This document shows positions 1-64,000 of a stretch of 64,000 nt of DNA, piece after piece. Numbering within the stretch: the first letter of the stretch is position 1; the number at the start of each line of letters is the position of its first letter. The translations under genes and the position numbers were made by a program. This stretch comes from Aquila chrysaetos chrysaetos. Lineage: Eukaryota; Chordata; Aves; Accipitriformes; Accipitridae. The stretch is taken from contig NC_044010.1 in assembly GCF_900496995.4 (NCBI RefSeq), positions 3,286,001 through 3,350,000 of the forward strand, read 5' to 3'. The notes beneath the pieces are model-generated. The model worked only from the letters and a program-made list of their open reading frames with translations, searched no databases and was not told the DNA's origin.

Positions 1-332
1 GTTTTCGCCTCTCCCAGCCGTGCCTCGCTCCGTGGCATCGCCTGCCGACCTGACCGTCAGCTCCTCGCACCCCTCGGTCGGGACCCCCAGAGCCCACCAG
101 TGCCCTTTGCCCCTGCCCTCCCTCCCCAGCCCCACTTCTGACCTGCCGCGGCGTGCCGGGTGTTTGCCGCAGCGTCGCCGGCGCACGCTGAAGGTCTGCA
201 TTATAGATCAAAGAGCATTAATTAGGATTGCGCTGAGTGTATCTGAGCTCACCGGGCTCGGTAAGAGGTGGGGGTTGACACCATCAGGCTGTAATTTTCC
301 ACACTCTGGAAACCTCTTTTTTCTGCTTCCAG
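1..332 (+). other. GPR156: GPR156 intron, 3' part
   Basis: This GC-rich sequence lies upstream of the first recognisable exon and ends in a pyrimidine-rich acceptor (TTCTGCTTCCAG at 321-332). I see no coding similarity to the rest of the receptor here. The upstream GPR156 exons (N-terminus, TM1 to most of TM5) must lie before the window. A long open frame runs across this region and past the exon, but its translation is low-complexity and not receptor-like. Confidence 0.7.
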
Positions 333-569
333 AGTATCCTTCTGCTGTATGGGACCTACTTGGCCGGTCTGACGGACAACGTCAGCTCCCCGCCAGTCAA
401 CCAGTCCTTGACGCTCATCGTCGGGGTCAACCTCGTTTTCCTGGCTGCTGGCACCGTCTGCTTGGTTCACCGCTTCTTCCGCGCTTGGCACAACTTGCTG
501 TTTGGTTTTACCTCCGGAGGCATCTTCGTGTGTACAACCACGATCAACTGCTTCATCTTTGTCCCACAG
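333..569 (+). CDS. GPR156: GPR156 internal coding exon: end of TM5, TM6 and TM7
   Basis: This exon encodes 79 residues of an orphan class C G-protein-coupled receptor of the GABA-B-like group. The frame starts with LLLYGTYLAGLTDNV, then the conserved loop SSPPVNQS. A hydrophobic helix (LTLIVGVNLVFLAAG) follows, and then the last helix, GGIFVCTTTINCFIFVPQ. From family knowledge I place these as the end of TM5, intracellular loop 3, TM6 and TM7. The borders are a CAG acceptor at 330-332 and a CAG/GTATGC donor at 569/570, both in phase 0. The next exon begins LKQWKAF, as it does directly after TM7 in the mammalian protein. The family protein is constitutively active, couples to Gi/o and sets hair-cell orientation in the inner ear. 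The exact acceptor is the least certain point, because an AGAG lies at the border. Confidence 0.93.
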
Positions 570-848
570 GTATGCTGCCACCTCTGGCCTGGAAACGGGC
601 ACGTTTTCGGGGTTTAACAACAGCAGCCGCGTGGGTCAAAGCACTTATTTTCCTGCTTCTTTCCCCAAACATTTGGGCTCACCTGCACAGCTCATCCCCC
701 AAGCCCCCGGTGGCTCTGCTTCCCCAAGCAAGTCCCCCGAGTCTCCAAGGAGCGCAGGCGCGTTGCAGAACCGCTGCTCCGAAACCCTCCCGCGAGAGCA
801 TGCCACGGGCGACAGCCACGCGGAGGGCACCCGGGGAGGCTGCTGCCT

Positions 849-878
849 TCCTCCTCCTCCTCCTCCTCCTCCTCCTCC
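849..878 (+). repeat. (TCC)10 microsatellite
   Basis: Ten uninterrupted TCC units lie inside the GPR156 intron. On the other strand the run reads GGA. It is a simple repeat and likely length-polymorphic. Confidence 0.95.
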
Positions 879-1284
879 ATGTGGGCGGTAGGATCGGTCC
901 TTCATGCAGTTGTCCTCTCCTCGTATCCCACGTTCTTGCTCCCGCCGAGGGTTCCTGCCCGCGGCAGGGATGGAGCCAGGCTCTGGCCATCGAGATGGAC
1001 TCGCCAGGCTCAGAAGCTTCGTGGCTGCTGGTGGTCCTCAGGGGAGGCTGTCCTTCTCCACGCTCTTGGAGAAGAAAGCTGGGCTTTGCCGTAAGAGAGG
1101 AGGAGGACGTGGAGGTGTTTGAAGGAAGCCGTCCTGGCCACGACGTTAGCGGGGAAAAATGCTCCCATTGTTACAGGGAGAGGAAACAGTTGTTTACTCG
1201 GTTTAATGTTTGGAGGGATGTTTGGGCTCAAGGAAATGAGGTGAAAAAGGGAGGAAGAGGTGAAGCTGAAGAAAAAGCACATCT

Positions 1285-1665
1285 GTGCAAGAGAGGGCTC
1301 GGGGGATCTCACCAATGTGTATAAATACTGATGGGGGTGGAGTAGGGAAGGGGAAGCCAGGCTCTTCTCAGTGGTGTCTACTGACAGGACAGGGGACAAT
1401 GGGCACAAACTGAAACACAGGAAACTTTATTTAAACATCAGAAAACGTTTTTTTGGGGGGTTTTGGTTGTTTGTTTTTTTTTTTTTTTTCTGTGAAAGTT
1501 GTAAAGGCCTGGAGCAGGTTGTCCAGAGAGGTGGTGGAGTCTCCATCCTTGGAGGTACTCAAGACCCAGCTGGACACGGTCCTGGGCAGCCTGGTCCAGC
1601 TGACCTTGCTTGAGCGGGGTGGTTGGAGGATTTCCAGAGATCCCCTCCTACCTTACACTGGATGC
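1285..1665 (+). mobile_element. CR1 LINE fragment (3' part), sense
   Basis: The sequence matches the end of the CR1 second ORF and its 3' UTR. It shows GGATCTCACCAATGTGTATAAATAC, the block coding LFSVVSTDRTGDNGHKLKHR, and the GTGGAGTCTCCATCCTTGGAGG block near 1536-1557. It ends before the usual octamer repeats, with GACCTTGCTTGAGCGGGGTGG followed by degraded sequence. A T-rich insertion (about 1447-1490) interrupts the frame. The copy is truncated at its 5' end, mutated and non-functional. It sits inside a GPR156 intron. Confidence 0.88.
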
Positions 1666-2390
1666 AGTGTAACTGCAGAGTCCCAACCCAGTAGATGAGC
1701 AGCCCTTGGGAGCAGGATCCAAACCTCCTCTGACAAGCACCGAGCCTGCTGGCGATGCTCTGCCAAGCACGAGGTCTGGCGGAGCAAGGGCAGAGGAGCC
1801 GATGAGCTGTACTTGCGCTCTGCCTGTACCATTTTTCTGCCGTAGCCTGGGGGCCCTGAACATTTTATTTAACTTGGATCTTTTAATTCATCAACTTGTT
1901 TTTCCTAATGGGCTTGCTCTTCTATTGCTCATCCGAGATCGATAAGCAGCCGGAGCTGGGCTGCGCAAGGCTTCTACGCAGACAGTAGGCGAGAAATGGA
2001 TACTAAGCGTTGCTGGTTTTCAGCTTGTCACCGGTGATTCGGGGATAAGGAGGCGTGCGTGACACCGTCTTTGTCTGTCACAGAGTCAGGGAGGGGGGGG
2101 AGAAGGAGAAGGGGGCTTTTACAGCGCGCTTAGAGGTTGCGGCGCAGGCGGGCAGCGACCCTCTCTGCGTTAAAGGCTGGAGCCGGGGACAGGGTAGGTC
2201 TCAGATGGGTGGGAGGCTCCGAGTGACACCGCGGCCCCTCGCCCAGCCATCTCTGCTCCTCCGTCACACCCTGCCTTTGTCCGCCCTTCTCCGTCCCTTG
2301 TCCCTTTGTCTCCTTCGCGCTCGAGCTGCGCCTGCCTCCCGCCGCGTCGGCAGGCTCCGCGCGCCGATAACTCCCTCTTCTCCTCCCCAG

Positions 2391-2549
2391 CTCAAGCAGT
2401 GGAAAGCCTTTGAAGAAGAAAGCCAAACCGTGAGCCACATGGCGAAATATTTCACCAGCCCGAGCAAGAGCTGCCGCTCGGTGTACAGCGAGGAGCAGCT
2501 CTACCAGCTGATAGGGGAGAAAAACTCCATGAAGCGGCTGCTCACCGAG
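2391..2549 (+). CDS. GPR156: GPR156 coding exon just after TM7
   Basis: This exon encodes 53 residues beginning LKQWKAFEEESQ and ending MKRLLTE. It is the start of the cytoplasmic tail, immediately after TM7. The 159-nt exon is phase 0 at both ends, with acceptor CTCCCCAG (2383-2390) and donor GAG/GTACGG (2549/2550). The last residues start the coiled coil that continues in the next exon (KNAVIESLQEQ). A tail coiled coil is a shared trait of the GABA-B-like receptors. The middle of the exon (SPSKSCRSVYSEEQL) looks more variable than its ends. Confidence 0.95.
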
Positions 2550-3179
2550 GTACGGGGCTCTGCCGGCCCCCCTCGGCCGCGCCGGCTTCTCCCCTTCCCT
2601 GCCGTGGGCTGAAGGCTTTGCAGGGTGGGAAGCCCTTCCCGACGCCCCGGTGCTCCCGCTCCAGCCTCTTCCCTCCGGAGGGGAAAAGCCGCTTTGTTTT
2701 GTCACATCGCTCCGCGCCCCAAAGCGCCAAAATTTAGGCGTAATCTGGAGGGTTTCCAAAAAACACGTAGGGAGAAGAGCAGGAGAGCCTGGTTCCCGCA
2801 GCCCGGTCAAACGTGGTTAATTCAGAGGGGAGATGCCCCATCTCAGGAAAGCCCCCAGCCTCCTGCTCTGTCGCCTGCACTGCGTGGGGGGGAGCACCCG
2901 TGTTTGGAGAGCTGCCTGCCCCGGTGCCCCCCCCGCCCCTTCCCGCACCCACATCTGGGGGGCTCTGGGGGGCTCCAGGGGAGGACGTGGTCACACACGC
3001 TGCCGACGTAGCTCTTCCAGCCCTATTTGCGGTGCTGCCTCAGAGCACCTCTCCACGCGGAGGTGGGGGGGGGGGGGGGGGGGGCGATACGTTTTTTGGC
3101 CGTGCCTGCTTCCAAACTGGCGGCGTTCTCGTCCCCTCCGCCTGCCCCACGCTTGACCGGGTGTATCTGTTTGACGCAG
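2550..3179 (+). other. GPR156: GPR156 intron before the terminal exon
   Basis: This 630-nt GC-rich intron has donor GTACGG at 2550 and an acceptor TTTGACGCAG ending at 3179. It contains a 20-nt G run at 3065-3084, about 95 nt upstream of the acceptor. No other feature was recognised. Confidence 0.9.
3065..3084 (+). repeat. poly-G run (20 G)
   Basis: An uninterrupted run of 20 G lies in the intron close to the last GPR156 exon. On the coding strand it can form G-quadruplexes. Run length is often miscalled by sequencers. Confidence 0.95.
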
Positions 3180-4361
3180 AAAAACGCCGTGATCGAAAGC
3201 CTGCAGGAGCAAGTGAGCAGCGCCAAGGAGAAGCTGATGAGGCTGATGTCTGCAGAGAGCGGCTGCGACCCCCACGTACCGCCGGCAGCTCCCCGCACCG
3301 GGAGCTCGGGACGGCGTGGGGATGCACCGGGGGACCACCGCCCCCCGGACCCGGAGCGGGACGGGTCGCAGCCTCCCTGCTTGCCGGGTACGCCGCCTCT
3401 TCGCAGCGATGCTCAGGATCTCCAGAAACACGCGAGCCGCGAGCCTGTTTGCTCTCGGGTGCCGGTTTTTGACACGGGGGACGGCATCGAACGTGGCCCA
3501 AAAGACGTCCAGGAATGCGGGAAACCCGCGGGGCAGGGGCAGCCTCCGGAGCAGCTGCCGGGCCAGGACATCTCGGCCGGCGTGGCGTGGGAGACGTCCC
3601 CCAAAGTCAGCTACGTCAGCAGCGAGAAGCTGCGGGAAATCTTGCGAGAGCTGAGCCTGGATGGCAAAACCTATAGCCCGGCTTTACCTGGGGGATCCCC
3701 GCGGGGCAGCCCCCCAGGTGAGCAGGGAGGAACGTGGGGGGCCCGGGAAGGCTGCCCGGGCATCCGCACGCCCCTCAGCCCCTACCCGGCGAGGCGGCGG
3801 CGGAGGATCCTGCTGCCCGCTGCTTCCACCCGCTTCCACGGACACGTGTCCCCTCGCGCCAGCCGCGGGGTGAAGGAGGCAGGCGGCTGGGGCGGCGGGG
3901 GATCGCCGCGTATCTCCCCGGGGAGGGAAGGGGAGATGGCTGGCGGGGGGGTCCTTCACCCGCCAGCACCGTCCCCTCCAGCCGTCCCTGGGGAGCTCTG
4001 CCTCCAGCCAGAGGGATGGCCGGGATGGCCGGAATCTCGGGACGCTTCGCCGTGCATCCCGCGGGAGCGGCGGCGGTGGCAGGGCACCCCGAGGGGACCC
4101 GCCGAGCCCTCCCTGCGCTCGCTGTACTATTACCCGGACTCCGACTCCAGCAGCAGCAGCAGCAGCTCTGAGGAGATGTTTCACGGCTGCCACCGGCCCT
4201 GCTGCGAGGTCTGCTTCCAGAGTCCGCGCGGCTCCCTGGGAAGCAGTAGCACGGACACGGACGCGGAGCCCGGCGGTTGCGCGGGCCACTGGACAGAGCG
4301 CCGCGGCGGGCCCCAGCCCGTGGTGAATTTCAAAGAAGATCTGAAACCCACCTTTGTGTGA
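3180..4361 (+). CDS. GPR156: GPR156 terminal coding exon: coiled coil and cytoplasmic tail
   Basis: This exon encodes the last 393 residues and the TGA stop (4359-4361). It opens with KNAVIESLQEQVSSAKEKLMRLM, a heptad-like coiled coil continuing from the previous exon. Next comes a poorly conserved Pro/Gly-rich tail. Three islands resemble the mammalian protein: SSEKLREILRELSLDG (about 3625-3665), LSPYPARRRRR (about 3775-3805), and the C-terminal block. That block has an acidic/serine run ([13 protein letters not shown], from an AGC repeat near 4145-4165), a cysteine cluster (CHRPCCEVCFQS) and the ending NFKEDLKPTFV. The ending is the clearest proof of identity. With the two other exons, 525 residues are visible; the human protein is about 814. 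A 264-nt in-frame segment (3718-3981) has splice-like borders, but it encodes the RRRRR island and is therefore normally coding. Confidence 0.95.
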   Translation, partial: KNAVIESLQEQVSSAKEKLMRLMSAESGCDPHVPPAAPRTGSSGRRGDAPGDHRPPDPERDGSQPPCLPGTPPLRSDAQDLQKHASREPVCSRVPVFDTGDGIERGPKDVQECGKPAGQGQPPEQLPGQDISAGVAWETSPKVSYVSSEKLREILRELSLDGKTYSPALPGGSPRGSPPGEQGGTWGAREGCPGIRTPLSPYPARRRRRILLPAASTRFHGHVSPRASRGVKEAGGWGGGGSPRISPGREGEMAGGGVLHPPAPSPPAVPGELCLQPEGWPGWPESRDASPCIPRERRRWQGTPRGPAEPSLRSLYYYPDSDSSSSSSSSEEMFHGCHRPCCEVCFQSPRGSLGSSSTDTDAEPGGCAGHWTERRGGPQPVVNFKEDLKPTFV

Positions 4362-4512
4362 CTGGGGGCACCCCTGCCCCAAAGGCAAGCGCCCTCCCGC
4401 CCCCGAAACGCTGGGTGTTTTCAGCGACGCTAAAGCCATGCGTCCCTCCGAGGGACGCGTCTTGTTCTGGCATCTGGGGGTCGGGAATAAACCTTGCCCC
4501 GCTCCGGGTTGC
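4362..4512 (+). other. GPR156: GPR156 3' UTR
   Basis: This short 3' UTR of about 150 nt runs from the stop codon to just after the AATAAA signal. Its end is inferred from the usual 10-30 nt distance between signal and cleavage site. Longer forms cannot be excluded. Confidence 0.65.
4486..4491 (+). terminator. GPR156: polyadenylation signal AATAAA
   Basis: A canonical AATAAA lies 125 nt after the GPR156 stop. A GT-rich stretch follows at about 4540-4565 and fits a downstream element. This supports a short 3' UTR. Confidence 0.75.
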
Positions 4513-4776
4513 GATGTCAGCCCCAGCGGCGACTGCAGACGGTGTTTGGCTGGGAGGTGGTTGGCAGCACTCGGGGAGGTGGCCGCGGTTTTGTCCCTGC
4601 CACCCCACAGATAGCCAGCACGTCTGTCCGTCCCGCTGCCGGCAGCGGAAAGACTGGGGGCTGGGTGTCCTGCGAGAGCCCAAACTTCATCATCTCAGAG
4701 GGTTTTCCCTACGAGAGCTGGTTGATTCGCGGCGCCGCGTCTCAGAAACGCGCGCGGCTTCTCGCACGCGGCAGGC

Positions 4777-4796
4777 GGACGGACGGACGGACGGAC
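4777..4796 (+). repeat. (GGAC)5 tetranucleotide repeat
   Basis: Five perfect GGAC units lie in GC-rich flanking sequence just downstream of GPR156. Confidence 0.9.
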
Positions 4797-4973
4797 AGAG
4801 GACTCCTTCCCCGAGGCTGCCGATGCAAGAGCCTCCCACCGGCATCGCACCCGGCTGGAGATGGGACTCCAGAAGCAGTTGCAGTTGCTCGCCCGGGGCG
4901 TGCTGCTCCCTGGCAAAGCGAGGACCTCGGAGCGGGGCACGTGCAGGAGACTTTTGGGGTGGTTGGTTTTTGG

Positions 4974-4997
4974 TTTTTTTTTTTTTTTTTTTTTTTT
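4974..4997 (+). repeat. poly-T run (24 T)
   Basis: This is an uninterrupted homopolymer. It could be the tail of an antisense retroposed sequence or slippage; no adjacent element is recognised. Confidence 0.9.
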
Positions 4998-6774
4998 GGT
5001 AGCATCTGAACGAGAAAATGGAGTCCAAAGGTGATGCCCCGGGAGGTGTCTTTGCGTTTTGTGTAGTTCAGTTGCACGGTCGTAGGTGAGGCTCAGGTCA
5101 GAGCTGAAGGGAAAGACAAGCTAGCAATCGTAAAAGAGGATCTGAAAAGGTTTTCTTTTCTTTTTTTGCCTTGTTTTTCTGGGGCTTGGGCCCTTCTGTA
5201 TGTCTTTGTATGGATGATGTAGTCTGGAATGAGGTTTGTTTAAATTCATATGGTCTGTTTAATTTTTATCTTAGCAATATCAAGAACAGTAAATGCGGTG
5301 TGCCTGCTTTTTGGAGGATATTTATGAAGGCATTTCGGCATATGGTTTCCTCCACAGAAGTTCAGGTTGCTAAGACCTGAGGCCCAGTGCATAAAAAACC
5401 CTCTGGAGAAAGGCTTTGTTAAAAGGGCTGGTGACAGAGGAATCCCAAACCCGGTTTTGAACAATGCACATTAGCACTGCCCTCTCCGTTATCCTTTACA
5501 ATGGTGAAATCTCTCACTGCTGTGTCCCGTCACTGATGTCACCTTTTTTTTTTCCCCATCGCTTCTGTGGTTTTCCAAGCTTGCTGAATTTCTAGGTCAA
5601 ATCACCAAAACCAATAATCTTATGGGGAACAATATTCCCATAGCCCCTCTTCGCTTCTAAAATGGAAACACCCCAGAGGGTAATCCCAATTTTTTTTTTC
5701 TTTTTGGTCACCTTTTGCTAACAGATACCAGTTTCCTTCGTGTTTTTTTTTTTTTCTTTCGCAGCTGTCTGAGCGCTTACACCTCTGGCCTGGGTGAAGT
5801 GCATTGACTGGGGGTCCCCTTCCTCCGCGGGCCAAATCCGCAGCGGAGGCCAGAGACGGAGAAGCCCAGACAAAGGTGCGAGTGTGGAAAGTCTCCTGCG
5901 GTCCCAGCAGAGGGGAAGGCTGCCAGCGCAGCCCTCGCTGGTGCGGAGGGATGCTGAAACAAGCCAGAGGTGGGTAGGATCAGGGCGGAAGGCGTGGGGG
6001 TTAGAACTGCATGCTGCGACGTGCCCCTCCGCACCGCTTTCTTGGGCACCCCCAAAAAGCAGGTTATTTTTTTTAAAAATTGGAATCCACCCTGTGCCAT
6101 GCCAAAGCCGCAGGGAGCTCGTGTAGAGCCAGAAAGCGCCGTACCGCCTGGCCCCAGGGGAGCGGGAGCACCCTGCGAGCATGCAGCGGCCGGTGTTTTA
6201 TTTATAACCATCATTTTATTCGACAGGCCGGAGCGTGTCCGGCTCCGCGGCGCCTGGGGAGGTGGGGGGTCCTGTACTGGGGGGCTTGGGTGCCTTTTTC
6301 CCCATCGCCTTCCCACCCTGGGGCCAGGGAAAAGGCACCTGCAGTTTTGCAGCTCTCGCAGCAGGGGCTGCTGCTGCCACGTCGGGTGCAGTAGCAAACC
6401 TCAGGTGTCCCACGCCGCGCATCCCACGGCATCCCCGCGCTGGGACGACGGGTGGGACAGGGAGGTGGCTGGGACGCTCTAGGGACCCTGTTAAATATAG
6501 GGCAAAGCCACTTTTCCAAATTGGGGCTGGCTTCTCCCCACCCCCAAGCATGTTTAGAGTAGCATTTTGTTCTGGGGCTAGGAAATACTGCAGCATGGTC
6601 ATAGGAAATGATCAACCGTGCAGCCACCTGGAAGCAGCTGATATAAAAATTAACTTAACATCCACTAGCGAATGCAGAAAAACCCTCCAGAGGACTTTGA
6701 ACCTATGGTTTGTTTGGAAAGTCATCACTGGAATTTGGGGCAGTTGCTTTACTGTCTGGTGACCAGCAGCCACC

Positions 6775-7413
6775 AGCTGAAAACTGGCTGTGGATGCACC
6801 TACTAAGGCGGCCAACGGCATCCTGGCTTGTATCAGAAACAGTGTGGCCAGCAGGAGCAGGGAAGTGATTTCCCCCCTGTACTCGGCACTGGTGAGACCG
6901 CACCTCGAATACTGTGTTCAGTTTTGGGCCCCTCACTACAAGACAGACATTGAGGTGCTGGAGCGTGTCCAAAGAGCAACAAAGCTGGTGAAGGGTCTAG
7001 AGAACAAGTCTTACGAGGAGCGGCTGAGGGAACTGGGGTTGTTTAGCCTGGAGAAAAGGAGCCTGAGGGGAGACCTTATCGCTCTCTACAACTACCTGAA
7101 AGGAGGTTGTAGCCAGGTTGGTGTCGGTCTCTTTTCCCAAGTGACAAGCGATAGGACGAGAGGAAATGGCCTCAAGTTGCACCGGGGGAGGTTTAGATTG
7201 GATATTAGGAAAAATTTCTTCACCGAAAGGGTTGTCAAGCACTGGAACAGGCTTATGGGAAGTGGCTGAGTCACCATCCCTGCAAGTATTTAAAAGATGC
7301 GTAGACGTGGCACTTAGGGACATGGTTTAGTGGTGGACTTGGCAGTGTTAGGTTAACAGTTGGACTCGATGATCTTAAAGGTCTTTTCCAACCTAAATGA
7401 TTCTATGATTCTA
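6775..7413 (+). mobile_element. CR1 LINE, 5'-truncated copy with intact 3' end, sense
   Basis: This is the C-terminal end of the CR1 second ORF plus its 3' UTR. A frame of about 159 codons is still open (6790-7269) with the family landmarks [29 protein letters not shown] and RLDIRKNFF. The frame is lost only at the end (about 7253-7267), where the usual LPREVV is missing, consistent with a two-base deletion. The 3' UTR ends GATCTTAAAGGTC...AACCTAAATGATTCTATGATTCTA, the tandem octamer end typical of avian CR1. The copy has no endonuclease and no catalytic reverse-transcriptase core, so it cannot move by itself. The long open frame suggests it is younger than the other copies here. Confidence 0.95.
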
Positions 7414-10260
7414 CTTTCTACATGTGCGCAGAAGGCTGATGCAGTTCATGCATGTATGTGCACACATGAAAACTCACTGGTGCTTTTGATGACTCCCAAC
7501 TCTGGCCTCCCCCAGTATCTAGCGAGGAATACGCATTTGATTCCGGGGGGAAGAGTCAAAGCACCGTGTGATGGATCGGGCTGCCTGCACGTGAGAAGAA
7601 AGGACAGAGTGAGATGGTGGGCTGCCTTTCATTGCCATTGGTATTTCGGGATCTTTGCATCGGGCATTGCACGGGCACGCAGAGGAGCCTTCATGCTGCT
7701 TAACTTGAGGCACCTGTCTTTCTTAGGCACTGAATTCAGCATTTCGTTCCCCCATGGCTCTTTGTACAGTCTTTGGAGGAGCCTGTCTCTCCCCATTAAG
7801 CCATTCAAAGCGTCTTAATTAGAGCTTTGCCCTGAATCCAAGGTTCCTGAGCAGCTGTAGAGGCAGCGGCACGTGTTCTGCGAAGGTGGAGAGGAAGGCT
7901 GTGAGAGCTGAGAAGGCGGCTTATGGCAGCAGGACCGCGAGTGCCCTGATTTATAACTGGCTATAACCAACTCTTTTTCTTGCTGCTGCTGATGGATATA
8001 GCCTAAAGAGAGCCGTCTCTCACCCAGTGAGCCTGTAGTACCCGTAGCCCACGTGAGCAGTTCCTTCTGCAACGTATCCGCTGTCTAAATCTGTTCCCCT
8101 TGGGAAAGGCTGTGCCTCTTTGCAGTTCAAGGCAGAAACTTTCATCTTACAGAAACCGAAATACAAGGTAAGTGACTGGAAGGAGGTCCCCCGCCTGCTC
8201 CCAGGTGAGTGCTGGACTCACCGTCCTTACAAATGTGCTCTCGGTACTTCAGGGCGTGTGAGAAACTCCCGCTACCCAGAAGCTACGCAGCGGCTCTTGG
8301 CAATCCTGTACACCCCATCCCAGCACCCCGTCACCATCCAAGCAGTATCTGCCAGCAGAGAGGTTGCCTCTTCCAATGACGCACGGGGCGGCCGCAGCAG
8401 TTCCTGCTGATGAGGTCCTTTGAATGATTTTAGCTTCCCGACCCGTGTTTCCAAGCCATCCTTCCCCTGCTAGCTGTGTACCTCCGCGGGCTCCAGCTCG
8501 GTGACTCCTGCTGCAAACCATAGGCAGAGACGACGAATCCGCCAGCATCCCTGAGCCCTGCTACGCGCGGTGCTATAGGAGATGCTCCACAGAGCGGAGC
8601 CTTTCCCTGCCCACGCAGGGAAAGTTCACAGGCGCTTCTCTTCTGTTTAAAAGCTCTGCGGCCTCTGCCCGCTCCCCCTGACCCCGGCGATGCACCGACA
8701 CCTCTGTGCCCTTTCCTTGCCGACGGCTGTTTAGGAAGGGTCACGTCACCGCCGGGATGAGACGTCTCTGTACGCCTGCGTGCTGGGCTTTGGCAAGAGC
8801 CAGGAAAGCAGGAAGCCTTGAGGCTCTTGTGCTGCAACCACCTGCCATCGCTCAGTCTGCCTCTGTTACCCTGTCAGCTTGCGACTGTTTAGGAAATAAC
8901 AAAATTGATCTCGATTGTGATTCAGCTGCCCGGTTAAAAAAAAAAAAAAAAAAAAAGGAGAGGGGGGGAAGCTTTGTTAGCTACGGCAGAGAAGGATTAA
9001 GCCAAGCTCTCTGGGAGAAGAGTGCTGGCTGTCGGCGTGGAAGTTTCCCCGCTGCCTTGTGCTGGTGTTAGCAGCTGGGATCTGTGGGGAACCTCTTGCT
9101 CTGAGCTTTGATACCAGGGGCAGTTATTAGAAATAATGGGTATTTGAAAATACTGCAAGAGGGAAAAAACCCACAGGTGTCCTTGGCCCAGAGTAACCAG
9201 ACTGTGCGACCCGTGGAGACGGTGGCTGTACAGTGGTGCCACATCTGTGCGGGGACATTCCTGTGGCACAGTGGGGAGCAGCAGTCAGGGGCTCTAGGTC
9301 TCCAAGTAGCCTGTGCTGTAAGTTTTGAGGAGGTGAGGGAGCACCCGCATTTGTACATGCCCTCCACATGTCTGGAAGAAGCTCCAGAAAAGTCTTCCTC
9401 AAGTCCAACAGCCATGAGGGCTGTGGAGAAGTGCTCTCCTCCTGAGCGATGTTACTCTCCTGAGCCCAGAAACCAGGCCTGTCTCTTACCTTACCCCGCT
9501 TTCATGAGTGCCGCCTTGGCCTCTACCTCTAGCTATGTACTACTAAAACTGCAGCTACTGCTGTTCCCCCAAGGTCTGCTCATAGAGCCAGAGCAGCAAA
9601 GCCGGAGATGTCCAGTTGCGAGGCAGCAAACGCATCGGTGTAAGCTGCATCCTCATTGCTGGCCTTGTGCTGCAGAAAGTGATCCCATCCTTGGGGGACT
9701 CCTAGGAGACAGAGAAAAAACACCATCAAAAGAGTTGTGGATCCTGGGGTGGCAGGAGAACTGTGGATGTTTTAGCAGTTGATGTTAATTGCAGGAACTT
9801 TCTGCTACGTTATACGATCATGCCCTGTGGAAACGATCCCTGCGTGCGCCTGGCTGAGAAAGTGCGTGGGATACCTCCACAAAGTTCCAAGCCTGGAGTT
9901 TCTTTTCCCATGTTAAAATTGTTTATCGGAGCTGCTGGAGCACATTCACCTCAGAGCATGTACCTCTCAGTGTTTACAGTGAGGTTTCTTGCTTTCATGC
10001 CCGCGCCACCACCTTTCCTCTGTGTAGAGGAACCTGTAGCTCAGCTGGTTTTCGTCTAACTCAGGCATCGGTCGCTTTATGCTTTGTGCCGCCAGAGCAC
10101 AATCATTTACATAAGGATTCTTTTTTTTTTTTTTTTGTCCTGGAGGTTCTTGTGTACAGGATGGGCGCGAGGGACTTTGTCCTGCCAGGCAGCTATATAA
10201 AGCACTCAGTGATTCAGCATTTACTGCGCCCTACACAGATTCCTCTGTTATCATACCAGC
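7414..10260. other. intergenic, no gene recognised
   Basis: This mixed-composition sequence contains a 22-A run (8936-8957). A frame of 224 codons is open on the + strand at 9108-9782. It lacks an early ATG (first ATG near 9355) and resembles nothing I know. No exons, RNA genes or repeats were recognised. Confidence 0.55.
8936..8957 (+). repeat. poly-A run (22 A)
   Basis: This homopolymer is followed by a G/A-rich stretch. No retroposed body was recognised upstream of it. Confidence 0.9.
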
Positions 10261-10261
10261 A

Positions 10262-10570
10262 GGAATGTGGGGCTAGAAGGGATCTCCTAGTCATCATCAT
10301 ATTCCCCAGCTATGACAAACACTGAGTCATAAAGTCCCTCTTGTTAATTTATCACAGTCCGTCTTAAGAGTCATCAGGAATTTTCTTGGCAGGTCATTCC
10401 AGAACCTCACTCTGACAGAAGGAAACTTGTTTCTGATTTGCAGCCCACATTTTTTCATAGCCTATTTTTATCTACTTGTTCTCATGCCAATGCTCTCTTC
10501 TAGTTGGTAGCTGTTCTTCCTTCTCGTTCTCTAACCTACTCTCTTACATGCCGATGAAGAACGTGGCCTT
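10262..10570 (-). mobile_element. ancient CR1/L3-like LINE remnant, antisense
   Basis: Read on the + strand, the order of phrases is that of the reverse complement of an old CR1-type 3' end: GGCTAGAAGGGATCTCCTAG, then ATTCCAGAACCTCACTCTGACAG, then a block that codes on the minus strand like the end of the LINE ORF. It is strongly diverged, with no open frame left. The boundaries are approximate. It probably predates the bird radiation. Confidence 0.65.
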
Positions 10571-13500
10571 TTCTTCCCAGGATCCCTGGTCTACTTGGAG
10601 AAGAGACTATTTTTAGTTCCCTCTAGCAGCTCATACCTGCCCTTCTTTCAGTCTGCAGGGAGGCATGGAGGGAGAGCCCCGTTTCGTCGCTACCGGGTCA
10701 TACTCTTCCCACCGCAGCAGTGTGAGGATGGCCGTACACGCTGCTCCCTGCCTCCAGCTGCAGAGTCTGTGAAGAGTTTGGCAAGACGCTAGAACAGGAT
10801 CACGCTCACCTTTTAAAAAGGGCGTGAGAAGAAATACTCATTGGTAGTTAGCACATCAGAAAGGCAGGCCAGAAGCAGGCAAATTTCCTGTGGGTCAGCA
10901 GGAACTTTGACATTTTTCTCTGCAAGTCTGCAGTGGACATGGGGTGCCCAGCACCCATCGGGTGCTAGGTTTACCAGCAGTATTTTAATATACTCACAGA
11001 ATAAGGCCTGTCCATCCACGTTTCCTCCCAATACACCTCCTGCAAGTGCTGAGAGGTGCATCTGTGCCTGGCAGGTGCAGAAACCCTGAAGAGCTTTTGC
11101 TTCTTGGAGCTTCCCACGGCTTAGGAAATCCGTAAGGACCCGAGATCCGTAGGAAGCCCCTGGTACCTCTCAAGGAGCCTGCAGGAAGGGGAAATGAAGG
11201 CACACCCTGCGCGGTGTCCCGATGACGTGATCCAGCACAGGAATGGCACGGACGTTTTATTGGACAAGGTGAATATAATTAGCAGGGCACCCTTCTGGAG
11301 CTGTGTGCTGGTTTCCAGGCAATTACATCTCGTATCTAACCCAAATGAGTCGGGCAATATTTCAAACCAAAGAGAACTGCAGGAATAATATTAGCTGATG
11401 CAATCACACCTTGAATTTCCAGCAGTGCTAGGCAGATCCATTAACAGTGGGATACCCTGTACATGATTACAGCAAATTCAAGCCCTTGTTTGAAAGCGGC
11501 TGGTTTTTGGTTGGGTTTTTTTTTTAACAATCCCCCAAATACAGGTGCTGGATAAAGACTTCCTTTCCTCTGGTAGGTGAATCTTTCATTTGATGGTGAA
11601 TTACGCTTTTGCAAATATCAGCTAATTTTCTCACTGTTACAGCCTTTTTTATACCAGTGACAAAACCACATTTAGTGCTCTCCTGCTTCAGCAATCCGTT
11701 CTTCACAACTCTCCGATGGTGAGGTCTTTTTCCTAGTTCTCCTAATACCTGATATCAGCACGCTGCAGTCAATGGGGGAGGCAGGCTCTCCCGTTCCTGG
11801 AAGCCCGGCATTACTGGGTACCTGCTGTGCCACAGTACGACACCTTTGGGGTAAATTCCACCCTCTGATGGAAAAAAGCTCTCAGCCCTCGCTGCCTTCA
11901 GCAACGGCTGCTTGAGGGCGTCTGAATTTAGCGTTTAAGACAGAAAAACCCAACAACAACAAAGAGTACCCAAGGATGACGTGGGGTCTAATTTACTCAA
12001 GGAGAAGACTCGGGAGTCAAGAGCCTCGTCTCTTCTACTGACCGTTGTGCTTATCTCAGAGAGAAAAACCACAGTCTCTTTTCTCTCTCACTGGCACCTG
12101 TCACTCAAGTGAACACAAGGCCACCTCCCTGAGATGCATCAAGGCTTCTTTGCTATATGTTTGCAAAAAAGACTTTGGGTGCTTCACCAGGAAGGCCTGA
12201 GAGACAGGTTGACCCATCAAAGAACGGTAAAATGAGAGCTGATGCTCCCAGCTGGGCCCTGGTTAACTTACTCAGCCAGCAAGTCTTGGACCTCAGTGAG
12301 AATCCTAAATGTCCTCTGCCCAAACAGCCTCTGGAAAAAGTGAGTGAGAGGCCAGGGGAGGTGGGGAGGGAATTCAGGCAACAAACTGGGGTATCAACAG
12401 TGGAGACCAATGTTTTTGCTGTTCAGTAATCAGTAGTTGCTGTATGCGGATGGTTTGTTCACAACAGCTGGTTTTAGTGAATCAAATAATATTTCTGTGC
12501 ATGTTCATGCATATATTTGTGTCCTTACACAAAGGGGAAACATTCCGGTTTCGCAGGATCACCCCGCTGTCCGGAATAATTGGAATTTGACAATCATAGA
12601 TTAGAAAGAGCCAAGAACCCTGCTCCCTGTCAGCAATCCAAGCATCTGCTGAAGGAAATACAAGATTTCTACCACTAAGTGAAGATTTTTCTAGATAATG
12701 ACAGCATTAGAAACAACCCCACAAGCACGTGAGATAGATACGTCTGGTAAAGCGCTTAAATAAAAAAAATCCTCTTGCAGCTTTCCCCTGGGAAAAATGA
12801 GTGCCCTGCTACGCAATCACACCCTGGGCTGCAGGGGGGCCATGGTCCTACAAGGAGAGATGACGCCTCTATGCTGGACACAGCAGGGGCCCATTTATTT
12901 TGCAGAATTGGGCTATCCTCCCCCTGATCCAGACAGCATCAATCTTGCAGCAGCAGCGGGAGGTAAGGTAGGTTTTGCGCTGACCACCTACCTTCTGGTA
13001 CAGCTGGAAATCTAGGAACAATATCGTTTCAAACATTATTCATCGCGTTTCGAGATTGGTGCCAAGCTCTGTGCAGCTAACAGCTGAGCAACTGAGATTT
13101 TTGTCTCTCCTTTTACAGGATTATTATAAAATAATTTCCCTCCGTGACCAGTTTAGGCTGTTCTAATGTACAGTCATAAATGAGACATTGACTTTTAAAG
13201 ATCTTCCTACCCTTAGGGTGGCAGATGAAAGAATAGGTCACAGCTTTGTTCTGCCGCAACATGCCTGGAAGTGTTGAGAGACATGCTTTCATTACAGGGA
13301 AATTTCCACTGTCTCATTGGTTTTTGCAAGTTTGCAACATACCTGTAGAGTATAAAAGAAATGCTGGGCCGACCAAAACAGATATAAGACACTGATTTGC
13401 TCACGCCATTTAGGCAGCAATAGCTGTCCTACTGATGTCTGTGTCTGTTGGAAAGAGCATGGTGACTTCCCCCTCTAACATAAACCTTGTGGCATTTTTC

Positions 13501-15440
13501 AGCAGCTCACCAAGCATGCCTAAGCCCAGGATAACATCAATCCATTTAATAAACCTGAATATCATCTTTGCAAAACAAAGTGATCGGTGTAAGAAAAGTC
13601 CATGGCACTGCTGGGAAGGATGTTCTGCTGCACAGCCTAATTCAGCTGCTCAAGGAGATTGCTCCTTTAACACTGCCTATGACTTAAGCCCCCAGTTTAA
13701 TTTTTATGACTCTGCAGTAACCAATGGAATAAATTAATTCAGGGGATGTTCCAGATAACGACGACTTTGTCCTGCAGCAAAAAGGTCTCCAATGAAGAGT
13801 AAAATGTTACAGGCTGCAGAGTACGCAGCAATTAGCAGATTTTGATAATTGGTGAGAATGGAAATAAGAAAACCAAAAGTGAAAGGAAGTGAAAAACTTT
13901 ATGATTGCATTATCTAACAGTTAACATCCCTATGCATTGGGATGTACAATATCCCCTGCATATTAAGGCTGCACAGCATTTCCCATAAAAATATCTTGGA
14001 CTCACTTGCTTATCATTTTCTTAAAGCTTAAGCATTATGTCAAAATTTTCATGCTGAGTGTGCCGGAAAGTTAAAATTAAAGCGATTCAGGACATTTCCA
14101 AGAACAAGGCTAACAAAAACGTGTTTGTCCCCATTTCAAGCATGTCTGTTAGTTTTTTGTCTGAGACACTTCCTCTCCTTCATAGCATACAAAGTGGGAA
14201 TCTAGCTTCTATGGGTCTTGACAAAACCCATCCAAACTGGACCACACTTTATGACTCCAGACCTATGGAAGCTTCTTAGCATTTAGTGGACAAAAAGCCA
14301 GCCCCAAATCATCCCTGGAAACTCCACCCCAGCTGAGTACGCTCCATGTCCTTGCAGAACACCCTGCTCCTGGGCTGTCCACAGGTGGTGGCCAAGCCCA
14401 CCCCACCTGCGAGTCGTTGCAGTTACCCTTGCGGGAGGGTGCACTGAGCTGAAGGTTGGGTTTCTCTCATACAGGTGATGACCACCATGCTGGTAATGAA
14501 GCAGCATGGCAGAAGAAATGGCCATGAAAGCCGGTTGTGGGAGGAAAGCGGTAAATCTGGTTGAAGAACCTGTTGCGATTGGGGCTGCAATAGCTGGGGG
14601 AGGAGGAGGTGGAAGAAGGAAAGATGGGGAGCTTCATTTCTGAATCAACAAAGAATAGGAATGAGGATAGAGAGAAGGATTAAACCACTGAGGATTGAGG
14701 GTCTGGGAGCAGCTGTTAGGGAAAAAAATAAGGCAAGGGAGTAGGGGAAAGAGCAGAGGGGGAAAAAAATGTGTGATGGCAGGACAAGCCAGGGGGCTAG
14801 GAGTGGGAGGGGGACAGAGGTAGGGTATGGGCATGACTTGAGGTGGGATGCAATTGGTGAAGGCAAGAGGGGGGAGAGGAAAGCCTGACTTGACAGCGGT
14901 GAGGCAGGGAGCAGAGGAGATAGCAAAAAACCCTTGTTTGTTTTCAAGGGTCTGGAAGAAAAAGGACTGGAGAGAACACGGATGGAAACAAGCAAAAAGC
15001 TCCTAATGGCTCATGTTGCTCTCCAGGGTTTGGGAGGGACCCCAGCTGTCCTGAGACTCTCATCTCATCTGCTGTCAGCATGTGGATTTGAAAGGCAAGC
15101 CTGTGATGCTGGCCAGCAGCACAGTATTCTCTTCCTACTGCCACCCTTACCTTCATTAGTTGGAGAGGGCACAGTCACCTGGGTTGCCTCTGCCAGTCCC
15201 TGGAAGAGGTCCCTGTGGTGGATCTGTTAGAAGGTTGTTAATGAACCTCGTGGGTGTGTGTATCATGGCATCCTTGCTAGGTTCAGTTGGCTTTAAAACA
15301 AACCAACCACGATCCTAAAAAGCAGCACGCTGTAATCTGTGCCAAAAAGGCACTGAAATCAAGCATTCAGAAGTTAGGGAAGGCTGGAATTAAAATAATA
15401 TGTGCAAACGTAATTTGGCTTAATTTTGGTATGTATGACT
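10571..15440. other. intergenic, no gene recognised
   Basis: No exon, RNA gene or repeat was recognised. A purine-rich block lies on the + strand at about 14580-14900. Small open frames are scattered and unremarkable. Confidence 0.55.
14580..14900 (+). repeat. purine-rich, strand-asymmetric low-complexity block
   Basis: About 300 bases are dominated by G and A on the + strand (GGGGGAGGAGGAGG, GGGGGAAAAAAAT, GAGGGGGGAGAGGAAAG). No repeat unit is exact. It could be a decayed purine microsatellite or an unrecognised element. Confidence 0.5.
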
Positions 15441-15444
15441 TTGT

Positions 15445-15610
15445 GGAAAACAGGCCTGGAAGGGACCTCAAGGAGCCATCTGGGGACTCCAGTCCATCTC
15501 TGTCCCCCAAGGCAGGACCAATTATTCCTAGACCGTTCTTGACAAATGTTTCTCTAATCTTCTCTTGCGAGACAGACGTTAATGACATGATCGCATATTT
15601 TTTCTTAATG
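15445..15610 (-). mobile_element. ancient CR1 LINE 3' remnant, antisense
   Basis: The + strand reads CTGGAAGGGACCTCAAGGAG, then CAAGGCAGGACCAATTATTCCTAGACC, TTGACAAATGTTTCTCTAATCTT. These follow the order of the reverse-complemented 3' end of an old amniote CR1 subfamily as I remember it. Both ends are ragged and it is highly diverged. Confidence 0.75.
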
Positions 15611-16341
15611 GGATCCTGCCTCAGTGCATAAAATATACCAGGACCGTGCTGTGGAGGAGACTGGGAACACAGCTGGAGAAAGGACAGGCTCATGGTTCAG
15701 CTTGCGGACTGCTGCCCTGGCGAACTGCCTCTGCTTCAGAGTTCCTGGGTGGTCATTTAGATCAGACTTCTCCCAGGTGGCCATTAATTGTGTTTTCTCT
15801 GTTTTCTGGGTGCTCAGCTTGAAAAGACTGCCTCTGATTTAATTGCCCATGCTTGGTGTCCTGTTTAGATACAGTGTTAGGGCTTTAGTTTTACCACCAC
15901 CACACAAACAGCCCAGCCCGTGTCGCATTGGTTATCATAGACTGGGAAATAAAACTGAAATTCTTCTGCACCGTGCTCCGCACTGGCTGTCAGAAGTCAC
16001 TCATCTCCCACTTCTCATCTGACCCTGCCCTGTGCGCTCTGTCTGCCTCCATCTCCCCACACCTCGCTTATTCTGCTGAAAGCACGTGTACAGAACCTCA
16101 CAGTCATGAATGACGATTCCCAGTTCCTGTATTTTGTTTGTGGACAATTCCTCTGACGATTGAAGCCTGAGCTTCACGGCATCACTATTAAATTCAGGTT
16201 TCTCCATAACCACCTCATCCTCAGAGGTATATGCATTCAGTGCAATTAATTACACCAGTAATGTCTATAATTACCTCTGGGAATAATCAGAGAAATGCAT
16301 AAGAATTGACAGCATACAGGACACCAGGAACTGCTGTAGTG
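15611..16341. other. intergenic, no gene recognised
   Basis: Nothing was recognised between two CR1 copies. Confidence 0.5.
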
Positions 16342-18040
16342 GATCACAGAATCATCACAGGACTGTAGAGGACAGACGTGACCGCTGGAGATCATCTAGT
16401 CCAGCCCTCCTTGCTCAAGGAGGATCAGCTAGAGCCAGTTACCCAGGACCGTGCCCAGTCAGGTTTTGTGTATTTCCAGAGATGGAGACTCCATAACCTC
16501 TCCGGCCAACCTGCTCCAGTCTTTGACCAGCCCCACAGTAAAAAGAGTGTTTTCTTGTGTTCAGGTGGAGTTTTGTGTGTTTTAAATAGTGCCTACTGCT
16601 TCTTGTCCCATCAGAGGGCACCCATCTCCCTCTTTATTCCCTCCAACCAGGTATTTATCCATATTGACAAGATTCCCCCTGAGCCTTTTCTTCTCCAGGC
16701 TGAACAGTCGCAGCTCTCTGCGTCTTCCCTCAAATGAGAGATGCTCCAGTCCCTTAATCATCTTCGTGGGCCTTTGCTGGACTCACTCCAGTAAGTCCAT
16801 GTCTTTCTTGTACTGGGGAGCCCAGAACAGGGCACAGGACTCCAGGTGTGGCCTCACCACTGCTGAGTAGAGGGGAAAGATCACTTCTTTTGAACTGTTG
16901 GCAATGCTCTTCCTAATGCAGCCCAGGATGTTGCTGGCTGTCTTTGCTGCAAGGGCACACTGCTGGCTCATGGCCAGCTTGATGTCCACCAGAACCCCTC
17001 AGGTCCTTCTCTGCACAGCCCCCAGCATGTACTGGTGCATGGGGTTATTCCTCCCTAGGTGCAGGACTTTGCATTTCTCCTCGTTGAACTTCACGCAATT
17101 ACTTTCTGCCCAATTCCCCAGCCTGTCCAGGTCACTCTGGATGGCAGCACACCATCTGGTATATCAGCTCCTCCCAGCTTTGTATAATCTGTAAATTTGC
17201 CAAAGGTGTACTCTGCCCCATCATCCAGATCATTAATGAAGATGTTAAACAGTCTAAGACCTAGTAACGGGGTATACCACTAGTGACTGGCCTCTAGCTG
17301 GACTTTGTGCCACTGATCGCGGCGCTCTGGGTCCGGCCATTCAGCCATTTTTTGATCCACGTCACTGTCCACTTACGTAACCCGTACTTTGTCAGCTTGT
17401 CTATGGGGATGTTATGGGACACAGTGTCAGAAGCCTTACTAAAGTCAAGGCAAACAACATCCACTGCTCTCCTCTCATTCACCAAGCCAGTCATCTTGCC
17501 GTGGAAGGCGGTCAGGTCGCTTAAACCCGATTTCCCCTTTGTAAATCCATGCTGACTATACTCGACCACCTCCTTGTTCTTCATGCATCTGGAAATGGCT
17601 TGCATGATTTTTTTCTCCATTGCCTTTTCAGGGATTGAGGCGACGCTGCCTGGACTGTAGCTTCCCAGATCCTCCTTCTTGCCTTTCTTGAAGGTAGGAG
17701 TGACATTTACTTTCTTCCAGGCCTCAGGAAACTCCCCTGATTGCCGTGATCTTTCAAAGAGTGGCCTTGCAATGACGTTAGCCAGCTCCCTCAGCATTTT
17801 CGGGCCCCTTGCTCAGGGGCCTGGGATTGCTGAAGGACACTCTCACCAGTAAGGCTTCCTCCCGGGTCACCTCCCCCTGCTTCCACCTTTTGTACATTTC
17901 CTTTTTATGTCAGAATTTAGTCGGGAGCTCCTTGTTCATCCACGCACGCCTCCTGCTTCCTTTGCTTGATTTTCTTCTTGTCAGGATGAACCACTCTTGA
18001 ACTTTGAGGAGATGATCCTTGATTATCAAACAGCTCAGGC
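16342..18040 (-). mobile_element. CR1 LINE, 5'-truncated, antisense, with broken reverse transcriptase
   Basis: On the minus strand this copy starts after the endonuclease domain (about 18040, SWLI-like linker, then KKEMYKRWKQGEVTREE). It runs through the reverse transcriptase to the 3' end at 16342 (TGATTCTGTGATCC). The longest surviving frame, 17294-17797, shows NVTPTFKKGKKEDLGSYSP, SQHGFTKGKS and DVVCLDFSKASDTVSHN. The catalytic FADD motif is altered to FTDY (about 17184-17195), so the enzyme is dead. Further frameshifts separate the RT from the C-terminal part ([18 protein letters not shown], about 16790-16850). This is the longest mobile element in the window. Confidence 0.95.
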
Positions 18041-21000
18041 CCTGATTTCTAGTCCAGTGTCTTGTTCCTGATTGTGGTCAGGGCAAGATGTTTCAGAGTG
18101 TTTTATAAACTTTCCCGTACTTCCACACTTAGAGAGTGATTTGAATTCAAACAGCATGTTTCATACCCCTGAACAAAAAAAGGAGTTTTAGTACTACCTA
18201 CTTCAGGGGTCAGTATTATCCAGGTACTTGCCCATCAGTGATATCCTGCACCGGTGACTTTGAGAGTCCAGTTAGAAATGTAACTATCTTCCTGTCACCT
18301 AGTGGGAGGCTTCTCACCCCAGAGCCCACTTATAGGCACGTCTTTCTAGGGTCCTTCCATAGGTGTGCAGAAAAGAGAGGCTCCTCTAGGTGAAGTTTAA
18401 GTGTGACCCCACTTGAGAACTAGAATAATCTCCTGGAAAAGTCTCTCACCTTCCAGCGACTAGAAAAAACCGCCTACTTTAAATACCCGACATATACAAT
18501 AACTGCTTAATTTAAAAATACTTCCTTCTACTGCTTTTGAAAGTGCCACCTTTCCCGTTAATTGCATTGTCCCCTGGCTCCTGTGCTATGAGGCAAAGAG
18601 AATATCTTTTCGAACTTAAAATGGCATCATTAGCTTGATATGGCTTAAATCCAGTCCAATTAAAAATAAATAAATGTAGCACTTCCCTTCAGTCAGCTGT
18701 CCTGAAATGACTCCTTTATAAAAAGGCATTGTTAATCCTACCAGGCTTTTTCTGCTTGTAGGCTCTTTTCTTAGGGGTCATTTGGAGTGACTGCTGCTCC
18801 AATCAGGCTAACCTTGTTCAAGCTCACCCGTTTCCTTTCCGCGTCCTTACATGCCTACTCATTGTTGCCTGTTGAGTTCAGCTTTGCTCTTGCTGCTGGC
18901 TTGCAGCCTCTGGCAGGGTCTGAGAGGAGAGCTCATCCAAGTCTTGCAGAACAGCATGTGAGCGATAGCGGCTGGGCGAGATCGGGAGATAAGCTTTGCT
19001 GACCATTAGGAAAACAATGGACTGTACGCTCAGTGCTGTTAAATACACAAAATAAACAAGGAGGGAAAAAAAATAGGTTGCTTGTAACAATCATGGTCAC
19101 AAAATGTTCAGGAGGAAATGAGATTCTGGAAAAGATTTTTTTTTAAGGAATGCAATTGTTTCCATTGATTTCTAGGGCTTTTTCGTGTTTTCATGCTACT
19201 GGTTTCTTGTCTCCGGCCAGTTAGATCTTGCAGCCTGATCCTGAATCCTGCCTTGTAGAAAGGCTTTTGAATTACATCTAATAGGCTGAAGCAAAAGCAA
19301 CATGGGTTGTTAGTCCGATCAAATTAGGAGGTGTGCTCTGTTGTGCAGAGTGTAAAAGATTTTGCCATGTAAAGCAGTTCACAGGGAATTAGGGGAAATA
19401 GGCATTTTTATGGGAAACACCCAGGACTCGTGTTTTAAAGACACAGCAGTGAGTCTTTTCTGTTCTGATTCCTCTGCCTACTTTTAAGCTTTGTGTTTGC
19501 AGACCCTCTAGCCTGTCCACATGTTTGCTAAATTTTTATATTTGATAACTCGGTTTCAATGCCACATTTTCCCAGATGTTTTAGAGATTTGGGAGAGAGC
19601 TCTCCTTTTAAAAACAGCTGTCTCTCCATCTTAGGGAAACGACAGCTGTCAACACCAGATGTACAATGCAAGATGCAGCAACAATTAGTAACCATTTGCA
19701 AGCCAAAGATGAAGGAAGTAGTGTGCCGTGGTGATTAGTGAGCAGCCAGGGACAGGGATCATTAAATCAATTAGAGTGCTTGGCAAAACCTCAATGAACA
19801 AAATGAAAATGCTGTTATATTTTTGGCCACTTCATAATTAACAGTACATTTCTCTCCCAGGTTCTGAGGACAATCACCACCTTCAGTTGCAGACTGCAAA
19901 CTAAAGACCCCCAGTTCATAGGTAAGACGTACAATTACAGTGCAAGTTCACTGCTGTGGCTGATGTATGCAGAATGACCAAGGTTTCATAGCTCTATTCA
20001 ACCATGTTTTTGTACTGTGTATATGGCAGAGCAATCATTCCTCTCTGCAGACATGAGTGTATTATACCCGCCACAGTTTGCCTTGCGGATATCAAGAATG
20101 GCTCTAACCCACCACGCACTTATCATCCCCTTTCTCCCGCAGGGAGCTGGCTGTCCTGGGGAGACCCGTACCCATGCAGTTATTTTCAGCCAGGGTAAAA
20201 GCAGCTGTGACAGCAAGAGCTGGATGAGCATTTCATTGCAGCTAAGGATGGTAATTTTGGTCTGCAGGGAGCCCTTGAGGCGAGGACAGCATCCCAGGCA
20301 GGCTCCACCAGGCTCATTGCTGCTTCCTTTGCTTCTTTGGTGAGACAGACGTCTATTCCCAACGGCCTTTTCTCCTTCTGTTGGCACCTTGCACCACATG
20401 CAATGCTTTCTTTCAAAAACCTACTTCAATAAGAACCAGTGAATCCTATTCCTGCATTTGTGAGAAGGCACAATAAACCTCATCACCCTGGTGCAACATC
20501 CCCCAGCTGTCTCAAGGAGGAAGAGGAGAAAAATCTCCTTTGTTGGCTGCTGTGCTTGGCTCCCTGTACAACTTGTAGGTCACTGTGACGGCTTGGAAAC
20601 CCAGGCTGAGTCTTCTCCCCTGCCCATGCCTCTCCCATATTCTACCAATCCCGTCTCAAGTTAAGTCTTCCTAGCCCTACAAGATTTTCTTGAATGGACT
20701 GAAGGCCTCAGGGATCAGGCTGGCTTTAACTCTCTTTATTTTGAAAGACTCCTCAACAGCCAGTTTGGAAGTTGATGGGGGAGGCAGGGAAATGGTGAGC
20801 ATGGGACATTCATGGGCCCTTCCACCAATACTGTAGGTATAGAGAGAGCCCCAGTAAACTCTGGGGTAATGGGGTCATTTTAATTTCCTGCTGTAAAAAT
20901 GGCCCATCTGCTCCCTGGTATCCCCTTTACAGAAACAGACAGACCTGCTGACAGCACGGGAAAATACAAACAGAAAGCAAATGGATGTTGGTCTTGGGCT

Positions 21001-24000
21001 GCTTGGCTGAATCTAATGTGAGGCAGATAGTACACATAGAAGAGCCCGATAATTTTCTAGATTTGAACCCTTTCAAACTCCTGAGGAAACTGGCATAGTC
21101 TGGAAGACTTCTCAAAAGCTCATTAGACTGATAGAGCTTCTCTGGCTCTGGACACCTGGTTTTCCAGGGTTATTTATGAAGAAGGTGTGGTCAGACAAAT
21201 GCTGGAGCAAGGGAAACTGTCCAGCTGAACAAGATGTTCTCCTGGCACGGTGGGAAACCTGATCCCTCTTTCAAGAGCCAGTGGATAAGACCAACCTTCA
21301 ACCTCTGCAGAACATCAGTGGGGAGGACTTCCACAGGAGAGATGCATTTGCCTGCTTAGTGAGTCACTGATGTTTTCCATGTGTTGCAATGTTGCCATGA
21401 ACCTGTAGTCGGTGTCTCTGCTTGTTCGACTGTGCTGCAAAATTGGGAAACGGAAGTTGTCCGTAGCTCCTGTTACATTAAACTGTTCGGACCACTTGGC
21501 TCTATCGGTTTTGGCAAACTTACGTGGAGTCTTGCAAGGCCTAGGTGCACCCATGCACATCCAGATCAGCAAACCATCAGCTCTGAAGCAATTGTTGGTG
21601 ATGACATATTTTGTGACAGGAAATCATTGCAAAATTCTGGGTTCTCAGGATTAAAAACTTCTGTCCTGCTCAGAAAAATAAATGTAACCGGTATGTTCTA
21701 AACATAGATTTCTCTGGATTTTGTTCTGGGATAAAAATCAAAACCACTTTTCAGGATTTATTGTCTAATCATTAACACCTAGGCAGTCAGTAAATTTGTT
21801 ACTGTTACGATCTCTGATTTTCCACTGGAAAAAAAAAAAAAAGAAAAGTTAAAGTTCAACCATAACCATTGAGTTTGCCCACACCAATCAAACGAGACAA
21901 GCCATTACACTATCTCACTAAATTGTTCTGTGGATAATTCCCTTGGCAATATTAAGGAATTAGACGCAAGACTGGTAGATCCATTAATACCATTTTGATT
22001 CACTAGCGTAACAAAGTTCAAAACAGCATTGAATGATTGCATCCTTATCAGGCTAGTGGAGGTAGCCCTCTCACCGTGGCTTCTGGTGGAATGACCCAGT
22101 AAGAGCTGCAAGGTAAGCAAACAGAAAATATTCCTGCTGATCACCCCAAAAGGAAGCAATGGAGAAAAAAAAAAAAAGCAGGAGTTCACTGTGCAGGAAC
22201 ATGTCTACTGGTGCATGTTGGAGCAGACCTATTCAGCGTGTGATTAAGATGATTGGATTTTAAGTTTATGGTGATACATGAAATGCAAACAGACAAATGA
22301 AAAGCCCTAAACAAACAAAAAAACCCTCCCCTCCCCTTCTCCTGAGCTCCTGAAAGCTTTGTTCTACCCAGAAATAGTACCAATTTTCCATTTCACTGCC
22401 ACCTTATGGCATTTCAGAGAGATAACACTTCAGTAATTTCTATCGGATGCTTCATATTCTCAGGCAGCCTCCCTGGGAACTTGGATGTTACAGAAACACA
22501 GCAGCTATAAATCTGCCCCTTGCATCCAGATTTGGTACAATATTAATGCCTGAGGTGCTGGATTATACTTGCTTGTGAAAACTGATCATTAAAACGTCAA
22601 TTCTATTTATATTTGCAGATTCGAAAGGGAGATCATTTCATCAGCCAAGGGGCCGAAAATAAATATGAACTTTGCAATGTTGTCAAAAGAGAATCTTTCA
22701 GTCTAAAAAAGCAACTAGCTCACTCATGACTCTCCCAAATGATTTTGCCCGTCCATTTTTGAAATTGAGGGTGAAAGCTTAACAGATGCCGTTATTGTGT
22801 GTTTAGAGTTTTTCTGAGAGTAGTCTTAGCTAAGGAAAGAATCTATGAAAAGACTAACAGAAACTGGAGATGCCTTATAGTTTCCCGTCCCTTCAAATAC
22901 ATAATAATCCTCCTTTAAGCACACTTGTGTGGTTTCCTGGTAGATGAGAAGATGCTACGACTTGAATGGACAGGCTTTGGAGAGTCGGTTGGTTAATTAT
23001 TGCTTGGAAATGTGGGCAGGATTGCCTAATAGGAAATAGAGCAGCTGGGATTTTTGTAATGCGCATTCCCCAAGTGGATGGATAGGCTTGGTATTCGGAA
23101 AAGGGAGATTAGCAGTAACCGAGAGTTTTGGGTTTTGGTATGGATTGTGTTGGTACCGAAGTGGAAACAGGGTGATTTTAGGGAAGGGCTGTACCATATA
23201 CAGGAGGACAAGCAAAAAGTTGTTTTTCTGAGGTAGCCTAGTTCTCTTTAAGTGAGCAAAGTTGATTTCCCATTTTTATTATCAGGCTGTAGACTCGTTA
23301 TAAAGCTTTAAGGGACATTTTTTCAAACGGACACCGTCAGTATAAATTATGCATGGGTCTGATTTTTATTTACTGCTATTATAAGTAACAACAAATGCTA
23401 AAGCAAAGAGCTCACCCTCCCCCACACCTGCTATTTTGCAGACCGCCAACTTTTTCAAGTAACAAAGCGTGGCTGTCTCTCTTAAGTCGGTTCTCCTGTT
23501 TAGGTAGTCTTTTGAAAGAACTTTTGTCAGAAAATGTGATGTGTGTTGGTGCTCAAGGCCAAAAAAAAGAATTTCAAGCTCATGACTGGAATGTCTGGTG
23601 GCGCATTTCAGGTAGAGGAGAGCTGGACACTGCCTAGTTGCACATTTACTTTGTCTTTTTGTGTAGGGTCGTTCTTTAGAGAACTAATCCAATATGTAGC
23701 CCTAATTTTTGACAAATAGTCACGGCTGGGGTCAACATCTCTACCAAAACAGGAGAGAAAAATGTTGTTTTCATGGTTGGTGGCTTATTGAGACTGTGTC
23801 TCGGCAACGTTCGATAGAGTGGTGTCTCAGAGGGGAGCTGGAACAATGAGTACGGTAGGGTGGGTTGGGGTGGCTGCAGTACCGCTCCAATACTGTCATT
23901 TCAGACTGTCTCTTTTAGTCCTCGTTAGAGCACGCCACTCTGAACTGTCAGGTTTCCAGCTGCACAGAGCTGCACAGGTAGCTCATGAAGAATCAAACCT

Positions 24001-24779
24001 TAAACAATCCCAGGTCCTTTGTAGTAGGTAAAACCATTCATCATTTATCAGGCAGGAAAAAAGGTTTCCAGCAAACTGAGCACTCCAGTGCGAGCAATCT
24101 GCTGAACAGGACCATTTTGAGAGACTGGGTTTGTTTTCTGCTTTGGAAAACAGCTCTTGTAAAGGATAAATTTTAGCTGCCTTTGGCCAGGTCTTTGTTT
24201 GCTCACATAGCAATGTTGTTCAGAACGGGACTGGAAAAAAAAAGTAAAAAAAAAATAAATCTGGCAATATTCTGATGCCTTGAAAAGAAAACAGCAGTTC
24301 TTAGTTAGACTCTAACACTGGCAAAAAGTGCTTCTGCTAGTCCAAGTTATTTTGTTTGTGGTATAAACTATTCTGGCAAGAACACTTTTTTTTTTTTTTT
24401 AATGGCATAAGCAAGTGGTGCTTGATTTTTGCTGAGGTCTGCCGAGTAATTTTACTGAGGTCACAGCAGGGAGCAGTACTCCAGCGCCTGCTTTGCCAGG
24501 GCTGGGAACCGATGTCCCTGGAGATGCTTCAGAGCCCTGAAGAAGTACAGGCTCTTCCAGAACAGTGCCTGGGACTCTGGCCAGGGCCAAGCTCAATCCA
24601 CTCGTGGTTGCACCGAGACCTGGATATGAGGGCCAGTTTAGTGGCTCTAATACTAACTGTGTTTCCTGTAAGAAAGCCTTGCTGGTAACGGCTGAACCGG
24701 GAGAACTTTCGAAGACTCTTCATCTTCTTTCCCCCTCGCTCAGCCCTGTTTCTGCAAAATAGGTTTACCATCCCTTCAC
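18041..24779. other. intergenic, no gene recognised
   Basis: This is 6.7 kb of moderately AT-rich sequence between the antisense CR1 and the GSK3B CpG island. I saw no conserved exon, repeat or RNA gene. Short A runs occur at about 21830 and 22163. A GC-richer patch at 24440-24720 contains no recognisable gene. Distal regulatory elements could lie here but cannot be seen by eye. Confidence 0.5.
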
Positions 24780-25176
24780 GTGCCACCTCCGCCGCTTCCA
24801 GCATACCGCTGTCGTATTTTTTTCTTAACAAGTCACCTCACCGCGCCGCTACCCTTTTCCCCACAGCCGCCGCATTCTTCCCGCCAACCACACCGCAGGC
24901 CTGCGGATAACACCGCGGCAACGGCCGGCTCGACCTCGCCGTCTTTCACGGCCCGACGAGGGACGGAAGGCGGGCTCCCGCCACCTCAGCCCCTGACGGT
25001 TTGAGGCACAAACCGGGCGATTTCGGGGGTTTTAACTTTCCCGCCCCTCCCTCGGCTCCCCGCTGCCCAAGCGGCCTTCCCTCGCGGGCAAGGACCGGGC
25101 AGTGCAAACCCCGCTGGGACAGGAGGCCTCGGAGGGCAGGCAGGGCCTGAGGCGGGGGGCGGGCCGCCTCCCCTCA

Positions 25177-25248
25177 GGCGCGAAGGGCGGGCCCGAGGGC
25201 GCAGGGCGGCGGCCGCCGCCCTGCGCCCTCGGGCCCGCCCTTCGCGCC
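25177..25248. repeat. perfect 72-bp palindrome, no spacer
   Basis: The 36 bases 25177-25212 are the exact reverse complement of 25213-25248. Pairing stops immediately outside (25176 A against 25249 G). The arms are almost pure G/C with few A/T. It lies in the CpG island upstream of the CCAAT cluster. It could form a cruciform or hairpin, or it could be an assembly fold-back artefact. Confidence 0.97.
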
Positions 25249-25256
25249 GCACTGAG

Positions 25257-25293
25257 CATGCGCGCTCCCCCTCCCCCGGCCCCGCCCATGCGC
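25257..25293. promoter_or_regulatory. GSK3B: two CATGCGC (NRF1-like) sites
   Basis: CATGCGC occurs at 25257-25263 and 25287-25293, exactly 30 bp apart. Each is part of the NRF1 palindrome core seen in many CpG-island promoters. The matches are partial, so binding is only a possibility. Confidence 0.45.
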
Positions 25294-25301
25294 GCCCGGT
25301 G

Positions 25302-25316
25302 AGGTCATAAAGGTGA
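25302..25316 (+). promoter_or_regulatory. GSK3B: DR3 nuclear-receptor-like element
   Basis: AGGTCA (25302-25307), a TAA spacer, and AGGTGA (25311-25316) form a direct repeat with 3-bp spacing and one mismatch. DR3 is the arrangement preferred by VDR/RXR and PXR-type dimers. Function is not shown by sequence alone. Confidence 0.4.
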
Positions 25317-25347
25317 GCGGACGCTGCCCGCGGCCCCGGGCTTCGGG

Positions 25348-25720
25348 ATTGGTCCGCGAGCCGAGAGCGAGGGTGACGTCTTCGGGCCGCCTCATCGCCG
25401 CCAGCCAATGGGAGCGCTCGGCCGGGGAAGCCAATGGCAGCCCGCGTCCGCTCTCCGCCTCGGGCTGCGGCTTGAAACCGTCCCAGGGCTGTGTGACAAA
25501 GGCAGCGCGCCCCTCGATTGGCTGTCCCGCTTCGGCTCTCTTCGGGTTGGCCCGGCAATAGCCGGAAGAGGGAGCTCCTTCCTATTGGCTCCCCGACCGC
25601 GCTGCTAGGGCGGCGGCAGCGTTTTCCGATTGGTTCTCCGTTTCGCTTCGGGGAGACTCGGCTGCGCTCGCGATTGGTCACGACCCGTAACAGGCATTTC
25701 CGTAGCGACCTCGGGATTGG
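25348..25720. promoter_or_regulatory. GSK3B: cluster of eight CCAAT boxes (NF-Y-type), GSK3B promoter
   Basis: CCAAT occurs on the + strand at 25405 and 25431. Its complement ATTGG starts at 25348, 25517, 25584, 25629, 25673 and 25716. The last four are spaced 45, 44 and 43 bp. NF-Y binds CCAAT in either orientation and marks TATA-less CpG-island promoters. A CRE-like TGACGTC (25374-25380) and an ETS-like CCGGAAGAG (25562-25570) lie among them. Transcription probably starts downstream, somewhere near 25750-26050. Confidence 0.8.
25374..25380 (+). promoter_or_regulatory. GSK3B: CRE-like site TGACGTC
   Basis: Seven of eight bases match the CREB/ATF palindrome (TGACGTCT here). It lies between the first and second CCAAT boxes, a common pairing in housekeeping promoters. 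Confidence 0.45.
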
Positions 25721-26023
25721 TCCCGAGGAGGCTCGGATGTTTCCGTAAGGGCCTCGGGCTGGGGGCTAGCGAGTGCGTCGGGCTCTTCGGCTGGGTATTC
25801 ACAGAAGGTGCTTAGGGCCGTTCCGCAGCGTAGGGCGGCGACGGGTATAGGCGGCTGCGCGGCTTTGGCGCACACACAGAGCGCAGCAGCAGGAGCCCGG
25901 CACGCAGCGGAGGCAGCAGCGGGGACAAAGAGACTGACGGCAGAAACGGGGAGGGGGGCCCGGCGGGAGGCGGCCGGCGCCGGGAGGGAGCGGCGGGAGG
26001 CTTCAGCCGGGCGGGCGAGTCCC

Positions 26024-26095
26024 ATGCCCCTCGGACGCCCGGGGAAGCAGCAGCAGCAGCAACAGCAACAACCGCCGCCGCCGCCAGCGCTCTGA
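26024..26095 (+). promoter_or_regulatory. upstream ORF 1, 23 codons with Gln/Pro run
   Basis: ATG at 26024 opens a short frame ending in TGA at 26093-26095. It encodes a run of eight Gln from mixed CAG/CAA codons followed by five Pro. It counts only if the transcript starts upstream of 26024. Confidence 0.45.
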
Positions 26096-26146
26096 AGCCG
26101 GCTGAGGAGGAGCCGGGGAGCCGCCGCCGCCGCCGCCGTCGTCGTC

Positions 26147-26233
26147 ATGGCCTGCGCCGCCGCCGCCGGCCGTCGCCCGCAGTGCAGCGTCCCCAGCCTG
26201 AGCCGCCGCCAGCTGCCCCTGCGGGCGCAATGA
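26147..26233 (+). promoter_or_regulatory. upstream ORF 2, 28 codons
   Basis: ATG at 26147 has a strong context (G at -3, G at +4). The frame reads MACAAAAGRRPQCS and ends in TGA at 26231-26233. That stop overlaps the next ATG as ATGA. It is likely to be translated if the leader begins upstream. Confidence 0.55.
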
Positions 26234-26271
26234 GGAGCCGCGCCGGAGCCGCCGCCTCAGCGCCGCACTGA
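26230..26271 (+). promoter_or_regulatory. upstream ORF 3, 13 codons, overlapping ORF 2 as ATGA
   Basis: The ATG (26230-26232) shares bases with the stop of the previous upstream ORF. This geometry allows termination-reinitiation. It ends at TGA 26269-26271. Confidence 0.5.
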
Positions 26272-26463
26272 GAAGCCTTAGCGAGGGAGCGAGCGAGGCC
26301 GCCCGGGCCGCTTCACCCCTACTCCGCCCGCCGCGGATCCCACCGCCCCTGCCGGATCCCCTTGCGAGCGGCCGCATCACCTCCTGTCGGCGGATCCGGG
26401 AGTCCGGAGATCCCTCCGCCGCGGAAAAAAATAGTCCCGTTCCCTGCCGCCTCCCTCAGAGGC

Positions 26464-26567
26464 GAGGGGGAAGGAGAAGAGAGGGGAGGGGGAAGAAAGA
26501 GGAGGAAGAAAAAGAAGAAAAAAAAAGAAAAAGGGGAGGGGGGAGGAAAAAAAAAAAAGAGAGAGAA
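26464..26567 (+). repeat. 104-nt uninterrupted homopurine tract in the leader
   Basis: No pyrimidine occurs from 26464 to 26567. The tract alternates G-rich blocks (GAGGGGAGGGGG) with A-rich blocks (up to 12 A). In DNA it can adopt triplex structures. In RNA it offers G-quadruplex-like and poly(A)-like segments. Confidence 0.95.
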
Positions 26568-26612
26568 CCCCGGCGACGGGATCAGAGGAGCCGGGCCGTG
26601 AGCCTCCGCCCC

Positions 26613-26618
26613 ATGTGA
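26613..26618 (+). promoter_or_regulatory. start-stop element ATGTGA
   Basis: This minimal upstream ORF is an ATG followed directly by TGA. The TGA is also the last in-frame stop before the GSK3B start. Start-stop elements can stall initiating ribosomes. Confidence 0.55.
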
Positions 26619-27281
<663 letters not shown>

Positions 27282-27299
27282 TGAGGCAGCTCCCTTTCT

Positions 27300-27313
27300 C
27301 CCCCCCCCCCCCC
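27300..27313 (+). repeat. poly-C run (14 C)
   Basis: An uninterrupted run of 14 C lies in the first part of intron 1. Confidence 0.95.
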
Positions 27314-27478
27314 TCCATTAACCTTGAATAGGCGCACGCCGCCGCTTCGTTTGGGGCCTGTTGGGCAAAAAATGCCGGTTGGTTTGTCCTCTCCCTTAGC
27401 CTCTGATCGCTGCCAGCGTTGTAAGCGGCCTCTGGCTAATTAAAAAGCCTTTTTTTGTTTTGTTTGGGGTTTTTTGTT

Positions 27479-27495
27479 CCCCCCCCCCCCCCCCC
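27479..27495 (+). repeat. poly-C run (17 C)
   Basis: An uninterrupted run of 17 C lies in early intron 1, next to a GT-rich stretch. Confidence 0.95.
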
Positions 27496-27706
27496 TCTTG
27501 TGAAGCGGATTGGGAGCTCCCGTAGCCTGTATTTCCTTTTTATTTCCTCCTCGAAAGGAGGAAACGAATTGCGGGCACGCAGGTACGGCCGTGACATTCA
27601 CGTTCATTATGTGTTTTTAAGCACTCCTGGCTCTGAAGGAGAGAGCTTGGAAGATTTTTCCATGCACCCGTAGATCGGGTGTGAGCACCTTTTAGTCCAG
27701 CCCATT

Positions 27707-27732
27707 AAAAAAAAAAAAAAAAAAAAAAAAAA
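27707..27732 (+). repeat. poly-A run (26 A)
   Basis: The 26 A are followed by a GGAGGGGGAGGGGAG segment. This is the only long A run in the intron; the other long homopolymers there are T. Confidence 0.95.
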
Positions 27733-30517
27733 GGAGGGGGAGGGGAGCTTACAAAAGGTGTCTCTCTAATATTCTCCAGGCTCTGGTAAAATGCTCAATA
27801 GAGGGGATAAGAAAATGATTATTTTGACATGTGAGCCTATGGAGTAGTTATTTCAAGCTCGGCATGCCTTTTCCAGTTTTCTGATCAGAGGAATATTTTT
27901 AAGAATGAGGCCTGTGCTTTATTCTGCACAGGCGTGTTGGAAATTGTGTTTAATATGTGCCCATCCTTCGTATTCTAGCTTGTGGGATTAAAATTATGTA
28001 TTAAATCTGAACAAATGTACGGTGCGAATGGAAAAAGGCCCTGTTCTGAGTCGCTAAGATTTGGCTATGTGTTTATAGTACGGCATTTCTTAACTCCTGA
28101 TTTGAATATGTTCATATTAACAGCTAAATTGTTCTTCCAGATTCATATCAATAGCGTAGTTTTCAGCGATATTTTCCGTTTTCTTACGGAAATGCGGGGT
28201 GGCATCTTTATGGGACCAGGAATGCTTGATATGCATTACCATTCAATTGATCTATTTGATACTTGCGTATAGCCACACCTGACATGGCTCTGTGTGTGCA
28301 TGCATGCATATATCACATTGTTTTATGCATTTCATGCCAAAGCGCTATAAGATTGTGAGCTTTTTCACAGATCAGAAATTCTGACGTTTTTCTGCACCGA
28401 AATGTCTTCCACTGCGGTTGAAGCCTTGAAGAGAGCATTTGGCTCAGGGTCTGTAGTCTACCTTGTATCTGCATGATCAACGTGCCTGCAGCACTTCAAA
28501 AAACATGGGTGCAGTTAACCCCTATTAGCAGTATAAGAGCGTATGTTTGATCAGGTCCAGCATTAGCATTTATTAAGGATTCTTGATCTGCATGGAGAAA
28601 AACCGTGGGTGACTCCATTTTAATTTATTGATTTACTTTATGTGCCTGTGGAATAGGAAGCAGGTCTTGTTGATCAGTATTTCTGCAGGTGGCTGTCTAA
28701 ACCAAGCAGGACCTAGACCTGTCATGCTCAGCAATTACATTTGTCTTACTCGAGCTCTACAGCTTGATTCTTGAAAGGTCATTGATGCTCCTTTCCCGTT
28801 TATTTGAGGTCACAGACTAGACAGATGCTTGCCTGTGAAGAGGGTGCTAACTGATGCAGACCAACAAGTTTGCAAATATGATTCAATCCCAAGTGTATAA
28901 CACTGAGGGAGAGACAAAGGCCGTAGCATAAAGCACACGCACTTGTGATAACCCCCACAGTCGCTCTAGTCATGTGCTCCTGGTCCTTCTGCTGTCTGGA
29001 AAAAAATGTCAGAACAAAGCAAGAGAACCACATATAAGGACTCTGTGGGAAATGCAGTTTATATTTTCAGTTAATCCATCCATGTAAGACAGCCCAGGAA
29101 GTTAACTTTTTTTTTTGCTTTGTAAGAGAGAAAAATTCCTGGGTGTCAAAAAGGGTTATATTTTTCTGGTTCTCATGAGTTTTGTTAGCATATTATGGCA
29201 TGATGTAGCAAGTTATCTATTACCAGTGTTGAGAGCTTGAGGGGGAAAAAAAAAAAAAAATGTGTCTTGAACAGAGAGTTTGCTCTGCTCTTTCATTTTG
29301 CTATGTATTTGCAGTCTGGTACTTAGTTACATTTTGAGCCCTTTTGAGAGAAAGCTGGGACAAAAGAGTCCTTGTGAGGTAGGTGAAAGTTGATGGATTG
29401 GTATCTTCTGAGTCTCTTGGACATCTTTAGTACCTCTGTCTTGGTGCGGGTCTTTTCTGAGTCATCAGGGAGCAAAACCTGACTTGTTTGATGTCAATCT
29501 TTTTGCTTTTATTTGTAAGCCTGGAGTAGTGGTGAAATTAAATTATGAAGTCACTCTTGCTCTGGTGTCTCTGCAGCTATTGCTGCTCCTGGCTGAGCAC
29601 TGCAACTGTTATCTAGGAAGGATGGATCCAAGCAATGAGGAAAGGATTGATAAAGTAGTAGAGGAGGGCTCGCTGATCCTTGTGTTACCTGGGAGGAGCA
29701 GTACTAGAACCATACGGTGATTGCTCTTCTCCCCAAGCTATATGGGGGAGAAAGAGCGAGCAAGGATTTTTTCATCTCTTCCCTGTGTAATTTATTAGGC
29801 TTAATTTATGAGACTTTGTTCTCAGAAGTTGGTAAGAAAGCCTGAGCCTTGAATGAAAGGATGGGAGATTACCAACAGCTACTTCTCTGGCTGTTGGGAA
29901 AGATGACTTCTCATGCATGCTGCTGTCATTGCTCTGTAATAGATGTTACAAGGGTTTTAACATCTCTGCAAGAGTAGGAACCCTGTGGCCTTCTTACATC
30001 TCTTTCAAGCCATACCAGCATCAAGAGTACCTTCTGAAATATGACTATTTTTTCTTTCTCTATTTATATGTTGGTGGTTTTGAAATCACTCCACCATTTT
30101 TTCCACCCCACTGTATGGATTTCTACATTGAAGTAATTCTCAAGTAGGTTATTCTTTGTGCAGCTCTGTATTGCTGGGTTTGTAGGCTTTCCCTGCACAA
30201 AAAAAAAAGTGTGTGTTCTCCTTGTGTTGAGCCTGTCCCTCAACAGGAGGGAGCTGAGCTTCCAGTTGTCCACTTGCTGATACTATCAACCTGCTGGTTA
30301 TAGTATAAGAGAAGACGTTTGAACTTGAAGCTTTCTTTTGTTCTTCACCTAGTTGTTCTTGCATTGCTTCCAAATGTACATTGTTTCCCAAATGGGACAA
30401 AAATAATCCTGAAATATAAAGGGTATTCATGCAACACATGACCAAAAATATCAGTATAAAAATAGAAGTCTTGAAGTTTGCAGTTTGAGAATTTTCATCT
30501 AATGACTGTGGAATTGA

Positions 30518-30542
30518 TTTTTTTTTTTTTTTTTTTTTTTTT
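30518..30542 (+). repeat. poly-T run (25 T)
   Basis: An uninterrupted T run in GSK3B intron 1. Confidence 0.95.
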
Positions 30543-32750
30543 ATTTCTTCCCTGAGCTTCTGGAAAATAAGTGTTTCAAGTAACACCAACTCCTTGTAGA
30601 CAGCCCTACTTATTGTAACTGGAGCCAATTATCTTGTTGGTCTGCAGTAAATAATGTCGTGGCTAACGCTTGCCATGAAGAGTTTTTTTGCTCCATGTGT
30701 GAGTGTCATGGCTCTGTAATTGGTTATGCAGAATTTGTTAGCTTGCAGGGCGAGGAAGGCAATTTTATTTGCTTTAGCTAATTCTAATGTTGTACACATA
30801 CTCTTGGTTGCAAAATCTAAAGGACAATCTTGTAATAATTCATTTTGGACTCTCTGGAAGAATGTTACAATGGTGCCAAACTTGGGTTTTGTTGAAGTTT
30901 TTATTTTCTTCTTAGAGTCACTGTTTTTTGTACTGTATAATCTCCTGAAAGCACAATAGCTTGGTAAACCTGTATTGCTGTGTACTGTTCACACATGGTA
31001 CTACTGCTGGCATTTGAGCATGATGCATCTTTCATTGGCATAATGGCTCTTTAAAAAGTGGTTCATGAAGGAATAAAGTCTGGGAGTTTGTTGCTCTGTT
31101 AGTAGCCACTCCACAAGCCAGGACATAAAAGTGACCGATTTTTAGGTAGCATGTGGTGTCTAGGTGACAGTGTTAAATTAATACTGTGTGATATCCAGGT
31201 AGGTGTGTAGGAAGGGCCTTGGAAAAGAGCACCCTGGTCAACTTCAGGGAGAAGGAATGAGTGGGGCTGTTGAAACTGGCAAAACAATGGAGATAATGCC
31301 ACCTTCTGTTTCTCAACCCAGTTAGGGTAGGGCCCTCTCTATTGCTTTGATAGCAGTTTCTGCCTAATTGGTTTCTGAAACTGGAAGCTGCCCATCCTGC
31401 TCTCCTTGCTGGAGAGAGGAAGATCACTCCCTTCCAGAAGCCTGCTGAGCGTTATGTGTCTGGCCGTCGCTGATCCTAGCCCTGTCCAGCTTTCTGACTG
31501 CTGCTGGGTGAACAGCTTTCCTCATGCCTAAACTTGAAAAAAAATTGCACTAACGGGGTCAGCTAATGACCACGTGCGCTACAGTGAAAAGTGCCTCATG
31601 CTATAGTGCCCCAAAGTCATGCCTTGCAGTCTGAAAAGGAATAAAACAGCTGTCTGCTGTACTTAATTCTAACACTGCCAAACTATTTTCTCTGTATTCA
31701 TGTCATTAGGAATAGTTTAGCAGAAAAATAACTAGTAAAAAAAGTGAGGCCTGCCAACGGAACCTGTCAAATGACAATTTGACTAATTATTCTGCTGTGT
31801 CCCCCACGTCTTACTTCTGTGGGTTGGTGGTTTAGTTGTTCTTTTTCTTGTAAGACCTATTGGGGTTTATCCTGAAGCTTTTCTTCTCATTCTGTTGCTG
31901 TTCTGCATGTTTCTTCTTCCCTTAACAGCTTCCTGGAGGTGATCCCCTGTTGTATTATCACTTGATTCGCCTTTTGTATTTCTTAGCCATATTTTAACCA
32001 ACTACTTAAAAAGCTGTGGAAACCCATAAGGCTTATGGAGTATGTTCCTTGCCTGTATGCATCCCAGCTCTGGAAGTTGTTGTATCGCTTCATCCGTTGA
32101 CTTGATAGGGCCTTGTAGGTGTCACAAAGCAGTGGTGGTGTATGTATTCTGATCTTTTTCTTGGGGGATAAGAAAAGAAGTAGTTCTTTGGCATATATTG
32201 CTGAAGACCACCCCACAGGCTGAAGGGTTTCCCTCTACTGCCCCAAGAGCTCTTTAATTTTGATGAGTTATACCTTTAAGCGCTATTTTAGATAAAACGT
32301 AAAGGATTTTTCCAATATTGGTGTCCAGTTGACTCATTGCAGGTCTTCATAATGATACAAATCTGTGGGATATTGGCTATTGCTGTTCCCTCGCCCCATG
32401 CTTGTTCTTGAACTGGATGGGTGAGTGATGTGAAGAAGATTCTGAAAGCCTATAGGATGTCTGCGTCTGCAAAAAGCCTGCAGTTAAAGCTTTGTGCTGT
32501 GACCAGCTCTAGCATTTTCTGAATTTAATTAATGCTAAACCCCTTAGTTATTTGAACACATTAGCTAATATGCAAGGTGGTTGGAGAACACTTGCAGCCT
32601 CTTGGTTCAAGCTGTTGGAGTCTTTTTGTTTTGAATGACTTGATGAGTCCCATTTTAAATTGGAAGGTCTGTTAGCTTTGAGTTTCCAGAAATTTCTGTA
32701 GACTTAAGACTTGAACATTTTTCTGGAGTTCTCTTCCTTTTGTTTTTGTT

Positions 32751-32752
<2 letters not shown>

Positions 32753-32780
<28 letters not shown>
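32753..32780 (+). repeat. poly-T run (28 T)
   Basis: The longest homopolymer in the window. It would be poly-U in the pre-mRNA. Confidence 0.95.
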
Positions 32781-32784
<4 letters not shown>

Positions 32785-34123
32785 CTACTCTGAGGACTTT
32801 CAGTCACCCATAGCTAGTGTGGGAAGTGCTAAAGTGGCTGTCTCCTGCAGAAGCTCTATGGCTGGTGGAGTTACTTGGCTGCTTTCTGAATTTAATGAGC
32901 ATCAGCCCAGTGCAGCCTTGAAAGACGAACAAAACTTTTAAATTCAAGCAGCTATGAAAAGGAGCTGATTGAAAGTTCAAATGCCTCGCAAAACAGCTCT
33001 CCTCATTTTTCTTTGACCCAAGTCCATATAAAATCCAAAATTTTGTCTTGTCAGCACTTCCTTCAGTAAGCTGCACAAATAGATGCTCTTTTATTTATGT
33101 ATGTTGAAAATATATGCTAATTACAGCTTTTACAATGTGGCAAGAAAAGATACTCCCTCAGACATAAAGGCTCAAACCCATAGAGTACTGTACAGGTCAA
33201 ACTCCCTCTCTTTAGGTGCAAAACCAGGAACTCCCTTGGCACTTCTCATCTGATGGAGATTGTTGCTGAAATGCTGCATACTGCCATTGGGGAAGACATA
33301 AGTTTGGCGGCATGATGGTCTATGCCACTTTATATTTTTTAATTGATTTAAAGTGTAGTTGTATATTGAGTGCATTGCAGCAATCTGGTCTTAAGATGAG
33401 AAAGGCGTGAGACATGGTAGCAAGATACACCTTTGTGAGAAATAGCTACAACATCATAGCCATGCTCAAACAAGATGTTCATGGTCAGTGCTGCTGTGTC
33501 TCATTAAACAGAAGCCTGAAATAAAGCTCTACCCGAAGCTTTTGCAAACTAGATTTGGATAACCACTATAGGTAGAAGTGCTTTCATCAAATCTTCAGAA
33601 TCCCTCCCACTCCCATTGGTAGCGGCTTACCATGCTGTAGAGAGGGGGTCAGTTATCTAGGTGTAGTCCGTGAGACAGTGCATGTTTGACTCAATCCTAT
33701 GTTCTCTAACAGTGCTGCTGTGTGATGTTCCATCTGTGCAGTAGGAGAGATGAGGTGAGGTGATTTCAACAGAAATCCATGTTGGAGACCTTACTGAAAG
33801 CATTTCTATATCACCCTCTGAGGATTGTCAAAAATGTGGATGCCCAGAAGTCATACTGATGTGCCTCTAAAGGAAGTGGACAGTGATTTTTCTTGTATGA
33901 TCAGTGCTATCAAAGAATCTTTTCATTAGGTGCTCTTGCCACAGATGACTTGTCTGTTGTTCAGAAAAGGAAATAAAGCAAAGCAGTTCATTCTGTACTT
34001 TTATCTCTTGCAGACGGGAAGTAGATCTAAGCATTTAAGGTAATTTGTTTTCTTGCCTAGTCTGTCTTATAATGGAAGAAAGGAAAGTGGTAGGATAGCT
34101 TGTCGATGTCAAGCACTGAGGGC

Positions 34124-34144
34124 TTTTTTTTTTTTTTTTTTTTT
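34124..34144 (+). repeat. poly-T run (21 T)
   Basis: An uninterrupted T run in intron 1. Confidence 0.95.
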
Positions 34145-36325
34145 AAAAACAAAAGCCACAGAGCAACAGCTCCTTCTGAAGGGATGGCACCAGTCCTTGC
34201 CAGAGAGTATTGCCACTTCTCCATAGCAGTGGACCCAGTATTTTCTGGCTTAGCCTCATCAGCTGAGGGGCTGTTAAATTAGTATCAGTACCACTGCTTC
34301 CTGCACATGGAGTTGACTAGTGAGTTGGCATTAACTGGGCGAAAATGAGTTGCCAAGTATCTTCCACGTGATTAATTTCTTGATGATTTGCAAGGTGTCT
34401 GCGTCAGTAATGTGGAGTCAATTTAGCTGAAGGAATAGCGCTGTGGGGTTGCAGAGGGCCTTGGTGCCTGCCATAGGAAGTTCACTTTAGCTTGCTTGTA
34501 AGTAAGAGCTTGCAGCTAAGAAAAGTACAGTTTCATAACTTTGTAATAGGTCTGAATAAGGCCGAGCGCCTCTTGCTTTGTGGGTTATAATGACCAATGT
34601 AGTCACGTTGAAAGTAGTGAATGACTGTTATGCTGGTGTTACGATAAGGTTGAGTTGAATTATTTAGAGGTAGCTGCTAGTATTTTTCCTTTGTTTAGGT
34701 AGTATCTGTTGATTTTATTTTTGAGTCTGGAAAGTGTCTCTTAAACATAATGTATTACAGGAATGTGTAGTGGTATAGTTACGTTGCCCGACATGTCTCT
34801 TCAGGCAGTTGGGTGGATTTGAAGAAACCTGTTAGTAGTCGAAGTGCCTGACAGTAGATGATCATAAAGAGAGATGTGCTGATCAGAAGAGAAAGGGAGG
34901 ATGTTCCTGATTGATACCACTGGATAAGTAATGCTGTAGAGGGTATATGGAATTTAGGAATACTGTGCTGCTGTGCATGCATGAAGGTAAGTGTTTGAGT
35001 GTAGTGGCAAAAGTTGCCACAGGCTTTTGGATCAGAGCACTTAGAAGGAGAGAAGTTGGGTGTTGGCTCTGAAGTTATAACCAGAAGGGAAGCAGCAGCT
35101 GAATTTTTCCAACCAAGGCAGACTTCTTACAGCCACAACTGTAGAACATCGTCTGTTTTGACTTTTTTAGTAGGAATATAATTCTTGTCGGCTACAAGCC
35201 CTGTAGTTCAAAGAAGTATCTTTTGCCAGGAATGCAGGCAATTGTTTAATTTTCAGACAGGCCAAGAATATGTCTTACAGAAAGATAAACTAAAATGTGA
35301 CTGTTTCTGCAAAGAAGAATTTCTTGATTCACACCCCGCTGCAAACAGTTACATAGAACCTATATTATTACTTGTATCCCATCTCTCATGTGCTTCATTT
35401 GTTTTAAGTATCTATAAAAAAGTAACACAATGAATTGAACCTGTATGAGTGGGTTTCCTTGAGGGAGGAGGGGGACACAAATTCATCAGCCTAAATAAAC
35501 AGAATATTTGGTTGTTGGCCAAGTAAACATGAATCATTTGGCACAGATATGTATTGCCATGAATGAAGCCATAAATGAATTTCCCCATATTTGTGGGAGG
35601 TTGAGTATCAGCATCAGAAAGAATGTTTTATGCCTTGCTGAGAGAAGAAAAACTTTCTGGCAATACTTTTTGCAGGTGAGTTTTTCTTTATATATACAGT
35701 TGCTCAATTGAAACCTAAAGAAATGGAAAATAATGTCGTCCTTGGGAAGATAGTATCTGTTGTCTATTTCACTTCTAATCTTGCAGTCTTACTCATGATT
35801 GTAGGTACTGGCTTGGGAGCCATGGGTATGTATAGTGTAATGCAGTGTAGTAGTTGCAAGTTAACGTTTTTTTTTCTGTGTACCTCAGAGAATAGAGAAA
35901 CCTAACTAATCAAATTTCAGTTTTAGAGACTTTGAAATGGGTTTACAAAAATCGTTAATTTTGGATTACATGTTTTAGTAACCACAACGGACTGCAGAGT
36001 TGATTTGAGTCTTGGGGAAATGCTTTAAAGGCCCATGGAAAACTAGGTGTTTTTTTTCTGTTTGTCTGGTTTTGTTTTCTAGTGCATCAGCTAGTGAATG
36101 TACTAGAGACAAAAGCATGAGGTTTGTGCAGAGTGGGAGAACTTTACTATTCCAGAAATGTTGGGCCCAAACTTCAGATGATACTTGCCCGTGGGAGGGC
36201 AGAGAGCGCTTTGACTGCAACTCCTAGAAGGGAAGGTACTGGCATTTTTAGATTGAGCTCGACTTTGAGCTTGCTCTTCCTTGATCAGTGCAGTAGGCAT
36301 GAGTTAGTTTGGGGTTGCGTATAGA

Positions 36326-36344
36326 TTTTTTTTTTTTTTTTTTT
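36326..36344 (+). repeat. poly-T run (19 T)
   Basis: An uninterrupted T run in intron 1. Confidence 0.95.
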
Positions 36345-39300
36345 ATGCAAGTGACATGGGCATGGCAGTTGAGTATGTTTGTTGGACTTTTCACATGTCT
36401 GGATATAAAGTTCACCAGCAAATTCTCTGAATGACATTCAGTCGGAATGTGTTTTAGAAATGTAGTTGGCTTAATAGAAGATCTTCGTAGGGTAGTGAAT
36501 GGTACCAAATCTGCAAGTCTCTTCTATTTCATGATAGACTCAACTTCAATGGACCGAAGCTTCTCTTTGTCTGGAGTTACTGGCTTTCGGTGTCCATGGA
36601 AGCTGACAAGGGCATTGCTGGGATTTGTGACAGCAAAAGAATGGCGGCTGTTTTCCCAGGTGGCACATTTGAAATGCCTGTGGGATTTTGCAGACAGGTA
36701 TAGATATTCATGAGGCAACAAACAACGTTTTCTGTGTAGCGTCAACACTTCGGCTTTATGCAACAGCCTGTGAAGGCTTTGCTTTAGAGCTTCTGCTTTA
36801 AAGCCTTTACAGACTGCTTTAAAATGTTCTGCCAAATCTGGGTTGACTAATTACATTTCTGCAGACCAAACTTGGGAGTAATGTTTTAATACTTGAACAA
36901 TAATTGTTTTGTCAGAAATAGCGAACCTGTTTCTCATTTGACTTCACGTGATACGTTCTGTGACTTGGTAATGTCCTATCCCACTAGCATTAACATTTAA
37001 TTTTGATGCTGCTCGGGGAGCTCTGAAAGAAGCTACATTGCAACCTAATGTGCTGTCTTCTATCACTCTAAATGCCTTTTTCCCTTTGAGTGTTGTGACT
37101 ATGGGAGACTTTTCTCCTGGTTGCAGATTTTGCACTTAGGTTGTCAGCAAGCCAATTGTTAAAAGAACATACTGGTAAGGTAGGAAATGGGATTTCTGAC
37201 TTTAAGTTGTCGAGATTTTTGTGTGTATGTGGCTATAAAATTGAGTATTTTTAAAACTCACAGGAGGTTAGTTTTGAGGTAAGGTCATGGTTGCTATATG
37301 ACTTCAAAATAAGACTTTATTTTCATTCAGTGAGTTTCAAAGTTTTTGGTATAGGGGGAGGCTTGAGACACACTTAAAAGTTTTGCAAGTATTTGCAGCA
37401 CTATTTAGTGAACCTGTAACAATACCCATGGATTTTTCAGGATATTATTGCAAAAGCAAAAAACCCAAACACCAAAACCCCCAAACCAATTGTAATCTTA
37501 CACCTCTAAGTACACCTGTAGTAGGTGTGGATCTGTCTATTTTTAAGGAAACTATGGTCTATCTGTCACTTTTTTTGACTAGCTGATTCAAGCATTGCAT
37601 TGAACCATTCTTACTGTAGTACAAAAGTTCATATTTACTTTCAGAGCCGCTCATGGTATTCTTGTTTTGAGTATCTGGGAAGACTGGTAACATGTAGGTT
37701 TTAACTTGCTCATTTTGGCTGTTCATGCTTACCGTGCAGCCTAGTGTCTTCTGTACTGTGGTGCTTTCACCTCTCCCAGCACTCTTGTGTACTGCTGTGC
37801 TTCCAGTGAAGTCCCCAAGTCGTGGTGCACCGGGCTTTGCTGGTGTATGGATTCATCTGTGGAGGTGAGCAGCCCTCACCTAGTACTTTGCACGTATGCC
37901 TTGAGTCTGGGTGAATGGAGTAAGCAATTCTGGCAGGGGGAGAAAAAAAGGCTAGTAGGACTGACATCTCTGTCTGTTGTGCTAGTATGCCAGATGTTTT
38001 TCTGGGGAATATGAGGAAGAAGTGTATGAAAAATGTATCGGTAGTCCATTAAATTGTAAAACGGATGCAGGGTGTTTATGCAGTAGGGAGAACAAAGTGT
38101 CGATGCTGAGGACTAGACTTTCTAGAAGGCTGCTGTACATAGGCTATTACAGTTTTGCTTTGAGACTATAGATACAATTTGTTATGACTCTAATATATTT
38201 GAAAGACCTGTTATTTCTAAGTATAGTAGAGAACAAAGGCAAGTATTTCTAAAAATTCAGATAATGTCCCAGATTTTGTCAGGAAAAATAGTTAATAAAG
38301 GGGTGGGGGATTTGTCTGCTGATGAAGAGGAATAATGAGCTTTCATCTGACACTGAAGAGAGCAGATGTTACTGAACTCCTGGAGATTTGTTTGTTGAAA
38401 TCCCTTGAATTGCTCTGGGCATCTCATGTGCTGTTTTACTTTGATTTCTCATTCTGTCTGTATTGATATGAAACCCACTCATACTTAAAAAACATGCAGC
38501 GAATCAGGTAGTGATTATTTGACCACTGTTTCTTATGACTTTCTTCAACCCTACTGTATGGAATTATTCTGTGTGTGGAATCAGCTCTACCATATTTAGT
38601 AGTAGTTTTTGTGCTTGCATGGAGAGTAAGTCATTAAACCTTAAATATACAACTACCTCATAGTACCCTTCCCCCGTTTTTAAATGAAAGTACAAAGACC
38701 TAATGCAATAATACTAGCATTCTACCAGATCTGTAAATTACGTATGAAATGTTCTGCTTTGTAAAATGTACCTCTTTGGATGTCCTGAGATAGACTATAT
38801 AATGTATAACTCTTTAAATGGTGTGAAAAATGGAGCTGAACTATAGTAACATATTGGAAGTTGGTTGGTCTGACTAGAGAGTCGGCACTGCTACTGAAAG
38901 TTCAAGAGTGTGTTTTCTTCTGTAGAATGCAGGAAGGTAGACTGGTGCAGTTATGAATCACTTTTGCTTCATCTTGGCATAGTATTAAGAAAAAAAATAT
39001 TCCTTTGTGCTACTAAAAGAGAAATAGCTGAAATCCTCTAGAAGATATTTGAAACTGCCCTTTTAAAGAATACAGTACTCTTAGATTCTTACAAAGTGAC
39101 CCACCCCGTGGCTGTTCTTTGAAGAAAAGGATATGTAGACCACATAACTGAAACCTCTTAAAAGGAGATCTGCCATGGAACGTGCTGGTAAATGGAGTCA
39201 ATTGTGTAGCATGAAAGTGCTTGTTCAAAAACACATCATCCACTTAAAACTTCAAATGTGTACTTTTATGGAATACTGTTAATTTTTTCCTACAGTAATT

Positions 39301-39759
39301 CAGTCACAGCATCATTTTCATTTTTTTGGCTTTGCACAGCTGAGAGCTCTTTGTTTCTGTAAACTGATGTTGGACATGGGCAACAAGATGCAGTGCTGGA
39401 GAACGATGTAATTTATTGTTGGGTAAAGCTACTGAATGTGCTTAAAATATATGGCATACATGTATATATAATTCAAGGCATATATCTGTATGCATACCTC
39501 CTGTTAATTGCTGTGGTGTTATTCGTTGGGTGCTTACTTATGACTGCTCTCAAAGACAGAAAAGTGGATTAGGCAATGCCTTGATCTGACCCAGTGTGTC
39601 TATACTTACAAATGAAATGTCTTTATATTGTTTGTGCTCACTTTCACACTGTTAACTATTTTATATATCCTGGCGGAAACTCAGGCTTTTGTTTGTCTAA
39701 GAAGGGTCTGCAGCCATTATAAAATAAATGTTCCTTTGAAGTTAGTCAGGACCCATAGT

Positions 39760-40620
39760 CAAAACTAGAAGGATGGGTCAAGGGGGTTCTGCAGAGTTTT
39801 CTTAAGTGTAGTAGTAGGTTTTTTGCAGCTGATCTGAGTAAACTTTCTAGACTTGCAGATTGCATTCTCTTCAGAGGTGCTCCAAGGACTAAAGAGCATG
39901 TCTTCAAAATGATCTTGACAAAGCAGTGGTACCTAAGTAGGATGAAATTTAACAGGGGTAGATGTAGTCTATTAGTGTTCAGTAAGACTTGGCTGTGCAG
40001 ATAACAGGGTGGGGTATAACTGGGAAGGCAAGAGATCTGCAGAGAAGAATCTGGAGTTAGGTGTTTGCACAGTGGCCATGAATCAATTGATGTTGCAGAA
40101 CTAGCAGATTTTTTACTGGATGTATTAACAGGAATGTCATGTAAAATACATGAAGTTAGCCTTCTCACTTCTTGGCGTGCTAATAAGCTTAAGTTAAAAT
40201 GCAGCAGCTAGTTTTGGTATTTTACTGGGGGAAGAATAGTTGCAGGCAAAGGGGAATGGTCAGAGATCTAGAAGATGTGCTCTAAGGGAAAGCTGAAAGC
40301 ACTTTGGATGATTTCTTTTAGAGGAGACTGAAGGGAGATTTCTTTTGATAATGTTCTCTAAACACATTAAAGGCAGTTGGAAAGAAAAGACTAAGCTGTT
40401 GTCTTCTCCCCTGGAGATGAAACAATTTGTGGGCTTAAACTGCAGCAAACATGCTTTAAGTTAGTTGAGTCAACTTCTAAGAAAAACGGGAGCACTAGAA
40501 TAGTTTAGGAAGGCTGTCAGATTTCCAGTAGTGGCAGTTTTAAAAATGAAGAATTTTGCCAGGTAGTTTATATATATAAGTTTGGAGAGGTTTTAATTAA
40601 GACAGCCTGTGGTCCCTTAC
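39760..40620 (+). mobile_element. ancient CR1 LINE remnant, sense
   Basis: The phrases occur in the order of an old amniote CR1: GATGAAATTTAACAGGGGTAG (about 39938), TGGGGTATAACTGGGAAGGC, GTATTAACAGGAATGTCATGTAAAATAC, then GAGGAGACTGAAGGGAGATTTC and TGGGCTTAAACTGCAGCAAACATG. They correspond to the second half of the LINE ORF, from after the reverse-transcriptase core towards the C-terminus. The frame is lost and the RPHLEYC block appears deleted. The 5' and 3' limits are approximate. Confidence 0.85.
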
Positions 40621-40900
40621 GGTATTATTTTCTGTCATTCCAGTTATTTCTGCATGGTCCTGGGATGAATTTCAGTTATAGTGCACTGATCCTGTTCCTT
40701 TTCCCCTTGGGATGAAGTAGCCTTGTGCTACTGGCAGCTTGCTGGCAGTTACTGGATGTGAAGATGAGGATCTGTGAAACTGGCCACAGCTTCAACACTT
40801 AAAGGCTAGGTAGATTATCTTAGAGGGGTTAGCTTCAGTCTGGGAATTTAGCGTATGCAATGGCTTGTCCTAGCCTTGGCATGTAGCTCAAAGTTTGAAA

Positions 40901-41125
40901 GAATCATAGGATAGTTTGGGTTGGAAGGGACCTTTAACGGTCATCTAGTCCAACCCCCCCTGCAGTGAGCAGGGACATCTTCAACTAGATCAGGTTGCTC
41001 AGAGGCCCCGTCCAACCTGACCCTTGAATGTTTCCAGGGATGGGACATCTACCACCTCTCTGGGCAACCTGTGCCAGTGTTTCACCACCCTCTTGGTAAA
41101 AATGTATTCCTTTTATCTAGTCTGG
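40901..41125 (-). mobile_element. CR1 LINE 3' end, antisense
   Basis: The + strand reads GAATCATAGGATAGTTTGGG, then TTGGAAGGGACCTTTAACGG, CATCTAGTCCAACCCCCCCTGC and TCTCTGGGCAACCTGTGCCAG. This is the standard reverse-complemented 3' end of a common avian CR1. It is moderately diverged and cut at about 41125. Confidence 0.95.
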
Positions 41126-44020
41126 AAGAACTTAGCCTTTGAGTTTAGGTAAATGTACTGTATTTGGAAAAGCTTAGTATGGTTGGGGAGTCTGTATTTT
41201 TAGTTACAGGTTTAAATCAGCTCTGAATTTTGTTTTTTGACATAAGTGCTGTTCAAATGAAAGCTTGCTCTAGTTTGGTAGTCCTGTACTGCAGTTGAGA
41301 ACCGCAGACATTCTGTGGGGGATCTCTAGAGCTTACTTCATGTGGGTCCTGAGAAAAACAATGCTTTCCTTCAATTTTTGATCCTGTGGTTCTTACTCAA
41401 CACAAAAAAATGTAGAGCAAGTGAAGAACTGCTCAGAGCTTCAAGCATAGAGCAGGACCATATTGCAGAGGCTGTGTAAGTACCAAGCTTATGATAGAGG
41501 ATGTCTGCCCAAAAGAACTTACAGTATAAGTAAATTATTTTGGTGTATAATGCCAGTGCATGAAGAATACTCATCCCTTAATACCTAACTGTCTATTCAC
41601 AGTAGTCACTTTAGTTTTTATTTAATAGATGGGCAAGTGTCTGAAGATTGTGTGTAGAAACCAGATGTTGCATAGAATAGGAGCCAAGGAAGAAAATAAA
41701 TTCTTGGTCTTGTACATCTATGGGGTATAGATAGATACATTCTTTACATTTTATTAGTGCTTTGGTGCAAAAGTCAAAGATTTGATGTGGACCTTGAAAA
41801 TCAAAGAATTGCCTTTTGTCACTTTATTGCCTAATTTTTTTTAGGGATTTTAATTGGCTTACACCTAGCTTTTTGACATACAAATAAGAGGGATGTGTGA
41901 AACTTAAGTCTAGAGCTCTCACATGAGAAGCTATAAAGATACTTTAGAGCAAAAATGATTATCTGTACTGGTACGTGGTTTCCCATTTGGTGTGGAAACT
42001 TTGACTAGAACTCAGCAAATACTTCTTTTTCTGTGCTTCTCAAAGCTACAGTCTTAGTGTACAGGTGAGGTTACTGTGGAAGGCTGGAATCCTGAACTAC
42101 TGTTAATGTAACTTCTTTTAAAATTATAATTTGGTTTTGTAAAATTCTGTTGGTGCCTTCCATATTCCAAGTAATTTCGAATATGTGAAACAGATGTCAA
42201 ATTAAATTTTTTTGCTTCTAATCTGCTCAAACGAGAGAGAAGAAATGATAACCCTGAACCTTATGCCAGAATCCTCCTAAGGTCCAGTAACAGTCCAGAA
42301 TGCCTTTTATTTTTTCCCTTTTAAGTCTTTGGCTGGTGAAAGTTTTAGACCATTAGTGGTAAGAGAGGCTCTTGCTGGAGACTTGTACTTCATTTCTAGG
42401 CAGTGCTTTGCTTAAGGCTGTGCTTAATGCTTGCTCTGACTTTGACATGCACAAAATAGTCCATCTTTTAGATGTCTTAGACGGTTGGGACATACAGTTC
42501 TTTTTTTGTCTGCAGCTGTCATCATCTGAATGATGGAAGAGTTTACAACTTAGGTGTTGTTGAAAACTTATTCCTCTTCCCTGTTGATAGCTGTGAGAGA
42601 CCGGGGAGCTTTTGTTGACATTCTTCAGCTACAGTGCTGTGACAGTGACAAGAAGTCAAGAGAATAACCTGGCATCAGAAATGGCTGCTAGGAAAGAAGT
42701 AAGGTAGAGCCTAACCAAGTGCTCTTTTTGGCTTATTGGAATCATTCAGATTAATGGAGTTTTCTGAAAATGGATAAAGCTTTAAAATAAATAACAACAA
42801 ACAAAAAATACTCTTTCTTCCGTGAGCTTGTTTTTAAGAGTTCAGGATGCATTAGATGAGTATGAGACAGTTAGTACGTTAACTGAAATTGTAAGTTAAT
42901 GCAGTTGTTATTATTGAAGTAACTTTCTCATGGAGAAGAAAAATTGGAGAGAAGTACTCGCTCCTTCTCTTCCATATTTGTCAAAATATTAGTAACTTCT
43001 CTTCACATTAAAGACTCTTCTGATTTAAATTGTCACATCTCACTTTCTTGCTCCTTTTCCTTTGTTGTAGTCAGTATTTGTGCTTGAAACTGCATGGAGC
43101 CAGAGCTCTTGAATGGAGTTATCTCTGGGAAATGTTGTGGGTTTTGTTTGTAGTGCCAGAGTTTAGCTGATGTTACATTTGCAGGGGTTTTTTTTGTGGG
43201 TTTCAGTTTTATGCAAATATGTTTTACAAATATAAAAATCCTTTTTGAGGGAAAAGAGCAAGTGGAATGGCAAACTTGAAAATGGGTCTGGTTTAAAGAA
43301 TGCAGTGGTGCATCTTTGGATTAAAAAAGAAAGCCATGATAATTTGAAGTTTCAGATCCTACTAATGTCTTAAATATGTTTTTTTAAATGTTTCACAACT
43401 TTTTTGATAATAGCTGTTGGAGCTCTTCAGAGGTGGTGGTAGAAGCGTATGCAAATGGACTAAGTTTCCAGATTTGGACTAAAATTGATGTGGAGATCAG
43501 TGGATCCAGCTGGGAATTTTTTAATTAAGCATCTTAATTAAGTCATGCGGTGTACCCAAAAGCACTGCTCGGTTATAGGGTAGAAGAACCATTGCCTTGG
43601 CTGTGAGTGAAGCAGAAATACTTCGCTGTACCACCCTTCAAACTCCTGCGAGTGGGAAGAGAAGATGAAGTCAAAGTTGCTCAAGAAAATCTGAGTAACA
43701 GCAGTAAAACTTGTACTAAAATAAGAAGAGCGTATCTTGCCTTTTCTATTCTTAAACACTTTAACACAGGACAGATTCTTACTTTGACTAATACGAGAGT
43801 ACAGTAATGTACAGGAATACTTCAGTGGCCATGAATATAGGTGTCTTAGAGACAGCATGCTATAACGTGGAGAGCTCATATGTTGAAAGCTTATCATTTG
43901 GAAACGCGCAAGCACAAGGTTTTGCACAAGGATGTCAGTATGATGGGGACGTATGAACAATATAGGTGTAAATGTGGTAAGAGATTCTGTGTAGTGTACT
44001 CCAGTGGAGACAGGTAAATG
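41126..44020. other. intron 1 stretch with no recognised gene or element
   Basis: AT-rich intronic sequence. A minus-strand frame of 191 codons (43538-44113) overlaps its end. It starts at GTG, has no recognisable domain and overlaps the possible CR1 remnant that follows. Confidence 0.5.
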
Positions 44021-44525
44021 AGCAGAGTCATAGTTGCTGCTGCTGAGGCTGCATGTGGAGTACTGCGTGCCCGTTGCTTGGGCTCCACAAAAGGGGAATT
44101 GAGTCTGAAGCACAAGCCAGCATTATCAGGGGAAAGGCAAACTGGGAAGTGAAACTGGTGATATTTGTCTTAACTTTAGCAAAATAGTCAGAGAGGATGT
44201 TGATTGTATTTTTTTTTCTTGGTAAATACTTTGAGGGCAGAGTGAGCAAACATTAGTTTAATTATTGCTTTTACTTCCCTTAAGTACAATGCCTGTGTAA
44301 AAACAAGGGCACTGAAGTTATAAAATGATGTATTTTCTGTCATTAAAATCTCTACTTTCTGTTCTTCCCACCCCCCAAAAAAGAGATTTTTAGAATATCT
44401 TTCCTCACGAAAAGGTAAGCACCTTAAAGACTTACCTTAATTGAGCACACACTGAGGGCTATACAATATAGTTTCCTTCAGTAGGAAGAAGTTGGACTTG
44501 GGGACCTAAGAGATCCTTTTCGTTT
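44020..44525 (+). mobile_element. possible ancient CR1 remnant, sense
   Basis: Around 44030-44095 the + strand reads like a decayed RPHLEYC...WAP block (GAGGCTGCATGTGGAGTACTGCGTG, then TTGGGCTCCAC). Near 44490-44520, GTTGGACTTGGGGACCTAAGAGATCC resembles an old CR1 3' end. The sequence between them is not recognisable, so a single element is only a suggestion. Confidence 0.4.
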
Positions 44526-46406
44526 TTCTGCTTATTATAAGATATATACGAGAAATTAAAGCTGAGAAGCTTTCATGATTTTAAACCACTACCAACAAAA
44601 CCCTGAAAAAAACAACTTCAGCCATGCTGAGGGGAACATTCTGGCATACATGGAGGCATCCTTTGTTGTGGCTTGAAGAGAAAGCCTTGGTTGCTCTTGT
44701 TAAAGAACAGTTGTGTGCCTTCATCCAGACCACTAAAGTGGCTGGAATAAAGCTAAAATGAATAAATAGAAACATCCTAATTTAGTTGTTCACGAATGTG
44801 TATGGAATGTTTCTTTGTGGCTAGTAGTAACTAGAACAGCCATGTAGCTTTATCAGATGTTGAGTTGTCTTGACTTGCATTGGGTTTAGGAACTTTCTAT
44901 ACCAGCAGACTTGTTTTCCAGTTTCTCTCCTGCTTAAGATTTGGGACTAGTACAAAAAAGCATTTTGTCTATACGATAACATCAACTTTTTTCCTGAGTG
45001 TTTTCTGTGAGGAGAAAAGAAGTAAAAGAAACTCTACCCTCTATTGAATTTGTCTGGTTTGTCCAAGTATTTTACCATTCTTTAAGGCATGAGTATTTGT
45101 TGTTGTTGCCTCTAGCATATTAGGAATGCTCACAGACTAAGGGAATCCTAGGTTTAAATCCCATTTTCAAGTCCATAACTACCAATGTTCTGGTTGTAAT
45201 CCAAGTTCAGGGACTGAATGAGTATTATGCAATGAACTATGTCTCACTTGAAATTTAAATTGCTTTTAGCTGTCACCATTTGTGCAGCCTGGTTTGAAGT
45301 TGGATTATTTGACATTCAGAGGGGAGTTCGATGTAGTATCAGACGTGAGAGAATGTACTAGCCAGTACTGCATGTTAAGATGTACTGGAAACCAAGTTGA
45401 TTTGAAAATACTGTAGACAGCCTCACCTTCTGAAGTTTAAGGTACAGTTAAATTTCTGTGGAGTTCTTGAGAGAAATGGGGTTATACTGTTAGAACATTC
45501 TTCTGTAAGCCATCAGTGTGACAGCTTGGATATTTAAATCCAGTCTTTACAGTATTTAAGTATAAATTCAATATATTGGAGAAGAATGTGGGATAACTAC
45601 TTAAAAGTCATACTTAGTTGCATTTTTTTGTTGTTGGTTTGGTTTTTTTTTTGTAGGAAGAAAGTACATATCAGGTTTTGTGCAGAAGATCCTTAACAAA
45701 ATTGTAAGCCTTATAATGAAGGCAGCTAGATAAATTCACTCGAGTTCTATTTTAAGTGCAATTTTACTTCTCCATCCAATTTTCTCTTCCATTTGTTCAT
45801 TTGTTTTTTTTAAATAATAAATTTTTTACATACCTCTTTTTGCTTTTGTTGAAACCACTGTATTTTAGGTGTGGAGAGAAGAGTTCTTTCTCTGATCTTC
45901 TTGACTCCTTTTCTCAAAGGATTTTGTGAAGAAAAAAAATTGAAAACAAGATCGGTTTTGGTCAGAGTGCCACACCTATTTCCACTTACTGTTCTCAAGT
46001 CCCTGACCTACTAACAGCAAAAGCTTTTCTTGAAAGCCTTTTATTTCAAGACCTTAGGCAAAAATCTTAGACAAGTTAAGACCGTTAGTGTTGAATGTGG
46101 TTTGAGTGTGAAAATTTGTCTTCTAATACTTGTGCAAGCGAGGAGGTTCACTATCATGTATGCCCAAATAAGCTCAGAAAAACTTCATTTTGGCAGGGAG
46201 TTAAATCTAATCAAGTAGTGAACATCAGTACAGTTTGTCCTGTTTCCAAGCATAAGTAGCCTTGATGAGCTTTTATTTGGATCATTACTTTCTAAACTTT
46301 TCTTTATTTCAAGTCCTGTTGGACTTTGATAAAAGTGCATGCACAAGTGTCTGCTTATCATAGTTTATTTATTTTTAATGTACTGTTGATGTGTGTTGGG
46401 TGTTTG

Positions 46407-46428
46407 TTTTTTTTTTTTTTTTTTTTTT
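46407..46428 (+). repeat. poly-T run (22 T)
   Basis: An uninterrupted T run in intron 1. Confidence 0.95.
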
Positions 46429-49404
46429 AAGTATTTTGTTCTCCCTGTTGACTCTCCTGCCATGGTTCTTCTGCACTGAACATTTTGGCTAAACTCTTGG
46501 GTTTTGGTGTTGTGTTTACTTTCTTTTTTCTCTTCTCCAAGTGAAATTTCTTAAATGGATAAGCACAGCTTTAAAGGAATCATTACAGGGAATTTTCTTT
46601 TTGTTGCTGTTATGTTCCTTCAGTAACGTGGAGTTTATTGTCCTTGTACAGTTGAGCCTCGTGCCTCAACCAGTAAGGTGGCAGTGTTGCTTGTTGCTGA
46701 AATGAGTCATGCTCCTGATTCTACAGGATGCTACCAGATAAACAGCATTGGGAAGGCCTACTATCAGCAAGCTGAACTCTTGCTGAAGATGTGTGTGTCT
46801 GTGCCATGAAAATAACATGCTTTCTTGTTCCTATCAAGTAGTCCAGGGTGTGCGTGCACTTTGTTTGTAGCAGATAAAAAGAAATTGTGATATGTAAAAA
46901 TGAAGTACCAGTTTAATATGCTCTTTGAGGGCGTTTCTGCTGCTCTTGGTTATTGTGAAGCTTTAATGCAGCAGGCAGTGAAATTTAATTGTATTTACGA
47001 AGTAACCGCTTGGTCATTTGGAGTAGCTTCCTCACTGGTTGGTAGCTCGATCACTTCAGGGTTTAGAAGAAGCGTGCTCAAGTCTTGCCACAACCCTGCA
47101 ACAACTTCTTGAAAGCCTGGCAAGTCATGTCTTCTGGCTATGAGGTGTCAGCCTCTTCCAGTGCTGTCACATACATAGAGTTTATAACCGGATATAAACA
47201 GGCTTGAACTTCTAAACCCTGGCTTAAAGACTTCTTTGTTTGTTGTGGTTTTTCATTTTTTTCGTGAAACCAAAATACTTAACCTTTTTGATGTAGAACC
47301 ATCTGGTTTTGAACTCGAGTATGAGTTAGTTCACCAAACCTGCAGGTGGAATCTGAGGTGCTGAGACATGTAAGTTGCTGCATATAAGGGTGATGTTCCA
47401 CCTTGTAGTGAGGCCATAAAATAACCACAGTTAAAACGAAGGTGTAAAATGTTGCCTGTGAATTTTGCATGTGGGCAACCATGGCTCTCCTCGGTTTCCT
47501 CTAACCGCTAGCACATTTCCTGCTGGTGGGTCCAGAAAGAAGAACTGAGGTCATTTTACCTGTATCTGTCTTGAACATGTGGATTCAAATTAAATGTTCA
47601 TCTACCCTCTAGGAATGGAAATATGTATTTTGGCCTAATTTTTTTGGTAATATGCTTTGCCCTTTATTTGCTAACAAACTGGGCTCTCGATACAATTTTT
47701 ATGTAAAAAATTGTAGTTAAATATAAACTGTAGTATTATTGGTTGATATTTTATTTTAAAATATAAAATATTAGGTAAACACTTTATTTTTTGATTGATT
47801 TGCAATACGAGCTATCTGCTTTAACTTGGTTGGAAACAGTACAGAGCACATGAACCGTAGGTCCTTCTACCTGCAGATCTTGGCTTTCATATTTCTCCGT
47901 GTGTGTTCAAACTCTTCTCTTTTGCCTCCATACTTCCCCCAGTACACACCCGAGTTAGTTGTTACTTTTGGCTGTGATCTGGGGCTCAGGATTTATTGTT
48001 TTGCAGAAAAACAACATTTTTCTACATAATTCCTTGAAACACAATGTGGCTACCATCCATTGTTCTGAATGTGAGGCTGATACAGTACTTAAATAAAAAT
48101 GCCTGCTTTCAAAATGTCCCATTTTCCTCTCGTCCCGAAAGAACTACAGTTAGATTGCCATCACATGCTACATGTTGGTCCTTGGCATTCTTCTTCATGG
48201 TAGACTTAAATTTACTGGGGAAAACAGTCATTTTGAAAGTCAATAATTATCTATGGAGTCCTCTATAAAGAGTTTTTTATTTGAAATGTTGATGTCTAAA
48301 ATGATGGCAATAATTACTGCTCTGAGGGTGTGAAGGGTTTCAGGTCTGTCAGTGTAACTAGCAAAGAACACAAGTATATTTGAACTTTATAAACTGTCTT
48401 AAAAAGCCAAGATAGTTGGGATCTCTGGCTTTTATAGGATATTAGGCTTTTTGAGGGCTCTCGGAGGACTCTTCTGCTTTCATATGTATAATATATCCAC
48501 TTACAAATTCTCAGAACACACAGTGTGCTTAGGGAAAGCCACTGTTAATTTGTTGAGGCAACACTAGTTTGTTTACACAGCAGAGTGGTTGAATCCTTGC
48601 TTTAATAGTAAAAATTTGGCTATATACTTAGCTTAAATGTGTGGAATAACAAATGTTGTTTCTCTAAACTTTAAAAATATCTTCAGTATATTTAGTTTGT
48701 CCTTAGGAGGCTTTATTCCAGCAATAAACATGGTGAGTTTGTTGTGTTTGGATTATTGAAATAATGACCCACTTAATTTTCTACTATGGAAAGAGTTGTG
48801 AAGTATGTATTGCTTTTTAAGAGTTGTTTCTTGCATTGTGGTAACAGTTCTAAAGATGTTGCCTCTGGAGTTGTCAGAGTATTGCACAGTTTTCTTTGAG
48901 CATCTGTATGGCAACCTACATAGCAAATCTAATGGTTGATAAAATCTTGACTTTCATTCAAATTTCTGCGTTGTTGACTTGCTGTCTCATGACTTAGTTC
49001 TCTGTATGTGGAAGACTTGAGGTCAAAAGAAGTTAAAATACTTAACTTTTCTTCAAAGAGTTGTCCTATAGCATGATGAGTCTTTAATGCAAAACTTAGT
49101 TTTCATCTCTAGGGTTGCTGTACAGTAGCTGCAAGCCTTCAGATGACACTTGAGTCAAATGTGTTGCTTGCTGCCATGGAGCTGGTGGGAAAGTGCTCTC
49201 TTTTGGCTGAAGTTAGTGTTACTGTGCTGTGGTAGTACATGTTTTGAGGCTGAAAGTAGAGTTTATAAAAGCTGGAAGTTGTGTAGACAGCAAACACCTT
49301 ATACATAAGTAGTGGAAAGTTTTCTTTTGAAGAGGCTCTCATCTCCTGAATTTTTTCATATAAATGTGCTTTACTCAAGCAGTGACAATGTTATTTCATT
49401 TTGG

Positions 49405-49475
49405 TCAAGCCCTGCTCCAGGCAGGGGAAAAGTAGTTGGACTTGAAGATGTTTAGTCCAATCTAGTTGTTCCTGA
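49405..49475 (+). mobile_element. possible CR1 3' end scrap, sense
   Basis: CTGCTCCAGGCAGGGG followed by AGTTGGACTTGAAGATG and TTTAGTCCAA resembles the GCAGGGGG...TTGGACTAGATGA phrase at CR1 3' ends. It is too short and diverged to be sure. Confidence 0.3.
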
Positions 49476-52400
49476 ATTCGGGTCACTAGATGGATTGATT
49501 TGTGGTTGGCAGAGCACTGTACACTGGGGAGGCTCCAGCTCTAGCAAACTTCTGCATGGTTAATAATATTTTGCTTTGTGTTGATGATGGGAACCACTAT
49601 CCAGTCTTTTGCCGGAGTTTGTGGTAAAATCACCTTGTGGTAGTATAATAGCTTCTTACATATTCTAGCTTAGTTTCATTTTATAGATGGGTAGCATTGG
49701 AGTTTTCAGCTTCCCTGCCTGAGCATGTACCTTTCTGATGAGCAAAAGACAGCAAGGTTTTCTGAGATGCTGTGTTTTCTACTGCGCTTTGTCTTTTCAT
49801 GCCATGTGGTGTGCATTTTTATATTGGCTTTATATAAATGGTGTAACAAAGATGTGGGGTGTATACATCTTATCCCAACTCCAAGGCATACTGAAGTTGT
49901 TACAGTGGTCATATTTAGAATTAAAAAGATTAGGCGATAGTCTTTTTTTTTTTCTCCCCTGCTTTGACTTAAAACTGCAATGTGTTGGGTAAAACTGCAT
50001 CGTTATTTAAAAGCAGGTGTTGGTTACTTTTTTGGTTTATAATAACTTTTTTTTCCTCCATCTGTTCACATGTGCTTCTATAAAACAGAAGATGCAATTT
50101 TACCAACTTTGGGGATGTTGAGGTTCCAAGTCCCTTGTTTGTTACAGTTTGCGTTCTGCGATGGGCAGCCCTGTACATTGTCTTTAGCTGATGGAAAACC
50201 ATGGTGGTGGAGAAACCTACATCCATGCTTTTTCTCAGACACTTAATGATATGGTGTGCCATGCACAGTAGGTTCTTCTGATAGAAGTCTTAGATATGAT
50301 ATAGCTGAATGACTGAATCAACTAAGACTTTGATTTGAGGAAGCAATGGGTAGTTCTTTAACAATGTGTTTGAAATGAGTAGTTGTTCCGATTATGTTTA
50401 GACACTGTTCTGCTCAACTATTAAAGATAAGTTCTCTCTTTTAACTGTGATTATGAAGTTGTCCTTTTCCTTGTTGTGGAGATAAAGCAGTTGCATTGAC
50501 CTTGGCTGATCAGGTCAAGGCATATTAAAGGGGAGTTGTGCATACCTAATTTGAAGTAAGAATACCTGTGTGTAACATGTCTCACTTTAATCTTATCTAA
50601 TTTACTCTTTCCTCAGCCCTGTGTAGATAAGACCTTAGGATGTTTTTTTGTATTACGTTTTACTAGCTCAGGTAGCTGGTTATGGTATTAATACAGACCA
50701 GGGAGCAAATGGGGACAGGCTGTCATATCTGTTGCATAGGAGCCTCACAAGTTGAGGAATCCAGAATGAAAGCATTCAGAGTAAATTATGCAATGTATAC
50801 AGAGGTTTCCAAATCATCAAGTCGGACAAAATTAGTATGGTAAATGAAATGATTAGGCCTAATGAGATAAGAAGTCAGTATTCAGTGCAAGCTTTTACTA
50901 GAAGTTAAAGACCAGCAAAGAATTGAAGGTATTACCAGGTGTCCTATTAACCTAATTTCCATAAAACATTGACATATTTTCCTTTTTTTTCTTTTCTTTC
51001 TTTCTGTCTTCAAATTACCACTAGAGGTGGGGAAAGGGCATTTTCACATTAATGAACTGACTTTCAGCTGTAACCAAGTAGAGCTGTAGCTGCCTCGAAT
51101 TGACCCTGACTGGTGACGTTAGCATGTGTGAGTGAGCTCATAGGCACCACCACGCACTTCTAAGAATGCGCCACTGTGGAGTCATTCATAGTTCAGAGTC
51201 CTGTCTGTTGAATTTCACATCCTCCTACAAAATGTTTACAGGCAGGAGCAGCAGGGTAAGCAGACAGAAATAGAAAACCAAATTGTCAGTTCTGTAGATC
51301 TTGAACACTTTAAAACATGTTGGCTTAGCTTTTGTGTGCTTAAAGCAGCAGTCTGTTCTAAATGTAAAGGTTAGGAAATTACTTGTTCTGCTTGCTGTCC
51401 TCTTGATTAGGAGAAATTGACTTTTTTTTTTTTGAGATTTGTTGCTACAGATTTCCTTCTCTCATTTAGAGCGATTTCCTGTCTAGTGGTGTTGAGCTAG
51501 ATTGTGTGTGAATGCTAATTTCCCAAGCTGTGTGTAGGTTGGTCCCTGCCTGTCTCTGAAGTACTTCTCCCAGAAAAGTATGAGCGTTGGTGGGTTAGTG
51601 GCTTCGCTGTTGAAGCCTGTTAGATGGCAGTAGCATTAAGAAAATGAAAGCAGTCAGCCCTCAGCAGCTGAGTTTTGAATTCTCTATAGGGTACAGAATT
51701 GAGGTAGGTTTATCATGTATCTCATTAATATAGATGGGTCTGCTTTAAGCTGTTACAAAGTTGTTGCCAAAAATTTTTTTCTGAGCGGTGGAACTAATGA
51801 TGCCTCCTTTCTTAAGGATTTGTCCAGTTTCATTTATTTGTATGCTGTAACTCGGTGACCTTGGTTTCCTCCACTCACAGGCAGAGAAGGCATGGATTTT
51901 GTCTGGAGCAGAATGTGTTTTTGCTGGTGCTTGGTATGTGTATGCTGATCAGTTGGCTTGCTGCTGCCAACCAGTGTAAGAGCTTGGGGAGCGTTACCTG
52001 GTTTGCTGGGGGTCCAAAGATTTCTGCTCTTTCAGACTAGGCTGATAATGCCCAATGAGTTCCACGTCATTTGGTGGTGGGGAGGAAAAGCAGATGGGAA
52101 AAATGGTGAGCACATAAGCTTAATTAGCTCAGGGAACCAGTTTAAAAGCCGTGGTAGCCAAGATAGAGAATGTACAGAGAAGCAGAGTAGAATACAAAAC
52201 AGAAGTAGAGATGAACTTTGCTTATATTTTGTCCCTTCAGGCAAAAGTTCAGGTTTTTTACCCAACATAATGATTTGCAAGTCATGTTCTAATCCCTGTC
52301 ATTACACTGAGTGCCTTGCAAGCACTGCCTAATGAAGCTATCATGGAGCATTACCTCCTAAAGAAACTGTCAACCAGAAAGACTTGACCTCTATATGAGG

Positions 52401-55400
52401 CTTTCAGTTCAGTCCCCAGGTCTATCCCAGTTTTTAGTCTTGCTGTACTACTTTAGTCACAGGACAGTTTTTCGTTAACAGTGGAGAGACAAGACTTGGC
52501 TTGTCATAGTACTCCTGTATTACGATGCCTCGTGTGAAATGAACTCTAAACAAGCGCTTGGTTGCAGAGCTCCTGCAAGCTTTGGTTCTGTCAGTACCGT
52601 CAGGGAACAGAATAAAGAGAACGGGGTGAAGAGCATCAGCAGTATCTTGTAGGTGAAGGAAATGTGGGAGCTGGGAGATCTGGGTTGGGTCGCCATCTCC
52701 TGCTGCTGCTGTCCTGAGACCTTGAGGGAGCTGTGTATGCCTGGCTACCATCCTGCTAGCTCTGAGTTTTTAAGCAGCAATGCTTATGCTGTTGAAAGCT
52801 CTGGTGTGGTTGGATCTTGCCAGTAGAGAGAAACTTTGTATCATCACATGCAATTCTTATTCCATGTGGAAATGGCTGTACCAATGTAAAAATGCCTTTA
52901 TAACCTTGTGATTTGTGTCCATGGTAGGGTTTTTACTGTTCAGTCAGTACTGCTGCATGATGTAGGCAAATATTGCTTTGTGCAGTGCGCCAACTCAAAA
53001 ATGTGATTAATTGCCTTTTCCTATCTTAGCAGATATTCTGAGGGCAGTTACAGATTATGAAGCCCTTGTGTATTACAGTAATAGGGACCCAGGGTATGGA
53101 CATGTGAACAATCATTGCAGGTCAACTGAGTGAAACTGCTTTCTGATAGCTGTGTGTGCGTTCATTCAGAGCCTATACAAGGAAAATAAACTACAATGAA
53201 ACTACCTCGGGGTGATTGTGCAGGTGGAAAGCTGTAGTGCAGTAATTATTCCACAGTAAATTCAATCATGTATTTTCCATGCAGTGGCTTGTTTGTGTGT
53301 TCATGTTCTGAGGGAAAGAGTCACAGTCCACCTGTGTTTGTTCCTTTGTAAGGCTTTGGGAAGGGAAGGGTAGGTGTGGATTAAAAATGTTTTACACATA
53401 AGGACCCAGTTTCAGTGGCAACACGTGTCAGGGGAGGAAGGGGTCTCTTGTACCTAGACAGGAGGACACTCCCAGGCTATACCACTTTTTGAGGCTGTCC
53501 TCCGATTTCTCCCCTTGAGCGCAGAGGTATTGGTTGCAACATGCATAGCTGTATAGGGCTTCTCTGTATAGCCAAGGGGATGCCACCAAGGGTTGCTTAA
53601 AATACATACACATCTACTTTTTCTGAAGGTCATTGTGTAGCTGGCAAATAGTTTATAAATAATATTGAATGTGGTAACAAGGTTTTTGGTTTGGTCTTTT
53701 TAATTAAGTACTGAGGCACGGTAACCCCATATGCATTGTTTTATACAAGTTTGAAGTAATTTAGGTAGGAAGAGGTAGGGCAGCTTAATCTCGGTACTTC
53801 TGGAAGGTACTGACTAAACATCCTCTTCCTCCCACTGCTCCTGAATCCCTGCTGAGTACAATTACTTCATATTCTGTGTCTGTGGTCCCCTCCCCTCCTC
53901 TCTCCCACATTTGTTAGTTTTAATCTGTTTATGGAAGAGAAGAAATCTTTTGAGTGTACTTCTGAGAAGTTTGGGTGATTTCCTTTCAAGCCAGAAGTCC
54001 TGCCTACTCAGATTTGCCAATAGAAAGCATCTGAACTCAAAGCCTGACTGCTCAGTCACTTTCATCTGTTCCGTGTTTTTCAGTCTTGCTAAACATGACG
54101 ATTTTTTAAATTTTTTTTTTTTTTGAGGCACGAGGGCACTTTTTGGGATTGTGATTGCTGTCAACTGAAGCATGCAAAAACCATCAATAAAGTGCTCCCC
54201 AAAAGATGAGATTATAGAACTTTTTGTCTTCCTGTTTTCACGAGACCCTCTTCCTTGTCTAAATGACCCTTTCTTACCAGTTGACTGGAAGTAATTTCAT
54301 TTGTGTACTTTAAAACTCTAGTAAAGGATGTGGCATTTTATTTTTCTCCTTTTCATTTTGTAAGCATCCTTTCATTTTCTTTTTTGGCACGTTTACTTTC
54401 TTCGGTTTCCTTCATTGTTCTCTGCCTGCCTTCCACAAAACACGTTCTTCTTTCCCTCTCAGGGTGGATAACACTCTCCTTTATACAGTATCACTCTTCA
54501 GGTATCATCTGCTTCTGTGGCTACTCAGCTTTTCCTTGTTGACTTGTCATCTTGCACATCAGGTTATGTTGATACTAATGAAGTTTCCTTTCTTGTTTCT
54601 ATTTGTAAAATGTGTGGGATGCCGTTCTTTCAGGGCAGTCTGCTTTATGATACATTGGCTGTAATTTCTGTTTTTGTTGCTACTTGTTTACCACTGCAAG
54701 TAAAGATTATGAGAAATGGTGTCTATCCTGACTTAAGGATGAGTCATACTCACACCTAACACAAAGAGTTTTTCGTCACTTGAACTAACGAATTTTTGTC
54801 ATAGTATCTGTAACAAAACACCTGATGTGAAACTTCTGATGAAGTCAGTTTTGATGAGCCAGATCCCACAGGAATCGGTGAATTACAATGAAATAAGCTA
54901 CAACAACAAAATAATTAGCTACTTCTCTCTGTCAGCACCTTGCTCACAAGATGGGAGAGAGCCAGCAGGTTATTCTTCTCAGCCTTTCTTTTTTTGAGAA
55001 GTGTTGATCAAATAAGTGGATGCCCTCAAGATGGCATTGGAATTAGAAGACTGTATTGCCTTAATGTTTTTCTACTCATAGAGCTCAGTGTATTTTAGGC
55101 CTAGAAATTACTTTTCTAACAGAAGTACTCAGGGCTTATTTGAGTTTGCCCCTAAAAGTAAGTCTTCTAAATCAATGTAATTCTGTAACAGATATTGAAT
55201 CGCCTTCCCCACTTTCTGTTTAATGATTTTTCACGAACAACAAATAGTAGTAGTAACCTGTATGTGAGGTCAAGAATTGCTTTTACATGTTTTTGAACCC
55301 TTTGAAGTAAATGATATATTTGCACCCTTGTACAGTGTCTGTGCATACGTACATACAAATGTATTTGGCAAGGCCTTGGTTTTTGCTTGAAAGTCCTAGG

Positions 55401-58400
55401 TTGTAATCTAATTTGATGCTTCTCTTGAATGTCATTTCTTTTAACATAACTTTGGAGTGCATTTAGCTGTTAGTTCAGCAGAATTGTCTTGTTGCTATCA
55501 AAATTGGGTTCCACTACCGGCCATATTCCTACTACTTCCTATATATGGTCTCACTGGAGCCTACATGACCACACAGTGAGCCGGTTAACCTGCTTATTCA
55601 TCAGAAAGTTAACTCAACATGAGAGTTAAAGAGTTTTCTGCCAGGTAGCAAGTTGAATTGGCTTATTTTTGTAGTTATGATGACAAGGGATGGGATGGAC
55701 TGTATGGCTGGGGGGAGAAGGGGGGTGGAAAGGAGTGTCCCTTTTGATGACAGCGAAGTATTAAGTATTAGGTCACCTTAGCAGCCTTGTCTAACCACAC
55801 CCATAACAACATAGTTAAAGACTAAAGGCACTTGCATGTTTGTCCTGGATGGCTGGCTGACATCCTTCCTTGAGTAGCAGTTTCCTTCCTTAGATGGAAA
55901 CCTGCAGTCAGATTTTCAGATGCAGGTCTGTGTGCAGATGAGTTGCCTCATAGGGTGGAGAGAGTAGGTTGAAACTATCTGTGCTTAGAACTAAAGTTTA
56001 TCGTGATAGTAACTGGAAACACTACTGAAACAATTTTCCACTATTGTATTCCTACTGATAGTCTTTGCTGTCTCAGGTTTGGGGTTTTTTTCAATTGTTT
56101 TTTTTGCAAGTGAAAGTATATAGTTATGACTTGAAAAGAGCAAGGCTTCTGCTTCATTCAGTTAACAACGCTTTTTTTTTCTTTTAATATGCTTTTACCT
56201 TCCTTCTCACCTTCACCAACAGACAGACAAAAAGCTGTAAAGGGTGAGGTGCTTGTCTCGGGTACCTGTGAAGTCTACACTTGGATTGCAGATTGTGTCA
56301 AATACAAGGAAAGGAGGGGGATGGGAGATGGGTGTACTTGCTAAAGAAATACTGGCAGTACCTAAAGGTCTTTGTTGGCCTCACCGTTGCTTTTTAAGAT
56401 AATAGAATAGGTAAACAAGATTCCGACAAGCTTCCCCTGGTATGTGGGGAGCTGTACTTGGCAGCTGGTTACTTGTACCTGAAGGTTTCTTGGAAGAAGA
56501 GCTATTCTGGTATACCAATTGGCTTGCTGAGTGTAGAAACTTCTGCTCAGGTTTTGTATTTAGGGATTGTCTTAAATACAGACATGATGTCTAGTCAGAT
56601 ACTGCTGTCTTGTATATATGACATGAGAAAAACATGTAGTTCATACTTTGGTGTATACTAGCCGTATTTTGTGACTAGTTTAAAGGTGACTTTAACAGCA
56701 TTTGAAGGTCTGATAGACTTTTGGTGCAGCAATATTAAATTAATTCTTTTTATAACAGTGCAAATAATTCTTAAGAATAATTTTTATGGAGGAAGGCATT
56801 TCAGATTTTAAGCTTTTTCCTTTGCAAGGTGGATATCTAGCCTAGTGGAGATCAGTTGTAAGTTAGCATATAGAGTAATTGTATGCACATGAGGGGTTCG
56901 CCTCATCTGCTGAAACTTGTACTAAAAGGGAGGAATTGGGAAGCCTGCCTTTCTTAAAGCTCATATTCTTCAGCTTGTGCTAGTAGTGTTTTAGTGTTTC
57001 TTGTAACTACACTCAGCTTGGAAAAAAACAGTCAAAAGAAGCTGGTTCCTGAAATTAAACAAGCAGTTCCAAAAACTATGCACAATCAGTTCTGCTGTTT
57101 GCCATCATCGAAGTAAACATCTTCTCTGTTCCAAATTGGCATTTTGAGATGTGGGAATCCAATTAAAAGTGCAAAGCTGTCTTAGTTTAGGCAAGCATGG
57201 AAGTTAAGTGTTTCTCTGTAAGTAGTAGGGTTTATTCTGTGTGAGTAGCTAGAGTGGAGGGTTTGTCAATGGAGGGTAGTGCTGTTTCTTAGCAGTTTCT
57301 TGATGCTGCCTACATAAAACATCCAGCATGAAATCATTTGATTTGACTGAGATCTCAGCACTGTTTGGGCACAGGTCTGAGCTCTCCCCTCACACTGCTA
57401 GTTTCTACTTCCACCCAATTAGTTTAAAAAAGCCTTTTAAATATGTTCTCCTGATGTTCTTTGGTGTGTAACATGTGTGTTTGTATATTTTACATGAAGT
57501 TGGATGCCGTGATGAGTGGAAAGGAGATCTGCAGTTGTGATGTTACAGTGTGGTGTTTGAGCCTGTCTTTTTAGAAAAACTCATCTGTGTTATAAAGACA
57601 TTTTAAACAGCCATGTGAATTACAGGACAAAGTGAAAAGTGTGTATGAGTACAGAGGTACTTCAGGTAAATAGTTCTAGAATTTAGTATCCCTTCTGGGA
57701 GAAGATAATGTATTTTGCTATAGAAGAATAAGAAATGTTTTGAGTAGCTTTCAGTCTGCTGCTTATGTAGAGAAATACAGTTTACTCAATGTTTTCTAGT
57801 CCATCCTTTCAAAAAGCACATATGCTGAAGGCAATCAAAATGGCATGTGAAAGCTGCTGTAATTGCTTCTGTAAACTTGGATTAGGAGCTTTTAAGTGCC
57901 CTATGGGTTCTGGAGACTTAACAAGCACTTGCTTAACCTCTGAAGGAAGCTTAAGTTGCAAAAAAGGTGTTCTCTTGAGCTGTAAACATGTGCAAATACC
58001 AAAGTGACACAGTGGGTGAGGTACCTGGAGATACCACCATGGAGAGGACGCCCATCTCGCCAGTATGAATGGGCTGTTGGCTGTCAGGTTGTTTGCCTTT
58101 GGGGGTTGGAAGCACCTTTTGAAAGGTAGCCAGAGGCTAAAATTGAGTTCAGCTCTTTTAAGTGAGTTGACTTGGATCTGGATGTAATGGCAGGCTATTA
58201 ATTAGCTTTACAAAAGCGCTTTCTAGCTTGCTAGCTGGTGGTCCTCTGTGTGGTACTGGCATCAGACTGGTTACTGCAGGTATGGTCTGTTATCTCTGGC
58301 TCTTGTGTTTCAGGAGTGCCAGACTGTATGTGTGTGTTTAAGGCTGAGCTGTTATCAGGCTGGGGTGTGAGTGAGGCAGTTATTATCAGGGGTTGCTCAG

Positions 58401-58861
58401 CCACCTGGGATTGTCAGTGCTTGGAGCCTCTTGAGCCGCCCTTTCATTTTTCCTCTGTAGTGCTCTGCAGTTTGGGAACTGATGTTCCCCACCCCAGCCT
58501 TTAGGTGGGATGAATTTAAATTCTGGCAGAACTTAAAGCCTAAAATGAGTAATTGGTGTCCCACAACACAGGCTATTTGTGATTGTTGATGAATTTTCAG
58601 TAAAGTGGGGTAGATGTTCAGTAACTCTTCTAGGAAAAGGATCATGCTATTTGCACACCCGTGTGCAGTATGGGAGTATGAGTTGTGATGGGTTCTTTCC
58701 TGGCTGCTGGATAAACACTACGTAGACCAGTATTTGGTTGTGCATATATCTGGACAGTGATGATCTGTACACAAATTCAGCTTTGGTTTTAATCACAGGG
58801 AGGCTGTGTAGCTGGGAGGAAGGCTGAAGTAACACCGATGACTAACTTATCTTGATGATAA

Positions 58862-58888
58862 CTCAAGAGGTTCTCATAACCTCTTGAG
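58862..58888. repeat. perfect 11-bp inverted repeat with 5-nt loop
   Basis: CTCAAGAGGTT (58862-58872), loop CTCAT, AACCTCTTGAG (58878-58888). It would form a small stable hairpin in DNA or pre-mRNA. Nothing nearby suggests a role. Confidence 0.9.
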
Positions 58889-61200
58889 ACTGGTTAGAAT
58901 AGGTGGTCGGATATGAGGAGAGATACTCCTCCCATTTGAGGGAGTTGAAGGGGGCAAACTAGAGGTTGCTACCATAATTCTGAGTCACGGACAAGGAAGG
59001 AGCAGGACAGGAGAAGAGCTGAAAGGAGTAAAATAGGACTGAAGAGGCAATTGGAGTAAATAGAGAATGGATATGGGAATACAAATTAGGGAAGAGATAT
59101 AATGAAACTAGGTAAAATAAGGTTCTAGCAGATGGAAGTAACTCGTCTGGAACATTGTGCAAGTATGTTTAAAAAATTAATTTTAGTTTAAGTTCAGTAA
59201 CTCCACCAGATTTGTGAAGTGAATGTAGTGTAGTTTTATAGGAATTTGAACTTGTGCTTGCCCTCTGAGTAAAGCAAAATGTGCTGAGCTTTAGTTGTCT
59301 ATGTTTTGCATTAAAACAAACAAAAACTGCCTGTTGTACCTAATTTTGTAATTGTCAACTGTTCACAAACAGTGCTGCCCAGAATTACGACACTCCCCTA
59401 GCTTGAGATGGGAGAAAGAAGTTTTTGTCTTTAGGGTTATGCCTCTTCATATTCCCTAGGGTTCCTGCTTAATCATAAGATGAGAAGTGTGGGTTGCTTT
59501 TAAGGACAGCTGAGTTTACTGTATGATCAAGTGGCTCCAGACTCTATAAAAAAAATACTGCCTATTCAAGGTAGTTGTAATAAACATATGGCTTGTAGCC
59601 TTTTTAACTTTGAGGGATTTTATCATGTTTTTTTCCTTAGCTGTGTTAGTTAATTGGGAGAAGCTCAGTGTTCGTGTTACTTCCTGGACTTCTCTGCTGT
59701 TGTGTTGTCTCTGCCCAATAAAGTGATAAATAATCTTAGTGTTTTTCTTTCTATTTTTGTTGCTTTGATTTCTGTTCATAAAAGCCCCCAAATCGCCAGT
59801 TCCAAAAGTTCCCCAAACGATATGGTAAACTTTACTAAAATAAGGACTCTATAGATAGACTGCCACACAACTAAAACAACCATGGAAACCCTTCCTTCCC
59901 AGTTCCTCAAGTTGAATATGTGGAGATAAAAATAGTGCAGAAATAGATTATCTTGCTGCTTTCTGTTTGCTGGAAGAAGACTGTTGGTGCCTCTTCATAG
60001 AACTAACTACTGTTTCATTTGAAGTTGTAATGTTTTTGATACTCCTCAATTTATTAGAAGTAGTACTTGGTTTAAGTGTTGCAGGTAATCAGAGAAGTTA
60101 TGCTGTTAAACTGTTAAAGGGTATGTGGTCAGGCATAAGTAACACAAGCCAAAATAAAACAAGCTGAAGTCGTGCAAGCATAAGATGTAGGTGGCTTCTA
60201 GGAAAGGGTTCAGTGACTTTAGTATTGCGAGATTGTAAATATTATTTTCAGGAAACTGCTTACATTTTAAGAATGAAAATGTGCAGCAGGTGTAGAAAGC
60301 ATTAATAAGTCAGCACTTAGTATACGGAAAATTCTGTGCTAATGTAATACTGAGTTACATACTTAAAATGGCTAGGATGTACTGCAAAAACCATGGTCTT
60401 AACATTGTCCTCAACGCTCGTCCACCAATACATTGAGGTTTTATCATCCCGTGCATCTGAAGAACTGCATAACTTGTAAAGCAAAGTATAGTTTTTTCAC
60501 GGTGCTTTTATTGTGATCGGTGATACAGATTTAAATTGTATGCGTTTAAGACTACAAATTGGTCTTTGAACAGTGTATTCTTTCCATTGTTGTCTTCTGC
60601 AACATGGCGATTCCATCCACGTCCTTGTGAAAGAGTTGGGAAGGCTGCGTCCTGCTCTGTGAGACTCTTAACACAGCTGAAATTCTTTTTATGTTTGGAT
60701 TTGAAATACTTTTCCAAGAAGTTTTAAATCTAAACTTTGCAGCAGAGTGTTGGGACATAACAAACAAAAGTGATACAACTTAGTGTATCTTAATTTTAGT
60801 GGAGTGTCATTTATGATTTTTCTTTTATAGGGTCAGCTTGACTTTTTCTTATTTTTGGTTTGGTGTTTGGTTTGGTGTTTTTTCCAACCCAAGTACAAGG
60901 TGAGTAGGGACATGTAAAAGTATATTTGTCTTAGTTATATGAGCTGTAATATTTGAGAAGTGTTGAATTTTAAGGTAGCTTAGTTTAAATACATGGGCAG
61001 AAAATGACTAATAATTTTAAAAAATACTTTTCTTAATTTTAATTCATTAGTAAAACGAAACTTGTTGCTTTTTATGTGCTTGTTGCAAGCTGTGTGGATG
61101 TGTTCTTAAAATGGATGTGCTTAAAATGACAATTGAAATGTTTAAGTGGGGATGAAGCCATTGGTCTTTTTAGTGCTTTTGTAGTGCTTAGGGTATTCAC

Positions 61201-62919
61201 AGTGCTGTATACATGATTGATCAAGTGCTGTTGAGTGTAAGTATGCTTCAGGTGGTTCTTTTAGTGCTTCAGGCTGGGTTCTTCTCTTTGTTGCCACTTA
61301 AATGGGTAATTTTCTTTCACTGGGATCTGAAGATGTGGAAGAGACCCAAATCATTTTTCTTACAGTTCTTCTATTGTTGCAATGGATGCTGGTTCCTCAC
61401 AGCCTGGAAGTGGAGGGAGAGAGGGCATGGTATTGCAGCAGGTTCTGCTGGTGGCTCATTTGGTCTCCCCACAGCCTCCCAGGGCTGTGGAAGGTGTCAC
61501 CAAGCCCCATCTGCAGCAGGGCTCGGGGTGCCGACCCAAGGCAAGAATTGTACTGGATCCCTTGGTCCTACATGCGCTGCTGTTTTCACGTCCAGCTTGG
61601 CTGATGGGAACAGATACCAGTTCAGGGTCTGTTTGTGTTGCCAGGTCTCAGCTCAGTCCAGTGCTCCTGAACTGTTTTGCCTCAACTGTGATTCAGACTC
61701 TGAGCACTGGATAAAAGAGTTTTATTCTATGCAGCTCCTGTCTCAAGGTAAGAAGAGGTTGTGTGCTCTAGGCCTGTCTTACAAGTTGTCCATCACAATC
61801 TCATGTAGTATCGAAAGCTGTTTCCAGACCAGCTTGTGAAGAACAAGAAACCAAAGCAATATTAAGGTGTATTCCCCAGGAGTACTGGCCCTGTACTGAG
61901 ACACACACCCCTGCTGCACCAAAGCTCAACCCAAGGAGGCGACTGCTCTGCCCTGCTGTGGAGGACCCAGTAATAGACCCCGTCTCTCATCATATTAAGA
62001 TATTTCTCCGGGAATTGTGTCAGTCCCAGTGCTTTCAGAGCCTGTCTCTGCCTGCTTCTCTCCTGCCATCCCCTGTGGTAGGCGCAGGAAGCAGTGAAGC
62101 AGAGCGGGTGACTGTTTTGAGGAAAACATGGGAAGGAAATAAGCCACCTGTGTCTTAAGTACTCAAGAGATCTGGGTCAGAAGAGCAGGCTGTAGAGCTG
62201 TTCAGCAGCAGACGTTAGGATGAGAGCCTCACTACCTCCCTGCTTCCATGGCGTTTCCAAGGCAGAGAGTAATACCAGTGAGACTGCTATTTGTTAGTAT
62301 TTGAAACCAGCCATGTACAAATGCTTGACATGGCCTTGTCTCTTTTGAAGAAACTTCTGCGGCTGAGATACTGGCCAGTGACTCCATTGTTTTAAGCTTG
62401 TTTTTTCTGTCCCTCCTAACTTAAGATTTGCCTGGAGATGATGGGCCTTCATGGAGAAACAGGTATTGCCTTTTAAAAGTGTGTTTTACTCCGAGCGGGA
62501 TTCCCTTGAGATGACATCAAGGAACTGTAACTACAGTTGGTCATGCAGGTGGGGGCAGGTAGCCCACTTCTAACCTGGGCTGCCTTTGCTGACATCGAAG
62601 CTTTCAGAGATGGAGCCTGTGGCACAGAGGTGTGTAGCTGTTTTGGAAGCAAGCTTTTCTTGACTCCAAGTGCCTGGAGTAATGCATAATTGAGATAGCT
62701 AAGCTTGTCATCTTCCTGTTCATTCTCTTCCATCCCAAAAGCCAAGCTCCTCACCACATCTAACTTAGCATCTGTACTTTTCTTCTCCAAAGTGGGTCTC
62801 CTTGTAAGAGTATAATGGGAATTAGATCATTACATTGTATTTTAAGAATTTTTCCTGGTATTAAGTCAGTTTGAAATATTTCACATTATATTTTCCTCTC
62901 CAGTTTTGATTCAGAAGGT
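61201..62919. other. GC-richer island in intron 1 with a 208-codon open frame
   Basis: Between about 61380 and 62130 the sequence is visibly richer in G/C than its surroundings. An ATG at 61213 opens a 208-codon frame to 61839. It has a hydrophobic first third and cysteine pairs in its second half (CLCC, CLNC). I recognise no domain, promoter or splice pattern, and do not call it a gene. It might be a decayed element of unknown type. Confidence 0.4.
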
Positions 62920-64000
62920 AAGAAATACCATGCTGGATCAGGTCAGTAGTTCACGTAGCCAAATATGTGGTCTTCAACAGTGGCAGTGACATTGCTATTT
63001 AGGGAGATCATGTGACCATGGCCACTCTGTGACTCACTGTCCTCCTACTGTTCTAGCATTCAGTCATCAGACTGGCAGCATTAGAGGCTACATCCTTGTC
63101 TGTTCCCCTTAGTATCTGCTCATGATCCTGAGAAAACAGATTCCCAAAGTTCCTTGCCAGCAATGTTGATCTTATCTACTGTCATCAGGTTTTTGTAAGC
63201 TTTGGATGTATTACACCCTCCCACCCCTCATCATCTTGCATCCAAACTGAAGAGCCCTAGCCTCTTCAGTCTTTTCTCCCAAGACAGCTGCTCTTTTTAA
63301 TCCTTTAATTGTCCTTTTCTATACCTTTGTGAATTCTGCTCTGCCCTGCTTGTATGCCGTTCTTGTCTCCACAGCTTGATTCTTAAGATTGCAGTGCACT
63401 GTCTTTACATAGCAGCAAAATTACTTTCTGCCTTGTTCTGAGTTCCTTCCTGTTGATGTCCAATATCTAGATGACATTTTCAGCAAGTGTTGCACATTGA
63501 GCCAGTAATTTCAGAGGACTGTCAATGACAACTCCAAGATCACTTTTTTGAATTGTAAACTCCAGCTATAAATTCAGCATGGAAGCACAACTTAGCTTAT
63601 TTTTTTTTCCTCATATGTATTGTCTTAGATCTGCCTGCATTGACGCTCATCTACCACACTTTTTCCTTATTCAGTTTAGTGAGGTCCTTCCAGAGTTCAT
63701 AGTCATTGCTGTTGCAGCTGGCTGACCTGGAAAAGCTTAGCTTTATCTGCAGACTTGGAGAATTTCACTGTGCACTTCTTTCCAGGTCACTGAAGATGTT
63801 GAATAGAAGAAGGACTCCTAGCAATGCTGACAGGTCAGCTCCTCTATTGACTCTTCTCCATAGTGGAAAGTTGACTATTAAGTCTTACCCTTGGTTCCTT
63901 GTCTTTAGCCAGCTTTCTGGCCATAAATGGACCTTTCGTCTATAACCAGGCAACTTGACTTCTTGCCATAGACTGTTAAAGCAGCAGCCTGGGGTTTTTG
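62920..64000 (-). mobile_element. ancient CR1-type LINE remnant, antisense, running off the window
   Basis: On the minus strand, 63690-63800 still reads like the reverse-transcriptase core region (KFSKSADKAKLF in place of KFADDTKLF). The block at 63490-63540 reads VIDSPLKLLAQCATLAEN, similar to the following segment of the ORF. On the + strand, CCAAACTGAAGAGCCCTAGCC (63241) and ATGCTGGATCAGGTCAGTAG (62931) match phrases of an old amniote repeat as I remember it. It is heavily mutated, and the element continues beyond 64000. Confidence 0.75.

Follow-up and report, generated by a model that had tools for sequence, protein, structure and literature searches.

The stretch of DNA analysed here, a window of 64,000 bases from Aquila chrysaetos chrysaetos (contig NC_044010.1), harbours the start of the GSK3B coding sequence within a CpG island. 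An ATG at 27036 opens 28 residues identical to the N-terminus of GSK-3 beta (PDB 4nm0 and others, E 2e-13), and we annotate these residues as the first 28 of GSK3B coding exon 1 (27036-27119, forward strand). The island extends over 24800-27400, with 71% GC and a CpG observed/expected ratio of 0.91. Its assignment to GSK3B in a first-pass annotation of the sequence agrees with both the composition profile and the protein match downstream. In the upstream part of the island lies the subject of this report, a perfect palindrome at 25177-25248, whose end is 1,788 bp from the GSK3B ATG, with the ATG downstream. About 22.6 kb upstream of the palindrome and on the same strand, an open reading frame at 2049-2609 (+) matches GPR156 (8ieb, E 5e-15, residues 113-168). 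By this match GPR156 would sit upstream of GSK3B in the same orientation; the two genes are neighbours in human. A long serine-rich reading frame at 3012-4358 (+), with no Pfam match, may be the last exon of GPR156. Elsewhere in the window are two reverse-transcriptase-like fragments, one at 17297-17812 (-) with a match to Pfam RVT_1 (E 1.8e-10) and one at 6781-7266 (+) with no Pfam match at E 0.001. Both resemble CR1 LINEs, as would suit the genome of a bird or reptile, but a motif scan with CR1 tail motifs gave no matches. Three homopolymer runs (G20 at 3065-3084, C14 at 27300-27313 and C17 at 27479-27495) are of an error-prone kind, and their lengths may be inexact.

To the right of the palindrome, motif scans reveal a cluster of promoter-type sites. 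Two NRF1-like cores on the forward strand, GCATGCGC at 25256 and CATGCGC at 25287, together occupy 25256-25293, and the scan of 24801-27200 places eight CCAAT/ATTGG boxes and a CRE-like TGACGTC (25374) within 25348-25720. Because of these sites, the palindrome looks as though it lies at the outer edge of a housekeeping-type promoter.

The 72 bases at 25177-25248 are identical to their own reverse complement. A left arm of 36 bp (25177-25212, forward strand) is followed, with a spacer of 0 and a mismatch count of 0, by a right arm of 36 bp (25213-25248, forward strand) that is its exact reverse complement, and each arm is 89% GC and contains 7 CpG. A repeat search returned the same pair of arms, 100% complementary and 0 nt apart, and when all 64,000 bases were scanned for inverted repeats having perfect arms of 12 bp or more and a spacer of 0-100 nt, this was the only one to emerge; the runner-up perfect palindromes in the window measure only 16 bp (4633-4648) and 14 bp (24893-24906). 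The presence in the given sequence of a perfect, spacerless 72-bp palindrome with 36-base arms, as first noticed in the first-pass annotation, is therefore confirmed by reverse-complement identity, repeat search and window scan alike. When the island (24500-27500, minus the left arm) was shuffled 500 times with dinucleotide counts preserved, the longest arm ranged from 4 to 10 bp and in none of the 500 did it reach 36. From the local base composition (pair probability 0.309), the chance of 36 consecutive pairs is about 4e-19 per centre. With exact 36-bp arms set against a shuffle maximum of 10 bp, and with odds of that order per centre, we reject a chance origin.

The palindrome had been described as ending abruptly on both sides, which is nearly right. 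Only 2 of the 10 adjoining positions pair in register, and out to 60 positions (flanks 25117-25176 against 25249-25308) the count is 23 of 60, where a pair probability of 0.309 would give about 18.5. What the description misses is that 4 bp can resume past a bulge: CTCA at 25173-25176 may pair with TGAG at 25253-25256 beyond the 4 nt at 25249-25252, and three of these four pairs are used by the computed fold. Two smaller repeats touch the ends of the palindrome. A 13-mer, GCGCCGCACTGAG, crosses the right end (25244-25256) and occurs again at 26260-26272, about 1 kb downstream in the island, either by chance or through a small duplication. The left flank has an 8-bp inverted repeat of its own, GCCTGAGG/CCTCAGGC (25145-25152 and 25172-25179), which reaches three bases into the palindrome.

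The flanks also hint that the core may sit within a larger, imperfect palindrome (25134-25293). In the lowest-energy fold of 25130-25295, 30 pairs join flank to flank, out to 25134/25293; the best near-diagonal 25-nt flank match has p 0.032, and the cross-pair count of the right flank measured against 268 real island segments has p 0.019, both uncorrected. These results would suit a history in which an older imperfect palindrome, of about 80 bp on each side of the centre, had the inner 36 bp of each arm made perfect by template switching, the conversion of near-perfect into perfect repeats being described as a classical outcome of that process (PMC7954356). Alternatively, the inner arms might only seem perfect because short reads that could be placed on either arm were used in polishing. 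Set against this, most of the tests fall short of significance, among them six anchored flank alignments (p 0.053-0.163) and three local ones (p 0.083, 0.072 and 0.175), all uncorrected. When the core was kept fixed and the flanks were shuffled at four flank sizes, p was 0.588, 0.825, 0.890 and 0.927 for the fold energy and 0.168, 0.058, 0.963 and 0.150 for the cross pairs, and replacing the right flank by the 268 real island segments gave p 0.396 for the fold energy. Moreover, runs of G or C in both flanks imitate pairing. Since the several tests are mutually correlated and their p values are uncorrected, we treat the larger palindrome as unproven, and regard the correction of an older imperfect repeat as an improbable origin of the core.

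Within the core, the bases around the axis of symmetry deserve attention. The centre, GGCGGCGGCCGCCGCC (25205-25220), consists entirely of G and C, and its innermost GGCC (25211-25214) appears as a 4-nt loop in the computed folds of both DNA and RNA. As single-stranded DNA the 72-mer is predicted to form a 34-bp stem closed by this loop, at -58 kcal/mol, and as RNA the predicted energy is -91 kcal/mol; the 112-nt context of the palindrome folds with z = -10.4 relative to shuffles. Assuming costs of 14-22 kcal/mol, we estimate that the critical superhelix density for cruciform formation lies at -0.020 to -0.044. Extrusion would on this estimate be thermodynamically possible in principle, from which no regulatory role follows. 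A centre of 16 bp made of G and C only should slow cruciform extrusion, and a hairpin on single-stranded DNA at a replication fork appears likelier than a cruciform. The same centre, by its self-complementarity, may have been the seed of fold-back priming; as the GGCC loop is itself self-complementary, fold-back synthesis from it would leave no visible spacer.

We consider it probable that the palindrome is a genuine small inverted duplication, created by a short-range template switch or by fold-back priming at the GC-rich centre. While the GC-rich upstream portion of the GSK3B island was being replicated, the growing strand would have turned at GGCGGCGGCCGCCGCC, copied 36 nt backward along itself or along the sister strand, and afterwards rejoined the original template in a second switch, so that one arm would be ancestral and the other its copy. 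Because the two flanks differ (23 of 60 positions in register), the event requires two junctions; the four-point model of template switching has two switches, which would cover the turn at the centre as well as the exit at the arm end. The continuity of the window, which contains no N and runs through the G20 and C17 tracts, gives it no visible sign of gap patching. The first-pass annotation had offered a recent fold-back duplication as one of its readings, and among those we weighed it is the best supported, although 'recent' is only loosely bounded in age. With 36 bp free of differences, avian substitution rates of 3e-9 to 1.2e-9 per site per year put the upper limit (95%) on the age of the duplication at about 14-35 million years, and 'recent' therefore need not mean very recent.

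Comparison with template switches described in other genomes is consistent with this origin. Template switching is reported often to yield perfect inverted repeats (PMC7954356; PMC8794818), and in the gold-standard set of great-ape events, interpreted with the four-point model, a local reverse-complement copy likewise gives rise to a perfect inverted repeat (PMC7954356). The eagle arms are such a copy of a nearby segment, and their 36 nt fall within the range of copied lengths in that set (median 12, maximum 128 nt), so that a template switch fits. The same figures also count against this reading to some degree, 36 nt being three times the ape median. A second comparison is offered by hairpins attributed to template switching, in which a perfect stem can be made by one event (PMC8794818); those described there are stems of RNA genes, whereas the eagle palindrome is upstream CpG-island sequence with no Rfam match. 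Lastly, microinversions of birds (PMC3123225) and apes (PMC8755829) resemble the palindrome in being products of small local inverted copying. They differ in that the segment is inverted in place, and not duplicated in inverted form as here. Ape microinversions are flanked by inverted repeats and discussed as products of template switching or break-induced replication (PMC8755829), while for the hotspots of avian microinversion the report describes conserved stem-loops as excluded from being the cause (PMC3123225).

The main rival to a genuine duplication is an artefact: at a GC-rich site, one arm would have been introduced while the library was being prepared or sequenced, while a gap was being filled or during assembly, and the genome would have a single arm, or unrelated sequence in place of the other. 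We judge this unlikely on balance, though by some way too plausible to set aside. Reverse-complement copying around a turn is what library hairpins (PMC3946424) and long-read foldbacks (PMC12870357) share with the palindrome. Hairpin-primed artefacts, in the form of interrupted palindromes, are reported from libraries of historic or ancient DNA (PMC3946424), and one study puts foldback reads at about 0.55-0.6% of the genomic reads from Oxford Nanopore, cites rates of 1-4% and of up to 20-30% from another group, and describes such reads as recurring at the same locations (PMC12870357). GC-rich bird promoters, in addition, are said to assemble poorly from Sanger or Illumina data and to be a weak spot of older bird assemblies (PMC9516821). 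The form of the palindrome argues otherwise. A fold-back read turns once and then runs on as the reverse complement, as in the single-turn reads of both reports (PMC3946424; PMC12870357), whereas the eagle sequence leaves into different sequence after 36 bp, with only 23 of 60 flank positions pairing in register. An artefact would therefore need a second error, which makes a simple read artefact an unlikely source of the palindrome and leaves a compound error, in which an artefact is combined with gap filling or polishing, as a possible one. Two further points weigh on the same side: virtually no foldback reads were reported for PacBio HiFi, as judged from three PacBio samples only (PMC12870357), and the G20 and C17 tracts were crossed as noted above. 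Foreign DNA was considered separately. The exact 36-mer arm had no matches in collections of prokaryotic and viral contigs, and blastn with the 351-bp region 25050-25400 found none in plasmids or phages, so that we see no sign of vector, adapter or prokaryotic or viral contaminant in these collections.

Could the palindrome be a functional element? It lies in the upstream island beside the NRF1-like, CRE-like and CCAAT sites, and it contains two GGGCGG and two CCGCCC boxes, that is two GC boxes per arm, as well as the ends GGCGCGAA/TTCGCGCC. We take the boxes to be GC boxes and the ends to be E2F-like. A selected element might regulate GSK3B or a divergent transcript either by forming a cruciform or by presenting these sites, with E2F-like ends, in a symmetric array, and a cruciform would be favourable at the superhelix densities estimated above. 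Doubled binding sites, on the other hand, do not require exact symmetry, and extrusion from an all-G/C centre of 16 bp should be slow. Evidence from reporters points both ways: in a designed library, expression was significantly lower with inverted repeats, but two other reporter analyses in the same publication are described as giving no consistent or no significant association (PMC9105345). A selected function for the palindrome is accordingly of low probability, and selected regulation of this kind is, of the explanations considered here, the one in which we place least belief. Under the favoured template-switch origin, the palindrome would probably have little or no dedicated function beyond the doubling of a few GC boxes. 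A more speculative variant of that origin, which we think very doubtful, would make the palindrome a recently arisen and possibly polymorphic former of cruciforms or hairpins, kept perfect by repeated template switching, that doubles GC-box and E2F-like sites and alters GSK3B or divergent transcription, whether selected or not. If this were true, template switching could build symmetric promoter elements in a single step.

Structure formation by repeats of this size is credible, given that AAV vector integration reportedly targets palindromes with 20-bp arms and that hairpins formed by 7-bp inverted repeats are said to occur in yeast. Two general statements made when the palindrome was first noticed nevertheless find no support. 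Perfect palindromes of this size had been called unstable in cells, a property that has no backing at 72 bp: in one yeast study the fragile palindromes consist of repeats no shorter than 320 bp (PMC8053094), and in human, 69,888 palindromes above 50 bp have been catalogued that are perfect but for at most four mismatches (PMC7680136). They had also been called rare in promoters, which is not borne out for inverted repeats in general: perfect ones with arms of at least 10 bp are reported to be enriched at 100-200 bp upstream from transcription start sites (PMC13155455), and the density of inverted repeats in human promoters is given as 0.97 times that of gene bodies (PMC9105345). In being spacerless, and in its size, the eagle palindrome is like perfect and near-perfect palindromes found in the human genome (PMC7680136; PMC13155455). 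What is unusual is its base composition. The longest human palindromes (PMC7680136) and the spacerless repeats of eukaryotes (PMC13155455) tend to be AT-rich, in contrast to the 89% GC of the arms, and 2% of human palindromes are given as exceeding 80% GC (PMC7680136). So unusual a composition counts to some degree against a genuine duplication.

Two other classes were considered. A search of the whole window against Rfam at the gathering score returned no matches, which speaks against a structured RNA gene such as a miRNA-like hairpin. Within the 64-kb window, the best further ungapped match to an arm (starts 25141-25249 excluded) agrees at 23 of 36 positions; with no close second copy at this scale, the window itself gives no sign of a dispersed element such as a transposable element or MITE. 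The term 'GSK3B promoter' was absent among the best 10 of 848 literature matches on palindromes in that promoter, which is no proof of absence. Most likely, then, the palindrome belongs to an already known kind, an ordinary small inverted duplication by template switching, with an artefact as its main rival.

If the palindrome is an artefact, it provides a useful warning on how GC-rich promoters are rendered in assemblies, and whether real or artefactual it leaves the picture of GSK3B unchanged on present evidence. Should it be real, it would clearly exemplify how a segment can be duplicated in inverted form, in one step, within the promoter region of a CpG island, its composition being the reverse of what most long palindromes in the catalogues show; it might then be used to mark a lineage or to study template switching where DNA is GC-rich.
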